From Alphaproteobacteria bacterium (lineage in GTDB: Bacteria; Pseudomonadota; Alphaproteobacteria; SMXQ01), in assembly GCA_009380075.1 (NCBI GenBank), contig WHSO01000005.1:22646-86645 (forward strand): 64,000 nt of DNA, in the 5' to 3' direction. The translations under genes and the position numbers were made by a program. Below the pieces are notes generated by a model, which was not told the DNA's origin, ran no database searches, and saw nothing but the letters and a program-made list of their open reading frames with translations. Below, in pieces: positions 1 through 64,000 of the stretch. Each line of letters starts with the position of its first letter. Position 1 is the stretch's first letter.

Positions 1-1
1 G

Positions 2-490
2 CATCTCCCGCCCATCAACCTTGCGGTCGGGGCGTTCGATATCGAAAACCGCTACGTGCCGCCGCTCAAGGACCCCAATGTCGAACACCGCGCCCCCGTG
101 CCTCCCTACAACGCGGCCCGCCAGTGGGGAATCGACCGCATCAAGGCGCTGGGCGGTCCGGACCGCGCGCGGCTCCAGATCCTGGACGCGTCCATCGTCG
201 AGGTGCCGCTGGCGGTGACGGGCGGCGTCCGCGGGATGTTCACCCGCGACCAGGCCGCACGCTACGACGGCAAGATCGAGATGACGCTGGAGATCCTCGA
301 CCCCAATGGGCGCCGGCGTGCCTTCGTCACCGGACGCGCCAACCGCTCCGAGACGGTGGCCGAAGGCGCCCCCATCGCCGAGCGCGAACGGGTCTGGCTT
401 ACCATGACCGAGGAAATGATGCGCCAGCTCAACCAGGAGATGACGCAGAACGTCGAGCGCTACTTCGCCAACTACATGGCGCGGCCTTAG
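2..490 (+). CDS. Hypothetical protein, 3' part only
   Basis: The reading frame is open from the first bases of the window, so the 5' end lies outside and about 162 residues are visible. The protein is hydrophilic, with no membrane segment in the visible part. It has an N-terminal Pro-rich stretch (PPLKDPNVEHRAPVPPY) and a C-terminal helix rich in Glu, Gln and Met that ends in NYMARP. I do not recognise the family; a periplasmic or lipoprotein role is possible but the signal region is missing. A GTG at 56 could be mistaken for a start, but the same frame continues upstream with sensible residues. Its stop lies 1 bp from the stop of the convergent trkH gene. Confidence 0.7.
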   Translation, partial: HLPPINLAVGAFDIENRYVPPLKDPNVEHRAPVPPYNAARQWGIDRIKALGGPDRARLQILDASIVEVPLAVTGGVRGMFTRDQAARYDGKIEMTLEILDPNGRRRAFVTGRANRSETVAEGAPIAERERVWLTMTEEMMRQLNQEMTQNVERYFANYMARP

Positions 491-491
491 G

Positions 492-1940
492 TCAATTCCG
501 CCAGAACGCCGGCGTGAGCAGGATCAGCACCGTGAACAGCTCGAGCCGGCCGAGCAGCATCCCGAACGACAGCAGCCATTTGGCCGGATCCGGCAGGGAT
601 GCGAAGGTGCCCGCCGGGCCGATGACGTCGCCGAGTCCCGGCCCGACGTTGGCGATCGCGGTCGCCGCCCCCGACACGGCGGTCAGGAAGTCCAGTCCCG
701 TGGCGCCGAGCCCCACCGACAGCGCGCCGAACGACACGACGTAGAGGAAGAAGAAGCTGAGCACCGATTCGGAAACCGATTCGGGAATCGGCTTGCGGTT
801 GAAGTGGGGCACGAAGACCCCGTGGGGCTGCAGAAGCTTGCCGATCTGGGCGGTGGTGGTGGCGTAGAGAACCTGGAGGCGGAAGACCTTGAGCCCGCAG
901 GTGGTCGACCCGGCGCAGCCGCCGACGAACATGGCGAAGAAGAACACGGTCAGGGCGAACTCGCCCCACAGGCTGAAGTCGCTGGTGGCGTAGCCGGTTC
1001 CCGTCATCACTGAGACCAGGTTGAAGGTGACCTGCCGGATGGCGGGGCCGATCGCTTCGTCCGCGGCCATGATCCGCCAGCTCGCCAGCAGGAGGATCGC
1101 GGTGCCGGCGATGCCGAAGAACGTATGGACCTGGGAATCGCGCAGGAGAGGCATGATGTTGCCGCGCACCGCCTGGATGTAGAGCACGAACGGCAGCGAG
1201 CCCGACAGCATGAAGGCCACGGCGATCCACTCGATGGCCGGGCTGTTGAAATGCCCGACGGAGGCATCGGCGGTGGAGAACCCCCCGGTGGCGACGGTGG
1301 TCATGGCATGGGCGACGGCATCGAACCCCCGCATTCCGGCCAGCCAGTAGGCGAGCGCGCAGGCCATCGTCAGCCCGACGTAGATTATGCTGATGATGGC
1401 GACGACCTGGGCGACTCGCGGCAGCGCCTTTTCGGTCTTTTCGGACGATTCCATGCGGAACAGTTGCATGCCACCCACCCGCAGCATGGGAAGCACCGAT
1501 ACCGCCATGACGATGATGCCGATGCCGCCGAGCCACTGCAGGATGGCGCGCCAGATCAGGATGCCGGGCGGGGCCCGGTCGAGCCCTACGATCACCGTTG
1601 CGCCCGTGGTGGTGATGCCGCTCATCGCCTCGAATACGGCGTCGGTGTAGCTGAGCTCGAGGTCGGCCAGCGCGAAGGGGAGCGCCCCGAACAGCGCGAT
1701 CACCAGCCACGAGACCGTGGTCAGCAGGAAGGCCTGGCGCACGCCCATGCGCGCCGCTTCCGTCCGCATGGTCAGGATCAGGGTGACGCCGATGAACAGG
1801 CAGGCGCCGGCCGCACCGGCGAAGACCCGCCAGTTCGCATGTCCGGTAACGATGTCGGCGAGCGCCGGCACGCCCATGCCCGCCGAGAGGATGACGAGAA
1901 GCAGTCCGATGATGAAGAAGATGGGGCGGATGTCGGGCAT
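492..1940 (-). CDS. trkH: TrkH family potassium uptake protein (copy 1)
   Basis: Membrane subunit of a Trk-type potassium uptake system, 482 residues, the usual TrkH length. Four pore-loop segments can be read in order: SGITTTGATV, TVATGGFST, VSVMTGTGYAT and GGCAGSTTCG. Each carries the filter glycine region typical of the Trk/Ktr/HKT family. Hydrophobic segments fill the rest. It lies downstream of a second trkH copy on the same strand with a 76 bp gap, so the two are probably co-transcribed. The C-termini of both copies are closely alike (NVGPGLG, then LLGRLE and AFWR), which indicates tandem duplication. No TrkA/KtrA regulatory subunit gene is visible nearby. Confidence 0.93.
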   Translation of the reverse strand: MPDIRPIFFIIGLLLVILSAGMGVPALADIVTGHANWRVFAGAAGACLFIGVTLILTMRTEAARMGVRQAFLLTTVSWLVIALFGALPFALADLELSYTDAVFEAMSGITTTGATVIVGLDRAPPGILIWRAILQWLGGIGIIVMAVSVLPMLRVGGMQLFRMESSEKTEKALPRVAQVVAIISIIYVGLTMACALAYWLAGMRGFDAVAHAMTTVATGGFSTADASVGHFNSPAIEWIAVAFMLSGSLPFVLYIQAVRGNIMPLLRDSQVHTFFGIAGTAILLLASWRIMAADEAIGPAIRQVTFNLVSVMTGTGYATSDFSLWGEFALTVFFFAMFVGGCAGSTTCGLKVFRLQVLYATTTAQIGKLLQPHGVFVPHFNRKPIPESVSESVLSFFFLYVVSFGALSVGLGATGLDFLTAVSGAATAIANVGPGLGDVIGPAGTFASLPDPAKWLLSFGMLLGRLELFTVLILLTPAFWRN

Positions 1941-2016
1941 GGGCTCCGCGCGGCGGGGTCGGGCTGGGGCCGACTATAGGGCCTGCCCCGGTTTGCGGCA
2001 AAGGGGCCGCGCGCGG

Positions 2017-3471
2017 CTAGTCCCTCCAGAACGCCCGGGTCAGCAGCACGAAGACGGTGACGAATTCGAGCCGCCCGAGCAGCATTCCCGCCGACAGCAC
2101 CCATTTGGCGCCGTCGGGCAAGGTCGCGAAGTTGCCGGACGGGCCGATGATCGGGCCGAGGCCGGGACCGACGTTGCCGATCGCGGTCGCCGCCCCGGAC
2201 AGCGCCGTCACCGGGTCGAGTCCGAAGACGCTCAGCGCCAATGCGATCACGGCGAAGGTCAGGGCATAGAAGAAGAAGAAACCGAGCACCGATATGGCGA
2301 CGGAGCTTTCGATCTCCTTGCCCTGGACGCGCGGCACCGTCACCCGGTGCGGCGCCAGAAGCTGCATCAACTGCTGATGGGCGACGGCGTAGAGCACCTG
2401 AAAGCGGAAGATCTTCATGCCGCCGGAAGTGGAGCCGGTGCAGCCGCCGACGAAGGTCAGGAAGTAGAAGGCGGCAACGGAATAGGCGCCCCACAGCGCG
2501 TAATCGGCCGAGGCATAACCCGTCGTGGTGATGATGGAGACGACGTTGAACAGGGCGCCGCGAATTGCGTCGTGGATCGCCATGTCCTGGGTCAGGACGG
2601 TCCAGGCCGCGATGGACAGGGTCGCCACGGCAACGAGGGCGAGGAACAGGCGCACCTGTTCGTCGCGCACATAGGCGGCAGGGCCCATTCGCAGCGCCCG
2701 TACGTGTACGGTAAACGTAATGCCCCCAAGCAGCATGAAGACGACGATGATGCCTTCGATCAGGGCACTGCGGAAAAAGCCGATGGAGGCGTCATGGGTC
2801 GAATAGCCACCGGTGGCCAGCGACGTCATGGCGTGATTGACGGCATCGAACAGGCTCATTCCTGCGGCCCAGAGGCTGAGCGCGCAGAGAGTGGTGAGAC
2901 CGAGGTATACGCTGACCAGGGCGGTGGCGACCTGCTTGAGGCGCGGGAACAGCTTGTCGGAACGGTCCGACGATTCCGTGCGGAACAGTTGCATGCCGCC
3001 GACCTGCAACAGCGGCAGCAGCGCGATCGCGGTGACCACGATGCCAATGCCACCGATCCACTGAAGGATGGAGCGCCACAACAGGATTCCCCGTGGCATG
3101 CGGTCGAGGCCGGACAGTACCGTGGACCCGGTGGTGGTGATGCCCGATACCGCCTCGAACACGGCGTCGGCGGGACCGAGGCCGAGGTTGGAGAACAGGA
3201 ACGGGATGGCGGCGAAGAGCGCGACCAGCGTCCAGCTCATCACCGTCAGCAGGAAGGCCTCCCGCAGCCCGAGGCGTCTTTCATCATTGGCGCCGCGCAT
3301 CGACAGCACCAGGCTGCCGCCTACGAAGATCGTCACCATCGACGACACGGCGAACACGCGCCAGTCCACATCGTCGGACGCGACATCGACCGCGGCGGGA
3401 AGCAGCATGGCGACGCCCAACGCGCTCAGCAGCACGCCAACGACGAACAAAACGGGGCGAATATCGGTCAC
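2017..3471 (-). CDS. trkH: TrkH family potassium uptake protein (copy 2)
   Basis: Second TrkH-type potassium transporter membrane subunit, 484 residues. Pore loops: SGITTTGSTVLSG, TSLATGGYST, VSIITTTGYASAD and GGCTGSTSGGMKIFRF. The third loop differs from copy 1 (ITTTGYA against MTGTGYA), so the copies may differ in cation selectivity or affinity; that is inference. The gene is first in a likely two-gene unit with the copy at 492-1940. Upstream lies a 211 bp gap before folE holding an inverted repeat at 3593-3618. Trk transporters act in the inner membrane and need a cytoplasmic NAD-binding TrkA partner, which must be encoded elsewhere. Confidence 0.93.
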   Translation of the reverse strand: MTDIRPVLFVVGVLLSALGVAMLLPAAVDVASDDVDWRVFAVSSMVTIFVGGSLVLSMRGANDERRLGLREAFLLTVMSWTLVALFAAIPFLFSNLGLGPADAVFEAVSGITTTGSTVLSGLDRMPRGILLWRSILQWIGGIGIVVTAIALLPLLQVGGMQLFRTESSDRSDKLFPRLKQVATALVSVYLGLTTLCALSLWAAGMSLFDAVNHAMTSLATGGYSTHDASIGFFRSALIEGIIVVFMLLGGITFTVHVRALRMGPAAYVRDEQVRLFLALVAVATLSIAAWTVLTQDMAIHDAIRGALFNVVSIITTTGYASADYALWGAYSVAAFYFLTFVGGCTGSTSGGMKIFRFQVLYAVAHQQLMQLLAPHRVTVPRVQGKEIESSVAISVLGFFFFYALTFAVIALALSVFGLDPVTALSGAATAIGNVGPGLGPIIGPSGNFATLPDGAKWVLSAGMLLGRLEFVTVFVLLTRAFWRD

Positions 3472-3592
3472 GGAGCTACCCGTATCTGATGCAAACGGCC
3501 GCGATTATGGTCCGGTGCGGCCGCTTGTCCACGCCAAACCGCGCTAGATCGTGGTTCAGGCGCGGTTCGGGCGCGCAAGATACCGGCATTTC

Positions 3593-3618
3593 GCGGGATT
3601 TTCTGCGCGAAAACCCGC
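3593..3618. repeat. Imperfect inverted repeat between trkH and folE
   Basis: Arms GCGGG(A)TTTTC and GAAAACCCGC give ten base pairs with one bulged A around a five-base loop. It lies 65 bp beyond the folE stop and about 120 bp before trkH copy 2. No T-run follows on the minus strand, so it is a poor intrinsic terminator. It could mark the 3' end of the folE message or be a protein site. Confidence 0.35.
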
Positions 3619-3682
3619 ACTGAAACGGCCCTGAACGGCCAGGATTACCGTGAAATCGCGACCGAGGCCGGTCTGTGCCGCA

Positions 3683-4339
3683 TCATGAATTGGGCAGGTG
3701 GTGGTTGCCGGGCGTGCCGATCATGGCGAGGAACTCGCGTCGCGTCTTCTGGTCGGTGCGGAAGCCGCCGAGCATCCGGCTGGTGACCATCGTCGTTCCC
3801 GGCTTGTGGACGCCGCGGGTGGTCATGCACTGGTGCGCCGCCTCGATCACCACGGCGACGCCCTTGGGCTGCAGCACGTCCTCGATGGCCGCGGCGATCT
3901 GGGCGGTCATTTTTTCCTGGATCTGCAGGCGCTTGGCGTAGGCTTCGACCAGCCGGGCCAGCTTGGAGATGCCGACCACGCGCTTGTCCGGCAGATAGGC
4001 GATGTGGGCCTTGCCGATGATGGGCAGCAGGTGATGTTCGCAGTGGGATTCGAAGCGGATGTCCTTGAGCATCACCATTTCGTCGTAGCCGCCGATTTCC
4101 TCGAAGGTGCGGGCGAGGATATCCGTGGGGTCCTCGTCGTAGCCGCGGAAGAATTCCTCCCAGGCGCGCACCACCCGTTCGGGGGTGCCGCGAAGCCCTT
4201 CGCGGTCGGGGTCGTCGCCGGCCCAGCCGATCAGGGTACGAACCGCGGCCTCGGCCTCCATGCGGCTGGGCCGCTTGGGCGCACGGGGTTTGGCTTCAAT
4301 CACGTTGCTGCGGTCGGTCTTCACGGGCCTGCCTCTCAC
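3683..4339 (-). CDS. folE: GTP cyclohydrolase I
   Basis: Converts GTP to 7,8-dihydroneopterin triphosphate, the entry step to folate and also to queuosine precursors. It has 218 residues, normal for type I enzymes. The zinc site is visible as the Cys and His of [12 protein letters not shown] and the second Cys of HQCMTTRG. The substrate-binding stretch [10 protein letters not shown] and the conserved GLRGTPERV near the N-terminus are also present. It is followed by the queuosine locus only some 15 kb away, so it may serve both pathways. It is on the same strand as apaG (88 bp gap). A short basic N-terminal extension precedes the conserved domain. Confidence 0.97.
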
Positions 4340-4427
4340 GGTTTCACGAGGGTTGCGCCGGCGGGCTGCGCCGGGTCACCCGCAAGGAGCGAACCGCTTT
4401 CCCGTCGCCGGGGAAGGGCGCGCCGGA

Positions 4428-4820
4428 CTAGTGGATCATCGGTCGTTCGCCGGGCGAATCCAAGGAAAAGGCCGGGATGTCCACTTCGAGGCCGTGGCCA
4501 TCCACGGTCTCCATATAGTAGCGCCCCGCCATGATTCCGGAAGGCGTGGTCAGCGGCGTGCCCGAGGTGTATTCGAAGCTCTCCCCCGGCGCCAGCACCG
4601 GCTGTTCGCCGACGACCCCTTCGCCGCGGACTTCCTGGGTCCGGCCGGCCGCGTCGGTGATGCGCCAGTAGCGCCGCTTCAACTGGACCGTCCGGTCGCC
4701 GTGGTTCTCGATCTTGACCTTGTAGGCCCAAACGTAGCGGTGATCGCCCGGTTCGGACTCCTCATCGAGATAATAGGGCTCCACCGTGATGACGATGGAA
4801 TGGGTGGTCGCGGAATACAT
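4428..4820 (-). CDS. apaG: Co2+/Mg2+ efflux protein ApaG
   Basis: Small protein of 130 residues with the ApaG (DUF525) fold, an immunoglobulin-like beta sandwich. Its exact role is unsettled; mutants in enterobacteria affect cobalt resistance and diadenosine tetraphosphate levels. Conserved blocks are VEPYYLDE, YVWAYKVKIENHG, LKRRYWRITDAAG and the glycine-rich YTSGTPLTTPSGIMAGRY. The start MYSATTHSI at 4820 is chosen over an in-frame ATG 57 bp upstream because it begins the family homology and is preceded by an AGGAGG ten bases away. It lies between folE and metZ on the same strand. Confidence 0.95.
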   Translation of the reverse strand: MYSATTHSIVITVEPYYLDEESEPGDHRYVWAYKVKIENHGDRTVQLKRRYWRITDAAGRTQEVRGEGVVGEQPVLAPGESFEYTSGTPLTTPSGIMAGRYYMETVDGHGLEVDIPAFSLDSPGERPMIH

Positions 4821-4917
4821 GAACTCGTTTCCTCCTGGCCGCCTGGCCGCCTTTTGACGGGGCGAGCATGACCCCAAGAGTGAACCATGCGGGCGCGGGT
4901 GTCAAAGCGTGGCTGCC

Positions 4918-6120
4918 TCAGCCCGCGGCGGCGGCAAGCGCCTGGTCGATGTCCTTGATGATATCCTCCGGATCCTCCAGCCCCACGGAAAGGCGCACGT
5001 AACCAGCTGTAATTCCTAGATGATTTCGCTCCTCCTCGGACAGGCGCTGGTGCGTGGTGGTGGCCGGATGGGTGACCAGGCTCTTGGCGTCGCCCAGGTT
5101 GTTGGAAATGTCGATCAGTCGCAGCGCGTTAAGGAATCGGAAGGCGCCGGCCTTTCCTTTCGGCACCTCGAAGCCGACCACGGTGCCGAATCCGGACATC
5201 TGCCGCGCTGCAAGGGCGTGCTGGGGGTGGCTCGCAAGGCCCGGATAGACGACGCGCGGCAGCGTGCCCCGCGCTTCCAGCCGGGCGGCGATCCGTTCCG
5301 CCGAATCGCACATGGCGCGCATCCTGAGGTCCAGCGTCTCCAGACCCTTGAGCAGGATCCACGCGTTGAACGGGCTGAGCGCGGGCCCGGTATGGCGCAG
5401 GAACATGCGCAGGTGGTCTTCCATGTACTCCGGATCGCCGAGGATGGCACCGCCGAGCACGCGGCCCTGGCCGTCGATGTGCTTGGTGGCGGAATACACC
5501 ACGATGTCGGCGCCGAGCGCCTGGGGCTTCTGCAGCACCGGCGAGGCGAAGACGTTGTCGACCACCAGCCGCCCGCCGGCCTTGTGCACGAGTTCCGCCA
5601 CCGCCGGCAGGTCGATCACCTCGAGGCCGGGATTGGACGGCGTTTCCAGGAACGCGGCGCGCACCCCCCCGGCCAGCGCCTTTTCCCACTGGCCGATATC
5701 GGCGCCATCCACCAGGACCACCTCGATCCCGTAACGCGGAAGGATTTCGCTCACCACGTAGAGGCAGGAGCCGAACAGGGCCCGCGACGCGACCAGGCGG
5801 TCGCCGGCGCGCAGCATGCACGCCAGCGAGGCGAAGACCGCGGCCATGCCCGACGCGGTCGCGCGGCAGGCCTCCATGCCTTCGGCCAGTGCCATGCGCT
5901 TCTCGAACATGGCGACGGTGGGGTTGGAGAACCGCGAATAGACGAATTTGGTGTTCTCGCCCTTGAACGCCGCCTCGGCCTCTTCGGCATTGGCGTAGAC
6001 GTAGCCCGAGGTGGCGAACACCGCCTCGCAGGTTTCCTGGAAGTTGGACCGGTCGAGCCCGCCACGGACGAGGTTGGTCCGGGTGCGATACCCGTTGCGG
6101 CCCGCGCTTTGATCACTCAT
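4918..6120 (-). CDS. metZ: O-succinylhomoserine sulfhydrylase
   Basis: PLP enzyme of the Cys/Met metabolism family, 400 residues, predicted to form homocysteine from O-succinylhomoserine and sulfide in methionine synthesis. The cofactor lysine is K213 in SATKHIDGQG. SRFSNPTV and ETPSNPGLEV are typical family blocks, and KSLVTHPATTTHQ near the C-terminus fits MetZ/MetB. The start at 6120 has an AGGAGA Shine-Dalgarno six bases upstream. An in-frame upstream start at 6270 is rejected because it lies inside the SAM-II aptamer. Expression is predicted to be switched off by SAM through the leader at 6172-6272. O-acetylhomoserine use cannot be excluded. Confidence 0.93.
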   Translation of the reverse strand: MSDQSAGRNGYRTRTNLVRGGLDRSNFQETCEAVFATSGYVYANAEEAEAAFKGENTKFVYSRFSNPTVAMFEKRMALAEGMEACRATASGMAAVFASLACMLRAGDRLVASRALFGSCLYVVSEILPRYGIEVVLVDGADIGQWEKALAGGVRAAFLETPSNPGLEVIDLPAVAELVHKAGGRLVVDNVFASPVLQKPQALGADIVVYSATKHIDGQGRVLGGAILGDPEYMEDHLRMFLRHTGPALSPFNAWILLKGLETLDLRMRAMCDSAERIAARLEARGTLPRVVYPGLASHPQHALAARQMSGFGTVVGFEVPKGKAGAFRFLNALRLIDISNNLGDAKSLVTHPATTTHQRLSEEERNHLGITAGYVRLSVGLEDPEDIIKDIDQALAAAAG

Positions 6121-6134
6121 CTGCGTCTCCTGTG

Positions 6135-6167
6135 CCGGTCCCGCGCCACAGGAACGGGTGGGACCGG
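6135..6167 (-). other. Stable hairpin immediately 5' of the metZ Shine-Dalgarno
   Basis: Perfect 8 bp arms CCGGTCCC (6135-6142) and GGGACCGG (6160-6167) enclose a 17-base loop. On the transcript the hairpin ends about four bases before the AGGAGA ribosome site at 6126-6131. It could shield the ribosome site from upstream structure or protect the message 5' end after read-through of the terminator. No function is proven. Confidence 0.5.
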
Positions 6168-6171
6168 GCAA

Positions 6172-6199
6172 TAAAAAACCCCGACCGATGGGGCCAGGG
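6172..6199 (-). terminator. Intrinsic terminator in the metZ leader (SAM-II expression platform)
   Basis: Read on the minus strand, CCCTGGCC (6199-6192) pairs with GGTCGGGG (6186-6179) over eight pairs including two G-U, with a five-base loop, followed by six T. The same CCTGGCC can instead pair with an earlier GGTCGGG copy (6219-6213) that begins inside the 3' end of the SAM-II aptamer. This gives a mutually exclusive antiterminator. SAM binding should hold that copy back and allow termination. Confidence 0.8.
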
Positions 6200-6217
6200 C
6201 GGAAACCGCGCACCCGA

Positions 6218-6272
6218 CCTTTTAGCGACATGTTTAACGTGGGCGCAAGCCGGCCGGCACAAATGACCACGT
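6218..6272 (-). ncRNA. SAM-II riboswitch aptamer upstream of metZ
   Basis: The minus strand reads ACGTGG, then a loop with TCATTTG and GGCTTG, then CCACGT (P1, six pairs), then TAAACATGTCGCTAAAAGG. This matches the SAM-II consensus: P1 at the 5' end, a long loop, and a 3' strand ending GUCGCUAAA that pairs back into the loop. Here GGCTTG (6251-6246) pairs with CATGTC (6232-6227) with one mismatch and one G-U. SAM-II elements are known upstream of metA, metZ and metX in Alphaproteobacteria, and the downstream gene here is metZ. The aptamer starts at or next to the predicted transcription start. Confidence 0.9.
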
Positions 6273-6278
6273 AGGGGG

Positions 6279-6307
6279 TTCATAGACCCAAGCACGCCGG
6301 TGGTCAA
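6279..6307 (-). promoter_or_regulatory. Sigma70-type promoter for the metZ riboswitch transcript
   Basis: Minus strand TTGACC (6307-6302), a 17-base spacer, then TATGAA (6284-6279). Seven bases after the -10 box is A at 6272, the first base of riboswitch helix P1. The promoter lies in the 51 bp between the rrf2 stop and the aptamer, so metZ has its own transcript. Confidence 0.75.
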
Positions 6308-6325
6308 GGTTGAAGGGCGAAGCGG

Positions 6326-6763
6326 CTAGCGGTCGTGACGGTGGCCGGACCGTGATCCTCCACCATGCGCGTTGCCGTCGATCAGGTCGGCAAGGCTGTA
6401 TTGCGACAAGGCGGCGATGAAGGCATTGCGTGCGACCTCCAGTGCGGCGTGAAAGCGCTTGTCGCCGGGCTGTACCTGGGGCCCGCGTGTCCCGACATGG
6501 CGACGGAAGGTAGGCTCGACCAGCTCGAGGACTTCGTCGAGACGAATGGCGCCGGCGGGCCTCGCCAGGGCGATCCCGCCACCCTTGCCGCGATAGCCGA
6601 TGATGAACCGGTGCCGCGCGAGATTCTGCGACACTTTCATCAGATGGTTGCGCGAGATGCCGTAGGCTTCCGCGACGGCGGTGATGGGAATCTTCCTGCC
6701 CGGGCGCGCACCCAGGTACATCAGTACCCGGATCGAGTAGTCGGCATGTTTGGTCAGCATCAT
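6326..6763 (-). CDS. Rrf2 family transcriptional regulator lacking all cysteines
   Basis: 145 residues. The N-terminal winged helix (LTKHADYSIRVLMYLGA, YGISRNHLMKVSQNLARH, GYRGKGGGIALAR) is close to NsrR. NsrR and IscR bind an Fe-S cluster through three cysteines in the loop after the recognition domain. Here that loop reads EPTFRRHVGTRGPQVQPGDK and the whole protein has no cysteine. It is therefore unlikely to be an Fe-S sensor and may act like CymR-type Rrf2 regulators, which lack a cluster; that is inference. The C-terminus is Gly/His/Arg rich. It lies immediately upstream of the metZ promoter on the same strand. Its own upstream region holds a direct repeat CGTAA-N5-CGTAA at 6777-6791. 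Confidence 0.9.
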   Translation of the reverse strand: MMLTKHADYSIRVLMYLGARPGRKIPITAVAEAYGISRNHLMKVSQNLARHRFIIGYRGKGGGIALARPAGAIRLDEVLELVEPTFRRHVGTRGPQVQPGDKRFHAALEVARNAFIAALSQYSLADLIDGNAHGGGSRSGHRHDR

Positions 6764-7095
6764 GGGTTGTGCCGGTCGTAATGGGGCGTAACATCATCGG
6801 AAAGCGACCCCGCCGCGACGGCAGGACACGTCTTCGGAGGGAAGACGGGAGCGACGGAAAGACGGGAGAACGTCGGCGGATGACGAGGAAATGCCCCCGT
6901 TCCAGGTCACGTCACCAAATCCCCCCAAAAGACATACTACTACTTTTTGTGTAACAATCATCCGCCATGCGATCAAGAGCCGGATACGCCGCCAGGCCGG
7001 GGGATCCACGGATTCCGGCGGTTTGCGTCGCCGAAGCGTGTTTTTGTTGCTGGCGAGCGGGGCTTGCCGCTAGAAATGGGCCCCTTGGATTCATC
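6764..7095. other. Intergenic region between rrf2 and tRNA-Gly
   Basis: 332 bp without a convincing gene. Close to rrf2 there is a direct repeat CGTAA at 6777-6781 and 6787-6791, a possible autoregulatory site. An A/T-rich block with runs of C and A lies at about 6915-6960. Near the tRNA, TTGCTG (7047-7052) and TAGAAA (7071-7076) are 18 bases apart and may be its promoter. Confidence 0.5.
7047..7076 (+). promoter_or_regulatory. Possible promoter of tRNA-Gly
   Basis: TTGCTG and TAGAAA with an 18-base spacer, followed by a GC-rich stretch (GGGCCCC) before the tRNA at 7096. The match to the sigma70 consensus is moderate. Confidence 0.4.
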
Positions 7096-7169
7096 GCGGG
7101 TGTAGCTCAATGGCAGAGCTGTTGCTTCCCAAGCAACTGACGACGGTTCGATTCCGTTCACCCGCTCCA
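7096..7169 (+). tRNA. tRNA-Gly (anticodon CCC), CCA encoded
   Basis: A full cloverleaf can be drawn: acceptor GCGGGTG/CACCCGC, D arm GCTC-AATGGCA-GAGC, anticodon stem GTTGC/GCAAC with loop TTCCCAA, variable TGAC, and T arm GACGG-TTCGATT-CCGTT with one G-U. The discriminator is T, and CCA is encoded. Anticodon CCC reads GGG codons, which are used in this GC-rich genome. No integrase gene sits beside it. Confidence 0.96.
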
Positions 7170-7210
7170 TTTTCGCCCGCCGGCCCGCGACCGAGACGAA
7201 GGCACGGAGA

Positions 7211-8479
7211 GTGAGCGATCCCCCCATATCGGGCGAGCCTCAGGTGCAAGGTGAAGATCGGCCTCTGACCGGAACGGTCGCGCTGCGCAACCGTGATTTC
7301 CGGCTCTTTTTCTTCGGCAAGGCATTCGCGGCCATCGGGCAGCACATGGTGACGGTGGCCATCGGCTATCAGGTGTACGACCGCACCGGCGATCCGATGG
7401 ATCTGGCCTACATCGGCCTGGCGACATTTGCGCCGGCCTTCGGTTTCGCCCTGTTTACCGGTTACGTCTCGGACCTGTTCGATCGCCGCCTCGTACTGTC
7501 GTACTGCTACGGCGTGATGATGACGGCGGCGGTATTGCTGTTCATCTTTACCGTTCACGGCGGTGCCGACGTCTGGCCGGCGTTCGTGATCATGTCCCTG
7601 ATGGGGACGGGGCGGGCGTTCTACCAGCCGGCGTCCAATGCGCTGGTGCCCAATCTCGTGCCCGCCGTGGAGTTTCCCAACGCGGTCGCCTGGAACACCG
7701 GCGCCAACAAGGTCTCGCAGATGCTCGGGCCGGCACTTGGCGGAGGCCTTTACCTGATCGGGCCGGAGGTGGTCTACGCCACAGCAGCGGCCGCGTGCGT
7801 CGTCGGTATCGCGTCCACGGCGATGATCCGCACGCGTACCCATCGCACCGGCAAGGAACCGACCACCCTCAAGATTCTGTTGGCCGGCCTCAGCTACGTC
7901 TACCACAAGAAGATCATTTTCGGCGCCATCACCCTCGACCTGTTCGTCGTGATCCTGGGGGGCGTCACGGCGCTGCTGCCGGTCTTCGCCAAGGACATCC
8001 TCGAGGTCGGGCCGTCGGGTGCCGGCTTGCTGCGTTCGGCGGCCGCGTTCGGCGCTGTCCTGAGTGCCGCCCTTCTGACCCAGATCGCGATGACCCGCGG
8101 CGTCGGAAAGATCCTCTTCGTCATGGTGTTCATTTTCGGCTTCGCCACGATCCTGTTCGGGCTCTCCCAGTGGTTCTGGCTGTCGATGGCGGCGATGACG
8201 ATTATCGGCGCAGCCGACATGGTCAGCGTCTATATCCGCTCCACGCTGCTGCAGATCGCCACTCCTGACGACATGCGCGGGCGGGTCAGCGCGGTCAACT
8301 CGGTGTTCACCGGGGCATCCAACGAAATCGGCGAATTCCGCGCCGGGACGATGGCGGCCCTGATCGGCACGATCCCGGCGGTCCTGTTCGGCGGCATCGG
8401 TTCGGTTATCGTCGCCGCCGTATGCTGGAAGCTGTTCCCGGTGCTGGTGCGGGTCGAGCGCATGGACCGTAATATGTAG
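7211..8479 (+). CDS. MFS transporter (EntS/MFS_3-like)
   Basis: Inner-membrane major facilitator of 422 residues with about 12 hydrophobic segments. After a hydrophilic N-terminus comes LRNRDFRLFFFGKAFAAIGQ, the usual opening of MFS_3 (EntS-like) exporters. The loop between helices 2 and 3 reads GYVSDLFDRRLVL, the family's G-x3-D-x2-RR motif. MGTGRAFYQPASNALVPNLV is another conserved stretch. Substrate is unknown; relatives export siderophores or drugs. The GTG start is the only one before the conserved N-terminus. It stands alone, downstream of the tRNA and 92 bp before the next gene. Confidence 0.9.
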   Translation: MSDPPISGEPQVQGEDRPLTGTVALRNRDFRLFFFGKAFAAIGQHMVTVAIGYQVYDRTGDPMDLAYIGLATFAPAFGFALFTGYVSDLFDRRLVLSYCYGVMMTAAVLLFIFTVHGGADVWPAFVIMSLMGTGRAFYQPASNALVPNLVPAVEFPNAVAWNTGANKVSQMLGPALGGGLYLIGPEVVYATAAAACVVGIASTAMIRTRTHRTGKEPTTLKILLAGLSYVYHKKIIFGAITLDLFVVILGGVTALLPVFAKDILEVGPSGAGLLRSAAAFGAVLSAALLTQIAMTRGVGKILFVMVFIFGFATILFGLSQWFWLSMAAMTIIGAADMVSVYIRSTLLQIATPDDMRGRVSAVNSVFTGASNEIGEFRAGTMAALIGTIPAVLFGGIGSVIVAAVCWKLFPVLVRVERMDRNM

Positions 8480-8571
8480 GGACGCGGCAGGGTTCCGGCA
8501 CTGGCTCGCCCGGTGGCGGCGGTCTATTCTGCCCGTTTCCCGGCGATGTGCCGCCGCGATTTCAGGACGCC

Positions 8572-10164
8572 ATGGCCGAGTCCCGGACATCTTTCGCCGC
8601 ACCAAGTGCCAAGACAACGGTGCGCGACCTCATGACCGTCGTCGCCGTGCTCGGCGCCGTTACGGTGCTGCGCCTCGTCGCGCTGGCCTACTACCGGCTC
8701 GACCTCTACCCCGACGAGGCGCAGTACTGGTCGTGGTCGCGCGACCTGGCCTGGGGGTATTTCTCCAAGCCGCCCGTCATCGCCTGGCTGATCGCCGCCA
8801 GCACCGCCGTCTGCGGCGCCGGCGAGGGCTGCATCAAGGCGTCGATCCCGCTCCTCTATTTTGCCACGTCCCTGCTGATCTACGGGATCGGCCGCCGGCT
8901 CTACGGCGGGACCATCGGATTTTTCGCCGCACTTGCGTTCATCACGCTGCCCGGCGTGAGCTACTCCGCCGTCATCGCATCGACGGACCCGCCGCTTTTC
9001 GCGTGCTGGGCGCTCGCGACCTATGCGCTGGTGCGCCTGGCCCAGGGGGAAGCGCGTCGCTTGGTCTGGTGGGTCGTGCTTGGCGCGGCCATCGGTCTCG
9101 GCCTCCTGTCCAAATACGCCATGGCGTTCTTCATCGTCGGCCTGGCGCTCTGGATCGCCTGCGACGGCGAGGCGCGCCGCCGCCTGGCGCTCCCGGAAAC
9201 GGCTGGCTGGCGCCGGCTCGGCCTTGGCCTTGCCATTGCCGGCGCGATCTACCTGCCCAATCTCGTCTGGAACATCCGGTCGCAGTTCGTCACCTTCGCC
9301 CACACCGGCGGCAACGCCAACCTCCGCGGCGACCTGTTCCATCCCGATCACCTGCTCGACTTCGTCGCTTCGCAGTTCGGCGTCTTCGGGCCGGTGCTGT
9401 TCGCCGTCCTCCTGTTTGTGATCCTCCGCCCCACGCGCTGGCGGGCCGACTGGCGGACCCGCCTGTTCGCCGCCCTGATCTTGCCGATGCTGGTGTCGAT
9501 CGCCGTGCTCGCGCTCCTGTCGCGGGCCAACGCCAACTGGGCGGCGCCTGTCTACGTCGCCGGCACGGTATGGGTCACCGCCGTCCTGATTGAGGGCGGC
9601 CGGCGCTGGCTCGCGGTGGCCTCCCTGGCACTGCATGTCGCGGTCGCCGCGGCGGTGGGTGTCTTGCCCGTCCTGCGCGACGGGCCCGGTACCTACGCAG
9701 GCCTGCGCTTTCCGCGCGGCCTCGACCCCTTCCTCCACTACGACGGGTGGCAGGAGGTCGGCGCGCGTCTTTCGGCGATCCGGGCGCGATTCCCAAGCGT
9801 GCCGCTACTGGTCGATGACCGCAAGCTATTGGCGGAGTTGCTCTACTACGTCCGGCCCTGGCCTGAGGATATCTACTCCTGGCGGCGCGACGGTCGGATC
9901 GGCGATCATTTCGACCTGACCCGTCCCATGCCGGAATCGCCGGGGGGCGACTACCTGTTCGTGACCGACTACGACGATCCCCGCTATATCCTGCGCCATT
10001 TCCGCGATTTTGCCATGATCGATGCGGTTTCGGTGCCCATTGCCGCCCGCCGGGATCTTCGCGTCTGGGTGTTTCACGTGCGCGGATTTCTCGGCTATAA
10101 GGCACCGCGCATGTTCTATGACGACAACCCGCTGGAGACCCGCAAAGGGCAGGCCGAAAGATGA
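8572..10164 (+). CDS. ArnT-like glycosyltransferase family 39 membrane protein
   Basis: 530 residues, a polytopic membrane protein of the PMT_2/ArnT group, which moves sugars from polyprenyl-phosphate donors to lipid A or proteins on the periplasmic side. The signature LYPDEAQYWSWSRDLAWGYFSKPPVIAWL holds the acidic DEAQ pair in the first loop and the KPP motif. About 10 hydrophobic segments follow, then a soluble C-terminal domain of some 150 residues. ATG 8572 has CAGGA six bases upstream and is preferred over GTG 8548. The stop overlaps the hyuA start (ATGA), so the two genes are translationally coupled, which is an odd functional pairing. The acceptor is unknown. Confidence 0.88.
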   Translation: MAESRTSFAAPSAKTTVRDLMTVVAVLGAVTVLRLVALAYYRLDLYPDEAQYWSWSRDLAWGYFSKPPVIAWLIAASTAVCGAGEGCIKASIPLLYFATSLLIYGIGRRLYGGTIGFFAALAFITLPGVSYSAVIASTDPPLFACWALATYALVRLAQGEARRLVWWVVLGAAIGLGLLSKYAMAFFIVGLALWIACDGEARRRLALPETAGWRRLGLGLAIAGAIYLPNLVWNIRSQFVTFAHTGGNANLRGDLFHPDHLLDFVASQFGVFGPVLFAVLLFVILRPTRWRADWRTRLFAALILPMLVSIAVLALLSRANANWAAPVYVAGTVWVTAVLIEGGRRWLAVASLALHVAVAAAVGVLPVLRDGPGTYAGLRFPRGLDPFLHYDGWQEVGARLSAIRARFPSVPLLVDDRKLLAELLYYVRPWPEDIYSWRRDGRIGDHFDLTRPMPESPGGDYLFVTDYDDPRYILRHFRDFAMIDAVSVPIAARRDLRVWVFHVRGFLGYKAPRMFYDDNPLETRKGQAER

Positions 10165-12224
10165 GCCAGTACCGTATCACCGTCGACACCGGCGGCACCT
10201 TCACCGACGTGGTCTACTTCCGCGAAGATAAACGCGAAATCTCCATCCACAAACTGCCGTCGACGCCCCATGACCCGTCGCAGGCGATCGTCGCCGGGGT
10301 GCAGCACCTGCTCGACCAGGGGGTGAAGCCGGGAGACATCAAATATTTCTGTCACGGCACGACGGTCGGCACCAACGCGTTGCTGGAAGGGAAGGGCGCG
10401 CGCACCGGCTTGTTGGTCACGGAGGGATTCCGGGGCATCTACGAAGTCGGCGAACAATCCACGCCCCACGGGCCATCGGTGTTCGATATCGAGTACGAGA
10501 AGCCCAAGCTGCTCGCGCCCGAAAGCCTGACCGGCGAAGTGAGGGAGCGCGTCGATTTCCAGGGCCGCGTGCTGACGCCGCTGGACGAAGGGGCGCTGCG
10601 CGCGACGGTGCGGGGCCTGCACGCGAAGAAGGTCGAATCGGTCGCGGTCTGCCTGCTGTTCTCGTTCCTGTACCCGGCGCACGAGAAGCGGGTCGCCGAG
10701 ATCATCCAGGAGGAAGCGCCGGGCGTCAGTGTGTCCCTGTCGTCGGACGTGCTGCCGCAGATCCGCGAGTTCTTCCGGCTGTCGACCACGGTGATCAACG
10801 CCTGTCTGCAGCCGATCCTGGAACGCTATGTCCATCACCTGGAGCGCCAGCTCGATTCCGCCGGCGTGCGCACGGGCAAGCGCTATATCATGCAATCCAA
10901 CGGCGGCTCCGCCACCTTCGCCGCCGCCGCCCGCAAGGCAGTGGCGACCGTGCTGTCGGGCCCTGCGGGCGGCGTCACCGCGGGCGTAAATCTTGCCCGC
11001 GACGCGAAGGAACCCAACCTGATAACCTTCGACATGGGCGGCACCAGTTGCGACGTGGCGCTGATCCGCGACGGGCAGGCGTCCAACGCCAACCGTATCG
11101 AGGTCGACGGCCGCGTCATCGCCGTGCCGATGATGGACATCAATACCGTTTCGGCGGGCGGCGGGACGATCGCCCGCGTCGATACCGTGGGCCAGCTCCA
11201 GGTCGGTCCCGATTCCGCCGGCGCCGTGCCCGGGCCCGCCTGCTACGGCAAGGGCGGCACGCTGCCCACCGTGACTGACGCCAACCTCGCACTCGGCTAT
11301 CTCGGCGAGGGCAATTTTCTGGGCGGGCGCATGCGCCTCGACACCGCCCTCGCCCGCAAGGCGCTTCAGGACAACGTCGCCGGCCCCCTCGGCATGAGCG
11401 TCGAAGCGGCGGCCGAGGGCATCGTCCGCATCATCAACGTCAAGATGGAAGAAGCGATCAAGGCGATCTCGACCATGCGCGGCTACGACCTGCGCGATTT
11501 CATGCTGGTCGCTTTCGGCGGCGCGGGGCCGCTGCACGCGGGGCAGATGGCGCGCGACCTCGGCATGCGCGGCGTGCTGGTGCCGCTCTATCCTGGTGTC
11601 AATTCCGCGATCGGGCTGCTGCAGGCCGACGTGCGCCACGACTACGCGGCCTCGCGCCTTACGCTGCTGTCGGAGGTCGGTCCCGGCGAGGTGTCGAGCC
11701 GCCTCGGCGTCCTGGCGGATCAGGCGCGGGCCGAGCTGCGGGCCGAGGGATTCAAGGCATCCGAGATCGCCCTCGAATACGGGATCGACATGCGCTACGC
11801 CGGCCAGGGCTACGAGCTGACGGTTCCCCTCGATTCCGCCAGGGTCACAGGGAAGGTCCTTGCCGCCATGCGCGCGCTGTTCGATGCTACCCACAGGCAG
11901 TTGTTCGGCCACAGCGCGCCGGACGAACCGGTGGAAGCGGTCACCTACCGGGTGACCGGCGTCGGCAGGCTGCCGGAGGTCCGCATGCCGACCTTCCGCA
12001 AGCAGGGCCAGAAGCTGAAGGATGCCCGCCTCGGTACCCGCCGCGCGCGCTTCGACGGCGAAACCGGCGATGTCGCCGTGTACCAGCGCGAGCGCCTCGA
12101 CGTCGGCCACAGGGTCAAGGGGCCGGCGGTTATCGAGCAGCTCGATTCGACCATCGTCCTCCACCCCGGACAGGTGGCCGAGGTCGACCGGTTCCGAAAC
12201 CTCCATATCACCGAAGGGAAGTGA
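10161..12224 (+). CDS. hyuA: Hydantoinase/oxoprolinase family protein, subunit A
   Basis: 687 residues, the size of HyuA-type ATP-dependent amidohydrolase subunits. The N-terminus RITVDTGGTFTDVVYF is the conserved phosphate-binding motif of the Hydant_A_N domain. CHGTTVGTNALLEGKG and the actin-like block LITFDMGGTSCDVALIRDG follow, then the C-terminal domain. Family members hydrolyse 5-oxoproline or N-methylhydantoin, or form part of acetone/acetophenone carboxylases; the substrate cannot be assigned here. It is encoded directly before hyuB, with one base between the hyuA stop and the hyuB start. It overlaps the upstream glycosyltransferase gene by four bases. Confidence 0.92.
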   Translation: MSQYRITVDTGGTFTDVVYFREDKREISIHKLPSTPHDPSQAIVAGVQHLLDQGVKPGDIKYFCHGTTVGTNALLEGKGARTGLLVTEGFRGIYEVGEQSTPHGPSVFDIEYEKPKLLAPESLTGEVRERVDFQGRVLTPLDEGALRATVRGLHAKKVESVAVCLLFSFLYPAHEKRVAEIIQEEAPGVSVSLSSDVLPQIREFFRLSTTVINACLQPILERYVHHLERQLDSAGVRTGKRYIMQSNGGSATFAAAARKAVATVLSGPAGGVTAGVNLARDAKEPNLITFDMGGTSCDVALIRDGQASNANRIEVDGRVIAVPMMDINTVSAGGGTIARVDTVGQLQVGPDSAGAVPGPACYGKGGTLPTVTDANLALGYLGEGNFLGGRMRLDTALARKALQDNVAGPLGMSVEAAAEGIVRIINVKMEEAIKAISTMRGYDLRDFMLVAFGGAGPLHAGQMARDLGMRGVLVPLYPGVNSAIGLLQADVRHDYAASRLTLLSEVGPGEVSSRLGVLADQARAELRAEGFKASEIALEYGIDMRYAGQGYELTVPLDSARVTGKVLAAMRALFDATHRQLFGHSAPDEPVEAVTYRVTGVGRLPEVRMPTFRKQGQKLKDARLGTRRARFDGETGDVAVYQRERLDVGHRVKGPAVIEQLDSTIVLHPGQVAEVDRFRNLHITEGK

Positions 12225-12225
12225 C

Positions 12226-14046
12226 ATGGCACGGCTCACTCCATCACGGTCTTCTTCATCCCGGCGGGGTCGCAAGGCGCCCGCGCGACGATCCGTGAAA
12301 ACGGCCCCGGCGCGCCGCCGCGACCACATCGACCCGGTGACCTTCCAGGTCATCAAGGCGTCCCTCGTCGGCATCGTCCGTGAAATGCAGAACTGCCTGT
12401 TCCGGACCGGGTTCTCCACCATCATCCGCGAGAGTCAGGATGCATCCTGCGCCCTGATGAACGCGAGCGGTGACGTCGTCGCCCAGCATGTCGTGCTGCC
12501 GCTCCACATCGGTGCCTTTCCCCATTGCACGGCGGCGGTGATCCGCGATTACGGCCACGATCTCGCGCCGGGGGATGCCTTCCTCATCAATCATACCTAC
12601 GAAGGCGGCAGTCCCCACGCGCCCGACATGGCGGTGATCACGCCGATCTTCGTGGGCAAGCGGCTCATCGGCTTCTGCGGCAATATCGCCCACAAGCCCG
12701 ACCTCGGCGGGCCGGTGCCCGGGAGCTGCTTCGCGCTGGCCAAGGAGATTTTCGCCGAGGGTCTGCATCTTCCGGCCGTGCGATGCGAGCAGGATTTCAG
12801 GCCCCTGCGCGAGGTCGCGCGCATCATCGGCGCCAATTCCCGTACCCCCGAAATGGTGCTGGGCGACATCCGCGGCCAGATCGGGGCGGACCGCCTGGGC
12901 GAGCGGCGGGTCGCCGAGCTCATCGGCAAGTACGGCGACAATCAGGTGCTGGCCAGTTTCGACGAGTTGATGCGGGTCTCCGAAGGCATCCTGCGCGCCG
13001 CCATCGCCAGGTGGAAGGACGGCCGCTTCGAGGCGGAACGCTTCGTCGACAACGACGGCATCGACCTCGACAAGCCGATCCGCGTCCATGTCGTCGTTGA
13101 GAAGAAGGACGACCGCATCTCGTTCGATTTCTCGGACTCCAACGACCAGACGCGCGGGCCCGCCAACATTCGCCCGCCGCTGGTGCAGGCGGCGATGGTC
13201 TATACCCTCATCACCCAGGTGGATCCGAGCATCACCATCAACTCCGGTCTCCTTCGGGTGGCGGAGATCAAGTTGCGCGAGGGCAGCGTCGTCAATCCGA
13301 TCTTTCCGGCGCCGGTCAACACCTACATGCCGACCGTGACGGCGGTCACCGAAGCAACCGTCGAGGCGATGAGCAACATCGTTCCCGGCCGGGCCCGCGC
13401 CGACGGCTGCGGCTCGCGCTCGATCATCATCGGCGGCCGCTCGACCCGCTCCGGCAAGGGCTACGTGCAGTATGAGATCGTCGGCGGTGGCACCGGCGGG
13501 CGGGCGATGAAGGACGGCGTCTCGGGCGCCTGCTCGCACCAGTCGAACGCCCGCGTCGCTCCGATCGAAATCATCGAGTCCGAGTTTCCGACGCGCCTGC
13601 GCCGGTTCGAGCTGATCCGCGATTCGGGCGGCGCCGGCGAAAACCGCGGCGGCCTCGGCGTGCTGCGTGAATATGAAAACCTGGGGGAGGCGCGGTTCTC
13701 GATCCGCTCCAACAAGCATTTCATTCCGCCGCGCGGTGTGGCGTCCGGCAATGACGGGCGGTGCGGGCGGCTCACGGTCCATCCGGGCGAGGCGGAGGAG
13801 AAGATCCTGCCGTCGCGCTATTCCGACTACCCGCTCGCCGACGGCGACATCTTCTGCCTGGAAACGCCCGGCGGTGGCGGCTACGGCGATCCGAAGAAGC
13901 GCGCGCCCGAGCGCGTCGTCAACGACGTCAACGAAGGCTATGTGTCCGTGGCGGCGGCGCGGGAAATCTACGGTGTCGCCCTGGCGGAACGGGATGGTAT
14001 TTTTGTGCTCGACGAAGCTGCGACCCGCACGCTTCGGAGAGCCTAA
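12226..14046 (+). CDS. hyuB: Hydantoinase B/oxoprolinase family protein
   Basis: 606 residues and the partner of HyuA in an ATP-dependent amidohydrolase or carboxylase-type complex. Conserved blocks are DPVTFQVIKASLVGIVREMQ, GDAFLINHTYEGGSPHAPDM, GNIAHKPDLGGPVPGS and the C-terminal ETPGGGGYGDPKKR. The first 33 residues are Arg/Ser/Lys rich and precede the homology, an unusual basic extension. ATG 12226 is chosen because it lies one base after the hyuA stop. An open frame continues upstream inside hyuA, but that is a GC-frame artefact. The TAA stop interlocks on the opposite strand with the stop of the convergent PAP2 gene. Confidence 0.92.
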   Translation: MARLTPSRSSSSRRGRKAPARRSVKTAPARRRDHIDPVTFQVIKASLVGIVREMQNCLFRTGFSTIIRESQDASCALMNASGDVVAQHVVLPLHIGAFPHCTAAVIRDYGHDLAPGDAFLINHTYEGGSPHAPDMAVITPIFVGKRLIGFCGNIAHKPDLGGPVPGSCFALAKEIFAEGLHLPAVRCEQDFRPLREVARIIGANSRTPEMVLGDIRGQIGADRLGERRVAELIGKYGDNQVLASFDELMRVSEGILRAAIARWKDGRFEAERFVDNDGIDLDKPIRVHVVVEKKDDRISFDFSDSNDQTRGPANIRPPLVQAAMVYTLITQVDPSITINSGLLRVAEIKLREGSVVNPIFPAPVNTYMPTVTAVTEATVEAMSNIVPGRARADGCGSRSIIIGGRSTRSGKGYVQYEIVGGGTGGRAMKDGVSGACSHQSNARVAPIEIIESEFPTRLRRFELIRDSGGAGENRGGLGVLREYENLGEARFSIRSNKHFIPPRGVASGNDGRCGRLTVHPGEAEEKILPSRYSDYPLADGDIFCLETPGGGGYGDPKKRAPERVVNDVNEGYVSVAAAREIYGVALAERDGIFVLDEAATRTLRRA

Positions 14047-15443
14047 GCCTTCGAGCCCAGCCCCAGCCGGAACGGCCAGGCACCCCTCGGGCGCGGCGTG
14101 TACCGGCCGGCGAGGGCCTCGGGAAGGTCGATGCCGGAGCGGGCGAAGATGCCGCGCATCCATACTGCGGCGGCGAAGCCGATCCAGGCGCCGAACACCA
14201 CGTCGGAAACAAAGTGCTGGTACTCGGCCACCCGCGTGACGAGAACCGCCAGCGCTACCGCGAGGAAGGCCACCCGGAAGCGCGGCAGAATAAAGCCGAG
14301 TCCGACCATCATCGCGGTGATGGTATTGGCGTGGCCGGATGGAAAGGACATGAACTTCGCGGTCAGGCTGAGCCAGTGGAAACCGGCATCGCCCGAGCTC
14401 AGGAAAACGCCGGGGCGGGCCCGCCCGAACAGAATCTTCAGCAGGATCCCGGCCAGTCCGGCCACCGCGGTCGCGGCGAACAGGTAGAGCGGCAGCATCG
14501 ACCATGCCTTGAACTGCAGCTCGCGCGCCGTTCCCGGCGCCACCTTCGCTCCGAGCCACAGGGCGGCGAAACACAGGGCGAAAATGATGTACCAGCGCGT
14601 CGATTCGCCGACGTTGGCGACGCGCTCGAACCAGACATGAAGATCTGGCGGCGCCTTTGCGGCCCATCGGGCGACGGGCTCATCGATGAAGGCGACGCAC
14701 AGGGTGGTGGCGGCGGCGACCCCCGCCAGAATCATCAAATGTCGCCGAAACGAACGGGTCTGCATCAGTTCGGCCACAGCACGCGAAACCTCATCCCGGG
14801 CGATCAGCCAATGATGCAGCGTCCAGGCGACCCCGATGTTGATGAAGCCGGCGAAGACGATATCGGACAGCCAGTGCGATCCCTGGGCCATGCGGCCGAG
14901 CCCTATGATGGACCCGGCGGCGACGGCCGCAGCGACGGCGGCCCGGCGCCGGGTGCCCGGTGCCGCCAGAAGGGCGAAGGTGACAAGGAAAAACCCCACC
15001 GCGGCATGGCCTGAGACAAAGGCGCAATTGGCCGGACACTCCTTCGCTGGAATGATCGCGGAACTGAACGCCTTGGGGCCGCCGAATTCGACGATCTGCG
15101 CCGGACGCGCGCGGCCCCAGTTTTCCTTGAGCAGGCCGTTGCTCAGGAGCCCCGGGCCGACGGCGAGCGACAGCGCCACGTAAACGATGACGGCGCGGCG
15201 CACGCGAAACCGCGCCAGTGCCGGTATGAGCCAGGGGAGGGTCGCGACGATGAGCCCCGCCACGGTCAGCCACGGGATGACCGGCACGGATTCGTAGATC
15301 GCGACGACGGGCCACCACTCCCTGAGCGGAAAATGCTTCGGCGGAACGTGAAAAAGGCGCGCGGTTTCGATGTCGAGGCCGGGGAACAGGACGAACACGA
15401 AGGCCGCCGCAACCGCCAGAGCCAGAAAGTAAGCTGGTTTCAT
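14043..15443 (-). CDS. Tandem PAP2 phosphatase, two complete catalytic domains in one chain
   Basis: 466-residue membrane protein carrying two full sets of the PAP2 lipid phosphatase motifs. The first set is K106-x6-RP (to P114), SGH at 144-146 and R184-x5-H190-x3-D194. The second is K336-x6-RP (to P344), PSGH at 368-371 and R404-x5-H410-x3-D414. Each half has its own hydrophobic segments, joined by a linker around residues 215-235. PAP2 enzymes such as LpxE, LpxF and PgpB dephosphorylate lipid A, undecaprenyl pyrophosphate or phospholipids on the periplasmic side. Most have one domain of about 200-250 residues. The gene overlaps the ArnT-like gene by four bases (ATGA). Confidence 0.9.
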   Translation of the reverse strand: MKPAYFLALAVAAAFVFVLFPGLDIETARLFHVPPKHFPLREWWPVVAIYESVPVIPWLTVAGLIVATLPWLIPALARFRVRRAVIVYVALSLAVGPGLLSNGLLKENWGRARPAQIVEFGGPKAFSSAIIPAKECPANCAFVSGHAAVGFFLVTFALLAAPGTRRRAAVAAAVAAGSIIGLGRMAQGSHWLSDIVFAGFINIGVAWTLHHWLIARDEVSRAVAELMQTRSFRRHLMILAGVAAATTLCVAFIDEPVARWAAKAPPDLHVWFERVANVGESTRWYIIFALCFAALWLGAKVAPGTARELQFKAWSMLPLYLFAATAVAGLAGILLKILFGRARPGVFLSSGDAGFHWLSLTAKFMSFPSGHANTITAMMVGLGFILPRFRVAFLAVALAVLVTRVAEYQHFVSDVVFGAWIGFAAAVWMRGIFARSGIDLPEALAGRYTPRPRGAWPFRLGLGSKA

Positions 15444-17104
15444 CGTCCTTCCGGTTTCGCCCGGTAAAGGGTGAGGCGCGTCAGGCGCCCGCGCGCCGTG
15501 TTGAAGCCGGATGCGGTTCCGAGCCGTTCCGCGGCGATCCCGAGGGCGGCGAGCGCGGCCGTGAACTTAGCCGTCTCGGCGCTCTCGATCAATGCCACTG
15601 CGCCGGGTCGGGAGGCCAGATGCCGCGCCGCGCCGGCGCCCCCGGTGAGCACGGTGTCCGTCCCCAGGGCGAAGACGATGCTGGGCTCTGCGTAGCCGGC
15701 GACCGCCACCGACGGCCCCGGCGTCAACCGGTGCCGGCTGACCAGATCGACCGCCGCCCGGGTCGGCCAGATCGGCAGCGCCGGCAGGGTCAGGGCAAAC
15801 GTCACGCCGACGAAAGGCACGACGGCAAGGGCGGCGAGCCCGAGCGCCCCTGCAGGGCGCCTCCACCACGCCCAGACGCCTCCTGCCAGCGCCGCCACCG
15901 CCAGTGCCACGGCGGCGATCCAGGTGCCGGGCGGCAGGCGCAGGCTGAGATAGGAGAGAAGGGTCGGCAGGGCGGCTGCGAGTGCGATGCCGACGACGGC
16001 GCTCAGGGTGATCCAGGTACGCGCGCCCCAGCGTCTCAGGCGATCCGTGAAGGATTCCGCTGTCGCGGCGAGCCCGATCAGCAGCGCGAGAGCGGGATAC
16101 AGCGGCAGTACATAGTGGGCGAGCTTGGTCGGCACCGCTTCGAACATGAGCCAGGCGGGCACGGCCCAGGCCAGGGCAAAGCGGACCACGGCAGCCTCGC
16201 GGTTCATCCAGGCCCAGGCCAGCGCCGGCGCCAGAAGGATCGAGGCGGGGAAGAAGGTGATGGCCGCCAGCGCCAGGTACATGCCGGGTGGGCCGCCGTG
16301 GGATTCGTGCGCGCCCACCAGCTTGGGCAGCAGGTCGCCGGTGAACGCGGCCGCGACGAAATTGCTGTCCCCCAGACTGGAAAGAATGAACCACGGCGCG
16401 GCGATGGCCACGGCGAGCAGGCATCCCCACAGCGGGTGCAGCGCCGCGCGAAACCGTCGATTGCTGCCGGTGCCGCGATCGGCGATCAGCAGCGCGGCGA
16501 TGGTCAGCCCGGCGATCAGCGGTGCCACCGGTCCCTTGATCAGGATTCCGGTGCCGAGAGCGCCCCAGAACAGGGCGGCGAGCCACGGGGCCGTTGCCTG
16601 CTCCGCACGTGCCGCCGTGTAAAGGCGCAGGAGCGTGCCCTGGGCCGCGACCACGAGGGCGAGCAGGATCGCATCGGTCTTGGCGATATGGGCCTCGACC
16701 GCGAGCAGCAGGCAGGACGCCAGCGCCAGCGCGGCAAGGAACGCCGCTTCGACGCCGGCGACCGGCCGGGCGAGCGCGAACAGCAGCAGCACCGCACCGA
16801 TGGCGCCGAGGACCGACACCAGCCGGTAGGCCCAGATGGCGCCGGTATCGCCGCCGGCGAACGCCTGGATCGCGGCCGCCTGGAGCCAGTAGATGCCCGC
16901 CGGCTTCTTGTCGCGGGACTGGTCCTGAAAGCGGATATGGACGAAATCCCCGCTTTCCATCATCTGCCGGGTGGCCTGGGCGAAGCGGGCCTCGTCGCGG
17001 TCGGTCACCGGAAGGGCGTGGATTCCCGGGAGATAGAGGGCGAGGCCCAGAAGAAAGAGCAGGACGAGGGCGCGGGGTCCCCGGATGGTGCGCGGCAGGG
17101 TCAT
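15440..17104 (-). CDS. ArnT-like glycosyltransferase family 39 membrane protein
   Basis: 554 residues, a PMT_2/ArnT-type transferase. The first periplasmic loop carries PVTDRDEARFAQATRQMMES and the KKPAGIYWLQ motif, the residues that in ArnT-like enzymes hold the lipid-phosphate sugar donor and acceptor. Ten or more hydrophobic segments and a short soluble C-terminus follow. Start MTLPRTIRG at 17104 is preferred to an in-frame start 147 bp upstream, which lacks family homology and would cross the divergent GT2 promoter. It is coupled to the tandem PAP2 gene and divergent from a GT2 sugar transferase. This suggests envelope-lipid decoration with a sugar or aminosugar. Confidence 0.9.
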   Translation of the reverse strand: MTLPRTIRGPRALVLLFLLGLALYLPGIHALPVTDRDEARFAQATRQMMESGDFVHIRFQDQSRDKKPAGIYWLQAAAIQAFAGGDTGAIWAYRLVSVLGAIGAVLLLFALARPVAGVEAAFLAALALASCLLLAVEAHIAKTDAILLALVVAAQGTLLRLYTAARAEQATAPWLAALFWGALGTGILIKGPVAPLIAGLTIAALLIADRGTGSNRRFRAALHPLWGCLLAVAIAAPWFILSSLGDSNFVAAAFTGDLLPKLVGAHESHGGPPGMYLALAAITFFPASILLAPALAWAWMNREAAVVRFALAWAVPAWLMFEAVPTKLAHYVLPLYPALALLIGLAATAESFTDRLRRWGARTWITLSAVVGIALAAALPTLLSYLSLRLPPGTWIAAVALAVAALAGGVWAWWRRPAGALGLAALAVVPFVGVTFALTLPALPIWPTRAAVDLVSRHRLTPGPSVAVAGYAEPSIVFALGTDTVLTGGAGAARHLASRPGAVALIESAETAKFTAALAALGIAAERLGTASGFNTARGRLTRLTLYRAKPEGR

Positions 17105-17232
17105 GATCGACGTGGGCTTCCCTTCCCGGGCCTTGGTTTCCGGGGTTCCGGAGGAGTGTATCAACAAACGCCTTGGACAAGAATCGCCCCGTTCTGTAAA
17201 ACCCGAGCAAACCGGACACCCCGCGGAAAGAG

Positions 17233-17970
17233 ATGCAGGCAAGCCCGTCACCCGTGCTCTCGGTCGTCGTTCCCGTACGCAACGAAGCCGACAACATTAT
17301 CCCGCTGATCGAGGAGATCCACGCGGCGCTCGAGGGCGCGCACGCGTTCGAGGTGATCTACGTCAACGACGGCTCCTCCGACGCGACGGCGGACCGCCTT
17401 GCCGAGGCGCGCACCCGCTTTCCCCGGCTCCGCGTAATGACCCATCGGGTGAGCTGCGGCCAGTCCACCGCCATCCGCACCGGCGCCGAAGCCGCGCGCG
17501 GCACCTGGATCGTGACCCTCGACGGCGACGGCCAGAACGACCCGGCCGATATCCCCGCTCTGGTGCGGATCGCGATCGAGGATGCGACGGGACGGGTGCA
17601 CCTGGTCACCGGCATTCGCGCCAAACGTCAAGACAACTGGCTGCGGCGGGTCTCCTCGCGTGTCGCCAATACCGTCCGCCAGGCCCTGCTGCGCGACGGC
17701 GTCAGCGACACCGGCTGCGGCCTCAAGGTGATGCGCCGGGACGCCTTCCTCCGCCTGCCGTACTTCGATCACATGCACCGCTATTATCCAGCGCTCATCA
17801 TCCGCGGCGGCGGTGCCATCCGTTGCGTTCCCGTCAATCACCGTCCGCGCCTGCGTGGCACCTCGAACTACGGCCTGTTCGACCGGCTGTGGGTCGGCAT
17901 CACCGACCTGTTCGGGGTGGCCTGGCTCGCCCGCCGGGCAAAGCGGCCCGACATCGCTCCCGAAAGCTGA
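17233..17970 (+). CDS. Family 2 glycosyltransferase (polyprenyl-phosphate sugar synthase-like)
   Basis: 245-residue soluble GT-A enzyme resembling dolichol-phosphate mannosyltransferase and the catalytic part of ArnC. The N-terminus LSVVVPVRNEADNI binds the nucleotide. YVNDGSSDAT and TLDGDGQNDPADI hold the acidic residues that bind metal and the sugar nucleotide. SDTGCGLKVMRRD is a conserved acceptor-side block. Unlike ArnC it has no C-terminal membrane helices. It is predicted to make a polyprenyl-phosphate sugar, probably the donor for the divergent ArnT-like transferase 129 bp away. The next gene encodes a TVP38-type membrane protein. Confidence 0.9.
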   Translation: MQASPSPVLSVVVPVRNEADNIIPLIEEIHAALEGAHAFEVIYVNDGSSDATADRLAEARTRFPRLRVMTHRVSCGQSTAIRTGAEAARGTWIVTLDGDGQNDPADIPALVRIAIEDATGRVHLVTGIRAKRQDNWLRRVSSRVANTVRQALLRDGVSDTGCGLKVMRRDAFLRLPYFDHMHRYYPALIIRGGGAIRCVPVNHRPRLRGTSNYGLFDRLWVGITDLFGVAWLARRAKRPDIAPES

Positions 17971-17977
17971 TCGCTTC

Positions 17978-18691
17978 ATGTCCGCGCTCAAGCCCTATCT
18001 GCGCGGCCTCGTGCTGATCGCGACCTTCGTCGCGCTCGGCTATCTGGTCAAGGAAACGGGCCTGTACGACCTGCTTGACGAACGCTGGATCGACCGCGAG
18101 ATCCGCGGCCGCGGCATCGCCGGCGAACTCCTGTTCCTGGGTCTCGGCGCGGTGCTGACCGCCATCGGCTTTCCGCGCCAGGCGGTGAGCTTCCTCGGCG
18201 GCTACGCCTTCGGCTTCGGCGCGGGGACGGCTCTCGCCCTTGCCGCCGCCGGCTGCGGCTGCATCCTCGCCTTCACCTTTGCCCGCATCCTGGGGCGTGA
18301 ATTCGTGCGCGGGAAATTCGGCCCGCGCGTGCGCCGCCTCGACGATTTTCTGCGCGACCATCCGTTCTCCATGGCGCTCCTGATCCGCCTTCTGCCGGTC
18401 GGTTCCAATGTGGTGACGAACCTTGCCGCCGGCGTGTCCGGCATCCACGCCGTGCCCTTCATCGCCGGCTCGGTCATCGGCTACCTGCCGCAGACCGTGA
18501 TCTTCGCCCTGCTCGGGTCGGGGATTCACCTCGACCCGAGCCTCCGCATCGGCGCCAGCGTGGTGCTGTTCGTGGTATCGGGCATGCTCGGCGTCTACCT
18601 GTTCCGCCGTTACCGCACCAGTCGCGCGCTCGACGCCGATGTCGCCCTCGGCGCCGACGGCGGGGGAAACCCCGACGGGGGCGGGCGATGA
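17978..18691 (+). CDS. TVP38/TMEM64 family (DedA-like) membrane protein
   Basis: 237 residues with five or six hydrophobic segments. The VTT/SNARE-associated core reads [21 protein letters not shown], then [17 protein letters not shown], then [22 protein letters not shown] and [19 protein letters not shown]. DedA/TVP38 proteins are implicated in recycling polyprenyl-phosphate or phospholipids across the membrane. This fits its place directly after a polyprenyl-phosphate sugar synthase (7 bp gap). ATG 17978 begins the hydrophobic region. It overlaps the queC start by four bases (ATGA), although queC is functionally unrelated. Confidence 0.88.
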
Positions 18692-19392
18692 GCGCCGCGC
18701 ACCGCCGTGCCGTGGTGCTGCTGTCGGGCGGGCTCGATTCCGCAACCGTGCTGGCGATGGTTCAGCGCGACGGGTTCGAGGCGTATTGCCTGTCCTTCCG
18801 CTACGGCCAGCGCCACGCGATCGAGCTCGATGCCGCCGAGGACGTCGCCCGGGCGCTCGGTGCCGCCCGCCACGTGGTTCAGCCCATCGACCTGCGCGCC
18901 TTCGGCGGTTCGTCCTTGACCGCCGACATCGACGTGCCCAAGGGCCGCGACGAGGCAGCGATGGCCTCCGGCATCCCGGTCACCTACGTGCCGGCGCGCA
19001 ACACCGTGTTCCTGGCGCTCGCGTTGGCCTGGGCCGAGGTGCTGGCGACGGGCGACATCTTCATCGGTGTCAACGCCCGCGACTACTCCGGCTATCCCGA
19101 CTGCCGGCCCGAATACATCCGGGCCTTCGAAACCATGGCCAACCTCGCCACCCGGGGCGCCGTGGAGGGCACCCTGCCGGTCCGCATCCACACGCCGCTG
19201 ATCGCCATGACCAAGGCGGATATCATCCGCACCGGCACCGCGCTCGGGGTGGATTACGCCCTGACCCAAAGTTGCTATGATCCGGACCCGGCGGGCCGTG
19301 CCTGCGGGGCGTGCGATTCCTGCACGCTGCGGCGCAAGGGCTTTGCCGAGGCCGGTGTCCCCGATCCCACCTTTTACCAGCAAAGGTCCTGA
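18688..19392 (+). CDS. queC: 7-cyano-7-deazaguanine synthase
   Basis: ATP-dependent conversion of 7-carboxy-7-deazaguanine to preQ0 in queuosine synthesis. It has 234 residues. The PP-loop [16 protein letters not shown] lies at the N-terminus. [17 protein letters not shown] and [17 protein letters not shown] are diagnostic. The C-terminal zinc site reads [21 protein letters not shown]. It is coupled to the TVP38 gene by an ATGA overlap and followed after 2 bp by the queuosine-precursor transporter gene. QueF, Tgt, QueA and QueG are encoded on the opposite strand within 5 kb. QueD and QueE are not in this window. Confidence 0.97.
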
Positions 19393-19394
19393 CC

Positions 19395-19895
19395 ATGTCT
19401 GCGTTGTCCCGATATCGTTCGACCCTCGTCTATATCGCGCTGATCGTCGCGGTGAACTGGGGCTTCACCGTGGTGCCGCTGGTCAAGATGCCGGGGGGCG
19501 AGATGTGGCCGCCCCTGTCGCTGGCGGTGGGTTTCATTTTCGTGGTGCGCGACTTCGCCCAGCGCGAGATCGGCCATCGTGTGCTGTTCGCCATGCTGAT
19601 CGGCGCGGCGCTGTCCTATGTCATGGCTTCGCCCTATGTGGCGCTTGCCTCGGCGGCCGCATTCCTGGTCTCGGAATTGGCCGACTGGCTGGTCTATACC
19701 GTCACCCGGCGCCCGCTGTCGGAACGCATCCTTTATTCCAGCCTGCTCGGCACGCCGGTCGATTCGGTCGTGTTCCTGTGGGGCATCGGACACCTGTCGG
19801 TCACCGGCGTCGCCGCCATGACGGTGTCGAAGATGCTGGGCGCGCTGGTGGTGTGGTGGTTGATCCGCCGCCGGGAGACGGCTGCGGCAGCCTGA
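19395..19895 (+). CDS. yhhQ: Queuosine precursor transporter (VUT/YhhQ family)
   Basis: 166-residue inner-membrane protein of the DUF165/VUT family, shown in E. coli (YhhQ) to import preQ0 and preQ1. It has five or six hydrophobic segments. Conserved blocks are PPLSLAVGFIFVVRDFAQREIG, SELADWLVYTVTRRPL and SSLLGTPVDSVVFL. ATG 19395 lies two bases after the queC stop and just before the conserved N-terminal helix. Together with queC it suggests that the cell can both make and salvage 7-deazaguanines. Confidence 0.92.
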   Translation: MSALSRYRSTLVYIALIVAVNWGFTVVPLVKMPGGEMWPPLSLAVGFIFVVRDFAQREIGHRVLFAMLIGAALSYVMASPYVALASAAAFLVSELADWLVYTVTRRPLSERILYSSLLGTPVDSVVFLWGIGHLSVTGVAAMTVSKMLGALVVWWLIRRRETAAAA

Positions 19896-19906
19896 CCCCT
19901 ATATCC

Positions 19907-20164
19907 CTATTGCCGCTCCGCGCGCGGCGCGGCCTGGTTGAGCCGGTCGAGGACGTAGAGCAGCACCGCGAAGAATGCGTAGATGTAGAAGAAGACGTTC
20001 ACGAATGGCACGACCGCGAGGATCGCCCAGGCCCATTGGGTGCGGCCCATGCGGCCCGCCACCAGATAGACGCCGATCGCGATCGGGATCGAAACCACGA
20101 TCAACCATAGAAATGCTGGGAATAACATCCCCCCGGAATCCCAGTCGTTCTCGTACATCATCAT
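19907..20164 (-). CDS. Small two-helix membrane protein, unknown
   Basis: 85 residues with two predicted membrane segments, LFPAFLWLIVVSIPIAIGVYL and ILAVVPFVNVFFYIYAFFAVLLYVL, and a basic/acidic C-terminal tail. I do not recognise the family. Three ATG codons follow one another (20164, 20161, 20158) after a GAGGGGG ribosome site. The third has the best spacing (8 bases), so the protein may be 83 residues. It is convergent with yhhQ and 18 bp downstream of queF on the same strand, so it probably belongs to the queF transcript. Confidence 0.75.
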   Translation of the reverse strand: MMMYENDWDSGGMLFPAFLWLIVVSIPIAIGVYLVAGRMGRTQWAWAILAVVPFVNVFFYIYAFFAVLLYVLDRLNQAAPRAERQ

Positions 20165-20182
20165 TTCCCCCTCGTGTTGTGA

Positions 20183-20650
20183 TCAGCCACGCCCGCGGTA
20201 GGGGGGCATGCCAGGTTCTGGCAGGTGAATACCCTCGGGCGGGTCGCCCGACTGGTAGAACACGTCGATGGGAATGCCGCCGCGGGGATACCAGAAGCCG
20301 GAAATACGGAGCCAGCGCGGCGTCGCTGCCTCGGTCAGGCGCTTGGCGATGGTGAGCGTGGTCGATTCGTGGAACGCGCCGGTGTTGCGCCAGGACGCAA
20401 GGAAGAGCTTCAGCGACTTGCTTTCGACGCAGCGTTCGCCCGGCACGTAGTCGATGACGAAATGGGCGAAGTCGGGCTGGCCGGTGATCGGGCACAGGCA
20501 AGTGAACTCTGGGCAGGAAAAACGCACCAGATAGGGGGTGCCGGGATCCGGGTTGGCGAAGGTCTCAAGCGTCGCTTCGTCGGGACTGGCGGGTAGCGGC
20601 CTCGGCTGGCCGAGCTGGCGGAGGCCGGGCGGTTCGGGCGTATCACTCAT
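20183..20650 (-). CDS. queF: NADPH-dependent 7-cyano-7-deazaguanine reductase
   Basis: Reduces preQ0 to preQ1 (nitrile to amine) with NADPH. It has 155 residues, so it is the short unimodular QueF type. [13 protein letters not shown] holds the nucleophilic Cys (C53) that forms the thioimide with the nitrile and the acid D60. [16 protein letters not shown] is the QueF signature with the substrate-binding Glu. DVFYQSG near the C-terminus is typical. It lies 44 bp downstream of tgt on the same strand, in a run queG-queA-tgt-queF. Confidence 0.97.
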
Positions 20651-20694
20651 GGCGGCATCTTACGGCGGCCCCGGGTTCAAGTCCATGCGGGGAC

Positions 20695-21828
20695 CTACAG
20701 TGGCTCGATGTCGCCGTGCGCGAGGTCCGCTTCCCAACGGTCGGCGGTTTCCGTGAATGTTCCCCCCTCGATCGCGGCGCGGAGGCCCGCCATCAGGTCC
20801 TGGTAGAAGGTGACGTTATGGGCCGTGAGCAGCATGCCTGCCAGCATTTCCTCGGCCCGGAACAGGTGATGCAGATAGGCGCGCGAGAACCGCACGCAAG
20901 CGGGGCAGCGGCATTCGGCATCGAGCGGCCGGGGATCGAGGGCGTGACGGGCGTTGCGCAGGTTGACCTCGCCCCGCTGGGTGAACCCCTTGGCGGTGCG
21001 GCCCGATCGCGTCGGCAGGACGCAGTCGAACATGTCCAGCCCGCGCGCGACGGAGCGGATCAGGTCCTGGGGCGTGCCCACCCCCATGAGGTAGCGTGGC
21101 CGGTCGGCGGGCAGGTGCGGGACCGTCGAGTCCAGCGTGGCGAGCATCCTGTTCTGGCCTTCGCCGACGGCGAGGCCGCCGACGGCGTAGCCGTCGAATC
21201 CGATGGCGCAGAGGGCACGGACCGATTCCTCGCGCAAGTCGGGATGGATGCCGCCCTGTACGATGCCGAACAGCCCGTAGCCCGGCCGCTCGCGGAACGC
21301 CTCGCGCGACCGCATCGCCCAGGCCATGGACAGGCGCATGGAGCGGGCCGCCTCCGCCTCCGTCGCCGGGAAGGCGGTGCATTCGTCGAGCACCATGGCC
21401 ACGTCGGCATCGAGCTGGTGCTGGATGTCCATCGCGCGCTCGGGCGTGAGCTCGTGCTCCGAACCGTCGAGGTGCGAGCGGAAGGTCACCCCCGCTTCAG
21501 TGATTTTGCGCAGCTTGGCCAGGCTCATCACCTGGAAGCCGCCGGAATCGGTCAGTATCGGACCCGGCCAATCCATGAAGCGGTGCAGCCCGCCCAGCGC
21601 CGCGATCGCTTCCGCCCCGGGGCGCAGCATCAGGTGATAGGTATTGGCGAGGATCATCTCGGCACCGGCGGCGCGCACGGCGTCCGGCGTCATTGCCTTG
21701 ACCGTGGCGCGGGTGCCTACCGGCATGAAGGCCGGCGTTTCCACCGTGCCGTGGGCGGTCGTGATGCGCCCGCGCCGGGCCGCGCCCGATGTGGCGAGAA
21801 GATCGAAGCGGAACCGGGACGCGCTCAT
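20695..21828 (-). CDS. tgt: tRNA-guanine transglycosylase
   Basis: Exchanges G34 for preQ1 in tRNAs with GUN anticodons. It has 377 residues, the normal bacterial length. [16 protein letters not shown] holds the catalytic acid Asp, and [17 protein letters not shown] the nucleophilic Asp. The zinc site is [18 protein letters not shown]. Start [15 protein letters not shown] at 21828 overlaps the queA stop by four bases (ATGA), so the two are translationally coupled. A longer in-frame reading through queA is an artefact. Confidence 0.97.
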
Positions 21829-22895
21829 CGGTCGGTGACGCGAACGCCAGGCGCTGGATGCAGCAGGCAGCAATCGCCGTAGGAATAGAACCGGTAGCGC
21901 CGTGCCATGGCATGGGCATAGGCCACCTGCATCCGGTCGAGCCCGGCAAAGGCGGCGACCAGCATGAACAGGGTCGAGCGCGGCAGGTGGAAATTGGTCA
22001 GGAGAAGGTCCACGGCGCGGAAACGGTAGCCGGGCGTGATGAAGATGTCGGTGTCGCCGGCGAAGGCGCGGAGCCGGCCGTCTTCGCCGGCCGCCGCCTC
22101 CAGTAGCCGCAGCGCCGTGGTGCCGATGGCGACGACCCGACCGCCCCGCAGGCGTGCACGGTTGATGAACTCCGCGGTGAAGGCGTCGATCTCGCCCCAT
22201 TCGGCATGCATCCGGTGCTCCTTCACGTTCTCCGTCTTGACCGGCAGGAAGGTGCCCGCGCCGACATGCAGGGTCAGAGTTGCGCGCTCGATACCCCTGG
22301 CCAGCAGGCGCCGCAGCAGCCCTTCGGTGAAGTGAAACCCGGCGGTGGGCGCGGCGACGGCACCCGGCTTGGCCGCGAAGACGGTCTGATAATCGGCAAT
22401 ATCGCGTTCATCCGGCCCGTCGTCGCGCGGGATGTAGGGCGGTAACGGGGCCGATCCGTAGCGTTCCAGAGCCGCAAGGACCTCTGCTTCGGGGAGGGCG
22501 AACTCCAGTTCGACCTCGCCTTCCTCGCCCCTGGCGGCGACGTCGGCGGCGAATCCCTCGGCGAAGACGATCACGTCCCCCGCGCGCAGCTTGCGGGCGC
22601 CCTTGGCGAAGGCGTGCCAGCGCGATGGCGACAGCGGTTTGTGCAGGGTGATCTCGACCTTTGCGTCACCGCGGCGGCCCCTGAGACGGGCACGCACGAC
22701 GCGGGTGTCGTTGACCACGACCACGTCACCGGCGTGCAGAAGGTCGGGCAGGTCGGCGACGCGACAGTCGTTAAGTCCTTCTCCAAGGGTTTCGGCCTGC
22801 CGGACTTCGAGAAGCCGCGCCGCTTCGCGCGGCTCCATCGGCCGCGTTGCGATCAGGTCGCGCGGAAGATCGAAATCGAAATCAGCAAGCTTCAT
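21825..22895 (-). CDS. queA: S-adenosylmethionine:tRNA ribosyltransferase-isomerase
   Basis: Transfers and isomerises the ribosyl part of SAM onto preQ1-tRNA to give epoxyqueuosine. It has 356 residues. The N-terminus [19 protein letters not shown] is the family opening. [43 protein letters not shown] and [19 protein letters not shown] are hallmark blocks. Start 22895 is preferred over an upstream in-frame start that runs into queG. It overlaps queG by four bases and tgt by four bases. Confidence 0.97.
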
Positions 22896-24070
22896 GATGC
22901 GACGCGTCTTCGTACTCGCGCGGTACGCTTCGGCTTCCCGGTGTTGCGGGCGAAGCCACCGCGCCATTCCATACGGACCGATTCATCGGGCTCGGTTGCC
23001 AAATGCAGCTCGGCGAGCGCGGCGAAGGCGTCCGGCGCGAGCAGGCGCGACAGGGCCCATACCGCCATGCCGCGCACGAGCGGCGAGGCGTCGCCGAGCA
23101 GGCCGGCGGCGCGGGACGCCAGCGCCACGTCGCCGGCGTTGCCGATGGCGATGAGGACGTTGCGAATGAAGCGGTCGCGGCCGATCCGCTTGATCGGCGA
23201 GCCGGAGAAGACACGGCGGAAACCGGCGTCGTCGAGGCCGGCGAGGTCGGCGAGCTTGGGCGCCGTCAGCTCGATCCGCGGCAGGAAGGCCAGTTCCCGG
23301 GTGCGGGCCGCGTATTTGTTCCACGGACAGACGGCGAGGCAGTCGTCGCAGCCATAGATGCGGTTGCCCATCGGCGCGCGGAATTCCTCGGCAATGGGAC
23401 CCTTGTGCTCAATGGTGAGGTAGGAGATGCAGCGCCGCGCATCGAGTTGGCCCGGCCCGGGAAATGCCGCCGTCGGGCAGGCGTCGAGGCAGGACCGGCA
23501 GGTGCCGCAATGGTCGGTCCCGGCCGCGTCGGGAGGCAGGTCGAGGGTAGTGAAGACTTCCCCCAGCAGCAGCCACGAGCCGTGCCGGCGCGACACCAGG
23601 TTGGTGTGCTTTCCCTGCCAGCCGAGTCCCGCCGCTTCCGCCGCGGGTTTTTCCATCACCGGGGCGGTATCGACGAAGACCTTGACCCCGGCGCCGGTGG
23701 ATTCGGCGATCCACCGCGCCAGTTGCTTGAGACGGGGCTTGATCACGTCGTGATAGTCGTGTCCCCGCGCGTAGGCGGCTATGGAGCCACGATCCGGCCG
23801 GGTGAGCAGCGCCAGGGGATCGCCCGGCGGCGCGTAACTGATGGCGAGCGCGATGACGGAACGGGCCTCGGGCCATAGGCCCGGCGGGCTTGCGCGCTCG
23901 TCCACCCGGCGCGCCATCCAGTCCATGCCGCCGTGGTGACCCGCACCCAGGTACGCGGCCAGGGCCTCGCGCCCGTCGGGCACCGTTCCCGCCGCGGCAA
24001 AGCCAACGGCGTCGAAGCCCAAGGCTTCCGCCCGTGCCCGGATGGCGGTCTTGATCTCGTCCGTGTCCAT
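22892..24070 (-). CDS. queG: Epoxyqueuosine reductase
   Basis: Cobalamin- and Fe-S-dependent enzyme for the last step of queuosine synthesis, epoxyqueuosine to queuosine in tRNA. It has 392 residues. The two [4Fe-4S] sites are visible as [19 protein letters not shown] and [30 protein letters not shown] is the cobalamin-side motif with the catalytic Asp. The C-terminal part has HEAT-like repeats ([31 protein letters not shown]) and ends in a basic tail. It is first in the minus-strand run queG-queA-tgt-queF. Confidence 0.97.
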
Positions 24071-24156
24071 GCTGGTTGCTCGGTTTTTCCTGCCGGGGGC
24101 CTTACCTTAGCGGCTCCCGCGACCGGCGCAAGATGGCCCCTGGAAGGGCGCCATTG

Positions 24157-24185
24157 TTGGAATTCGAATGGTTCCGGCCTAGAAT
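24157..24185 (+). promoter_or_regulatory. Promoter upstream of the MarR gene with internal palindrome
   Basis: TTGGAA (24157-24162), 17-base spacer, TAGAAT (24180-24185). The spacer contains the palindrome ATTCGAAT (24162-24169) and sits between GGAA (24159-24162) and TTCC (24172-24175). This placement would suit autorepression by the MarR protein; the operator role is inference. Confidence 0.6.
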
Positions 24186-24247
24186 AGTTCGCAAGCTAAT
24201 GGTCCTCGTCGCACATCGGCAAGGGCCGGGACAAAGGCAGGGCCCCC

Positions 24248-24754
24248 ATGACCGACCAATTCGATCTGGTACCCGAAGCCGCCGCCGCGGCCGAGGCGGC
24301 CGCCAAGGGCAAGGACGTCGAGTTCCATTCGGAGACCAGCGTCGGCTACCTGCTGCGCGATACCTACCGCGTCTTCACCCGGGTCCTTCAGGCGCGTATC
24401 TCCACCCACGGCGTGACCATCGGCCAGTGGTATTTCCTGCGGGTGCTGTGGGACGAGGACGGGCTCACCCAGCGCGAACTGTCCCAGCGTGTCGGCATGA
24501 TGGAGCCGACCACGGTCACCGCCCTCAACGGCATGGAAAAACGCGGCTACGTCAGGCGCGTCCGCAACACGGACGACAAGCGCAAGGTCAACATCTACCT
24601 GACCGACCGCGGCCGTGCCCTTCGCAACATCCTGCTGCCGCACGCCATCGACGTGAACGTGCGCGCCGTGGCCGGCGTGCCGCTCGCCGACGTGGAGACG
24701 CTGCGTCGCACGCTCCATACGATGAAGCGCAACCTTTACGGCCTCGCCCCCTAG
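24248..24754 (+). CDS. MarR family transcriptional regulator
   Basis: 168-residue dimeric winged-helix regulator. The core reads LRDTYRVFTRVLQARI, then IGQWYFLRVLWDEDGLTQRELSQRVGMMEPTT (recognition region), then MEKRGYVRRVRNTDDKRKVNIYLTDRG, the wing with its conserved DxRxx pattern. The N-terminal 25 residues are Ala/Glu rich. MarR proteins usually repress neighbouring catabolic or efflux genes until a small, often aromatic, ligand binds. The gene is 36 bp before the aldolase-dioxygenase-SDR run on the same strand, which it probably controls. Confidence 0.95.
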   Translation: MTDQFDLVPEAAAAAEAAAKGKDVEFHSETSVGYLLRDTYRVFTRVLQARISTHGVTIGQWYFLRVLWDEDGLTQRELSQRVGMMEPTTVTALNGMEKRGYVRRVRNTDDKRKVNIYLTDRGRALRNILLPHAIDVNVRAVAGVPLADVETLRRTLHTMKRNLYGLAP

Positions 24755-24790
24755 GGACGGCCGTCAACACCCAAGGACAGGGAGAGACAT

Positions 24791-25585
24791 ATGGCGACCG
24801 CCGCAGCGGGCTCCAATACCGGTGCATCGATCACAAGCCTCCGCATCCAGCTCGCGGCGCTGACCCGCCTGCTGCACAAGGAAGGCATCCTGACGTATTC
24901 GGGTCACGCCAGCGTGCGCATCCCCGGCCGCGACGCGTTCATGATCCAGTCCATCAACGACAGCCGCGCCGGGATCAACCCGGAAGGCTTGCTGATCTGC
25001 GATTTCGCCTGCAAGGTGCTGGAAGGTCCGGCGGACCACCGGCCGCCGCTCGAATCCTACATTCATTCGGAAGTGCTGCGCGCGCGGCCCGACATCGATT
25101 GCGTCGTGCACACCCATTCGGACCTTGCCGCGATGTTCACGATGCTCGACGGCATCGAACTCGCCCTGATGAAAAGCCATGCCCAGCGTTGGGCGTCGGG
25201 GATTCCCACCCATCTCGATCCGACCCATATCAAGACCCCGAAGCAGGGCCGCGACCTGGCCCGGACCCTCGGCCCCCACCAGGGCGCGCTGATGCGCGCA
25301 CACGGTGGCGTTCTGGTTTCGGAAACCCTGCCGGCGCTGCTGGTCGATGCCGTCCATTTCGAGGAAAATGCCAAGGCCTATTACCAGGCGGCGACGGTCG
25401 GCAAGGTCAAGCCGCTGACGCGCGCCGAGCTCGACCTCATCGGCGCGGTCAACACCAACCGCGAGCAGCATTGCTACAAGCTGTGGAGCCATTATGTCGG
25501 CATGGGTTTCGACGACGGCACCCTGCCGCAGGACTGGAACGAGCATATCTGGGGCTCGGTCAACCCGAAGGCCGAGGCGACCTGA
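24791..25585 (+). CDS. Class II aldolase/adducin family protein
   Basis: 264 residues with an aldolase II fold. The metal site is formed by His of CVVHTHSDLAAMF and His of MRAHGGVLVSET. YSGHASVRIPGRDAFMIQSI near the N-terminus and the acidic ESYIHSEVLRARPD are typical. Members act as aldolases, epimerases or decarboxylases on small hydroxy or keto compounds; the reaction here is not known. AGGGAGAG before the ATG is a good ribosome site. It is first of a run with a TauD-type dioxygenase and an SDR, behind a MarR gene. Confidence 0.9.
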   Translation: MATAAAGSNTGASITSLRIQLAALTRLLHKEGILTYSGHASVRIPGRDAFMIQSINDSRAGINPEGLLICDFACKVLEGPADHRPPLESYIHSEVLRARPDIDCVVHTHSDLAAMFTMLDGIELALMKSHAQRWASGIPTHLDPTHIKTPKQGRDLARTLGPHQGALMRAHGGVLVSETLPALLVDAVHFEENAKAYYQAATVGKVKPLTRAELDLIGAVNTNREQHCYKLWSHYVGMGFDDGTLPQDWNEHIWGSVNPKAEAT

Positions 25586-25604
25586 TTACAAGGGATCACG
25601 GCCG

Positions 25605-26450
25605 GTGACCATGGACATCCGCAAGCTGTCGGACGCGCTCGGCGCGGAAGTGAGGGGAATAGACCTGAACGAACCGCAGGAGGCCGCCACGGTCGAGGCG
25701 ATCCGCCGCGCCTTTGCCGAGAACCTCGTGTTGGTGGTGCGCGACCAGCGGGACCTGCAGCCCGAAGCGCAGGTCCGGTTCTGCGAGTTCTTCGGCCCTC
25801 TGGGCAAGCGGTCCCGTCCCGCCGACACGCGCCACGAAAAGTCCGACGAGCCGGCAGAGGTGATGTTCGTTTCCAACCGTCGGGAGAACGGCAGGTACGT
25901 CTACACCCTGCCGGAGGGCGAGATGATGTTCCATATCGACCAGTGCTATGTGGAAACCCCGGCCCGGGCGACCTCGCTCTACGCGATCACGGTGCCCGAA
26001 GAAGGCGGCGACACGCTGTTCGGCAATCTCTGTGCCGCCTACGACGCGCTGCCAGTCGACCTGCGGGCGCTTGTTGACAGCCATCGCGCCCTCAACGTCT
26101 TCACCTATGATTCCACGCAGCGTGACCAGGTCGGCAATCCGTCGAAACGCCGCGAGCACGTCCAGCCCATGGTCGTGCGCCATCCGGTGACCAGTCGCAA
26201 GGCGCTCTATGTCAACCGGCTGATGACGTGGTCGATCGAGGGACTCGACGCGCCTACGAACGAACAGGCGCTCGCGCGACTGTTCGATCACGAGGAACGC
26301 CCGGAATTCGTCTACCGGCACAAATGGCGGAAGGACGACCTCGTGATCTGGGATAACCAGTGCACCATTCACGCGCGGACGGACTTCGATCCCGGCAAGG
26401 ATCGCCATCTGCGCCGCTTTACCGTCGCGGGCGGGCCGCTCCGGACCTGA
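25605..26450 (+). CDS. TauD/TfdA family dioxygenase (copy 1)
   Basis: 281-residue Fe(II)/2-oxoglutarate-dependent dioxygenase. The iron facial triad is visible: HID in GEMMFHIDQCY (about H110, D112) and the distal His in TIHARTDF (about H257), followed by the 2-oxoglutarate-binding Arg in DRHLRRFTV. Relatives hydroxylate taurine, 2,4-D or other acids. GTG 25605 has AAGGGA nine bases upstream; ATG 25611 would give 279 residues. It lies 19 bp after the aldolase gene. It shares the MMFHIDQCY motif with copy 2 at 30466. Confidence 0.92.
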   Translation: MTMDIRKLSDALGAEVRGIDLNEPQEAATVEAIRRAFAENLVLVVRDQRDLQPEAQVRFCEFFGPLGKRSRPADTRHEKSDEPAEVMFVSNRRENGRYVYTLPEGEMMFHIDQCYVETPARATSLYAITVPEEGGDTLFGNLCAAYDALPVDLRALVDSHRALNVFTYDSTQRDQVGNPSKRREHVQPMVVRHPVTSRKALYVNRLMTWSIEGLDAPTNEQALARLFDHEERPEFVYRHKWRKDDLVIWDNQCTIHARTDFDPGKDRHLRRFTVAGGPLRT

Positions 26451-26498
26451 ACCCGTTCCGTATCACGTCTGTTCATCACCCTACAGGGAGAGCCCGCC

Positions 26499-27287
26499 AT
26501 GGCCGAAATCTCGCGCACCCGTCCGAGCCTGGACCTCACCGACCGCGTCGTTATCGTGACCGGGGGCGCAACCGGCATCGGCAAGGTCTATTCCACCCGG
26601 CTCGCCGAAGCAGGGGCGCGGGTGGTCATTGCCGACATCGTCGATGAGGCTAACCACGCACTTGCCAAGGAACTGACCGGGCGCGGCCTTCAGGCACTGG
26701 CCGGGACCACCGACGTCGCCGATCCGAAGATGACCGAGGCGCTGGCCAAGGCGACGGTGGACAAGTGGGGCCGCATCGATGGGCTGGTCAACAATGCGTC
26801 CCTCATGGCGGTGCTGGGACGCAAGCCGTGGACCGAGATCCCGCCCGACGAATGGGACCGCGTGATGCAGGTCAATACCAAGGGGCCGTTCCTGTGCGCG
26901 CTCGCGGTCTATCCGTACATGAAGGAACAGGGCGGGGGAAAGATCGTCAACATCGCGTCGTCGCGCGTATGGGAGGGCGGCAAGTGGCGCCTGCACTATT
27001 CGGCCTCCAAGGGTGCGGTACTGGTGTTCACCCGGGCGCTCGCCCGCGAGATCGGCGCCGACAACATCTGCGTCAACTCGATCTCGCCGGGCTTCACCCT
27101 GTCGGAAACCCAGGTCGCGACCTCGACCAACCAGCACATGGCGCTGCGCCAGGAATCGGACAAGTGCTTCAACCGCGACCAGATCCCCGACGACCTGGTC
27201 GGTGCCCTGATGTTCCTGCTGTCGGATGCGTCGAACTATATCACCGGCCAGTGTATCAACGTCGATGGCGGGCGCTCCATGCACTGA
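26499..27287 (+). CDS. Short-chain dehydrogenase/reductase
   Basis: 262-residue classical SDR, NAD(P)-dependent alcohol/ketone oxidoreductase. The cofactor motif is VTGGATGIGKVYSTRLAEAG. The NNAS motif is in GLVNNASLMAVLG, and the catalytic Ser-Tyr-Lys in NIASSRVWEGGKWRLHYSASKGAV. ISPGFTLSET and NYITGQCINVDGG are C-terminal hallmarks. CAGGGAGAG lies before ATG 26499. It follows the dioxygenase by 48 bp and probably oxidises or reduces the product of the neighbouring aldolase/dioxygenase; substrate unknown. Confidence 0.94.
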   Translation: MAEISRTRPSLDLTDRVVIVTGGATGIGKVYSTRLAEAGARVVIADIVDEANHALAKELTGRGLQALAGTTDVADPKMTEALAKATVDKWGRIDGLVNNASLMAVLGRKPWTEIPPDEWDRVMQVNTKGPFLCALAVYPYMKEQGGGKIVNIASSRVWEGGKWRLHYSASKGAVLVFTRALAREIGADNICVNSISPGFTLSETQVATSTNQHMALRQESDKCFNRDQIPDDLVGALMFLLSDASNYITGQCINVDGGRSMH

Positions 27288-27313
27288 GCGTGCCACTGAG
27301 CGCGGAGGCGCAG

Positions 27314-27418
27314 ATGCTTGAGCTCAAGATGTGGATCCGGGGGCACAAGACCCTGGCAGCGTTCATTATTTTCGCGCTGGTGCTGACCCTCGGCCTGCTC
27401 TTCAATCACGACCTGTAG
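27314..27418 (+). CDS. 34-residue single-span membrane protein
   Basis: Starts at ATG 27314 with GGAGG five bases upstream, 26 bp after the SDR stop. The sequence has a short charged N-terminus (MLELKMWIRGHKT) and one hydrophobic helix (LAAFIIFALVLTLGLLF). The good ribosome site and the position at the end of the aldolase-dioxygenase-SDR run support it being real. It resembles no small protein family I can name. It may be a membrane anchor or a regulator of a transporter; this is not known. Confidence 0.55.
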   Translation: MLELKMWIRGHKTLAAFIIFALVLTLGLLFNHDL

Positions 27419-27420
27419 GG

Positions 27421-27471
27421 CTGAAGCCATAGGCCCCGCGTCGTCCCGGCGGTGCCGGGCAGCAGCTTCAG
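27421..27471. terminator. Nested inverted repeats between convergent genes
   Basis: Outer arms CTGAAGC (27421-27427) and GCTTCAG (27465-27471) enclose a compact hairpin CCCGGC-GGT-GCCGGG (27445-27459). It lies between the small membrane protein gene and the end of the synthetase gene. No T-run is present on either strand, so it is only a possible shared terminator. Confidence 0.35.
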
Positions 27472-30122
27472 GACGCTTTGGCAGGGGCACGGGCAGGCCG
27501 CGCGGCCGACGCCTGTGCCTGCCGGAGAACGTCGGACAATTCCTCAGCCAGCGTCTGCACGTGCGGCTGGGTCATGATTTCGTAGTGCCGGCCGGAGATC
27601 GGCCGGATCTCCAGGCAGCCCCGGATCAGCTTGTGCCATCCGTCGTGCTGATCGGCATGCGCCCAGGCGTACCGTTCCGCCTTGAACAGGACCGCGTCCC
27701 CGTCATAGGGACAAGGCTGGTAACTGCGCCGGATTATGTCATTGGCGGGCACGGGACGGCGCAGGAAGCGCGGCAGCGGCTTGCCGCGTGACTTGTAGAA
27801 TGCCCACGCGGCGGAATAGCTTTTCAAGCGCGCCCGCATATAAGTCATCTTCGCCAGGTTACGTGCGCGCAGCCACAGGTAGCCCGGAATCTTTGCCGCC
27901 GGTAAGGTCTTCAGGCGTTCCCGGTGGTGCGCGATCCAGTCGCGCAGCGTGACCTTCTGTCGGCCGTGGGCACTGTAGGTGTCGAACAGGGCGAGTAGGG
28001 CGACCGCATGGCCTGCCGCGCGGAGGTGCTGGGCCATGACGAAGGCGACGCGCCCGCCGAATGAATACCCACCGAGAAAATAGGGTCCCGACGGCTGGAC
28101 CTTGCGGATTTCACGGACGTAATGGGCCGCCATGTCGTCGATGCGCGTGAACGGCTCCTCCTTGCCGTCGAGCCCGCGGCACTGGATGCCGTAGAACGGC
28201 TGCGACTTGCCGAGGAACCGGGACAGGTCGCGGTAATTGAGAACCTGACCGTTACCGTCATGCACGCAGAAGAATGGCGGCTTGTCCCCCTTGGGTTGGA
28301 TCGGGACGAGACAGGGGGAGGGTATCGATTCCTCGATGCGTTGCGCCATCTTGGCTACGGTGCCGGCCTCGAACAGGACCGAACGGGGGAGACGCCGGTC
28401 CAGTTGCTTCTCGACGCGCAGGAACAGGTCGACCGCCTGCAGCGAATCGCCGCCGAGCAGGAAAAAATCCTCGTGCAGGCCGACGCGTTCGAGCCCGAGG
28501 GTGTCCGCCCACAGGCGTTGCAGCTTTCCTTCCAGCGCTGTGGGCTCACGGTCGTCGACGGCAACCGGTCTGGCCTTGGACGAATCCGTGACCAGTCCGA
28601 AGGCTTCGGCGAGATTCCGCCGTTGAATCTTTCCCGCGGCTCCCTTGGGAATTTCGTCAACGATGACAAACCGGCGCGGCACCTTGAACGTTGCCAGACG
28701 CCCGCGGAGGAATTTTGTCAAGATTTCATCGGTGAACTCTGCGCCTTGTGCCGGCACGACGGCGGCGGCGACCTCCTGCCCGAGCGTCGCGTGCGGCACG
28801 GGGAAAGTCACCGCCGTGGCAACGTCGGGATGATTCTCGAGCGCGCCGTCGATCTCGGACGGCGTGATCTTCTCGCCGCCGCGGTTGATGATGTCCTTGA
28901 TGCGTCCCGTGAGGGTCAGATAGCCGTCGCGGTCGATAGTCCCCTCGTCACCGGTACGGAACCAGCAGCCGACGAAACACGTCTCATTCGCGTCGTCGTC
29001 ATTTTCATAGCCGGTGAAGATGCCGGTGCTGTCCACCACGACTTCGCCTGGCTCCCCCTGCGGGAGAAGCCAGTTGTCCGGCCCCATGATCGCGATGTCA
29101 CCGGCGACGGGGACTCCCACGGTGCCGGGTTTGCGCACGGCCGGCGGGAGCGGGGTTCCGCAGATGTGGCCGGTCTCCGTGCTGGCGTAAGTCGAGATGA
29201 CCGGCGCGCGGAAAAGCATTTCCAGTGCTTCGACGATCCGCGGGTCGAGATGACCGGATCCCGTCTTTACGAAGCGGAACCGGGCCTTCCGGATCGCGCC
29301 GACATGGTCTTCCGCTGCGGCGCAGATCGCATGGTGGAAAGTGTAGCTGCCGGTATACCAGGTCGGCGCCAGGGTTGTGACCAGACGGAAGAATGACTCC
29401 ACCGAGAATTCGGGGAGCGTCACCACGCTTGCGCCGGAAAACAGGGTGGCGCCGAGCGAGGTGTAGAGCCCGTGGCCGTGAAACAGCGGCATCAGGTTGA
29501 GGCAACGGTCGTCCGCCGTCATCGCCTGAGCCCTGACGTGGCGGGCAACCTTGGTCACGAGCTGCCGATGGGTGACGGGAACGATCTTGCTGTGCGACGT
29601 CGTGCCCGAGGTGGTCAGCACGAGGGCCAGATCATCCGGTTGCGCGGGACCGGGCCGAGCGGGCGTTCCGACGATGGAGCCCGCGCCGATCTCGATCAGG
29701 CCGGCGGTATCGCCCGCGGCGGGCTCGATCTCCAGAACCGGCAGGCCGATCTTTCGCGCGGCGACGCGGGCCGCCGTGTCGATGTCCGCGCTGATCGCGA
29801 TCGCCTGCACCTTCAGGTCGCGCAGGTAGAGGACGAACTCGCCGACCGAAAGGTCGGGGTTCATCGGAACCGCAACCGCGCTGTCCATGATACCGATGAT
29901 GAGTGCGGCCGTGGCCGCGTCGTTGGGGCCGACGGTCGCAATGCGGTCGCCGCGACCGAACCCCGCGACGTTGATCCGCTCATGGATGTGGTCCATCAGG
30001 CGCGCCAGCGCCGCATAGGTCAGAGGCGCCCGGTCTTCGGCGACGAGCGCCGGGGCATCCGGTGTCGCGCGGGCGTGCCGGCGGACGACGTCGGTGACGG
30101 TTTCTCTGGTGGGGATGGTCAC
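27468..30122 (-). CDS. Single-module A-T-TE synthetase (NRPS-like)
   Basis: 884 residues in three domains. The adenylation domain (about 1-510) has LTTSGTTSHSKIVPVTH, YASTETG, FRTGDEGTIDRDGYLTLTGR and the catalytic Lys K498 in PKGAAGK. The carrier domain has the phosphopantetheine Ser S560 in LGGDSLQAV. The thioesterase domain has Ser S687 in GGYSFGG and an Asp in LALFDTYS. No condensation domain is present. Enzymes of this layout (atromentin/furanone-type synthetases) dimerise aryl-pyruvates, but the A domain here looks closer to acyl-CoA ligases, so the product is open. GTG 30122 has AGGAGT eight bases upstream, directly beside seven tandem heptamers. Confidence 0.92.
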   Translation of the reverse strand: MTIPTRETVTDVVRRHARATPDAPALVAEDRAPLTYAALARLMDHIHERINVAGFGRGDRIATVGPNDAATAALIIGIMDSAVAVPMNPDLSVGEFVLYLRDLKVQAIAISADIDTAARVAARKIGLPVLEIEPAAGDTAGLIEIGAGSIVGTPARPGPAQPDDLALVLTTSGTTSHSKIVPVTHRQLVTKVARHVRAQAMTADDRCLNLMPLFHGHGLYTSLGATLFSGASVVTLPEFSVESFFRLVTTLAPTWYTGSYTFHHAICAAAEDHVGAIRKARFRFVKTGSGHLDPRIVEALEMLFRAPVISTYASTETGHICGTPLPPAVRKPGTVGVPVAGDIAIMGPDNWLLPQGEPGEVVVDSTGIFTGYENDDDANETCFVGCWFRTGDEGTIDRDGYLTLTGRIKDIINRGGEKITPSEIDGALENHPDVATAVTFPVPHATLGQEVAAAVVPAQGAEFTDEILTKFLRGRLATFKVPRRFVIVDEIPKGAAGKIQRRNLAEAFGLVTDSSKARPVAVDDREPTALEGKLQRLWADTLGLERVGLHEDFFLLGGDSLQAVDLFLRVEKQLDRRLPRSVLFEAGTVAKMAQRIEESIPSPCLVPIQPKGDKPPFFCVHDGNGQVLNYRDLSRFLGKSQPFYGIQCRGLDGKEEPFTRIDDMAAHYVREIRKVQPSGPYFLGGYSFGGRVAFVMAQHLRAAGHAVALLALFDTYSAHGRQKVTLRDWIAHHRERLKTLPAAKIPGYLWLRARNLAKMTYMRARLKSYSAAWAFYKSRGKPLPRFLRRPVPANDIIRRSYQPCPYDGDAVLFKAERYAWAHADQHDGWHKLIRGCLEIRPISGRHYEIMTQPHVQTLAEELSDVLRQAQASAARPARAPAKAS

Positions 30123-30135
30123 GGGCGGGCACTCC

Positions 30136-30184
30136 TACGAACTACGAACTACGAACTACGAACTACGAACTACGAACTACGAAC
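30136..30184. repeat. Seven perfect tandem copies of a 7-bp repeat
   Basis: TACGAAC repeated seven times without error (minus strand GTTCGTA). The array ends inside the Shine-Dalgarno region of the A-T-TE synthetase gene (AGGAGT at 30131-30136). It lies in its leader or between promoter and ribosome site. Simple repeats in such places can vary in number by slipped-strand mispairing and change expression. Confidence 0.95.
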
Positions 30185-30256
30185 GCACTCAGGAAATGGA
30201 CTAAAATGTCCCGCAAATTGTTCCCTTGCGCCGCGCAGATTCTTCAGAATAAGGGA

Positions 30257-30268
30257 TTAACGTTAATG
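30257..30268. promoter_or_regulatory. Perfect palindrome, candidate operator
   Basis: ATTAACGTTAAT is a perfect 12-bp palindrome in the divergent region, about 96 bp upstream of the rightward -35 box and about 135 bp upstream of the synthetase start. It has the shape of a dimeric regulator site. It is not a CtrA box, since the two TTAA halves are only two bases apart. Confidence 0.45.
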
Positions 30269-30363
30269 CTTTACTGTCGGTATGCAGGGAACTCATGGGC
30301 AGCCTGCACGCGCTGACTCCGCGCGGTGTTTTGCGGCGTAAACGCCCGATGATCGCGACCCCG

Positions 30364-30393
30364 TTGACGGTGCGGGGACGGAACTTCTATATT
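30364..30393 (+). promoter_or_regulatory. Sigma70-type promoter of the second TauD gene
   Basis: TTGACG (30364-30369), 18-base spacer, TATATT (30388-30393), giving a leader of about 65 bases before ATG 30466. Confidence 0.65.
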
Positions 30394-30465
30394 ACTTAGA
30401 ATTCGTATGAATCTCGCGTCCAAGCCGGACGCAGCCGGGGGCCACCGCAGCCGGTGGAACGTGTC

Positions 30466-31353
30466 ATGGCCATCCAGCTCGCCGATTTCCCCGAAGTGAC
30501 CAAAGCGCCGCCGCGGGCGAAGACGTACAAGGGCGTCCAGGTCCTCCGCCACGATCCGTGCGGCGTCGAAATCCTTAACATTGATCTCGCCCAGCCGATG
30601 GCCGACGGGACCTTTCGGGCGGTCATGGACATCTGGCACCAGGGTCTCGTCATCTGTTTCCGCAACCAGGACCTCACGGCGGAGGACCAGCTCCGCTTCG
30701 GCCGCCGAGTAGGCGAGCTGTCGGTGATCCATACGCCGGAATTCACCGGCGAGGATCCCTCGATCATGTACATCTCCAACGTCAAGAAGAACGGCGAATT
30801 CGTCCACGCGTTGCCGATCGGCGAGATGATGTTCCACATCGACCAGTGCTACCAGCCGCGGCCGGCCAAGGCGACGATCCTGTACGCGATGAAGATTCCG
30901 AAGACCGGTGGCAATACATTGTTCTGCGATCTTCAACGCGCCTACGACACGCTGGACGAGGAGACCAAGGCGCGCATCGCCGGCCGCAGGGTCATGCATG
31001 TCTACGACTACGACGCCGGCGCGACGCACACGGCGGCGGCTGTGGCGGACGATGCGCCGCGTTACGTCCATCCATTGGTGCGGACGCATCCCGTGACCGA
31101 GCGCAAGTGCCTTTACGTCAATCGCCTGATGACGCGCGAAGTGGTGGGGATGGACAAGGCCGAGAGCGATGCGCTGCTGGCGCGCCTGTTCGACCACATG
31201 GAGAACCCGGAATTCGTTTACGAGCACCGCTGGAGGCTGGGCGACCTCCTGATGTGGGACAACCGCTGCACGGCCCATGCGCGGCGCGATTTCGATCCGG
31301 AGCAGGAACGGGTCATGCGCCGCCTTACGGTGCTCGGCGAGGCGCCCGCCTGA
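30466..31353 (+). CDS. TauD/TfdA family dioxygenase (copy 2)
   Basis: 295-residue Fe(II)/2-oxoglutarate-dependent dioxygenase. The iron ligands are H124 and D126 in GEMMFHIDQCYQ and H271 in TAHARRDF; the 2-oxoglutarate Arg is in RVMRRLTVLG. The N-terminus is about 15 residues longer than in the other two copies. ATG 30466 is preferred over GTG 30454. It is divergent from the A-T-TE synthetase and shares its regulatory region, so it may tailor that product; this is inference. The last 29 bp overlap the 3' end of the convergent corA gene. Confidence 0.92.
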   Translation: MAIQLADFPEVTKAPPRAKTYKGVQVLRHDPCGVEILNIDLAQPMADGTFRAVMDIWHQGLVICFRNQDLTAEDQLRFGRRVGELSVIHTPEFTGEDPSIMYISNVKKNGEFVHALPIGEMMFHIDQCYQPRPAKATILYAMKIPKTGGNTLFCDLQRAYDTLDEETKARIAGRRVMHVYDYDAGATHTAAAVADDAPRYVHPLVRTHPVTERKCLYVNRLMTREVVGMDKAESDALLARLFDHMENPEFVYEHRWRLGDLLMWDNRCTAHARRDFDPEQERVMRRLTVLGEAPA

Positions 31354-32497
31354 CCCTGTGCCGGCGCTGTTGCCTGCCGCCGAGCCAGCCGCGTTTCCGG
31401 AACCAGAAGACGAGACCCACCGCCGTTCCCGCCATCAGCGCGAGGGCGAACGGGTAGCCGAGCGTCCAGTGCAGTTCCGGCATGTTCCAGGGCGACGCCT
31501 TGGTGTCGAAGTTCATGCCATACAGGCCGGCGATGAAGCTGAGCGGGATGAAGATGGTGGCGATCATGGTCAGCACCTTCATGATCTCGTTGAGCCGGTT
31601 CGACAGGCTCGACAGGTAGATGTCGAACAGGCTTGCCGTTACCTCCCGCTGCATCTCCAGCATGTCCATCAACTGCACGCAGTGGTCATAACAGTCGCGT
31701 AGGTAAGGCCGCGTCTCCGGCGCCATGACCGCGGCGTCGGTCCGCATGAGATTGTTGAGCATTTCCCGGCTGGCCCAGACGATGCGCCGCAGGTTGAAGA
31801 GCTCGCGCTTGATCCGGTGCAGATCCCGGACGATGGATTCCTTCGGTTCCCGCAGCACCGTCTCCGTCAGGTCGTCGAGGAGATCGTCGTAGGCTTCCAG
31901 GACCGGAAAGTAATGGTCGATGACCGAGTCGAGCAACGCGTAGGTGAGGTAGTCCGCTCCTCTGGTGCGAATGAGACCACGGCCGTGGCGGAGCCGGGCA
32001 CGGACATGATCGAAGGAATCGCCGGCGTGTTCCTGGAAGGTGATTACCGTTCCCGGACAGAGAAAGAGGGAAACCTGCTCCGACGGCTCGCGCGCCTGGC
32101 TGTCGAGCAGGCGAAAGACGATGAACAGCCCGTCGCCGTATTCCTCGACCTTGGGCCGCTGATGAACGTGCAGGACGTCCTCGAGCGCGAGCCGGTGCAG
32201 GCCGAACATCTCGCCCAGCCGTGTGATGACACCGGCGTCGCCGAGGCCGACCACGTCGATCCAGTTGACCCCGGCCTTGCCGATCCGACCGGTCAGCGCC
32301 TCCACCCCGACGATGTCCGTTTCGGTGAAATGGTCGGGCCCGAAGGTCATCAGCCGCAGGCGGGGCTTCGGCGCCGTCGGGTCCGAGACAAGGGTGCCGG
32401 GCGCCGCCCCCGGTGCGGTGCGCCGGCGCGGGCGCATCTCGTGGCGGGGCACATCGTCCGGGGCGGTGATGCCGGTTTCGCCGTTGTCCTCGCTCAT
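31325..32497 (-). CDS. corA: CorA-type magnesium/divalent cation transporter
   Basis: 390 residues: a long cytoplasmic N-terminal domain with helices, then two membrane segments near the C-terminus. The signature loop GMN is present in LYGMNFDTKASPWNMPELHW between the two helices. VNWIDVVGLGD, FGLHRLALEDVLH and PKVEEYGDGLFIVFRLL are typical CorA blocks. The C-terminal tail is Arg-rich (RRHRVRRAPRRAP) and is encoded partly in the region overlapping the convergent dioxygenase gene. It is 38 bp downstream of the flavin reductase gene on the same strand. CorA forms a pentameric channel for Mg2+ (also Co2+, Ni2+). Confidence 0.95.
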   Translation of the reverse strand: MSEDNGETGITAPDDVPRHEMRPRRRTAPGAAPGTLVSDPTAPKPRLRLMTFGPDHFTETDIVGVEALTGRIGKAGVNWIDVVGLGDAGVITRLGEMFGLHRLALEDVLHVHQRPKVEEYGDGLFIVFRLLDSQAREPSEQVSLFLCPGTVITFQEHAGDSFDHVRARLRHGRGLIRTRGADYLTYALLDSVIDHYFPVLEAYDDLLDDLTETVLREPKESIVRDLHRIKRELFNLRRIVWASREMLNNLMRTDAAVMAPETRPYLRDCYDHCVQLMDMLEMQREVTASLFDIYLSSLSNRLNEIMKVLTMIATIFIPLSFIAGLYGMNFDTKASPWNMPELHWTLGYPFALALMAGTAVGLVFWFRKRGWLGGRQQRRHRVRRAPRRAP

Positions 32498-32535
32498 GGG
32501 GCCTCCTGGCCGAACGCGGCACCCGGGCGTGCGGT

Positions 32536-33036
32536 TCAGGTACCCAGCACGCCGAATTTGCCGCGGTAATACATCAGGGGCGCCGCCTCGCTCGTCATCG
32601 TCGCGACAGCCTCGCCGATGACGATGACGTGGTCACCCGCCTCAACGGTCTGGCGCACCCGGAATTCGGCGGACGCCAGCGCGCCTGCGATCAGGGGCAC
32701 GCCGAGTTGGCCCGTCTCCGTTGCGACGGAAGCGAACTTGTCGTTGCCCTTGGACGCGAAGGTGTTGGAAATCTTGTCCTGGCCCAAGGCCAGGATGTTG
32801 AGGGCGAAGATACCGCTCTCCATCAGCGGCGCAAGCGTCGTCGACTTCCTGTCGACGCAGGCGAGGAACAGCGGCGGCTCGAGGCACACGCAACTGATCG
32901 CGTTCATGGTGAGTCCGAATGGGCGACCGGCGGCGTCGCAGGTGGTCAGGACAGCCACGCCGGTGGCGAAATGCCCGGCGAAATTGCGCAGAACCAGGGC
33001 CTCGACGGGGCGGGCGGTATCGGGGTTCGTGCTCAC
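32536..33036 (-). CDS. Flavin reductase family protein
   Basis: 166 residues with a split-barrel flavin reductase-like domain, predicted to reduce FMN or FAD with NAD(P)H and pass it to a monooxygenase. FATGVAVLTTCDAAGRPFGLTMNAISCVCLEPPLFLACVD is the flavin-binding core; TFASKGNDKFASV follows. GDHVIVIGEAVATM is in the C-terminal half. It overlaps the upstream alpha/beta hydrolase gene by four bases. Together with the luciferase-like monooxygenase 1 kb upstream it makes a plausible two-component system. Confidence 0.93.
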   Translation of the reverse strand: MSTNPDTARPVEALVLRNFAGHFATGVAVLTTCDAAGRPFGLTMNAISCVCLEPPLFLACVDRKSTTLAPLMESGIFALNILALGQDKISNTFASKGNDKFASVATETGQLGVPLIAGALASAEFRVRQTVEAGDHVIVIGEAVATMTSEAAPLMYYRGKFGVLGT

Positions 33037-33869
33037 GCGTCCTCCTTCAGGAATCTGATCAGCTCGCGGTTGAATTCATCGGCGCATTCGATGTTGGGCA
33101 TGTGGGCGCCTTCCTCGAAGACGTGGAGGCGGGCGCCGGGAATCTGCGCCGCCAGTTCGGGCGCGTAGCCCGGCAGGCGCAGCGGGTCTTTGGCACCGGC
33201 CATCACCAGACAGGGCACGCGGATACGGGTGTAGTCGATCGATTCGCGCTCGCTCGGGCCGCTCCGGTCGCGGAAGGGCGCCTTGAAGCGGGCGGCGGCG
33301 GTTGCCTCCCAGGCGCCCGGCAGGGTTGCCAGCTCCTGGCGGCGGGCGATGTAGGCCTCGTCCCGCGCCCATTTCGGATCAATGAACATCACCTCGATGA
33401 TGCGGCGCATGTGTTCCGCCGTTCCGTCGTAGGAATTCAGCACGTCGCGTGCCTCGTTCGCCGGAGCGAAACCACCACCCGAGCAGGTCACGAGCTTGCG
33501 GATCGGCCAGTCGGGTGTCTCGCGTGCCGCCACCGTCAGCGACAGCCCGCCCGACATGGACGAGCCGACGACGAAGACCTCCCGGATTTTCATGACCTCG
33601 AGGAACCCCTGGATATGCCGGATACGCCGGTCGAACTGGCCACCGAAATCGAACATCTTGTCGGAACGCCCGAACCCGAGATGATCCGGTGCCACCACGT
33701 GGAAATGCTCGGCGACGGCATCGAAATTGTACTGCCAGGAGATTTCCGCCGCGCCCCCGAACTCCGCCGAATGGAGCAGCAGCACGCTCGGTCGGTCGCT
33801 GCGTCGGCCGCCCTCGAAGTAATGAGTGTTGATCCCGTCGACGGAGATGTAGCGGCCCGGGGTCTTCAT
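33033..33869 (-). CDS. Alpha/beta hydrolase (MhpC-like)
   Basis: 278 residues with a canonical alpha/beta hydrolase fold. The oxyanion strand is VLLLHSAEFGG, DHLGFGRSDK follows, and the nucleophile is S104 in VVGSSMSGG. The acid Asp is in AGAKDPLRLPGY and the His in FEEGAHMPNIE. It resembles C-C bond hydrolases of aromatic meta-cleavage pathways. ATG 33869 has GAGGAG close upstream; the longer in-frame start lacks homology. It is translationally coupled (ATGA) to the flavin reductase gene, and follows the luciferase-like monooxygenase gene by 181 bp. Confidence 0.92.
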   Translation of the reverse strand: MKTPGRYISVDGINTHYFEGGRRSDRPSVLLLHSAEFGGAAEISWQYNFDAVAEHFHVVAPDHLGFGRSDKMFDFGGQFDRRIRHIQGFLEVMKIREVFVVGSSMSGGLSLTVAARETPDWPIRKLVTCSGGGFAPANEARDVLNSYDGTAEHMRRIIEVMFIDPKWARDEAYIARRQELATLPGAWEATAAARFKAPFRDRSGPSERESIDYTRIRVPCLVMAGAKDPLRLPGYAPELAAQIPGARLHVFEEGAHMPNIECADEFNRELIRFLKEDA

Positions 33870-34050
33870 ACGCTCCTCGGCAGTTTCCTTGCGTCGCCCG
33901 CGATGCCGACGCGTGGGCGGGCGAAGGCATGGATCGGGCGGAAAAAACAACGCGATTCGGACCGGTGCGGCGGGACCGGTGGCCGCCCGCGCCTTCGGGC
34001 ACGGGGACCAACCGGTGCCGCTGTCCGCTGCGTGACCGCGTCGCGCGCCG

Positions 34051-35223
34051 CTATTCGGCGGCGGCGCCTTTCGCGGCGGGACGGAAGGCGAATTCCTCCT
34101 TCACCCGCGGGTACACTTCCCTGGCGAAGAGCGTCATGCTCTTGACCGTTTCGTCATGGGTGACGAAACCGGCTTGCTGCATCATCAGCAACTGGCCGAA
34201 GCCGCCGACCAGACCGTAGAAGCGCTTGATCTGCTTGAACACCTGGTCGGGCGTGCCGCAGATCAGCACGCCCTGTTCCTTGAGGTAGTCGAGTCCGCGC
34301 GTGCGCACGGCATCGGTACGGCCGGTGTACTTGCCCTTCAGCGCCTGGACGTTGAAGGCCACCGGCACGTAGCCCGGCGGGTTGCGGAACTGCGGCGGGG
34401 TCTTTGCATGCAGGTACCATGACAGCTTCTGGGCGAGCGCTTCGGCCTCGGCCTCGGTGTCCGCAGTCGCCACCAGCGGCATGTAGGCAATGTGACGGCG
34501 GGTTTCCTCCGGGTCGGAATAGATGCTGGAGGAGCGGTAGGCGTCGAACATCTCCTTCACCTTCTCGTGCGGCTGAAGGAACATGGCGAAGGTGAAGCCC
34601 CGCCGGGCTACTTCCTTGATGTTCTCCTTGTCCGACGAGCCGGTGATCCACACCGGCGGGTGCGGCTGCTGGTACGGGCGCGGCCAGATGTTGACCTGGC
34701 GCTTGTGCCAGAACTTGCCTTCGAAGTTGAACGGACCGTCGTGGGTGGTCCAGGCCTTGACGCAGAGGTCGATGCCCTCCCATAGGCGCTCCAGCGTCTG
34801 GGTCGGGTTGGTGTTGGCGGCGAAGGTTTCATACGGTACGCCGCGCACGAAGCCGCTGTCGAGGCGCCCGCGCGAGATCACGTCGATCATCGCCATTTCC
34901 TCGGCGACGCGCACCGGGTCGGCGCGGTTGGCCATTGGGTTGCCGAGGATGCAGATGCGCGCGCGCCTGGTCTGACGGGCCAGGATCGCCGCCGCCAGAG
35001 GCGCCGCGACATCGGTGCAGGTCGCGGTCTGGTGATGCTCGTTGAGCATAATGTCGAGTCCGAGCTCGTCGGCGATGACGTGCTCGTCGAGGTAGCGCTG
35101 GTAGAGGTCGGCGCCGGTCTTCGGATCGTAATACTTGTTGGGGATGCTGACCCGCACCGAATCGATCGTATCGAGGGCGGGCAGATGGGGGTATGGCATC
35201 TCGGTGAAGTGCCAGCAGCGCAT
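34051..35223 (-). CDS. Luciferase-like (LLM class) flavin-dependent oxidoreductase
   Basis: 390 residues, a bacterial luciferase-like TIM-barrel monooxygenase that uses reduced flavin supplied by a partner reductase. Diagnostic stretches are LGLDIMLNEHHQTATC, RICILGNPMANRADPVRVAEEMAMIDVISRGRLD, and PPVWITGSSDKENIKEVARRG. The C-terminal part (GTPDQVFKQIKRFYGLVGGFGQLLMM) closes the barrel. Members attack aldehydes, sulfonates, EDTA-like chelates or dibenzothiophene; the substrate here is not deducible. It lies 15 bp downstream of an unusual alpha/beta hydrolase gene and upstream of the hydrolase-flavin reductase pair. Confidence 0.94.
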   Translation of the reverse strand: MRCWHFTEMPYPHLPALDTIDSVRVSIPNKYYDPKTGADLYQRYLDEHVIADELGLDIMLNEHHQTATCTDVAAPLAAAILARQTRRARICILGNPMANRADPVRVAEEMAMIDVISRGRLDSGFVRGVPYETFAANTNPTQTLERLWEGIDLCVKAWTTHDGPFNFEGKFWHKRQVNIWPRPYQQPHPPVWITGSSDKENIKEVARRGFTFAMFLQPHEKVKEMFDAYRSSSIYSDPEETRRHIAYMPLVATADTEAEAEALAQKLSWYLHAKTPPQFRNPPGYVPVAFNVQALKGKYTGRTDAVRTRGLDYLKEQGVLICGTPDQVFKQIKRFYGLVGGFGQLLMMQQAGFVTHDETVKSMTLFAREVYPRVKEEFAFRPAAKGAAAE

Positions 35224-35238
35224 GGTGGAATCTCCCTA

Positions 35239-36183
35239 TTACCGTCTCTTGCCCTTGCGGGACATGGCTCGCACGGACGTGCGTGAGGATGTCTTGGCGT
35301 TGCCCTTGGTCCTCGCCTTCACTCTCGCCTTCGATTTGGCCGTGCTTCGCGATTTCGCCTTTGCCTTCGTCGACTTGCGGGCCGGCGCCTTGGCCAGGCC
35401 GATGAATCCGCCGACCGCCCTGAGGAAGGCCTCGGGCTGTTCGATATGCGGGAAGTGACCCGCCCGGGCGATGGTGGCGAAGCGCGCCCCCGGAATTTCC
35501 CTGGCGTAGGCGCGGCCGTAGGCCGGGGTGATGACGCCGTCCGAATCGCCCCACAACACAAGGGTCGGCACGTCGATGCGATGCAGGCGGCGCTTGAGCT
35601 TGGGATTGTGCATGTAGGGCTGCCAGCAGAAGCGGGCGTAGGTCTCCTTGTTCCGCGCGATGATCTCGAGCTTCTTCTCCGGCATCACGGCGTAGTCGAT
35701 CCGGCCCTTTTCGACATCGGCGTATTTCAGCGCCAGCAGCCTGTCGGGGGCGAGGAACCAGATGTCCTGGATGTCGCGATCGAAGGGTCCGCCGACCTTG
35801 ATGCCGAAAGGATCCACCAGCACCAGACGCGAAAAGCTATGCGTGGTCTTGACCGCCATCTCCGCCGCGAGCCAGCCGCCGAGGCCGAAACCCATCACGG
35901 TCGCGTTCCTGACCTTGATCGCGTCGAGGACATCGAGGCAGATGTAGGCGCAGTCATCGATGGTTTCGATCCAGTCCGGGCGGTCGGACAAGCCGAACCC
36001 GGGCGGCGAGACGATGATGAGCTGGAAGGATCGGGCGAGGGCGTCGAGCACGGGACTGTCCAGCGTCAACGCTTCCTCATCATAAAAAATCACGAGAGGC
36101 TTCTTCCCCGTCCCACGGCGTTCGACCTCGATCTTCATGCCGAAGGCCTTGACGCGGGCGGCGCGCCTCTTTGCTACAGCCAT
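35239..36183 (-). CDS. Alpha/beta hydrolase-fold protein without nucleophile, with basic tail
   Basis: 314 residues. The fold is clear: LVIFYDEEALTLDS, then IIVSPPGFGLSDRPDW, then TVMGFGLGGWLAAEMA, then LVLWGDSDGVITP with D215 and ARAGHFPHIEQP with H243. The nucleophile elbow, normally G-x-S-x-G, reads G-F-G-L-G, so position 100 is Gly (codon GGC) instead of Ser. A classical hydrolase mechanism is thus unlikely. Residues 264-314 form a Lys/Arg/Ala/Ser-rich tail resembling histone H1 or AlgP tails. Start ATG 36183 is chosen because the conserved region begins soon after. It is 15 bp upstream of the monooxygenase gene. Confidence 0.9.
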   Translation of the reverse strand: MAVAKRRAARVKAFGMKIEVERRGTGKKPLVIFYDEEALTLDSPVLDALARSFQLIIVSPPGFGLSDRPDWIETIDDCAYICLDVLDAIKVRNATVMGFGLGGWLAAEMAVKTTHSFSRLVLVDPFGIKVGGPFDRDIQDIWFLAPDRLLALKYADVEKGRIDYAVMPEKKLEIIARNKETYARFCWQPYMHNPKLKRRLHRIDVPTLVLWGDSDGVITPAYGRAYAREIPGARFATIARAGHFPHIEQPEAFLRAVGGFIGLAKAPARKSTKAKAKSRSTAKSKARVKARTKGNAKTSSRTSVRAMSRKGKRR

Positions 36184-36325
36184 GTGCACCGATTCTCCCT
36201 TGTGCCGCCTTGCACGGCGCTTGCTTGATTGAGGATAGAAATTACCCCGCCGGAACCCATCCGACAAGCGGTCGGAGCCGCAGATTCAAGCCAAATCGAC
36301 GGGATATTCGACGGATCAGGGGGAC

Positions 36326-37462
36326 TTAGGTGGCGATCGGCTGTTGGGCGATGAGGTTGATCCCGTAGCCGTTGAGCCCGACAATGGTCCGCTTCGCGTT
36401 GGTCAGCAGGATCATGTTGCGAACCCCGAGCTCGATGAGGATCTGGGCGCCGATACCATACTGGCGCAGTTCGGAAATCGGCGTGGTCATCGGTTTTCCG
36501 TCGCGTTCATGCACGTAGCGGGAGACGGCGGTGGGCGTCGGCTCGCGGATGATCACGACGACCCCGCGTCCTTTTTCCGCGATCAGCCGCATTGCCGACT
36601 GGAGTTCTGTCGCGCGGTCGCGGGACTCGCCGGCGGCGAACTCGCTTGTTGTCGAATCCCCAAGGACATCGGCGAGAAGGTTGAGGGCGTGCATGCGGAC
36701 CAGCACCGGCTCTTCGCCCGAGACGTCGCCCTTGGTCAGCGCGAGGTGCTCGGCGTAGCTGATCTGGTTGGCGAAGACGTGCAGGTGGAATTCGCCGCCG
36801 AAGCGGCTGTTGATGACCGTTTCCGCGACCTTCCTGACGATCTTCTCGGTGCGCCGCCGGAAGGCGATCAGGTCGGCGATGGACGCGATCTTGAGCTTGT
36901 GCCGCCGGGCGAAGGCCAGAAGGTCGGGCAGGCGCGCCATGGTGCCATCATCGTTCATGATCTCGCAGATCACGCCGGACGGGTTGAGCCCAGCGAGGCG
37001 CCCTACGTCGACCGCCGCCTCCGTATGTCCGGCGCGCACCAGCACGCCGCCGGGCTGGGCGATCAGCGGGAAGACGTGCCCCGGCGTGACGATGTCGTCG
37101 CGGCCGCGGTTGGAATTGATGGCGACGGAGATGGTATGGGCGCGGTCCGCCGCCGAAATACCGGTGGTCACGCCTTCCCGCGCCTCGATCGAGACGGTGA
37201 AGGCGGTCTGGTGCCGCGACTGGTTCTTTGCCGCCATGAGTTGCAGGCCCAGTTGCTCGGACCGTTCCGGCGTCAACGACAGGCAGATCAGGCCACGGCC
37301 GTACTTGGCCATGAAATTGATCGCTTCAGGGCTCGCCTTTTCCGCGGGAATGACGAGGTCGCCCTCGTTCTCCCGGTTCTCGTCGTCCACCAGGATGAAC
37401 ATGCGCCCGTTGCGCGCGTCCTCGATGATCTCGCTGATGGGGGAAAGCTCGGATTTGGTCAC
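36326..37462 (-). CDS. ribB: 3,4-dihydroxy-2-butanone-4-phosphate synthase with degenerate GTP cyclohydrolase II domain (RibBX type)
   Basis: 378 residues. The N-terminal half (about 1-205) is DHBP synthase: FILVDDENRENEGDLVIPAE, GRGLICLSLT, DRAHTISVAI and FPLIAQPGGVLVRAGHTEAAVDVGRLAG are active-site blocks. The C-terminal half aligns with GTP cyclohydrolase II (LVRMHALNLLADVLG, GRGVVVIIREPT, LLTNAKRTIVGLNGYGI), but the three zinc cysteines are gone. It is therefore the RibBX form described in Proteobacteria, with no expected cyclohydrolase II activity. Start is GTG 37462. It is divergent from a TauD gene and upstream of a flavin-dependent monooxygenase group that would use the product pathway. 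No FMN riboswitch is seen. Confidence 0.93.
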   Translation of the reverse strand: MTKSELSPISEIIEDARNGRMFILVDDENRENEGDLVIPAEKASPEAINFMAKYGRGLICLSLTPERSEQLGLQLMAAKNQSRHQTAFTVSIEAREGVTTGISAADRAHTISVAINSNRGRDDIVTPGHVFPLIAQPGGVLVRAGHTEAAVDVGRLAGLNPSGVICEIMNDDGTMARLPDLLAFARRHKLKIASIADLIAFRRRTEKIVRKVAETVINSRFGGEFHLHVFANQISYAEHLALTKGDVSGEEPVLVRMHALNLLADVLGDSTTSEFAAGESRDRATELQSAMRLIAEKGRGVVVIIREPTPTAVSRYVHERDGKPMTTPISELRQYGIGAQILIELGVRNMILLTNAKRTIVGLNGYGINLIAQQPIAT

Positions 37463-37618
37463 GGAATCTCTCTTCGGAGGGTGTGCGCGGGGGCGGATTC
37501 CCGCCCCGGGGTCTGGCTGGGCAAGGTATCCCGCCGGCCCCCCGCGATCAAGGCCCGCCGCCTTGGCGCGCGCGACGGCGGGGGCTACACTGGCCGGGAA
37601 AGCAGAAGGATTCCTCCC

Positions 37619-38482
37619 ATGCCCGACGTCGCCTCCGTTACCGTAACACCGCTTTCGCCCGTGCTCGGCGCTCGGATGGACGGGATCGACCTGCACCGTC
37701 CTCTGGATGAGGCGGCGTTCGCCGTTGTTCACGACGCGTTTCTGCGCCACCAGGTGTTGTGCTTCCCCGGCCAGCACCTTTCCGCCGACGACCAGATTCG
37801 TTTCTGCGGCTATTTCGGCAGGGCCGATTCCGACTACAAGGCACCGGCGTCGCAGCTTGCCCCCGCCGATCGCACCCGGGCCGACTACCGCAAGGGCGTG
37901 ATGCTGGTGACCAACGTGCGCAAGGACGGCGTGCCCATCGGCAACCTGCCCGACGGCGACATGCAGTTCCATTCCGACGGGGCGCACCGGCCCAACCCCT
38001 ATCTTGCGACGACCCTCTACGGCATACGCGTGCCGCGGGAGGGCGGGGACACGCTGTTTGCGAATCTGTACGCCGCCCACGACGCGTTGCCGCCCTCGAT
38101 GAAGGAGCGGATCGAAGGCCTCAGGGTGCACAACGTCTATCTTCTGGATGCGACCGATGCGGCGGAATTCGACGCCGACGACCCGCGCATGCGTCACGCC
38201 GTGCATCCGCTCGTGCGTGTTCACCCGGAGACGGGCCGGCGCGCTCTCTACGTCAACCGGCTGATGTCGCGCTGGATCGAGGACATGGACCGTGCCGAGG
38301 GAGAGGCGCTCGTCGCCGAGTTGGTTGCGGTGAGCGAGCGGCCGGAGTTGGTTTACGCCCATAAATGGACGCAGGGGGATTTCCTGATCTGGGACAATCG
38401 CTGCGTCAACCACGCACGCAGCGACTTCACTCCCGACGAGGTCCGGTTGCTGCGCCGCTACACCATCTCGGATGCCGCCTAG
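37619..38482 (+). CDS. TauD/TfdA family dioxygenase (copy 3)
   Basis: 287-residue Fe(II)/2-oxoglutarate-dependent dioxygenase. Iron ligands are H118 and D120 in DMQFHSDGAH and H265 in CVNHARSDF; the 2-oxoglutarate Arg is in VRLLRRYTI. The motif after the HxD differs from copies 1 and 2 (HSDGAH against HIDQCY), so the substrate is probably different. ATG 37619 has GAAGGA eight bases upstream; the frame is open far upstream only because it shadows ribB. It is divergent from ribB (156 bp) and convergent with the tctC-type gene. Confidence 0.92.
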   Translation: MPDVASVTVTPLSPVLGARMDGIDLHRPLDEAAFAVVHDAFLRHQVLCFPGQHLSADDQIRFCGYFGRADSDYKAPASQLAPADRTRADYRKGVMLVTNVRKDGVPIGNLPDGDMQFHSDGAHRPNPYLATTLYGIRVPREGGDTLFANLYAAHDALPPSMKERIEGLRVHNVYLLDATDAAEFDADDPRMRHAVHPLVRVHPETGRRALYVNRLMSRWIEDMDRAEGEALVAELVAVSERPELVYAHKWTQGDFLIWDNRCVNHARSDFTPDEVRLLRRYTISDAA

Positions 38483-38496
38483 GACGGGCCGGTAGC

Positions 38497-38522
38497 AAAA
38501 AAGGGGCGCCCGGAGGCGCCCC
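38497..38522 (-). terminator. Intrinsic terminator of the tctABC operon
   Basis: On the minus strand GGGGCGCC-TCCG-GGCGCCCC is followed by six T. The stem has eight perfect GC pairs. It lies 22 bp after the stop of the substrate-binding protein gene. Confidence 0.92.
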
Positions 38523-38543
38523 TACTGGTGAATACCTTTGCGC

Positions 38544-39494
38544 TCAGCGCTTGGCCAGCGCGTCCTTGTACCTGGCGTAGAACTTGGCTAGCTTCTGGAG
38601 TTGCTGTTCCGCCGCTTCCCCCGCCAGAGGGTTCACCGGACGGCCCGTCTTTTTCGACCACGCCTGGATTTCCTTGTCCGCAAGCGTCTTCATGAGCGCT
38701 TCCGAGATCACCTTCCTGATTTCGGGTTTCAGCCCCGGCGGCGCGCCCACGTAGCGGTCGACCGACAGGATCGAAAGGTCGGGGTGCCCGGCGTCGGCAA
38801 CCGTCGGCACTTTGGGCCACTGGCTCTTGTCCTCGAGCGCAAGGATGAGCTTGATATCTCCGCCTTCCGCCCACTTGGCGCCCGACGCCGCGTTGAACAG
38901 CGAGACATCCGTGTCGCCGCGAACCATGGAAAGAGATATGGCTGCCGACCCCTTGTAGCCGGGCAGGAACGTCACCTTGAGCCCCATTGCTTCGGAGAGA
39001 ATCCGCCCCGCCACGTAGGAGCCCGAATTGTAATTGGTGATCGCGTACTTGAGCGACTTGCCCTTGAGGTCCTTCCACGACTTGATGCCGGTCTTCGCGC
39101 TCGCGGTAAGGACGTAGGGATCCACCGCGATCCGCCCGATCCATGTGAACTTGTCGATGTCGTAGTCGGTCTTCTGGCCCAGGATCTTGTCGAGCAGCAT
39201 GCCGGGCATGTTGAAGATCGCAATCTGGTAGCCATCCGGCTTCGCGCGATAGAGGGTCACCAGCGCCTTCTTACCGCCGCCCCCGGCGATGTTCTTTGGG
39301 ACGACGTTGACCTTGTTGGGCAGATACTTCTGCATCACGGGAGACAGCTTGCGCACGATCGTGTCGAAGCCGCCTCCGGGTCCATAGGGAATGACGAAGG
39401 TGATGTCCTTGTCCGGGAAGCCGGCGGCCATCGCCGGTCCCGTTACAGTCATGGCCGCCGCGAAGGCGGCGCCGATACCGATTATCCTGCGCAT
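38544..39494 (-). CDS. tctC: Tripartite tricarboxylate transporter substrate-binding protein (Bug/TctC family)
   Basis: 316 residues including a signal peptide (MRRIIGIGAAFAAAMTVTGPAMA). It is a periplasmic binding protein of the Bug family, which captures carboxylates such as citrate, aromatic acids or nicotinate. DKDITFVIPYGPGGGFDTIVRKLSP is the family opening. NIAGGGGKKALVTLYRAKPDGYQI and the C-terminal GAPPGLKPEIRKVISEALMK are conserved. It is last in the order tctA-tctB-tctC, separated from tctB by 111 bp, and ends in a strong terminator. Ligand unknown. Confidence 0.95.
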   Translation of the reverse strand: MRRIIGIGAAFAAAMTVTGPAMAAGFPDKDITFVIPYGPGGGFDTIVRKLSPVMQKYLPNKVNVVPKNIAGGGGKKALVTLYRAKPDGYQIAIFNMPGMLLDKILGQKTDYDIDKFTWIGRIAVDPYVLTASAKTGIKSWKDLKGKSLKYAITNYNSGSYVAGRILSEAMGLKVTFLPGYKGSAAISLSMVRGDTDVSLFNAASGAKWAEGGDIKLILALEDKSQWPKVPTVADAGHPDLSILSVDRYVGAPPGLKPEIRKVISEALMKTLADKEIQAWSKKTGRPVNPLAGEAAEQQLQKLAKFYARYKDALAKR

Positions 39495-39523
39495 GTCATG
39501 CTCCCTGTTCTATTTGCCGCTCG

Positions 39524-39538
39524 GGAGGCGTCGCCTCC
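39524..39538. repeat. Short perfect inverted repeat between tctB and tctC
   Basis: GGAGGCG-T-CGCCTCC, seven-base arms around one base, in the 111 bp gap of the operon. It has no T-run on the minus strand. It could stabilise or process the message so that the binding protein is made in excess; this is inference. Confidence 0.35.
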
Positions 39539-39605
39539 GAACGAAGGTTACGTACCGGGCAGGTTTCCGTTCCCAGATTTTTTATTGCTCAAATGCGAGA
39601 ATATA

Positions 39606-40268
39606 CTACTCGTCCATGAGTTCGATGACCCATTCGGCCACCAAGCCACGGTAGAGTTCGTAGCTCAGGGCGAACTCGAACAGCAGCCATATGAAGACCA
39701 CGACGGCAACTCCGGAATACAAGGCAAAACGCACCGGCTTGCCGCCCCACAGCCACATCCACAGGAACACGAACACGGGCGCGGCGCCGAGAAACCCGAA
39801 CAGCCACACCAGGGGGCCCGCCGCCGCTATGGCGGCGATACACGCCACCTCGCGCCGAACCGGGCGCTCGCCCGCCGCGATCTCGGCCGGCTGGACGCCG
39901 AAGATCGCGGCGAGGATGCGTCCCGCACGGGTTTTGGTGAGTGCGAGAATCTCGATTCCCGTCAGCACGATCCCGATCCACCCGACCATGAGTGGGAACG
40001 CCCGAACGCTGCCCTGATACTCGTAGGTTTCGTGGAGAAAGAAGATGAAGAAGGCCGCGAGAACGAACGAGAAGTGGAGGGCCTGTCGCCTTTGCTCCGG
40101 CACCAGCGGGCGCGAGGCTGCGAGAGCCGCCGCCCAGCCGACGACGGCCGGAGCCACAAGCGCTGTCTCGTGAAGTCCGGTGAGCCACATGCCGGCAAAT
40201 GCGGCGCAGGCTCCGCAGAACAGAACGATGCCGAGCCGGGCCGAGGTCGGGAGCGACGCACCATTCAT
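39606..40268 (-). CDS. tctB: Tripartite tricarboxylate transporter small membrane subunit (TctB)
   Basis: 220 residues with six or seven hydrophobic segments in two groups. GLHETALVAPAVVGW, FPLMVGWIGIVLTGIEIL and FGFLGAAPVFVFLWMWLWG are recognisable TctB-type stretches. TctB is the poorly conserved small membrane component of TTT transporters. ATG 40268 overlaps the tctA stop by four bases (ATGA), which supports both the start and the assignment. It ends 111 bp before the binding protein gene. Confidence 0.88.
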   Translation of the reverse strand: MNGASLPTSARLGIVLFCGACAAFAGMWLTGLHETALVAPAVVGWAAALAASRPLVPEQRRQALHFSFVLAAFFIFFLHETYEYQGSVRAFPLMVGWIGIVLTGIEILALTKTRAGRILAAIFGVQPAEIAAGERPVRREVACIAAIAAAGPLVWLFGFLGAAPVFVFLWMWLWGGKPVRFALYSGVAVVVFIWLLFEFALSYELYRGLVAEWVIELMDE

Positions 40269-41809
40269 GTCGTGCCTCCCGGGTGTGCCCCCGATTTGAC
40301 GGCGGTGCGACGTTCCATGACGGCCCGGATACTGGGGACCAGCAACGTGAGGATGCACATCACGACCAGGATCAGCGCCACCGTGCGTGTGAAGAAGATG
40401 GTCCAGTCCCCATCGGAGATGCCCATGGCCTGGAAGAAGCTCCGCTCCGTGATCTCTCCCAGAACAAGGGCTATGGTGAAGGTCATTCGGGGATAATTGA
40501 AGCGTATCATCAGGTATCCCAGGACACCGAACGCGAGCGCGACGATGACGTCCACGATCTCGCCGTTGATCACGTAGGCGCCGACCAGCGAAATGATCAG
40601 CACGGTCGGAACGAGGATCGGCGCATCCACCAGCGTGAGGTACGTCATCGGCTTCGCCAGCAAGAGGACGATCACGGTTGCCATCACGCAGGCGGTGGTG
40701 AGGGAAAGAATGAGCGTGAATACCACGTCTTCGTGGTCGAACAGCAGCCGCGGCCCTGGTTCGAGGCCGTGCAGCACCATGGCCCCCAGGAACACCGCGG
40801 TCTCCGCGCTGCCCGGAATGCCGAAGGCGAGCGTCGGCACGAGCGCCCCGCCGTCGGTGGCGTTGTTGGCCGCTTCCGGGGCGATCACGCCGCGGATATT
40901 TCCCTGACCATAGGGAATGTCGGGGTTTGGATCGCGCTGGACCTGTGTCGTATAGCTCAGGAACGCGGCGACCGTACCTCCGACGCCCGGAATGGCGCCG
41001 ACGAACGTGCCGATCGCCGATCCCGTGACCACGGTGCCGAAGTTCCGGAAAGTCGCCCTGATCCCGTCGGAGATGCGCTGGATCTTGACCCTCGTCACGT
41101 CCTCCGCGATCGAGCCGCCTTTTACGCCGAGATCTATCATCTGGGCGATCGCGAACATCCCGATGAGCGCCGGAACCAGCTTGATGCCGTCCCATAAGGC
41201 GTCGACGCCGTAGGTGTAGCGCACGACCCCCGAGACGGGATCGAAGCCGACGAAGGCGCAAGCGAAGCCGATGGCCGCTCCGATCAGCCCTTGCAGGAGG
41301 CGGCCGCCCGCCGCGACCGCGATGGCGCACAGGCCGAAGATGGCGAGCAGGAAGAACTCCGGCGGCGAAAACAGGAGCACGATCTCTTTCACGATCGGGA
41401 TAACCAAGATCAAAGTGAATATGCCGATCAGACCGCCGAGCGCCGAGGAGGTCGCGGCGGCGCCGATCGCCTCGCCCGCCCGTCCCCGTACGGCCAGTGG
41501 AAATCCGTCGAACGTGGTTGCTGCGTTGGGGGCCGTGCCCGGCGTATTGAGGAGGATCGCGGAGGTCGAGCCGCCGGTGGTGGCCGCGGCCATGGAACCG
41601 CCCATCATCAGGATGGCATCCGCTTCTTCCATACCGAAGGTAAGCGGAATCATGAGGGCGAGCGCGGTCGTGCCGCCCAGTCCGGGGATCGCGCCGAACA
41701 GGAGGCCGATGCAGGTGCCGAGGAAGATGTAGAAGAGGGAATTGAGATCAAGAAGGTGCAGCGACGCCGTTCCCAGCGCACCGGCCATTCCCCCGATCGC
41801 GTCTAACAT
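40265..41809 (-). CDS. tctA: Tripartite tricarboxylate transporter large permease (TctA)
   Basis: 514 residues with about 11-12 membrane segments. TctA hallmark blocks are FGAIPGLGGTTALALMIPLTFGM, GGSTSAILLNTPGTAPNAATTFDGFPLA, GAIPGVGGTVAAFLSYTTQ and GVIAPEAANNATDGGALVPTLAFGIPGS. The two halves carry the repeated PGxGG motif. It works with TctB and the periplasmic TctC-type protein as a cation-coupled carboxylate importer. GGAGA is six bases before the ATG. It is divergent from a ThDP-dependent enzyme gene across a 400 bp gap. Confidence 0.96.
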   Translation of the reverse strand: MLDAIGGMAGALGTASLHLLDLNSLFYIFLGTCIGLLFGAIPGLGGTTALALMIPLTFGMEEADAILMMGGSMAAATTGGSTSAILLNTPGTAPNAATTFDGFPLAVRGRAGEAIGAAATSSALGGLIGIFTLILVIPIVKEIVLLFSPPEFFLLAIFGLCAIAVAAGGRLLQGLIGAAIGFACAFVGFDPVSGVVRYTYGVDALWDGIKLVPALIGMFAIAQMIDLGVKGGSIAEDVTRVKIQRISDGIRATFRNFGTVVTGSAIGTFVGAIPGVGGTVAAFLSYTTQVQRDPNPDIPYGQGNIRGVIAPEAANNATDGGALVPTLAFGIPGSAETAVFLGAMVLHGLEPGPRLLFDHEDVVFTLILSLTTACVMATVIVLLLAKPMTYLTLVDAPILVPTVLIISLVGAYVINGEIVDVIVALAFGVLGYLMIRFNYPRMTFTIALVLGEITERSFFQAMGISDGDWTIFFTRTVALILVVMCILTLLVPSIRAVMERRTAVKSGAHPGGTT

Positions 41810-42209
41810 GTATTCTCCGTCCGTCCGATGGACGTCACCTCCCGCCGGGCTCCTTGCGCGGAGCCTCTATCGTTCCCTGCCTGCCCTGAATGCACATCCT
41901 TTTCCGGACCCGGCGCGCGGCCTTCCATCGCCTTGATTGGCCTGGGCCCCGGAGGAAGTCTACCGGAATTGCCTTGCGGCTCAATATCTTTCCGCCCGGC
42001 GCCCGGACTGGTGGCGGTGCAATTGACCCGTTCCGGCGATCGGTGTACCACAGCGGCAAAACCGACAAGCCGTCGCCACAGGGAGCCGCCAGTATTTTCC
42101 CCACCGTTTCCCGCGTGCTTCCGCGCGTGTGCCGCGCGCGAGACCGCGTCCGTCCCCGGCGCCGCGCCTCTGACGTCACCGTCCCATCCCAGAACGAGGA
42201 TCGAGTTCC
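41810..42209. other. Divergent intergenic region between tctA and the ThDP enzyme gene
   Basis: 400 bp. Short open frames occur on both strands but none has a ribosome site together with recognisable protein sequence. Both ends carry good ribosome sites for the flanking genes (ACGGAGAA for tctA on the minus strand, ACGAGGA for the enzyme gene). I found no clear sigma70 boxes or large palindromes. Confidence 0.5.
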
Positions 42210-44021
42210 ATGACCACGTCACGCAAGACATCCGCCGCTCCGGCCATCGATGCGCCGGTCAAGACCAGGGCGTCCAACCGCCCCGAATACGCCTCCGATG
42301 CCATCGCCGATACGCTCCGGGCCATCGGCTTCAAATACGCCTTCGTCAATCCGGGATCGAGCTACCGCGGGCTGCACGATTCGATGATCAATTATCTCGG
42401 CAACCGCGATCCCCAGGCGGTCTTGTGCGCCCATGAAGACGTCTGCGTCCATGCCGCCCAGGCCTATGCCAAGGCGTCGGGCCTGCCGGCGCTGGCGATC
42501 CTGCACGATCTGGTCGGCCTGATGCACGGCTCCATGGCCATCTACAACGCCTTCGCCGACCAGCAGCCGGTGGTGGTGCTCGGTGGTTCGGGCCCGTCGG
42601 ATCCCAAGCTGCGCCGCGGCATCGACTACGAGCATTCGGCCAACACCCAGGGCGAGCTGGTGCGGCCCTGGGTCAAATGGGACGACGAGGCGACGACCGC
42701 CGAAGGAATCTGCGATTCCATCGCCCGCGCCTGGAAGATTTCCAACACCGGGCCCAAGGGACCGACCTACGTGTCCATCGATTCAGGGATACAGGAATCG
42801 AGACTGTCGGGTCCCATCGCCATTCCCGACATGAAGGCGCCGAGCAATCGCCCGGCGCCGCCGCCGGCCGCCAACCCCGATGCGGTCGAGGCCGCGGCGG
42901 ACCTTCTGGTCAAGGCCAGGAACCCGGTCGTCACCGGCGGGCGTGCCATGTACCGGCGCGAGAGCACGAAGCTTCTGGTGGAGCTGGTCGAACTGATCGC
43001 CGCATCCTACGTCGAGGACCGCAACTGCACCTGCTTTCCGACGGCACATCCGCAGAACATGACCGGCGAAAAGGGCGTGGTGGAGGCGGCCGACGTGCTG
43101 CTCGCCGTCGACAGTCCCGACGTCAACGTCGTCGTCGACGCCTATTCGTCGCGCGTACGTGGCGAAACCGGTTCCGGCGGCAAGGGTACCAGGGTCATCG
43201 ACCTGTCCCAGAACGACTACGCCATCCGGTCGTGGACGCGCCTTGGCGGCAAGGTGGCGCCGACCGAGGTGCAGCTTCTGGCCGATCCGGTCGTCGGTTT
43301 GCGCCAGATCATCGAGGCGGTTCGCGCCAGGCTCGGGCGCACCAGGGGCGGCAGCGCGATCGAGGCGCGGCGCAGGAAGATCGCCAAGGCCCACGAGGCG
43401 CTGGCCCAACGCCAGCAGGAGACGCTGAAGAAGCGCTGGTCCGATGCCCCATTGTCGCCGCATCGCTTCGTTTACGAGATCTACAACGCGGTCCGCTCCC
43501 GGCCGTGGATGCTTACGGTGCGCGGCCATCGCGCCTGGCCGCACGGCATCTGGCAGTTTTCCGGCGCGGGTGAGAACATCGGCGTGTCGGGCGGCGGCGG
43601 CGTCGGCTACGGCCCCGGCGCCATGGTCGGCGCTTCGCTGGCGGCCCGCGACCAGGGGCGGTTCCCCGTTGCCATCCTCGGCGACGGTGATTTCCTGATG
43701 CAGTCCCAGGCGCTATGGACGGCGGTGCACATGCGCATCCCGCTGCTCTGCGTCATCAACAACAACACGTCCTGGTACAACGACGAACAGCACCAGACGG
43801 AGGTCGCGCGCATGCGCAAGCGACCGGCGGAAAATGCCTGGATCGGCACGACCACGCGAGATCCCGAAGCCGACCTTGCCACGCTGGCGCGCGGCTACGG
43901 CGCCTGGGCGGAGGGTCCCGTGAAGGATCCCGACGATCTCGGCAGCGCACTCAAGCGCGCGATCAAGGAGGTCGATGGCGGTGCCGTCGCGGTTCTCGAC
44001 GTGCGGACCGCGCCACGCTGA
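42210..44021 (+). CDS. Thiamine diphosphate-dependent enzyme (acetolactate synthase/decarboxylase-like)
   Basis: 603 residues with the three-domain layout of ThDP enzymes. The N-terminal Pyr domain holds the activating Glu in LCAHEDVCVHAAQAYA. The middle domain follows (about 220-390). The C-terminal PP domain has the cofactor motif GDGDFLMQSQALWTAV ending in INNNTSWYN (GDG-x-NN pattern). Family members are acetolactate synthases, benzoylformate or oxalyl decarboxylases and similar lyases; I cannot tell which. It lies back to back with a carboxylate uptake operon, which suggests that it acts on an imported 2-oxo acid. Confidence 0.9.
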   Translation: MTTSRKTSAAPAIDAPVKTRASNRPEYASDAIADTLRAIGFKYAFVNPGSSYRGLHDSMINYLGNRDPQAVLCAHEDVCVHAAQAYAKASGLPALAILHDLVGLMHGSMAIYNAFADQQPVVVLGGSGPSDPKLRRGIDYEHSANTQGELVRPWVKWDDEATTAEGICDSIARAWKISNTGPKGPTYVSIDSGIQESRLSGPIAIPDMKAPSNRPAPPPAANPDAVEAAADLLVKARNPVVTGGRAMYRRESTKLLVELVELIAASYVEDRNCTCFPTAHPQNMTGEKGVVEAADVLLAVDSPDVNVVVDAYSSRVRGETGSGGKGTRVIDLSQNDYAIRSWTRLGGKVAPTEVQLLADPVVGLRQIIEAVRARLGRTRGGSAIEARRRKIAKAHEALAQRQQETLKKRWSDAPLSPHRFVYEIYNAVRSRPWMLTVRGHRAWPHGIWQFSGAGENIGVSGGGGVGYGPGAMVGASLAARDQGRFPVAILGDGDFLMQSQALWTAVHMRIPLLCVINNNTSWYNDEQHQTEVARMRKRPAENAWIGTTTRDPEADLATLARGYGAWAEGPVKDPDDLGSALKRAIKEVDGGAVAVLDVRTAPR

Positions 44022-44132
44022 TCCCGGCGCCCCGTTCCGGCGGGCGTGAAGGACGGGGGAGTACACGGGACATCCCGCGCGCCCCCTTGCCTCGGCCCGC
44101 GATTATACTGGGCGAAACCGTGAGGGCATGGC

Positions 44133-45128
44133 GTGCTGCGACTGGCCACTTTCAACCTCGAAAGCCTCGACGACGGGCCCGACGTGCGCCCGCCGCTCGC
44201 CGACCGCATCGCCGTCCTCGCGCCGATGCTGGAACGCCTCGACGCCGACATCCTCTGCCTGCAGGAGATCAACGGCCAGCGCCCGGACGGCGCGAAGGAA
44301 CGCAAGCTCCTCGCGCTCGAGCGCCTGCTCAAGGCCAGCGCCATGCGAGGCTACCGCGTCGCCGTCACCTCGAAGCGGGGCGGGGGCGGACTCAACGACC
44401 ACCACAACCTCGTGACCCTGTCCCGCCGGCCCATCGCCGCGACCGAGCAGCTCTGGCACGACCTCGTGCCCGAGCCACGGCACGTTTACGTCACCGCCGA
44501 TCCGGCGGTGAAGGATGCGGTGCGGCTCGCCTGGGAGCGGCCGATCCTCTACACGCGCATCGATCGCGGCGGCGGCAAGCCCTTGAACCTGTTCAACGTC
44601 CACCTGCGCGCACCGCTCGCCTGTCCGGTGCCCGGGCAGAAGGCCGGCACTTTCGCGTGGAAGTCCATCGCCGGCTGGGCCGAAGGCTATTATCTGTCGG
44701 AAATCAAGCGCGCGGGCCAGGCGTTCGAGCTCAGGCTCGCCATCGATTCCCTTTTCGATGCCGACAAGGATGCCGATATCTGCATCGCCGGGGACTTCAA
44801 CGCCGAAGAAAACCACACCCCCATCGAAATCCTGCGCGGCGAGGACGACAACACCGGCAACGGCGCGCTGTCGGCGCGGGTCATGGTGCCGGTCGAGCAT
44901 TCGCTGCCGGCCGACCGCCGCTTCACCGTGATCCACCAGGGGCGGCGCCAGATGCTCGACCACATCATGGTGTCGCGCCGCCTGATGGGCCGCTACCGCG
45001 GCTCGGAAATCCACAATGAGGCGCTCGCCGACGAATTGACCGGCCAGGTCGCCGTCAACCCGTCGCCGGTGTCCTACCATGCGCCGGTGGTGGCGCTGTT
45101 CGACCTGCCGGGGGACGGCAAGGACTAG
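44133..45128 (+). CDS. Endonuclease/exonuclease/phosphatase family protein
   Basis: 331 residues of the EEP superfamily (metal-dependent phosphodiesterases and nucleases). LRLATFNLESLDD opens the fold. The metal-binding Glu is in ADILCLQEING. NLFNVHLRAPLA, the catalytic ICIAGDFNAEENHTPIEIL and the C-terminal MLDHIMVSRRLMG are the remaining motifs. No signal peptide is visible, so it is probably cytoplasmic. GTG 44133 is the only start before the conserved beginning. The substrate may be nucleic acid, a phospholipid or an inositol phosphate. It is convergent with doxX and overlaps it by four bases. Confidence 0.88.
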   Translation: MLRLATFNLESLDDGPDVRPPLADRIAVLAPMLERLDADILCLQEINGQRPDGAKERKLLALERLLKASAMRGYRVAVTSKRGGGGLNDHHNLVTLSRRPIAATEQLWHDLVPEPRHVYVTADPAVKDAVRLAWERPILYTRIDRGGGKPLNLFNVHLRAPLACPVPGQKAGTFAWKSIAGWAEGYYLSEIKRAGQAFELRLAIDSLFDADKDADICIAGDFNAEENHTPIEILRGEDDNTGNGALSARVMVPVEHSLPADRRFTVIHQGRRQMLDHIMVSRRLMGRYRGSEIHNEALADELTGQVAVNPSPVSYHAPVVALFDLPGDGKD

Positions 45129-45598
45129 AATTCGCGGCCGATGGCGCGGTCGACCGAAAATCGACCGCCGCCCCGCACGGCGATGGCGGCGGCGAGCACC
45201 GCCCACATCAGCGCGTATTCATAACCACCCTTGCCGACGAAGAATCCGTTGCCCATGTGATGGACTACGGCGGTAGCGAGGAAGATCGTCGCCGCCACGG
45301 CGGCGGGGCGCGTCAGCAGTCCGATGGCGATCAGGATGCCGCCGAAGAATTCGGTGCACCCCACCAGCGTCGCCCACAAGGCACCCGGCGCGTAGCCCAT
45401 CTTGGCGAAGCCCGCCGCCGTTGCCTCCAGCCCGCCGCCGCCGAATGCGCCGAACAGCTTCTGGGCGCCGTGGGGGACGAGGTTGAGGCCCGTGATCACA
45501 CGAATGGCCGGCCAGGCGAGCGGTTCCAACGGGCGGTAAATTGCGGCCGCCCAAGGCAGGATCGGCTTCGTGCCGGTACCGGAATGGGTGTCGGACAT
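45125..45598 (-). CDS. DoxX family membrane protein
   Basis: 157 residues with four hydrophobic segments. ITGLNLVPHGAQKLFGAFGGGG, GCTEFFGGILIAIGLLTRPAAVAATIFL and GKGGYEYALMWAVLAAAIAVRGGG are DoxX/SURF4-like blocks. DoxX proteins are linked to thiosulfate oxidation in archaea and to redox homeostasis in bacteria; the role here is unknown. It is convergent with the EEP gene and 74 bp beyond the end of the MoxR cassette. Confidence 0.9.
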   Translation of the reverse strand: MSDTHSGTGTKPILPWAAAIYRPLEPLAWPAIRVITGLNLVPHGAQKLFGAFGGGGLEATAAGFAKMGYAPGALWATLVGCTEFFGGILIAIGLLTRPAAVAATIFLATAVVHHMGNGFFVGKGGYEYALMWAVLAAAIAVRGGGRFSVDRAIGREF

Positions 45599-45671
45599 TA
45601 TGCGCCTCCATTGAAGTTGGTAGTGGCGGGGTTTGTCGTGAGATGGATGGCGGGGACCCGTGCGTCGCGCC

Positions 45672-47780
45672 TCAGCCGCCCTCGCGCCGCCAGGCCCAGA
45701 TCATGGCGCCGAGCGCCAGCAGGAGTGCCAGCAGCGCCGGCAACAGGGGAATCTGGTTGACGCCGCGCACGATGTAATCGCCGTTGGCGCGCAGCCCCAG
45801 CCAGCCGCGTCCCGACATGGCGCGCCCGGGCTGCGGGCGGCGGACGTCCGGCATGCCGTCGACCAGCCAGAAGGTGCCGCCGCCAGTGGCCTTGGCCAGC
45901 GGCGCCAGAACCTTCTCCGTCGTCGTCACGTCGGCGAATTCGATCGGATTGAGGGTGCCGGCCGCGGCGAACACCGTCTTGTTCTTTTCCGCGTCGGTGA
46001 TGCGGTAGAGGCCGGGATCGGTGATCGTGATCACGCCGGTGGCGCGGCCGTCGCCGCGGTCCACCAGGGGCAGCTCGCTCTCGTCGCCCGACGGCGAGCG
46101 CACGGTGACCGGGCGCTCGTCCTTCTCCAGGCTCTGGCGGGTGACCGTGAGGCGCTGGCCCTGGATTTCCGCCCGCAAGTCGTTTTCCTCCAGGTCCGGT
46201 TCCTTCATCAGCCAGTGCGCGGTGCGGCGCAGCAGCTCCGCCTGCGGCCCGCCGCCGTCGAAACCACGCGCCCACAACCAGATCTGGTCGGTGAGCAACT
46301 GGGCAATCCGGCCCTTGCCGACGCGGTCGAGCGCCAGGACGGGACGGTCGTTCGCGCCCTTCATCACCACCACGCCGCGCCGCGTTTCGGCCTCCACCAG
46401 CCGGAGCCAGCGCCCCCAGGCGGGTTCCGCGCCCTGGGTCTCGGGGGCGCCCGGAAGATGCGCCGTCACCGGATGGCGTCGGCCGGCGTCGGTGATGTCG
46501 GCGCGGAAGGTCTGCTCGATCATCCGGCCGGTGGGTGCAAGCGGCAGGATTTCGCCCAGCGGCGTGCGGAACAGTCCCAGCGGCGTCGCCAGCGCCGGCC
46601 CACCCGCTTCAAGAATGGCGCCGCCGTCACGCACGTACTTGACGATGTTGTTGAGGTAGTTAACCGGCAGCACGCCGCGACGGTGGTAGCGGTCGAAGAT
46701 GATGAGGTCGAAATCGTCGAGCTTCTCCTCGAACAGCTCGCGCGTCGGGAAGGCGATCAGCGACAGTTCGTTGACCGGCGTGCCGTCCTGCTTCTCCGGC
46801 GGGCGCAGGATGGTGAAGTGGACGAGGTCAACCGCCGGGTCCGCCTTCAGGAGGTTGCGCCAGACCCGTTCGCCGGCGTGCGGCAGGCCCGACACCAGAA
46901 GCACCCGCAGCCGGTCGCGCACGCCGTTGATGACGACCGCGGCGCGGTTGTTGGCCATGGTCAGCTCGCCCGGCGCGCCCTCGACCTCGATCTCGAAGAC
47001 GTTGGGCCCGCCGTGGGCGACGGTGACGTCGACGGTGTGGCTGAACCCGGTGGTCAGGTCCATCTCACGCCGGTCGCCGCCGTCGCGCGCGATGGACAGG
47101 CGCGCGCGCCCGGTGCCGCCGCCCGATTCCTGGATGCGCAGGGTCAGGGTCGCGGATTCGCCGACGATGCCGAAGGTCGCCGCCTGTTCGACGACGAGGC
47201 GGCGGTCGCGCAGCGCGCGCGTGCCGGTGAGGATGCCGTGCAGGGGGCCGGAGAGGCCCATCTCGCGCGCCTCCTTTGGGGCATCATGGACTTGTCCATC
47301 GGTCAGCAGGATGGCGCCGGCGAAGCGTTGTGGCGGGATGTCGCCCAATGCACGCCCCAGCACCTCGAACAGGCGCGTGCCGCGGTCGCGCGGTGCCGCG
47401 ACATCCGTCGCTCCCGCGGCCGGAGGCGCCGGCTTGCCGGCGCGCAGGACGCGGACATCGAGGTCTTCTTCCCTGGCGAGCCGCTCGGTCAGGGACTTGA
47501 GCGCCTCCGCCGTCTGGGTCGGACGCGGCGCGATGTCCTGGGACCGGCTTTCGTCGACGACGATGACTGCCACGTCTTTCAGTGGCTCACGCAATTCCTC
47601 CTTGATGGCGGGGTTGGCGAGCAGGCCCGCGAGAACGGCGATGGCGGCGGCGCGGGTCACGGTGCCACGTGCACGGCGCCAGGCGGCGAAGGCGGCGAGG
47701 GCCGCGGCCATCGCGACGACGCCGATCAGCAGCTCCGGCGGCACCAGCGGTGCGAAGACGATGCTGGTCGCGCCGTTCAC
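45672..47780 (-). CDS. Membrane protein with VWA-like and glutamine amidotransferase-like domains (MoxR cassette)
   Basis: 702 residues. Two N-terminal hydrophobic segments (about 15-60) and one C-terminal segment (PLLPALLALLLALGAMIWAW) frame a large periplasmic part. After the first segments VAVIVVDESRSQDI has the D-x-S-x-S pattern of a von Willebrand A metal site. A class I amidotransferase-like region (LRVLLVSGLPHAGERVWRN, FDLIIFDRYHR, YVRDGGAILEAGGP) follows. It overlaps the upstream DUF4159 gene by four bases and is last of four genes moxR-DUF58-BatA/DUF4159-this. Such cassettes are thought to aid assembly of envelope proteins; the target is unknown. Confidence 0.85.
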   Translation of the reverse strand: MNGATSIVFAPLVPPELLIGVVAMAAALAAFAAWRRARGTVTRAAAIAVLAGLLANPAIKEELREPLKDVAVIVVDESRSQDIAPRPTQTAEALKSLTERLAREEDLDVRVLRAGKPAPPAAGATDVAAPRDRGTRLFEVLGRALGDIPPQRFAGAILLTDGQVHDAPKEAREMGLSGPLHGILTGTRALRDRRLVVEQAATFGIVGESATLTLRIQESGGGTGRARLSIARDGGDRREMDLTTGFSHTVDVTVAHGGPNVFEIEVEGAPGELTMANNRAAVVINGVRDRLRVLLVSGLPHAGERVWRNLLKADPAVDLVHFTILRPPEKQDGTPVNELSLIAFPTRELFEEKLDDFDLIIFDRYHRRGVLPVNYLNNIVKYVRDGGAILEAGGPALATPLGLFRTPLGEILPLAPTGRMIEQTFRADITDAGRRHPVTAHLPGAPETQGAEPAWGRWLRLVEAETRRGVVVMKGANDRPVLALDRVGKGRIAQLLTDQIWLWARGFDGGGPQAELLRRTAHWLMKEPDLEENDLRAEIQGQRLTVTRQSLEKDERPVTVRSPSGDESELPLVDRGDGRATGVITITDPGLYRITDAEKNKTVFAAAGTLNPIEFADVTTTEKVLAPLAKATGGGTFWLVDGMPDVRRPQPGRAMSGRGWLGLRANGDYIVRGVNQIPLLPALLALLLALGAMIWAWRREGG

Positions 47781-50623
47781 TGGCCGAGCCTTTCGAGGAT
47801 CGCCGGCACGTGGACCTGGTCCGCCTTGTAATTGCCGGTGAGCGCGTACATGACGACGTTGATGCCGAAGCGGTAGGCCATTTCGCGCTGGCGTGCGCCG
47901 CCCGGCACCACCGGGAACGATGGCTGCCCGGCCGAATCGACCGCCCAGGCGGCGGCAAAATCGTTGGCGCCGATGATGACGGACGAGACGCCGTCGTTGG
48001 CGTGGCCCGACAGGCGCTCGACCCAGATAGCGCCACCCGTCCAGCGGCCGGGAAATTCGCTGAGCAGGTAGAAGGCCTTGGTCAGGATGTGGCCCTTGGA
48101 GACCGGCATCAGCGCCGGGATGGCGAGACCGCGCAGGATGTCGCGCAGCTTGGCGGCACCCGGACCGGTTGTTCCTTCACCGCCCGGTTCGGTCAGCGTG
48201 GTCGGCGCCTGGTCCCGGGTATCGAACAGGATCATGCCGCCCGACGCGAGGTAGCGCGCGATGCGTTCGCGCGCGGTGGTGCTCGGGCTCGGCTGGGTGG
48301 GCGAAATCGGCCAGTAGAGGAACGGGAAGACAGCGATTTCGTCGCGCTCGATATCGACGGAGAGCGGCTCCTTCGGTTCCACCGACGTGCGCGTGCGCAG
48401 CATCAGGGAAAGGCCCTCAAGCCCGGCGCGGCTGACCTGATCGATCCCGGAATCGCCCGTCAGCACGTAGGCGAGCCGGGTCTCGAAGGTCGCTTCGGCG
48501 GCACGCTGGGAGTCGAAGGCGGCCGTGCCGTCCTGGGCGTGGGCGGTGCCGGACAAGATCAGCAACAGCACGACGACGGCCGCGCTGGCGCGTGCCGCAG
48601 GTACGCTTTTCGATTCACCGGTCTGGGCCGAGAACGGCCAATGGGACGGCGCCAGGCCACGCAGCACCAGGCCGATCCACATGTCGATCAGCAACAGCGC
48701 CAGCGCGGCGAACAGCAGCCACGGCTTGACGTCGAACTCGCTCGGTGCGGCCAGCGACAGTTCGGCAACATTCGCCGGAAGCGGCCCGATCGCGGCCAGT
48801 CCGGTCAGGCCACCCGCTAGGTTGAGGGCGACGCGGGCCGATTCGTTGCCGTAGAGGCCGGGCGGATTCTGCGCGCTGACCGCCGGCGTGGTGTTGACCG
48901 TCGCTGCGGTGCCAGCGGTCTTCGGTTCCGGTGCCCCGGCGGCGGCGCGGTCCGCGGTTTCCGACAACGGTTGTGCCGAAGGTGGGGGATCGCCCATGCG
49001 GCCGAAGCCATCCAGCGCCGAAACCGGCGGTAGTGCCTGGGTACGGGCGCCGGACACGCCCTGGCTTACGGCGACGACACGGCGCAGCATCTCGACGAAC
49101 AGGCCGGACAACGCAAGGTTCGACCAGTCGGTATTGGCCGTGGTGTGGATCAGGATGGTACGCCCGCGCCCGCGGTCGGCTGCCGTCACCAGCGGGGTGC
49201 CGTCGGCAAGTCGGGCCCAGGTATGGTTGGGCAGGTCGAGCGCGGGCTGCGCCAGGACCTGCCGGTTGATCAGGATTTCGTCGGGAACCTGGGCCCCGGC
49301 GAAGGGCGAGGCGTCGTCGAACGGCGCCAGTTTCGCCGGCTGTGACCACGACATGGCGCCGCCGAGGGTGCGGTCGCCGCGGCGCAGCATCACTGGCAGG
49401 AGGTCGTCGGCGTTCTGGGCGACGCGGGGCCCGGCGAAGCGCAGCAACGTGCCGCCCTGTTCCATCCACGACTTGATCGCGCCGCGCGCGGATTCGCCCA
49501 GTCCCGCCGCATCGGGCACGATCAGCACCGCGAGCGGCCGGGCGAGAAGCTCCTGCGCCGTGCCGCGGCGCACCTCGGCGTAAGGGGTGAGCGCGCGTTC
49601 GAGATAGAACAGTTCCGACAGCAGCGGCTGCGCCTCGGACCGGCTGGCGCGGTTGGTGACGATGCCGACGGGACGCCGGCGATAGCGCTCGTCCACCAGC
49701 GCCACGGCGGCGGCGCTGCGGACGTCCTCCAGCTCGAGGCGGGCGAGCCGGTTGCGCAGCTCCGTCGGCAGGTTGACCGCGGCTTCGGCGGTTTTCGCGC
49801 CATTGGCAAATCCGACCCGCTCGCGCAGTACGATGCGCCCGCGCTCGTCAAGCCCGCGCACCCAGTGGGCGGCGGCGGGGCCGGCCTCGGCGCGCAGCAG
49901 CTTGAGGATCAGGCGCGGTTCCCCGGCGGGCGGCGGCACCAGAGCGACGGCGCCGGCGCCGCGCGGATCGTTCATGACCGTGACGGTTCCGCGCTGCTGC
50001 AGCGCGCGCACGAAATCCTGCGCCCTGCCGTCGTCGACCCCATCGGACAGCCACACGATGTTGGCGGGATCGTTAAAGCGCGCGGCGCGGAAGGCTTCGA
50101 GCGCCCGTCCCCGCGCCGTCGGCCACGGCTTGGGCTGCAGCACCTCGGCGGCGCTGCGCGCCGCCGCCCCGGTCAGAAGGTTGCTCGCCCGGATCGCCGC
50201 GCCATCGGCAGGCGGCGCGGTACCGAGCAGCATGACCGGACGGCCCGTGCGTTCGGCGCGGGCGATGAGATTGTCGATCGCCTTCTGGCGGTCGGTCCAG
50301 CCACGGGCAGCGGCGAAACCGTCGTCCACGACCAGCACCAGCGGCCCGCTCTCGGCGAACCGGTCACCGGCGTTCCACAGCGGATGGGCGAGGCCGAGGA
50401 TCACCAGAGTCGCCACGATCATGCGCAGCAGGATGAGCCACCAAGGCGTGCGCGACGGCGTCTGTTCGTCCTGGTTGAGGCCGAACAGCAGCAGGATGGC
50501 CGGGAAACGCAGCAGCCGCGGCGCCGGCGGCGTCACCCGGAGCAGCCACCACAGGATCGGCAGCCCGGCCAGCGCAACCAGCAGCCACGGCGCAGCGAAG
50601 GAGAGGGCGCCCATGCTCAGCAT
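47777..50623 (-). CDS. BatA-type N-terminal domain and DUF4159 protein
   Basis: 948 residues. The N-terminus LSFAAPWLLVALAGLPILWWL...RLLRFPAILLL is the aerotolerance-regulator (BatA) membrane domain. A VWA-like section with LVLVVDDGFAAARGWTDR follows. A second membrane pair lies around residues 630-700. The C-terminal DUF4159 begins near residue 720, with PFLYWPISPTQPSPS and RYLASGGMILFDTRDQ. ATG 50623 has GAGG seven bases upstream. It lies between the DUF58 gene and the 702-residue membrane protein gene in the MoxR cassette. DUF4159 function is unknown. Confidence 0.9.
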   Translation of the reverse strand: MLSMGALSFAAPWLLVALAGLPILWWLLRVTPPAPRLLRFPAILLLFGLNQDEQTPSRTPWWLILLRMIVATLVILGLAHPLWNAGDRFAESGPLVLVVDDGFAAARGWTDRQKAIDNLIARAERTGRPVMLLGTAPPADGAAIRASNLLTGAAARSAAEVLQPKPWPTARGRALEAFRAARFNDPANIVWLSDGVDDGRAQDFVRALQQRGTVTVMNDPRGAGAVALVPPPAGEPRLILKLLRAEAGPAAAHWVRGLDERGRIVLRERVGFANGAKTAEAAVNLPTELRNRLARLELEDVRSAAAVALVDERYRRRPVGIVTNRASRSEAQPLLSELFYLERALTPYAEVRRGTAQELLARPLAVLIVPDAAGLGESARGAIKSWMEQGGTLLRFAGPRVAQNADDLLPVMLRRGDRTLGGAMSWSQPAKLAPFDDASPFAGAQVPDEILINRQVLAQPALDLPNHTWARLADGTPLVTAADRGRGRTILIHTTANTDWSNLALSGLFVEMLRRVVAVSQGVSGARTQALPPVSALDGFGRMGDPPPSAQPLSETADRAAAGAPEPKTAGTAATVNTTPAVSAQNPPGLYGNESARVALNLAGGLTGLAAIGPLPANVAELSLAAPSEFDVKPWLLFAALALLLIDMWIGLVLRGLAPSHWPFSAQTGESKSVPAARASAAVVVLLLILSGTAHAQDGTAAFDSQRAAEATFETRLAYVLTGDSGIDQVSRAGLEGLSLMLRTRTSVEPKEPLSVDIERDEIAVFPFLYWPISPTQPSPSTTARERIARYLASGGMILFDTRDQAPTTLTEPGGEGTTGPGAAKLRDILRGLAIPALMPVSKGHILTKAFYLLSEFPGRWTGGAIWVERLSGHANDGVSSVIIGANDFAAAWAVDSAGQPSFPVVPGGARQREMAYRFGINVVMYALTGNYKADQVHVPAILERLGQ

Positions 50624-50654
50624 GGCGCCGCCTCACGCCTTGCGATGCCGCGCC

Positions 50655-51581
50655 TCACCATGACCGAACCCCGCCCGCCGGCACCGGTGGCAACGACAGC
50701 GCGGCATGGAGCGCCAGAAGCGCCTCCGCCGCCGGCCGATCCGTGTGATGCAGTGTGAACGACCAGGCGTTGCGCCGCGCCAGCCGGCCCAGCGCTTCTC
50801 GCCGCGCCGACAGGCGGTCGTGATACGGCCCGCGCACCGATTCGGTCCGGTTGATCAGGGTGTTGCCCTCGTTCTCGAGCCCTTCGAACCGGATGCGTCC
50901 GGCAAAGGGCAGGGATTCCTCCGCCGGGTCGAGCACTTGCACCAGGTGGCCTTGCAGGCCGCGGGCGGCATAAGTTCCGACGGCGGCGGTGATGTCGTCG
51001 AGGGGGCCGAGGAAATCGGAGAACAGCGCAATATGTGCGTAGCGTGGCAGCGGTTCGAGGGGCGGTACATTGGCGGCCTGCGCGCCGGGCCGGGCCAGCA
51101 CCGCCGCCATGCGCGCGAGCGCGCCGCGCCCGGTTGCCGGGGCGCGGCCTTCGCCGGACAGCGCCACGTGTTCGCCGGCGCGCATCAGCAGCGCGGCGAG
51201 CGCGAGGGTAAGAAGCTTCGCACGTTCCGCCTTGGGCTCGAGACGGCGCGAGGACGCGTAATCCATCGACGCCGAGCCGTCGCACCACAGCCACACCGAT
51301 TGGGCGGCGACCCATTCCTGTTCGCGGATGAAGACCTGGCCGGACTTGGCGGTCTGGCGCCAGTCGATGCGCTGGGCCGGGTCGCCCGGCTGGTAATGCC
51401 GGAACTGCCAGAAGGTTTCGCCCGGTCCCATGCGCCGGCGGCCGTGCACGCCCTGCATCACCGTCGCGGCGATGCGCTGCGCGCGCACCAGGAGCGGTGG
51501 CAGGTGTGCACCTGCCGCTTCCGCCCTCTGCAGGCGGGCCAGGGCCTTGTCGGCTCTCGGGGCGCCCTCCGGCTCGGCCAT
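50655..51581 (-). CDS. DUF58 domain-containing protein (MoxR partner)
   Basis: 308 residues. The DUF58 core reads GPGETFWQFRHYQPGDPAQRIDWRQTAKSGQVFIREQEW and continues into a VWA-like region, VWLWCDGSASMDYAS, whose D-x-S-x-S may bind metal. DUF58 proteins are regularly encoded next to MoxR ATPases and are assumed to be their substrates or adaptors. It is 10 bp downstream of the moxR stop and 31 bp upstream of the BatA/DUF4159 gene, clearly one operon. Confidence 0.93.
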   Translation of the reverse strand: MAEPEGAPRADKALARLQRAEAAGAHLPPLLVRAQRIAATVMQGVHGRRRMGPGETFWQFRHYQPGDPAQRIDWRQTAKSGQVFIREQEWVAAQSVWLWCDGSASMDYASSRRLEPKAERAKLLTLALAALLMRAGEHVALSGEGRAPATGRGALARMAAVLARPGAQAANVPPLEPLPRYAHIALFSDFLGPLDDITAAVGTYAARGLQGHLVQVLDPAEESLPFAGRIRFEGLENEGNTLINRTESVRGPYHDRLSARREALGRLARRNAWSFTLHHTDRPAAEALLALHAALSLPPVPAGGVRSW

Positions 51582-51591
51582 GCGGCGGCGC

Positions 51592-52608
51592 TCAGGCCAG
51601 GGGTTCGGCGAGGCGGTCGATCACCTGATCCATGGTGACGCCGTCGGCGCGCGCGGCAAAGGTCAGGGCCATGCGGTGGCGCAGCACGGGATGGGCCAGC
51701 GCCACCACGTCGTCCACCGAGGGCGCGAGACGTCCCTCCAGCACCGCACGGGCGCGGGCGGCGAGCATCAGGGCCTGACTTGCCCGCGGGCCAGGACCCC
51801 AGGCGATGGTGGCGTCGGTGTCGGTATCGCCGACCCCCGGTCGCCCGGCACGAACCAGCGCCAGGATCGCCTCGACCACCGAGTCGCCCACCGGTATCCG
51901 CCGCACCAGGCGCTGGGCCGCGATCAGCTCATCCGCCGTCAGCACGGGGCGGGGCTCGGCGTCGACGGCGCCGGTGGTGGCCAGCAGCATCGCCCGCTCG
52001 GCCTCCTTGTCGGGGTAGCGCACGTCGATCTGCAGAAGGAAACGGTCGAGCTGCGCTTCCGGCAGCGGATAGGTTCCTTCCTGTTCCAGCGGGTTCTGGG
52101 TGGCGAGGACATGGAACGGGCGGGGCAGGTCGTGGGTGACGCCGGCCACCGACACGGCGTGCTCCTGCATTGCCTGCAGGAGCGCCGACTGGGTGCGCGG
52201 GCTGGCACGGTTGATCTCGTCCGCCATGAGCAGCTGGCAGAACACCGGTCCCTTGATGAAGCGGAAGCTGCGGGCGCCGGCGTCGGTCTCCTCCAGCACC
52301 TCGGAGCCGAGAATATCGGCGGGCATCAGGTCGGGGGTGAACTGGATACGCTTGTCGTCGAGACCCAGCACGATGCCCAGCGTGCGCACGAGGCGGGTCT
52401 TGGCGAGCCCGGGAACGCCGATCAGCAGGCCATGCCCGCCGGCAAGAAGGGTAATGAGGGTTTCGTCCACGACCTGCTTCTGGCCGAAGATGATTTCGCC
52501 TATGGCGGCGCGCACGTCCTGCAGGCGATTGCCGAGCCTTTCGATGTCGGCAGCGAGTTCACGCGCGTCCGCTTGGGCCTGGGCGGAAGGTGTGTCGGTG
52601 ATGGTCAT
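51592..52608 (-). CDS. moxR: MoxR family AAA+ ATPase
   Basis: 338 residues, a chaperone-like AAA+ ATPase. Walker A is GLLIGVPGLAKTRLVR, Walker B LLMADEINRASPRTQSALLQAM, sensor 1 HVLATQNPLEQEGTYPLPEAQLDRF. The C-terminal lid (PRASQALMLAARARAVLEG) has the sensor 2 Arg. MoxR proteins help mature metalloenzymes or envelope complexes together with VWA-domain partners, which are encoded by the three downstream genes. It is first of the cassette, divergent from the DUF1285 gene across 139 bp. Confidence 0.96.
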   Translation of the reverse strand: MTITDTPSAQAQADARELAADIERLGNRLQDVRAAIGEIIFGQKQVVDETLITLLAGGHGLLIGVPGLAKTRLVRTLGIVLGLDDKRIQFTPDLMPADILGSEVLEETDAGARSFRFIKGPVFCQLLMADEINRASPRTQSALLQAMQEHAVSVAGVTHDLPRPFHVLATQNPLEQEGTYPLPEAQLDRFLLQIDVRYPDKEAERAMLLATTGAVDAEPRPVLTADELIAAQRLVRRIPVGDSVVEAILALVRAGRPGVGDTDTDATIAWGPGPRASQALMLAARARAVLEGRLAPSVDDVVALAHPVLRHRMALTFAARADGVTMDQVIDRLAEPLA

Positions 52609-52747
52609 GAACAGAATCCTCTAACACCATCGGCGCGCCGACCCCGATCCGGCGAACCTGCCCGGGGCGTCGTGGTCGCGCGCCTCGGGGCACGGTTGAC
52701 GCAAGAAACGCCTTTACCACGGTCGAATCAGTATAGGATGATTCCCG

Positions 52748-53266
52748 GTGCTTTCCATACCGGGCAAATGGGCTGAAATTGTGGCGGAAATCACCGAAAT
52801 CGGGGCTGGAGAACGTTTTCGTATCCTCGCCGACGGGACTTGGTTGCACGAAGGCCGTCCGATCACGCGGCCGGCCCTGATGCGCCTGTTCGGGAGCGCG
52901 CTCCGGCGTATGCCGGACGGCGGCCACTGGCTGGTGACGCCGACCGAAAGGATTCCGGTCGCGGTGGATGACGCACCCTTCGTTGCCGTGGCGATGGCGG
53001 CGGAGGGCGCCGGCCGCGACGCCGCGATCCGGTTCCGCACCAATATCGATTCCTGGGTCCGGCTCGACGCCAATCACCCCCTCCGGATTGCCGGCGGCGC
53101 CAAGGGGCCGCGGCCCTATGTCGGCCTCGATGGCGGGCTCGAGGCACTGATCGCGCGCAGCGTCTACTACGACCTTGCCGCGCACGCCGTGACGGGGCCG
53201 GACGGCCGCGCCGGCGTGTGGAGCGCCGGCCGTTTCTTCCCGCTCGTGCCGGAAGCCGCGTCGTGA
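52748..53266 (+). CDS. DUF1285 domain-containing protein
   Basis: 172 residues, matching the DUF1285 family of Alphaproteobacteria in length and motifs: FRILADGTWLHEGRPITRPALMRLFGSALRRMPDGGHWLVTP, then DAPFVAVAM, then PRPYVGLDGGLEALIARSVYYDL. The structure of a relative shows two beta domains, but no activity is established. GTG 52748 is used; an internal GTG at 52781 is also possible. It overlaps the NUDIX gene by four bases (GTGA) and heads the run DUF1285-NUDIX-DUF6111-CCA transferase. Confidence 0.9.
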   Translation: MLSIPGKWAEIVAEITEIGAGERFRILADGTWLHEGRPITRPALMRLFGSALRRMPDGGHWLVTPTERIPVAVDDAPFVAVAMAAEGAGRDAAIRFRTNIDSWVRLDANHPLRIAGGAKGPRPYVGLDGGLEALIARSVYYDLAAHAVTGPDGRAGVWSAGRFFPLVPEAAS

Positions 53267-53937
53267 CCGTGATCGACGCCCGGGATTTTGCCGACCGCAT
53301 CCGGCCGCACCTCAAGGCACCTGAGGCGGCCTATGCGGCACCCCGGTTTCGCATCGGTTTCGGCGCCGAGGAGAAGTTCCTCGACGTCGCCGAGGTCGGG
53401 ACACGGTACCGGCCCGCGGCGGTTCTGGTGCCGGTCATCGACAGGCCCGACGGCGCGACGGTGCTGCTGACGCGGCGCTGCTCCCACCTGCCGGACCACG
53501 GCGGGCAGATCAGCTTCCCCGGCGGGCGCGTGGAGGACGGCGACGACGGCCCGGTGGAAGCCGCGCTGCGCGAGGCGCAGGAAGAGGTCGGCCTGCCGCA
53601 CGGGCACGAGGTGCGTGTCGTCGGCGCGCTGGAAACGCGCGGTACGGTGTCGAATTACCGGGTCACGCCGGTGATCGCTGTGGTCGCGCCATTCGTGCCC
53701 CGCGCCCAGGAGGACGAGGTCGAGGAAATCTTCGAGGTGCCGCTCGATTTTGTCCTCGACCCGGACCGGCACGAAGGGCTCCGCGTGTCACCCGCCGACG
53801 GACGGCCGCGACAGATGTACGCGATCCGCTACGGCGGGCACTTCATCTTCGGCTTTACCGCCCGGATTCTGGTACAATTGACGGAAATTTGGTTGGGAGG
53901 CAATTACGCGCCGGACATCAGCCTGTTCGGCAACTGA
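53263..53937 (+). CDS. CoA pyrophosphatase-like NUDIX hydrolase
   Basis: 224 residues. The NUDIX box is GGRVEDGDDGPVEAALREAQEEVGL in positions about 86-110, with the REAQEEVG metal-binding core. Before it lies LTRRCSHLPDHGGQISFPGG, the extra motif typical of CoA pyrophosphatases (NudL/YeaB), which cleave CoA to 4'-phosphopantetheine and 3',5'-ADP. The C-terminus RILVQLTEIWLGG is also family-like. GTG 53263 overlaps the DUF1285 stop, showing translational coupling. It is followed after 6 bp by a small membrane protein gene. Confidence 0.92.
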   Translation: MTVIDARDFADRIRPHLKAPEAAYAAPRFRIGFGAEEKFLDVAEVGTRYRPAAVLVPVIDRPDGATVLLTRRCSHLPDHGGQISFPGGRVEDGDDGPVEAALREAQEEVGLPHGHEVRVVGALETRGTVSNYRVTPVIAVVAPFVPRAQEDEVEEIFEVPLDFVLDPDRHEGLRVSPADGRPRQMYAIRYGGHFIFGFTARILVQLTEIWLGGNYAPDISLFGN

Positions 53938-53943
53938 GGTGAT

Positions 53944-54228
53944 ATGTTCAGACTTTTCTTCACGTTTGTGCTGCCGTTGATTGCGCCGACGGGGCTCTAC
54001 CTCGCATGGAACTGGATCCAGTTGCGCCGGATCGCTTCCGGCAAGCGGGCGGAGCCAACCCCCACCTTCGCTGAAATGCCCTGGCTGGTGCTGGCTGGCG
54101 CCGGCGTGTCCATGCTCGTCGTGACGCTTCTCGCCTTTGCGGTGATGGGCGGCGGCGCCGAGCCCGGCAGCACGTATGTTCCGCCACACATGGAGAACGG
54201 CAAGCTGGTGCCGGCCGAAACGCGCTGA
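53944..54228 (+). CDS. Small membrane protein, DUF6111-like
   Basis: 94 residues with two hydrophobic segments, FFTFVLPLIAPTGLYLAWNW and WLVLAGAGVSMLVVTLLAFAVM, and a polar C-terminus ending PPHMENGKLVPAETR. It resembles the small DUF6111-type proteins found between NUDIX and CCA-transferase genes in Alphaproteobacteria; the family name is from memory and less certain than the gene itself. It starts 6 bp after the NUDIX stop and ends 4 bp before the CCA transferase start. Function unknown. Confidence 0.85.
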   Translation: MFRLFFTFVLPLIAPTGLYLAWNWIQLRRIASGKRAEPTPTFAEMPWLVLAGAGVSMLVVTLLAFAVMGGGAEPGSTYVPPHMENGKLVPAETR

Positions 54229-54232
54229 TCCC

Positions 54233-55519
54233 ATGACCGCGCACCCGACGCTTCCGCCGCAGCCCTGGATGACGGACCCGGCGACGCGCGCGGTAATGGC
54301 GGCGCTCGCGCCGGGCGGGCCGCCGCGATTTGTCGGTGGTTGCGTGCGCGACGCGCTGTGCGGATTCCCGCGTGTCGGCGATATCGACATTGCCACGCCG
54401 ACACCACCGGACCGGGTCCTGGAGCTTCTCGCCGCCGCGGCGATCCGCGCGATCCCCACCGGCATCGCCCACGGCACGGTGACGGCGGTGGTGGGTGCCC
54501 GGTCTTTCGAGATCACGACGCTGCGCCGCGACGTCCGGACCTATGGCCGCCACGCCGACGTCGCCTTTACCGACGACTGGCGCGAGGATGCCGCGCGGCG
54601 CGACTTCACCATCAACGCCATGTCGCTGAGCGAGGCGGGGGAGCTGTTCGACTATTTCGGCGGTCGCGAGGACTTGGCGGCGGGGCGTGTGCGCTTCGTC
54701 GGGGATGCGGCGACGCGCATACGAGAGGACGTGCTGCGGCTGCTGCGTTTCTTCCGGTTTCATGCCTGTTACGGCAAGGGCGCGCCCGACCCTTCGGCCC
54801 TGGCCGCGGCGGGTGCGGCGGCGCACCTGACGCCGGGCCTTTCGGGCGAGCGTGTCTGGGCCGAACTGTCGCGCATCCTGATGGCGACGGATCCGGCGGC
54901 GGCGTTGACGCTGATGGAGGATGCGGGGGTTCTGGTCCACGTTCTGCCGGCCTGGCTGGACGATGGCGGCCGGGGTATCGCGAGGCTCCGTGCGCTCGTG
55001 GCCATCGAGGCGGCGGAAGGGCTGGCCCAGACGCCCGATCCCGTGCGCCGCCTCGCCGCGGTGCTGGACAGCGACCCCGGAGCGGCGGATGCGACGGCGG
55101 AACGCCTCCGGCTGTCGCGGGACGCGAGGGTGCGGCTCGGCCGTCTCGCCGTCGCGGGCACGTCGGTTGCCGTCGACACGAGCCCGGCCGACGCGCGGCG
55201 CGCGATCTACCGTGACGGCGCGGAACGGTTCCGCGATTGTGTGCTGCTGTCGTGGGCGGCCGAGTGGGCGGAGGGACGCGACGCCCACAGCGCCCGGGAC
55301 GCGGCGATGGCCTATGGGGCGCTGCTCGAGGTTGCCCGCATCTTCGTGCCGCCTGTGTTTCCGCTTTCGGGTGCCGACGCGGCGGCCGCCGGCCTGTCTC
55401 CCGGCCCGGCTATGGGCGTTGCGTTGCGTGCGGTGGAGGACTGGTGGCTGGCGCGGGACTTCCGCCCCGGCCGCGACGAACTGCTCGCCCGGCTCAGGGC
55501 GGAAATCGCCAGGAGTTGA
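54233..55519 (+). CDS. CCA tRNA nucleotidyltransferase family protein
   Basis: 428 residues of the class II nucleotidyltransferase (PcnB/CCA) family. RFVGGCVRDALCG and the catalytic DIDIAT motif are at the N-terminus. FEITTLRRDVRTYGRHADVAFTDDWREDAARRDFTINAMSL is the second hallmark block. The neck/body helices begin with IREDVLRLLRFFRFHACYG. It adds CCA to tRNA 3' ends or poly(A) to RNA; in most Alphaproteobacteria this member is the CCA enzyme. ATG 54233 is four bases after the preceding stop. It is last of the operon and convergent with the kinase gene. Confidence 0.93.
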   Translation: MTAHPTLPPQPWMTDPATRAVMAALAPGGPPRFVGGCVRDALCGFPRVGDIDIATPTPPDRVLELLAAAAIRAIPTGIAHGTVTAVVGARSFEITTLRRDVRTYGRHADVAFTDDWREDAARRDFTINAMSLSEAGELFDYFGGREDLAAGRVRFVGDAATRIREDVLRLLRFFRFHACYGKGAPDPSALAAAGAAAHLTPGLSGERVWAELSRILMATDPAAALTLMEDAGVLVHVLPAWLDDGGRGIARLRALVAIEAAEGLAQTPDPVRRLAAVLDSDPGAADATAERLRLSRDARVRLGRLAVAGTSVAVDTSPADARRAIYRDGAERFRDCVLLSWAAEWAEGRDAHSARDAAMAYGALLEVARIFVPPVFPLSGADAAAAGLSPGPAMGVALRAVEDWWLARDFRPGRDELLARLRAEIARS

Positions 55520-55536
55520 CGTTTTTTCCGGCGACG

Positions 55537-57102
55537 CTAGCCGGCCATGCTCAGCCTGGATGCTGGTTGCGCATGCGCAGATGTTGGCTGCACGGCGTCG
55601 TCGGCGTGTTCCGTTTCCGTCGGCGCGGCGCCGGCGGCTGGAGTGCGGTCGGGCAGAACGAGCGTGACGACGGTGCCTTCGCCCGGCCGGCTTTCGATCT
55701 CGAGCGCGCCGCCGAGCACCTCGGCGAGCTTCTGGCACAGGGGCAGGCCGAGGCCTTTCCCCGGATGGGCGCCGTCCTGGTTATTTTCAACCTGTCCGAA
55801 CGGCGTGCAGGCGATCAGGATTTCCCCTTCCGACATGCCAATGCCGCGATCGATGACACGGATGCGGGTGTCGTCGCCCGACTGCTGGTCGATGGCGATA
55901 TCTATGCGGCTTCCGGGCGGCGAAAACTTGATCGCGTTGGACAGGAGATTGACCATGATGCGGCGCAGGATGTCGGGGTCCGTCTCGATCTGACGGGGCG
56001 GTCCCGAAGTCGTGACCTCGATGTTGTGACCCGATTGCTTCAGCGGTGCCGCCGCCGCGCGGACGGCCCGGCGCGCCGCTTCGGAGAGGTCCAGTGTCCT
56101 CGGTGCGACGTCCATCTTCCGGTTTTCCGCCTTCACGAGGTCGAGGACGTCCTCGATCATGAGGAGGAGGTTCTGGCCGGAATTGTAGATGTCGACGATG
56201 TAGGACTTGTAGTGCGGGTTGTCGAGGGGACCCCTGATCTCGTCACGGATCAACTGGGCGAAGCCGATAATGGAGTTCAGTGGGGTGCGCAACTCGTGGC
56301 CCATGTGTGCGAGAAACTCGTTCTTCGCGTCATTGGCCGACTTCAGGCGCCAGATGCGGGCGGTCAGGCGAAGGTTGGCGTCGTGCTCGCCGCGCATGAT
56401 CTTCTGGAAGGTCCAGACGAAGAAGACGAGGGCGAGGAATGTCAGGACGAAGGCGACGGCGATCACGACCAGGTCCCGCCGCTTGAGCGCTTCGACGCCG
56501 GCGACCATCGGGGTTACGTCGCGAAAGACTTCGGCCATCCCTTCGACGGGGCCGTTGGGTCCCTGCGCGCGAATGGGAACGAGGTTCGACAGCACCCAGC
56601 GGTTCGCCACCACCCCTTCGAACGTGTCGAAGGAACGGTGGAACTGAAGATCGGCAGTGTCATTCCCGGCAAGCGCGCCGAGAAAGTGGGGATCGCGGCC
56701 GTGGTCGACGCCGATCCGGGAGCGATCGGAGGAAAAGACGGTGAATCCCCTGGGGTCGTAAATGTTCACCTTCAGCACCGGCACGCCGCGCGCCTGATCG
56801 GCGAGGTCGCCGGCCAGGGCGGCCGTCTGGGGCAGGCTGCGGATCGCCTCCGCGCCCTGCTGGTGGGCCGAGGCCACGAAGGCGCGGTGGCGCTGCCAGA
56901 GCGTGTTGGTGAAGCTTCGAATGAAATTGGAGTTGTTCTCGGCCGCAAGTGCGGTCAATTGCGTGCGTCGGCCCGAGTCGTTGGCCAGGATCACGACGAG
57001 GGCGGCAACGATCAGAACCGCGGCCGCGCCGAGCGCGAAATTGAATGTTAGCCGAAAGTAACCGGCGCGTGGAATCGGCGCGCGTTCAAAGTGATCGGAC
57101 AC
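55537..57102 (-). CDS. Sensor histidine kinase, PleC/DivJ-like
   Basis: 521 residues. Membrane segments at about 16-40 and 211-232 flank a periplasmic sensor domain of some 170 residues. The phospho-acceptor is His 269 in FLAHMGHELRTPLNSIIGF. The dimerisation helix continues RDEIRGPLDNPHYKSYIVDI and SGQNLLLMIEDVLDLVKAE, a pattern shared with PleC and DivJ of the DivK-CtrA pathway. The ATPase domain has NLLSNAIKFSPPG, DRGIGM and GKGLGLPLCQKL. GTG 57102 has AGGAGA five bases upstream and is preferred over an ATG 60 bp further up. No response regulator gene is adjacent. Two CtrA-like boxes lie upstream. Confidence 0.9.
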   Translation of the reverse strand: MSDHFERAPIPRAGYFRLTFNFALGAAAVLIVAALVVILANDSGRRTQLTALAAENNSNFIRSFTNTLWQRHRAFVASAHQQGAEAIRSLPQTAALAGDLADQARGVPVLKVNIYDPRGFTVFSSDRSRIGVDHGRDPHFLGALAGNDTADLQFHRSFDTFEGVVANRWVLSNLVPIRAQGPNGPVEGMAEVFRDVTPMVAGVEALKRRDLVVIAVAFVLTFLALVFFVWTFQKIMRGEHDANLRLTARIWRLKSANDAKNEFLAHMGHELRTPLNSIIGFAQLIRDEIRGPLDNPHYKSYIVDIYNSGQNLLLMIEDVLDLVKAENRKMDVAPRTLDLSEAARRAVRAAAAPLKQSGHNIEVTTSGPPRQIETDPDILRRIMVNLLSNAIKFSPPGSRIDIAIDQQSGDDTRIRVIDRGIGMSEGEILIACTPFGQVENNQDGAHPGKGLGLPLCQKLAEVLGGALEIESRPGEGTVVTLVLPDRTPAAGAAPTETEHADDAVQPTSAHAQPASRLSMAG

Positions 57103-57200
57103 GAAATCTCCTGATACGGCCAAGGGCCCGCGTTTGATCTTATTGGGCCGATGGAACCGCATTCGTTGGCTTCCACCGCAACTTTATGCGACCGAAATGC

Positions 57201-57215
57201 TTAACTTTCGTTTAA
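57201..57215 (-). promoter_or_regulatory. CtrA-like box (TTAA-N7-TTAA)
   Basis: TTAACTTTCGTTTAA has the exact half-site spacing of the alphaproteobacterial cell-cycle regulator CtrA. It is 99 bp upstream of the kinase start, a fitting distance for a promoter -35 region. Confidence 0.55.
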
Positions 57216-57297
57216 TCACCATGACGAGATCGCCGCCGCGAACCGCACTGTGGGGCGATGGCCGGTTTTGTTCGTGCCAAAATGCGGCACCGGATTT

Positions 57298-57314
57298 GCT
57301 GACGTCATGTCAGC
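57298..57314. repeat. Inverted repeat upstream of the kinase gene
   Basis: GCTGAC-GTCAT-GTCAGC, perfect six-base arms with a five-base spacer, also containing the octamer palindrome TGACGTCA. It could be a site for a dimeric regulator. Confidence 0.4.
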
Positions 57315-57380
57315 CGATATCAGTACGTGAAATCGGACCGCGCGTGTCAGGTTGTGCTGGCTGCGAAAGATGGGGGTTGG

Positions 57381-57395
57381 TTAACGATACGTTTA
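57381..57395 (-). promoter_or_regulatory. Second CtrA-like box, one mismatch
   Basis: On the minus strand TAAACGTATCGTTAAC reads TAAA-N7-TTAAC, one mismatch from the consensus TTAA-N7-TTAAC, oriented toward the kinase gene. It lies 60 bp beyond the end of hemF. Confidence 0.45.
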
Positions 57396-57453
57396 TCAAC
57401 CTCGACAGACGCCGGGAGTCCCCTGGTCTGGAGATTTGATTTTTTTATACCGA

Positions 57454-58359
57454 TCAGGGCCAGAGGACTTCGGGCGGCAAGCTCATCAGGATGGCTTCCG
57501 TGTTGCCGCCGGTCCTGAGGCCAAACTGGGTACCGCGGTCGTAAAGAAGGTTGAACTCGGCGTAGCGTCCGCGGCGGATCAACTGGTGGCGGCGCTGGTC
57601 GTCGGTCCAGCCGTCGCTCATCCGTGCCGCGACGATGCGCGGATAGACCTCCAGGAACGCTTCGCCCACGGCGCGGGTGAAGGCGAAATCCGCGTCCCAG
57701 TCTCCGCTGTCGAGGTCATCATAGAAGATGCCGCCGAGGCCGCGCGGCTCGTCCCGGTGGGGCAGGAAGAAATACTCGTCGCACCACGCCTTGAAGCGGG
57801 GATAGTAGTCCGGGTCGGCGGCGTTGCAGGCGGCCCGCAGCGCAGCATGGAAGGTCTGCGCATCCTCCCGCGCCGCGGCTCCGTCGGGAAACATCGGCGT
57901 GATGTCGGCGCCTCCACCGAACCACCCCTTGGCGGTGACGATGTGCCGCGTGTTCATGTGCACCGCCGGCACCAGCGGCGAGCGCATGTGAGCGACGAGC
58001 GAAATTCCCGACGCCCAGAACCGCCCGCCCGACGCGTCAGCGCCGGGGATCTGCCTCGCGAACTCCGGGGCGAAGGTCCCGAATACGGTCGAGACGTTGA
58101 CGCCGACCTTCTCGAACACCCGTCCGCGCATCACTGCCATGACGCCACCGCCGCCGTCGGCGTCGCCCCGTGGCGGCCGTTTCCAGGCGGTGCGCGCGAA
58201 CCGGCCCGGAGGGATGCCCGCAACCTTGCCGAGAGCGGGGCCGTTAAGCGCGTCCTCGATGCCCTCGAAGGCGGCGCAGACGCGATCGCGCAGGGATTCG
58301 AACCAGGCGCGCGCGTCGTCCTTGCGGCGAGACATGTCTGTTCCCTCGATGGCGGTCAT
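57454..58359 (-). CDS. hemF: Oxygen-dependent coproporphyrinogen III oxidase
   Basis: 301 residues, the normal length for the aerobic enzyme that decarboxylates coproporphyrinogen III to protoporphyrinogen IX in haem synthesis. Conserved blocks are [57 protein letters not shown] and [33 protein letters not shown]. It overlaps the trmL stop/start by four bases (ATGA), so the two are coupled. It lies beside the bc1 complex operon, which needs haem. Confidence 0.97.
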
Positions 58360-58853
58360 CGGGCGCTCCCGGGAATCGCGTTTCGCGGATCGGCGCGGTC
58401 ACTTGGAAAGCCTCGGGTCTGACGCAGAGCTTCCCCAAGGACCACGGCCGCGGCGGTAGCAACATTAAGGCTGCGGGCGCTAGCGGCCAAGGGAATCGTC
58501 ACCGTGAGGTCGGCCGCGCGGTGAACGGCCTCGGGCGTGCCGGCCGATTCGCTGCCGAGCAGCAGCACGTCATCGTCGCCGTAGGCGACGGTGCGGAAGT
58601 CGGTTTCCCTGCGAGTGGTGAGCAGGATCAGCCGTCCCGGCGCGGTGATGGTGGATTTGAGTGCGTCAATGTCCGGGTAGCGGATTATATCGGCGAGAGC
58701 GATGTAATCGAGCCCGGCGCGCCGGAGTTTCGCGTCCGACAGAACGAATCCTGCCTGCCCGACGATGGCCACGCCGACGCCGAGGCAGGCACCGAGGAGC
58801 AGCATCGCGCCGGTGTTCTGGGGGATGTCGGGTTCGAAGAGCGCCAGGCGCAT
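58356..58853 (-). CDS. trmL: tRNA (cytidine(34)-2'-O)-methyltransferase
   Basis: 165-residue SPOUT-fold methyltransferase of the TrmL group, which methylates the wobble ribose of tRNA-Leu isoacceptors with [27 protein letters not shown] is the N-terminal block; the knot motifs are [16 protein letters not shown] and [26 protein letters not shown]. Length fits TrmL and not the longer TrmH. It is coupled to hemF and divergent from petA across a 241 bp gap. Confidence 0.95.
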
Positions 58854-59094
58854 TCTCGTCGTTTTCGGTTTTCCAGTCGATCACAGCAGCGCTCGGCCGG
58901 CCGTCTCGATTGCATGTGGGGCGCCGCACGCAAAGGTATCACGCGGAGGTCTCGCAAACCGCCTGTTTCAGCGAAAAAGGGCCAGATTAGGGCTTTGCTT
59001 GACTGGCGATTTATATTACACCCAACGCCACCGAAACCACCCGTCCGGGGGCCGATTCCGGGACCCGGGGTGGCGCGTAAAGGGGAATTCACCA
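58854..59094. other. Divergent region between trmL and petABC
   Basis: 241 bp with no gene. The half near petA is A/T richer, with TTGACT and TATATT (about 58997-59016) too close together for a standard promoter. The petA ribosome site AAAGGGGAA is at about 59079-59087. Confidence 0.45.
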
Positions 59095-59643
59095 ATGTCC
59101 GATACCGTTCACGGTCACGGCGGCGAAGACGGCGAAACCCGCCGCGACTTCCTGGTCCTGGCCAGTGCCGCGCTTGGCGCTGCCGGCGCCGGCCTCGCCA
59201 TCTGGCCCCTGATCGACAGCATGAACCCGGCCAAGGACGTGCTGGCGCTGTCGACCATCGAGGTCGACCTCACGCCCATCGCGGTCGGCCAGCGCATCAC
59301 CGTGAAATGGCGCGGCAAGCCGGTGTTCGTCGATCACCGCAGCCCCGAGCAGATCGCCAAGGCGGCCGCAGACGACAACGCCAGTCTCAAGGACCCGCAA
59401 ACCGACAAGGACCGCGTCAAGAAGCCGGAATGGCTGGTGCTGGTCGGCGTCTGCACACATCTCGGCTGCGTGCCGCTGGGCCAGAAAGTCGGGCAGCCGC
59501 GGGGCGACTTCGGTGGCTGGTTCTGTCCGTGCCACGGATCGCACTACGATACGTCCGGCCGCATCCGCGTCGGTCCCGCGCCCGTGAACCTCGAGGTTCC
59601 GACCTACTCCTTCCTCAACGATACAACCTTGCGCATCGGCTAA
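59095..59643 (+). CDS. petA: Ubiquinol-cytochrome c reductase Rieske iron-sulfur subunit
   Basis: 182 residues. A twin-arginine signal-anchor ([26 protein letters not shown]) holds it in the membrane with the cluster domain outside. The [2Fe-2S] ligands are C120 and H122 in CTHLGC and C144 and H147 in CPCHGSHY; C125 and C146 form the conserved disulfide. ATG 59095 has AAGGGGAA upstream. It is first of petABC and carries electrons from ubiquinol to cytochrome c1. Confidence 0.97.
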
Positions 59644-59657
59644 AAGGGATCACCATC

Positions 59658-60872
59658 ATGAGCGCGTCCAGCCAGCAGCAGGGCCCTGTCGTCCGTTGGA
59701 TCGATCAGCGTCTGCCTATTTTCTCGTTCTTGCAGCACGAGCTTCATGAATATCCCACGCCGAAGAACCTGAACTACTGGTGGAATTTCGGATCCCTCGC
59801 CGGGATCGTGCTGGTGATCATGATCGCCACCGGAATCTTCCTGGCGATGAACTATACGCCGCACGTCGACCACGCGTTCGATTCGGTCGAGCGCATCATG
59901 CGCGACGTCAACTACGGCTGGCTGATCCGCTACGTTCACATGAACGGCGCGTCGATGTTCTTCCTCGTGGTCTACATCCACATTTTCCGGGGCCTCTATT
60001 ACGGCTCCTACAAGCCGCCGCGCGAGCTTCTATGGTGGCTCGGCCTCATTATCCTGCTCCTGATGATGGCAACCGCGTTCATGGGCTACGTCCTGCCGTG
60101 GGGCCAGATGAGCTTCTGGGGCGCCACCGTCATCACCAACCTGTTCTCGGCGATCCCCTGGGTGGGGGAGCCGATCGTGACCTGGCTGTGGGGTGGTTTC
60201 GCAGTGGACAATCCGACGCTGCAGCGCTTTTTCTCGCTTCACTACCTGTTGCCCTTCGTCATCGTCGCCGTCGTCATGCTCCATCTGGTTGCGCTGCACA
60301 CGGCGAAGTCCAACAATCCGCTCGGCATCGATCCCAAGAGCGACAAGGACACCATTCCCTTCCATCCGTACTACACGATCAAGGACAGCTTCGGCCTCGG
60401 CGTGCTGCTGATCGTCTACATGGCGCTGGTGTTCTACGCGCCCAACGCGCTGGGCGAGGCCGAGAACTACGTCCCCGCCAACCCGCTGCAGACGCCGGAA
60501 GAAATCGTCCCGGAATGGTACCTGCTGCCGTTCTACGCCATCCTGCGCTCGGTGCCGGACAAGCTCGGCGGAGTGGTGCTGATGTTCGCCTCGATCTTCA
60601 TCCTGTTCGTGCTGCCGTGGCTCGATACCTCCAAGGTGCGCTCGGCGAGGTTCCGTCCGATCTACAGGCAGGTGTTCTGGATATTCGTCCTCGCCTGCAT
60701 CGTCCTGGGCTGGGCCGGTGCCCAGAAGCCGGAAGGCGCGGCGCTGATGATCGGCCGGCTGGCGACTGCCTATTATTTCTTCCATCTGCTGATCCTGATG
60801 CCGATCCTGGGCAAGTTCGAGAAGACTCGACCCTTGCCCGAAAGCATCTCCCAGCCGGTCCTCAAGAACTAG
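59658..60872 (+). CDS. petB: Cytochrome b subunit of the bc1 complex
   Basis: 404 residues with eight predicted membrane helices. The haem-ligating histidine pairs are in [22 protein letters not shown] and [22 protein letters not shown]. The Qo-site motif [13 protein letters not shown] (PEWY) and [20 protein letters not shown] are diagnostic. ATG 59658 with AAAGGGAT upstream begins the family homology; the longer open frame through petA is an artefact. It lies 14 bp after petA. Confidence 0.97.
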
Positions 60873-60890
60873 GCGCGGGAGACGCTTATC

Positions 60891-61649
60891 ATGACAATTT
60901 TCAAGTTCACCGCCGCGGCTGCCGTGACCGCCCTGCTGGCATTTACCGCCGCCGCGAGTGAGGCTCCCGTGCCACCCGCGCAGTCGTGGTCGTTCTCCGG
61001 CCCCTTCGGCACCTACGACCGTGCGGCGCTCCAGCGCGGCTTCCAGGTGTATAAGGAAGTGTGCGCCGGCTGCCATTCGTTGCGGCACGTCTACTACCGC
61101 GACCTTGCCGCGCTCGGCTACAACGAGGACGAGATCAAGGCGATTGCCGCCTCCGTCGAGGTGCAGGACGGTCCCAACGACCAGGGTGAGATGTTCACGC
61201 GCCCTGGCCGGCCCTACGACCGTTTCAAGTCGCCGTTCCCCAACGACAACGCGGCGCGCGCGGCGAATAACGGGGCGTTGCCACCCGACCTCAGCGTTAT
61301 CACCAAGGCGCGGCCGCACGGCCACGACTATCTCTATGCCCTGATGACCGGCTACAAGGAGCCGCCCGCGGACATGAAGATGACCGAGGGTATGCAGTAC
61401 AACACCGCCTACGCGGGAAACCAGATCGCCATGGTGCCGCCGTTGTCGGAAGGGTCGATCGAATACAAGGACGGGACCAAGGCCACCGTGCCGCAGATGG
61501 CCAGGGACGTGACCGTGTTCCTTGCCTGGACGGCGGAACCCGAAATGGAGGAACGCAAGCGCCTCGGCTACAAGGTCCTGCTGTTCCTGCTGGTGCTGAC
61601 CGGCGTGCTCTATGCGGCAATGCGCCGGGTCTGGTCCAAGGTGCATTAA
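60891..61649 (+). CDS. petC: Cytochrome c1
   Basis: 252 residues. A cleaved signal peptide (MTIFKFTAAAAVTALLAFTAAASE) is followed by the haem site C57-A-G-C60-H61 in YKEVCAGCHSLRHVYYR. The sixth ligand Met lies in one of the later conserved stretches (KMTEGMQYNTAYAGNQIAMVPPL). One membrane helix near the C-terminus (VLLFLLVLTGVLYAAM) anchors it. It follows petB by 18 bp and ends 24 bp before an intrinsic terminator. Confidence 0.97.
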   Translation: MTIFKFTAAAAVTALLAFTAAASEAPVPPAQSWSFSGPFGTYDRAALQRGFQVYKEVCAGCHSLRHVYYRDLAALGYNEDEIKAIAASVEVQDGPNDQGEMFTRPGRPYDRFKSPFPNDNAARAANNGALPPDLSVITKARPHGHDYLYALMTGYKEPPADMKMTEGMQYNTAYAGNQIAMVPPLSEGSIEYKDGTKATVPQMARDVTVFLAWTAEPEMEERKRLGYKVLLFLLVLTGVLYAAMRRVWSKVH

Positions 61650-61673
61650 GGCAACGCGCGTACCGATCGGTCA

Positions 61674-61698
61674 AAAGGCCGGGCTCCGCCCGGCCTTT
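61674..61698 (+). terminator. Intrinsic terminator after petABC
   Basis: AAAGGCCGGGC-TCC-GCCCGGCCTTT, an 11-bp perfect stem with a three-base loop, ending in TTTGTCGTT. It separates petABC from mtnP. Confidence 0.88.
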
Positions 61699-61759
61699 GT
61701 CGTTATAGTTCGGTGCGTCGCGCGGAGGTGCGGCGGAACCAGGGGAAGCCGGGGGTTTC

Positions 61760-62635
61760 ATGGCGGAAGCGGTGCTTGGGATCATCGGGGGCTCGGGTCT
61801 CTACGACATCGAGGGCCTGACCGGCACGCACTGGCGGCGCGTCGCGAGCCCGTACGGGGAGACCTCGGACGAATTCCTGTTCGGCGGCCTGGCCGGCCGT
61901 GACGTCGTGTTCTGCCCGCGCCACGGCCGCGGGCACCGGATTCCCCCTTCGGACGTCAATTTCCGCGCCAATATCGACGCCCTGAAGCGCGTGGGCTGCA
62001 CCGAAATCATCTCCCTCAGCGCTGTCGGCTCGTTGAGCGAATCACTCGCCCCCGGCACCTTCGTCCTCGTCGACCAGTTCATCGACCGCACGTTCGCACG
62101 CGAACGATCCTTTTTCGGCACCGGCATGGTCGCCCATGTGTCGATGGCGCATCCCGTCTGCGCGCGCCTCGGCGATGCGCTGGAGGTGGCGGCACGCGCC
62201 GAGGGCATCCCGGTCGCTCGCGGCGGCACCTATGTGGTGATGGAGGGGCCGCAGTTCTCGTCCCTGGCCGAGGCCGAGCTCTACCGGTCCTGGGGCGCGG
62301 CGGTAGTGGGCATGACCAATATGCCGGAAGGCAAGCTCGCCCGCGAGGCCGAGATGTGCTACGCGACCGTTGCCATGGTCACCGATTACGATTGCTGGCA
62401 TCCGGGCCATGACAGCGTGACGGTCGACGCGGTCATCGGAGTACTCCTGGCGAATGCGGCGAAGGCCCGCGGCCTGATCGCGCGTCTGGTGCCCGCCCTC
62501 GTGCCGCCGGAGACGCAGTGCCCGAAAGGTTGTCACGCCGCGCTCGACCACGCCATGATCACGGCACCCGGCGCGCGCGATCCCGAGCTGCTCGCGCGCC
62601 TCGATGCTGTCGCGGGACGGGTGCTGAAGGACTGA
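61760..62635 (+). CDS. mtnP: S-methyl-5'-thioadenosine phosphorylase
   Basis: 291 residues of the PNP/MTAP phosphorylase family. LGIIGGSGLYDIEGLTGTHW binds phosphate; CPRHGRGHRIPPSDVNFRANIDALK, YVVMEGPQFSSLAEAELYRSWGAAVVGMTNMPEGKLAREAEMCYA and VTDYDCWHPGHDSVT are hallmark blocks. It phosphorylates the polyamine by-product methylthioadenosine to adenine and methylthioribose-1-phosphate, feeding methionine salvage. It stands behind the petABC terminator with its own leader of about 60 bp. Confidence 0.96.
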   Translation: MAEAVLGIIGGSGLYDIEGLTGTHWRRVASPYGETSDEFLFGGLAGRDVVFCPRHGRGHRIPPSDVNFRANIDALKRVGCTEIISLSAVGSLSESLAPGTFVLVDQFIDRTFARERSFFGTGMVAHVSMAHPVCARLGDALEVAARAEGIPVARGGTYVVMEGPQFSSLAEAELYRSWGAAVVGMTNMPEGKLAREAEMCYATVAMVTDYDCWHPGHDSVTVDAVIGVLLANAAKARGLIARLVPALVPPETQCPKGCHAALDHAMITAPGARDPELLARLDAVAGRVLKD

Positions 62636-62644
62636 GTGTCAATG

Positions 62645-62674
62645 AAAAGGGCCGGCGGTCGCCCGCCGGCCCTT
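62645..62674. terminator. Bidirectional terminator between mtnP and the dienelactone hydrolase gene
   Basis: Stem GGGCCGGCG/CGCCGGCCC (62649-62657 and 62664-62672). On the minus strand it is followed by TTTT, on the plus strand by TTCGT. It lies between convergent genes. Confidence 0.75.
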
Positions 62675-62697
62675 CGTCGCGGTAGCGGCACCAGCGC

Positions 62698-63381
62698 CTA
62701 GGCGCTGACCTTGCTGAGATGCTCGCTCAGGAATTCCAGGGTGCGTGAGCGTGCGGTCTTGGCGGCGGCCTCGTTGTAGGAGCCGCGGTGGTCGCAGTTG
62801 AACCCGTGACCGGCGCCGTCATAGAGGTACACCGGCACCTGCGGCTGGCCCTGCTTGATCTTTTCCACCTTTTCGGGGCCGATGCCCTTGTCCTCCTTGC
62901 CGATGTGGCAGATCGTCGGGCACTTCGGCTTTTCGTTGGCGAAGTCGGCCGCGTTGCCGCCGTAATAGGACACCGCCGCGTCGAAGTTGCCCCGCGTCGC
63001 GGCGATCCAGGCGACCGAGCCGCCGAAGCAGTAGCCGATGATGGCGACCTTGCCGGCGTCCTTGCGGATCGCTTCTGCCGCCGCCTGGGAGTCGGCCAGG
63101 GAATCGTCCCAGTTCAGCTTGGCGCGGGTGGCCTTGCCCTTTTCCTGGTCCTCGGGCCCGTAGCCGAGTTCGAGGTTGCGTTCGACGCGGTCGAACAGCG
63201 CCGGCGCGATGGCGACATAGCCGTCCTTGGCGTAGCCGTCGCAGACTTCCTTGATGTGCTTGTTGGCGCCGAAAATCTCCTGGATGATGACGACGCCGCC
63301 CTTGGGCTTGCCGGCCGGGTCCGCTCGATAGGCGCCGAGTTCGAAGCCGTCTTTGGATTTCAGCTTAATCATTTGTCCCAT
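62698..63381 (-). CDS. Dienelactone hydrolase family protein
   Basis: 227 residues with an alpha/beta hydrolase fold. The nucleophile is a cysteine in IIGYCFGGSVAW, as in true dienelactone hydrolases of chlorocatechol breakdown. The acid and base are in VPVYLYDGAGHGFNCDHRGSY. GGVVIIQEIFGANKHIKEVCDGYAKDGYVAIAP is the N-terminal hallmark. ATG 63381 has AGGGAGA eight bases upstream; a start 132 bp further up has no homology. Housekeeping DLH-like proteins are common, so a catechol pathway is not implied. Confidence 0.93.
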   Translation of the reverse strand: MGQMIKLKSKDGFELGAYRADPAGKPKGGVVIIQEIFGANKHIKEVCDGYAKDGYVAIAPALFDRVERNLELGYGPEDQEKGKATRAKLNWDDSLADSQAAAEAIRKDAGKVAIIGYCFGGSVAWIAATRGNFDAAVSYYGGNAADFANEKPKCPTICHIGKEDKGIGPEKVEKIKQGQPQVPVYLYDGAGHGFNCDHRGSYNEAAAKTARSRTLEFLSEHLSKVSA

Positions 63382-63528
63382 GCTGGGTTCTCCCTGATTT
63401 CTTGGTTGCAGATAGGGGTGAATGGATCCCCGTCGGGGGCATCCCCGGAAATACGGGCGAATTGTAAAGGCTGTGGCGGGCGCTGGCAAATGGCGGTTCT
63501 GTGACAACTGCACGCGGCGGGAATTCCC

Positions 63529-64000
63529 CTACACGTTGAAGCGGAATTCGATCACGTCACCGTCCTGGACGACATAATCCTTGCCCTCGGTCCGCATCTT
63601 GCCCGCCGCGCGCGCGCCCTGTTCGCCGCCGCAGGCGATATAGTCCGCGTAGGAAATTGTTTCTGCTGCGATAAAGCCGCGTTCGAAATCGGTATGGATG
63701 CAGCCCGCGGCCTGGGGTGCGCGAAATCCCTTCGGAATCGTCCAGGCGCGGGCCTCCTTGGGCCCCGCCGTAAAATAGGTGATCAGGCCGAGCAGCCTGT
63801 AGCCCTCGCGGATCAGCCGGGTGAGGCCCGGCTCCTCGAGCCCCAATTCCGCGAGGAACGCCTTGCGTTCCCCGGCGTCGGTGAGCTGCGCGACCTCCGC
63901 CTCGATGGCGGCCGAGATGACGACGGTGCCAGCGCCCTCGGCGGTGGCCTTTCGCGCCACCCTCTCGGAATACTCGTTGCCGGTGGCGGCGGAGCCTTCG
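63529..64000 (-). CDS. ychF: Redox-regulated ATPase YchF, C-terminal part
   Basis: The gene runs off the end of the window; about 157 residues are visible. [18 protein letters not shown] is the end of the GTPase/helical region. [52 protein letters not shown] is the TGS domain of YchF, and [17 protein letters not shown] is its invariant C-terminus. YchF (OLA1) binds ATP or GTP and the ribosome and is involved in stress responses. A GTG at 63960 is not the start, because the frame continues to the window edge. Confidence 0.96.

Follow-up and report, generated by a model that had tools for sequence, protein, structure and literature searches.

A complete but ordinary SAM-II RNA switch in the leader of metZ in an alphaproteobacterium

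The minus strand of the 64-kb stretch of DNA analysed here (the window) carries a short leader in front of the methionine gene metZ, in which the heptamer GGTCGGG occurs twice. How would this leader control metZ, and is its duplicated heptamer a new kind of switch? The first-pass annotation had read the leader as a SAM-II aptamer followed by an attenuator. All coordinates that we checked were reproduced from the minus strand: the promoter, helices P1 and P2, both copies of GGTCGGG, the single CCTGGCC, the terminator and its six T residues. We conclude that the metZ leader is a complete but ordinary SAM-II RNA switch, which belongs to a known kind of riboswitch and offers little novelty. With a probability of about 0.9, it controls transcription with OFF logic.

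Aptamer, promoter and target gene

The SAM-II (SAM_alpha, RF00521) aptamer was recovered by a covariance-model search, the check that the first-pass annotation had named as able to refute its reading. Cmscan matched RF00521 to positions 6280-6202 of the minus strand with 65.6 bits (E = 1.7e-12; gathering score 36 bits), covering model positions 1-79 of 79. This was the only SAM-II match in the 3.5-Mb assembly. Helix P1 (6237-6272) joins ACGUGG at 6272-6267 with CCACGU at 6242-6237; its outermost A-U pair was not conserved in the alignment of the order. The pseudoknot helix P2 (6214-6257) joins CCGGCC at 6257-6252 with GGUCGG at 6219-6214, by five Watson-Crick pairs and one G.U pair. Hence, the P1 stem and the P2 pseudoknot between loop 1 and the 3' tail that define SAM-II were present in the window as well as in the order, and a gene for methionine or SAM synthesis, metZ, lies downstream on the same strand. 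By analogy with the known family, the aptamer is expected to bind SAM.

The proposed promoter can be read at 6279-6306, with TTGACC at 6306-6301, a 17-nt spacer and TATGAA at 6284-6279. The two hexamers together scored below the threshold of a strict consensus scan, and TATGAA has only four of six consensus matches. Since the strict scan gave nothing, the promoter was judged by conservation. In 11 of 11 genomes of the order, the -35 element had five of six matches at the corresponding place; the -10 element was weaker, with three to four of six. Across the class, TTGAC was found within 60 nt upstream of 88% of 139 SAM-II elements, versus 2.7% in shuffled sequence. As in the known family, transcription is predicted to start near 6272, at the first base of P1.

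The assignment of the target gene also held. The open reading frame at 4918-6120 (minus strand, start at 6120) encodes a protein of 400 amino acids that matched the O-succinylhomoserine sulfhydrylase MetZ (TIGR01325, 566.6 bits versus a cut-off of 510; PF01053). Its Shine-Dalgarno sequence GGAG (6127-6130) is located 6 nt before the ATG, outside the aptamer and the terminator. Downstream of metZ, in the same orientation, lie ApaG (4428-4877) and GTP cyclohydrolase I (folE, 3683-4339), which may be co-transcribed with it and thus be under control of the riboswitch.

Just upstream of the leader, at 6326-6763 on the minus strand, lies a gene for an Rrf2-family regulator without any cysteine. Its best NCBIfam score was NsrR-like but below the NsrR cut-off. 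A tblastn match to this regulator was found at seven of the 11 metZ loci of the order, with zero or one cysteine in the matched part. Judged from these sequences, it probably holds no iron-sulphur cluster in the usual way.

Terminator and antiterminator

An intrinsic terminator (6173-6200, minus strand) directly follows the aptamer, as had been claimed. Its stem of 9 bp is formed by GCCCUGGCC at 6200-6192 and GGUCGGGGU at 6186-6178, encloses the 5-nt loop CCAUC, and runs into six U residues at 6178-6173. One copy of GGTCGGG (6219-6213) overlaps the 3' strand of P2, the other (6186-6180) is part of the 3' arm of the terminator, and CCTGGCC (6198-6192) can pair with either of them. Pairing with the first copy yields an antiterminator (6192-6219), in which GGUCGGG is shared with P2 and a small inner hairpin extends the pairing. 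The leader thus has a terminator, stem and U-run, between aptamer and gene, and an antiterminator built from one strand of the aptamer and one of the terminator. Both are features expected of an OFF-riboswitch acting by attenuation.

At low SAM, the 3' strand of P2 (GGUCGGG, 6219-6213) would be unpaired and could join CCUGGCC (6198-6192); the antiterminator would then occupy the 5' arm needed for termination, and the polymerase would read through into metZ. At high SAM, the ligand would stabilise the pseudoknot P2 and thereby sequester this strand. CCUGGCC would then pair with the second copy at 6186-6180, the terminator would form at the U-run, and a transcript of about 100 nt would be released, spanning about 6272 to about 6172. 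The direction of this switch is modelled on the known family, and comparison with relatives supports it well.

Nearest-neighbour energies, calculated for isolated helices rather than by simulation of co-transcriptional folding, were comparable for the antiterminator (-14.8 to -15.8 kcal/mol), the terminator (-14.8 kcal/mol) and the P2 duplex in the absence of ligand (-11.7 kcal/mol). Nearly equal energies, with one competitor that depends on the ligand, fit what an OFF-switch requires. The minimum-energy fold of the whole leader, with pseudoknots excluded, was no better than that of shuffled sequences (z -0.84) and contained a mixture of the helices. Hence, folding energies by themselves are no proof of a switch with two states.

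Conservation in the order and the class

Each of the 11 genomes of the order, which here coincides with the family, contained exactly one SAM-II element. In an alignment of the leaders of ten genomes, standard pairs made up 98.3% of the cells in P2, 94.3% in the antiterminator and 93.3% in the terminator. When the partner strand was slid by one to three columns, the paired cells dropped to 66% or less for all three helices. The fourth pair of P2 varied between GU, GC and AU. Changes on both sides occurred in one pair of the antiterminator (UA, UG, CG) and one pair of the terminator (GC, AU, GU), and these two pairs use one common column of the 5' arm of the terminator. At the third position of the antiterminator, the terminator arm has A or G, and the aptamer strand remains compatible with it. 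Covariation within the order was weak because most positions were invariant, and did not clearly exceed the shuffle controls for P1 and P2 or for the antiterminator.

A SAM-II match was found in 190 of 385 genomes drawn from the class. We surveyed 139 of the class leaders, mostly better-scoring matches, so that the fractions below should not be read as those of a random sample. A metZ-like gene was located downstream of 123 of them. Terminators were sought by a scripted search past the conserved GCUAA (-9 kcal/mol or better, start within 46 nt), and 115 of the 139 leaders had one within this distance of the aptamer core. In 98 of these 115, the 3' strand of P2 could pair with the 5' arm of its own terminator at -8 kcal/mol or better, compared to 31% for letter-shuffled arms. 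The leaders' own arms also paired more strongly than arms permuted among loci (-10.56 versus -9.94; one of 5000 permutations was as good), a comparison uncorrected for relatedness. The claimed overlap of antiterminator and aptamer, with mutually exclusive pairing, was therefore conserved across both order and class.

The usual layout in the class is AAAAGGTCGG...CCCTGACC...GGTCGGGGTTTTTT, which makes the duplicated heptamer the class norm. As far as these sequences tell, it is the common SAM-II expression platform in Alphaproteobacteria and nothing special. The remaining 24 of the 139 leaders had no terminator by the search thresholds given above, and one of them (L011) ends at a contig edge; other platforms may be in use in these leaders. 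Four metZ leaders of the Rhizobiales/Roseiarcus type (L046, L049, L052, L053) have GATCGGGG in P2 and lack a T-run terminator nearby, and judging from sequence they probably use another expression platform. Four others (L019, L021, L024, L027) have GGGCCG as P2 strand, no convincing terminator close by, and a downstream gene that is not metZ-like.

Rival readings and known systems

Could the aptamer be real and the hairpin at 6200-6178 nevertheless end most transcripts whatever the SAM level, with control exerted through the promoter or RNA stability? In Sinorhizobium meliloti, the terminator downstream of the metA SAM-II element is predicted to be unresponsive to SAM, and the medium affects met promoters as well as the half-lives of the RNAs (PMC9373788). 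However, a constitutive terminator does not need any pairing between its 5' arm and the P2 strand, and it is this pairing that was conserved in the order and in most class leaders with a terminator, which makes this reading improbable. Another rival is chance resemblance between the terminator arms and the aptamer strand, with GGTCGGG recurring in G+C-rich DNA: the window has a G+C content of 67% and contains 24 copies over both strands. Yet with the seven copies on its minus strand, a second copy within 40 nt should turn up in only about 0.4% of cases. The duplicated layout is also seen in distant families of the class, whose loops and spacers differ, and shuffled arms pair this strongly only about one third as often. 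We therefore consider coincidence next to negligible.

Blocking of the ribosome-binding site upon SAM binding, as in metX-type SAM-II, is the textbook mechanism (PMC10907184), and in the window alone UUCCUGUG (6154-6147) is able to base-pair with CACAGGAG (6134-6127), the Shine-Dalgarno stretch. In metX-type elements, which share the aptamer fold and, by homology, the ligand, the ribosome site is inside P2 and hidden directly, whereas here P2 competes with the antiterminator. The Shine-Dalgarno sequence of metZ at 6130-6127 is separated from the upstream P2 strand by more than 80 nt, which include a complete terminator, and the second hairpin near it is not conserved in relatives, so that purely translational control is highly improbable. 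A combination of two layers in this species, in which UUCCUGUG and CACAGGAG pair after read-through past the SAM-II terminator, CCGGUCCC/GGGACCGG compete with this pairing, and translational control is thereby added, is very unlikely as well.

Between the terminator and the metZ start, at 6167-6127 on the minus strand, CCGGTCCC/GGGACCGG can form an 8-bp hairpin, in which TTCCTGTG is complementary to CACAGGAG. A second ligand-sensing or Shine-Dalgarno switch in this stretch was considered and rejected, because an Rfam scan matched no family there and the Shine-Dalgarno pairing was absent in relatives.

The preferred reading, a SAM-II switch that attenuates transcription, agrees with published systems, and the novelty that had been claimed for the duplicated heptamer therefore falls away. 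Attenuation by SAM-II, including before metZ, has already been published (PMC1273637, PMC2258182, PMC9373788), and SAM-II terminators and OFF logic were put forward in 2005 and 2007. In 2005, Corbino et al. (PMC1273637) reported the element together with the position of its promoter and the terminators often found past P2, and proposed the OFF logic. Our leader shares with it the sequence and fold of the aptamer, a promoter a few bases before P1, an intrinsic terminator between P2 and the gene, and a methionine gene downstream; the two differ in nothing substantial, and only the precise loops and spacers are particular to this organism. According to Scheuer et al. 2022, the metZ SAM-II of S. 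meliloti is predicted to terminate transcription, and in rich medium its riboswitch RNA of about 100 nt (RZ) increased while metZ mRNA decreased (PMC9373788). The aptamer class, the target gene, the predicted SAM-dependent intrinsic terminator and the expected length of the terminated RNA are alike here, and we count these data in favour of the OFF-switch. In S. meliloti, metA is preceded by another SAM-II, whereas this genome has one SAM-II, and the experimental support comes from S. meliloti only.

The metZ leader is a clean and fully readable example of this switch; it comes from a small alphaproteobacterial order whose 11 examined genomes all carry the element. The design seen in the class survey differs from the textbook view, in which SAM-II acts on translation, and this balance was already noted in 2007. 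Our comparison of leader sequences suggests that SAM-II elements before metZ usually have an antiterminator that shares the P2 strand.
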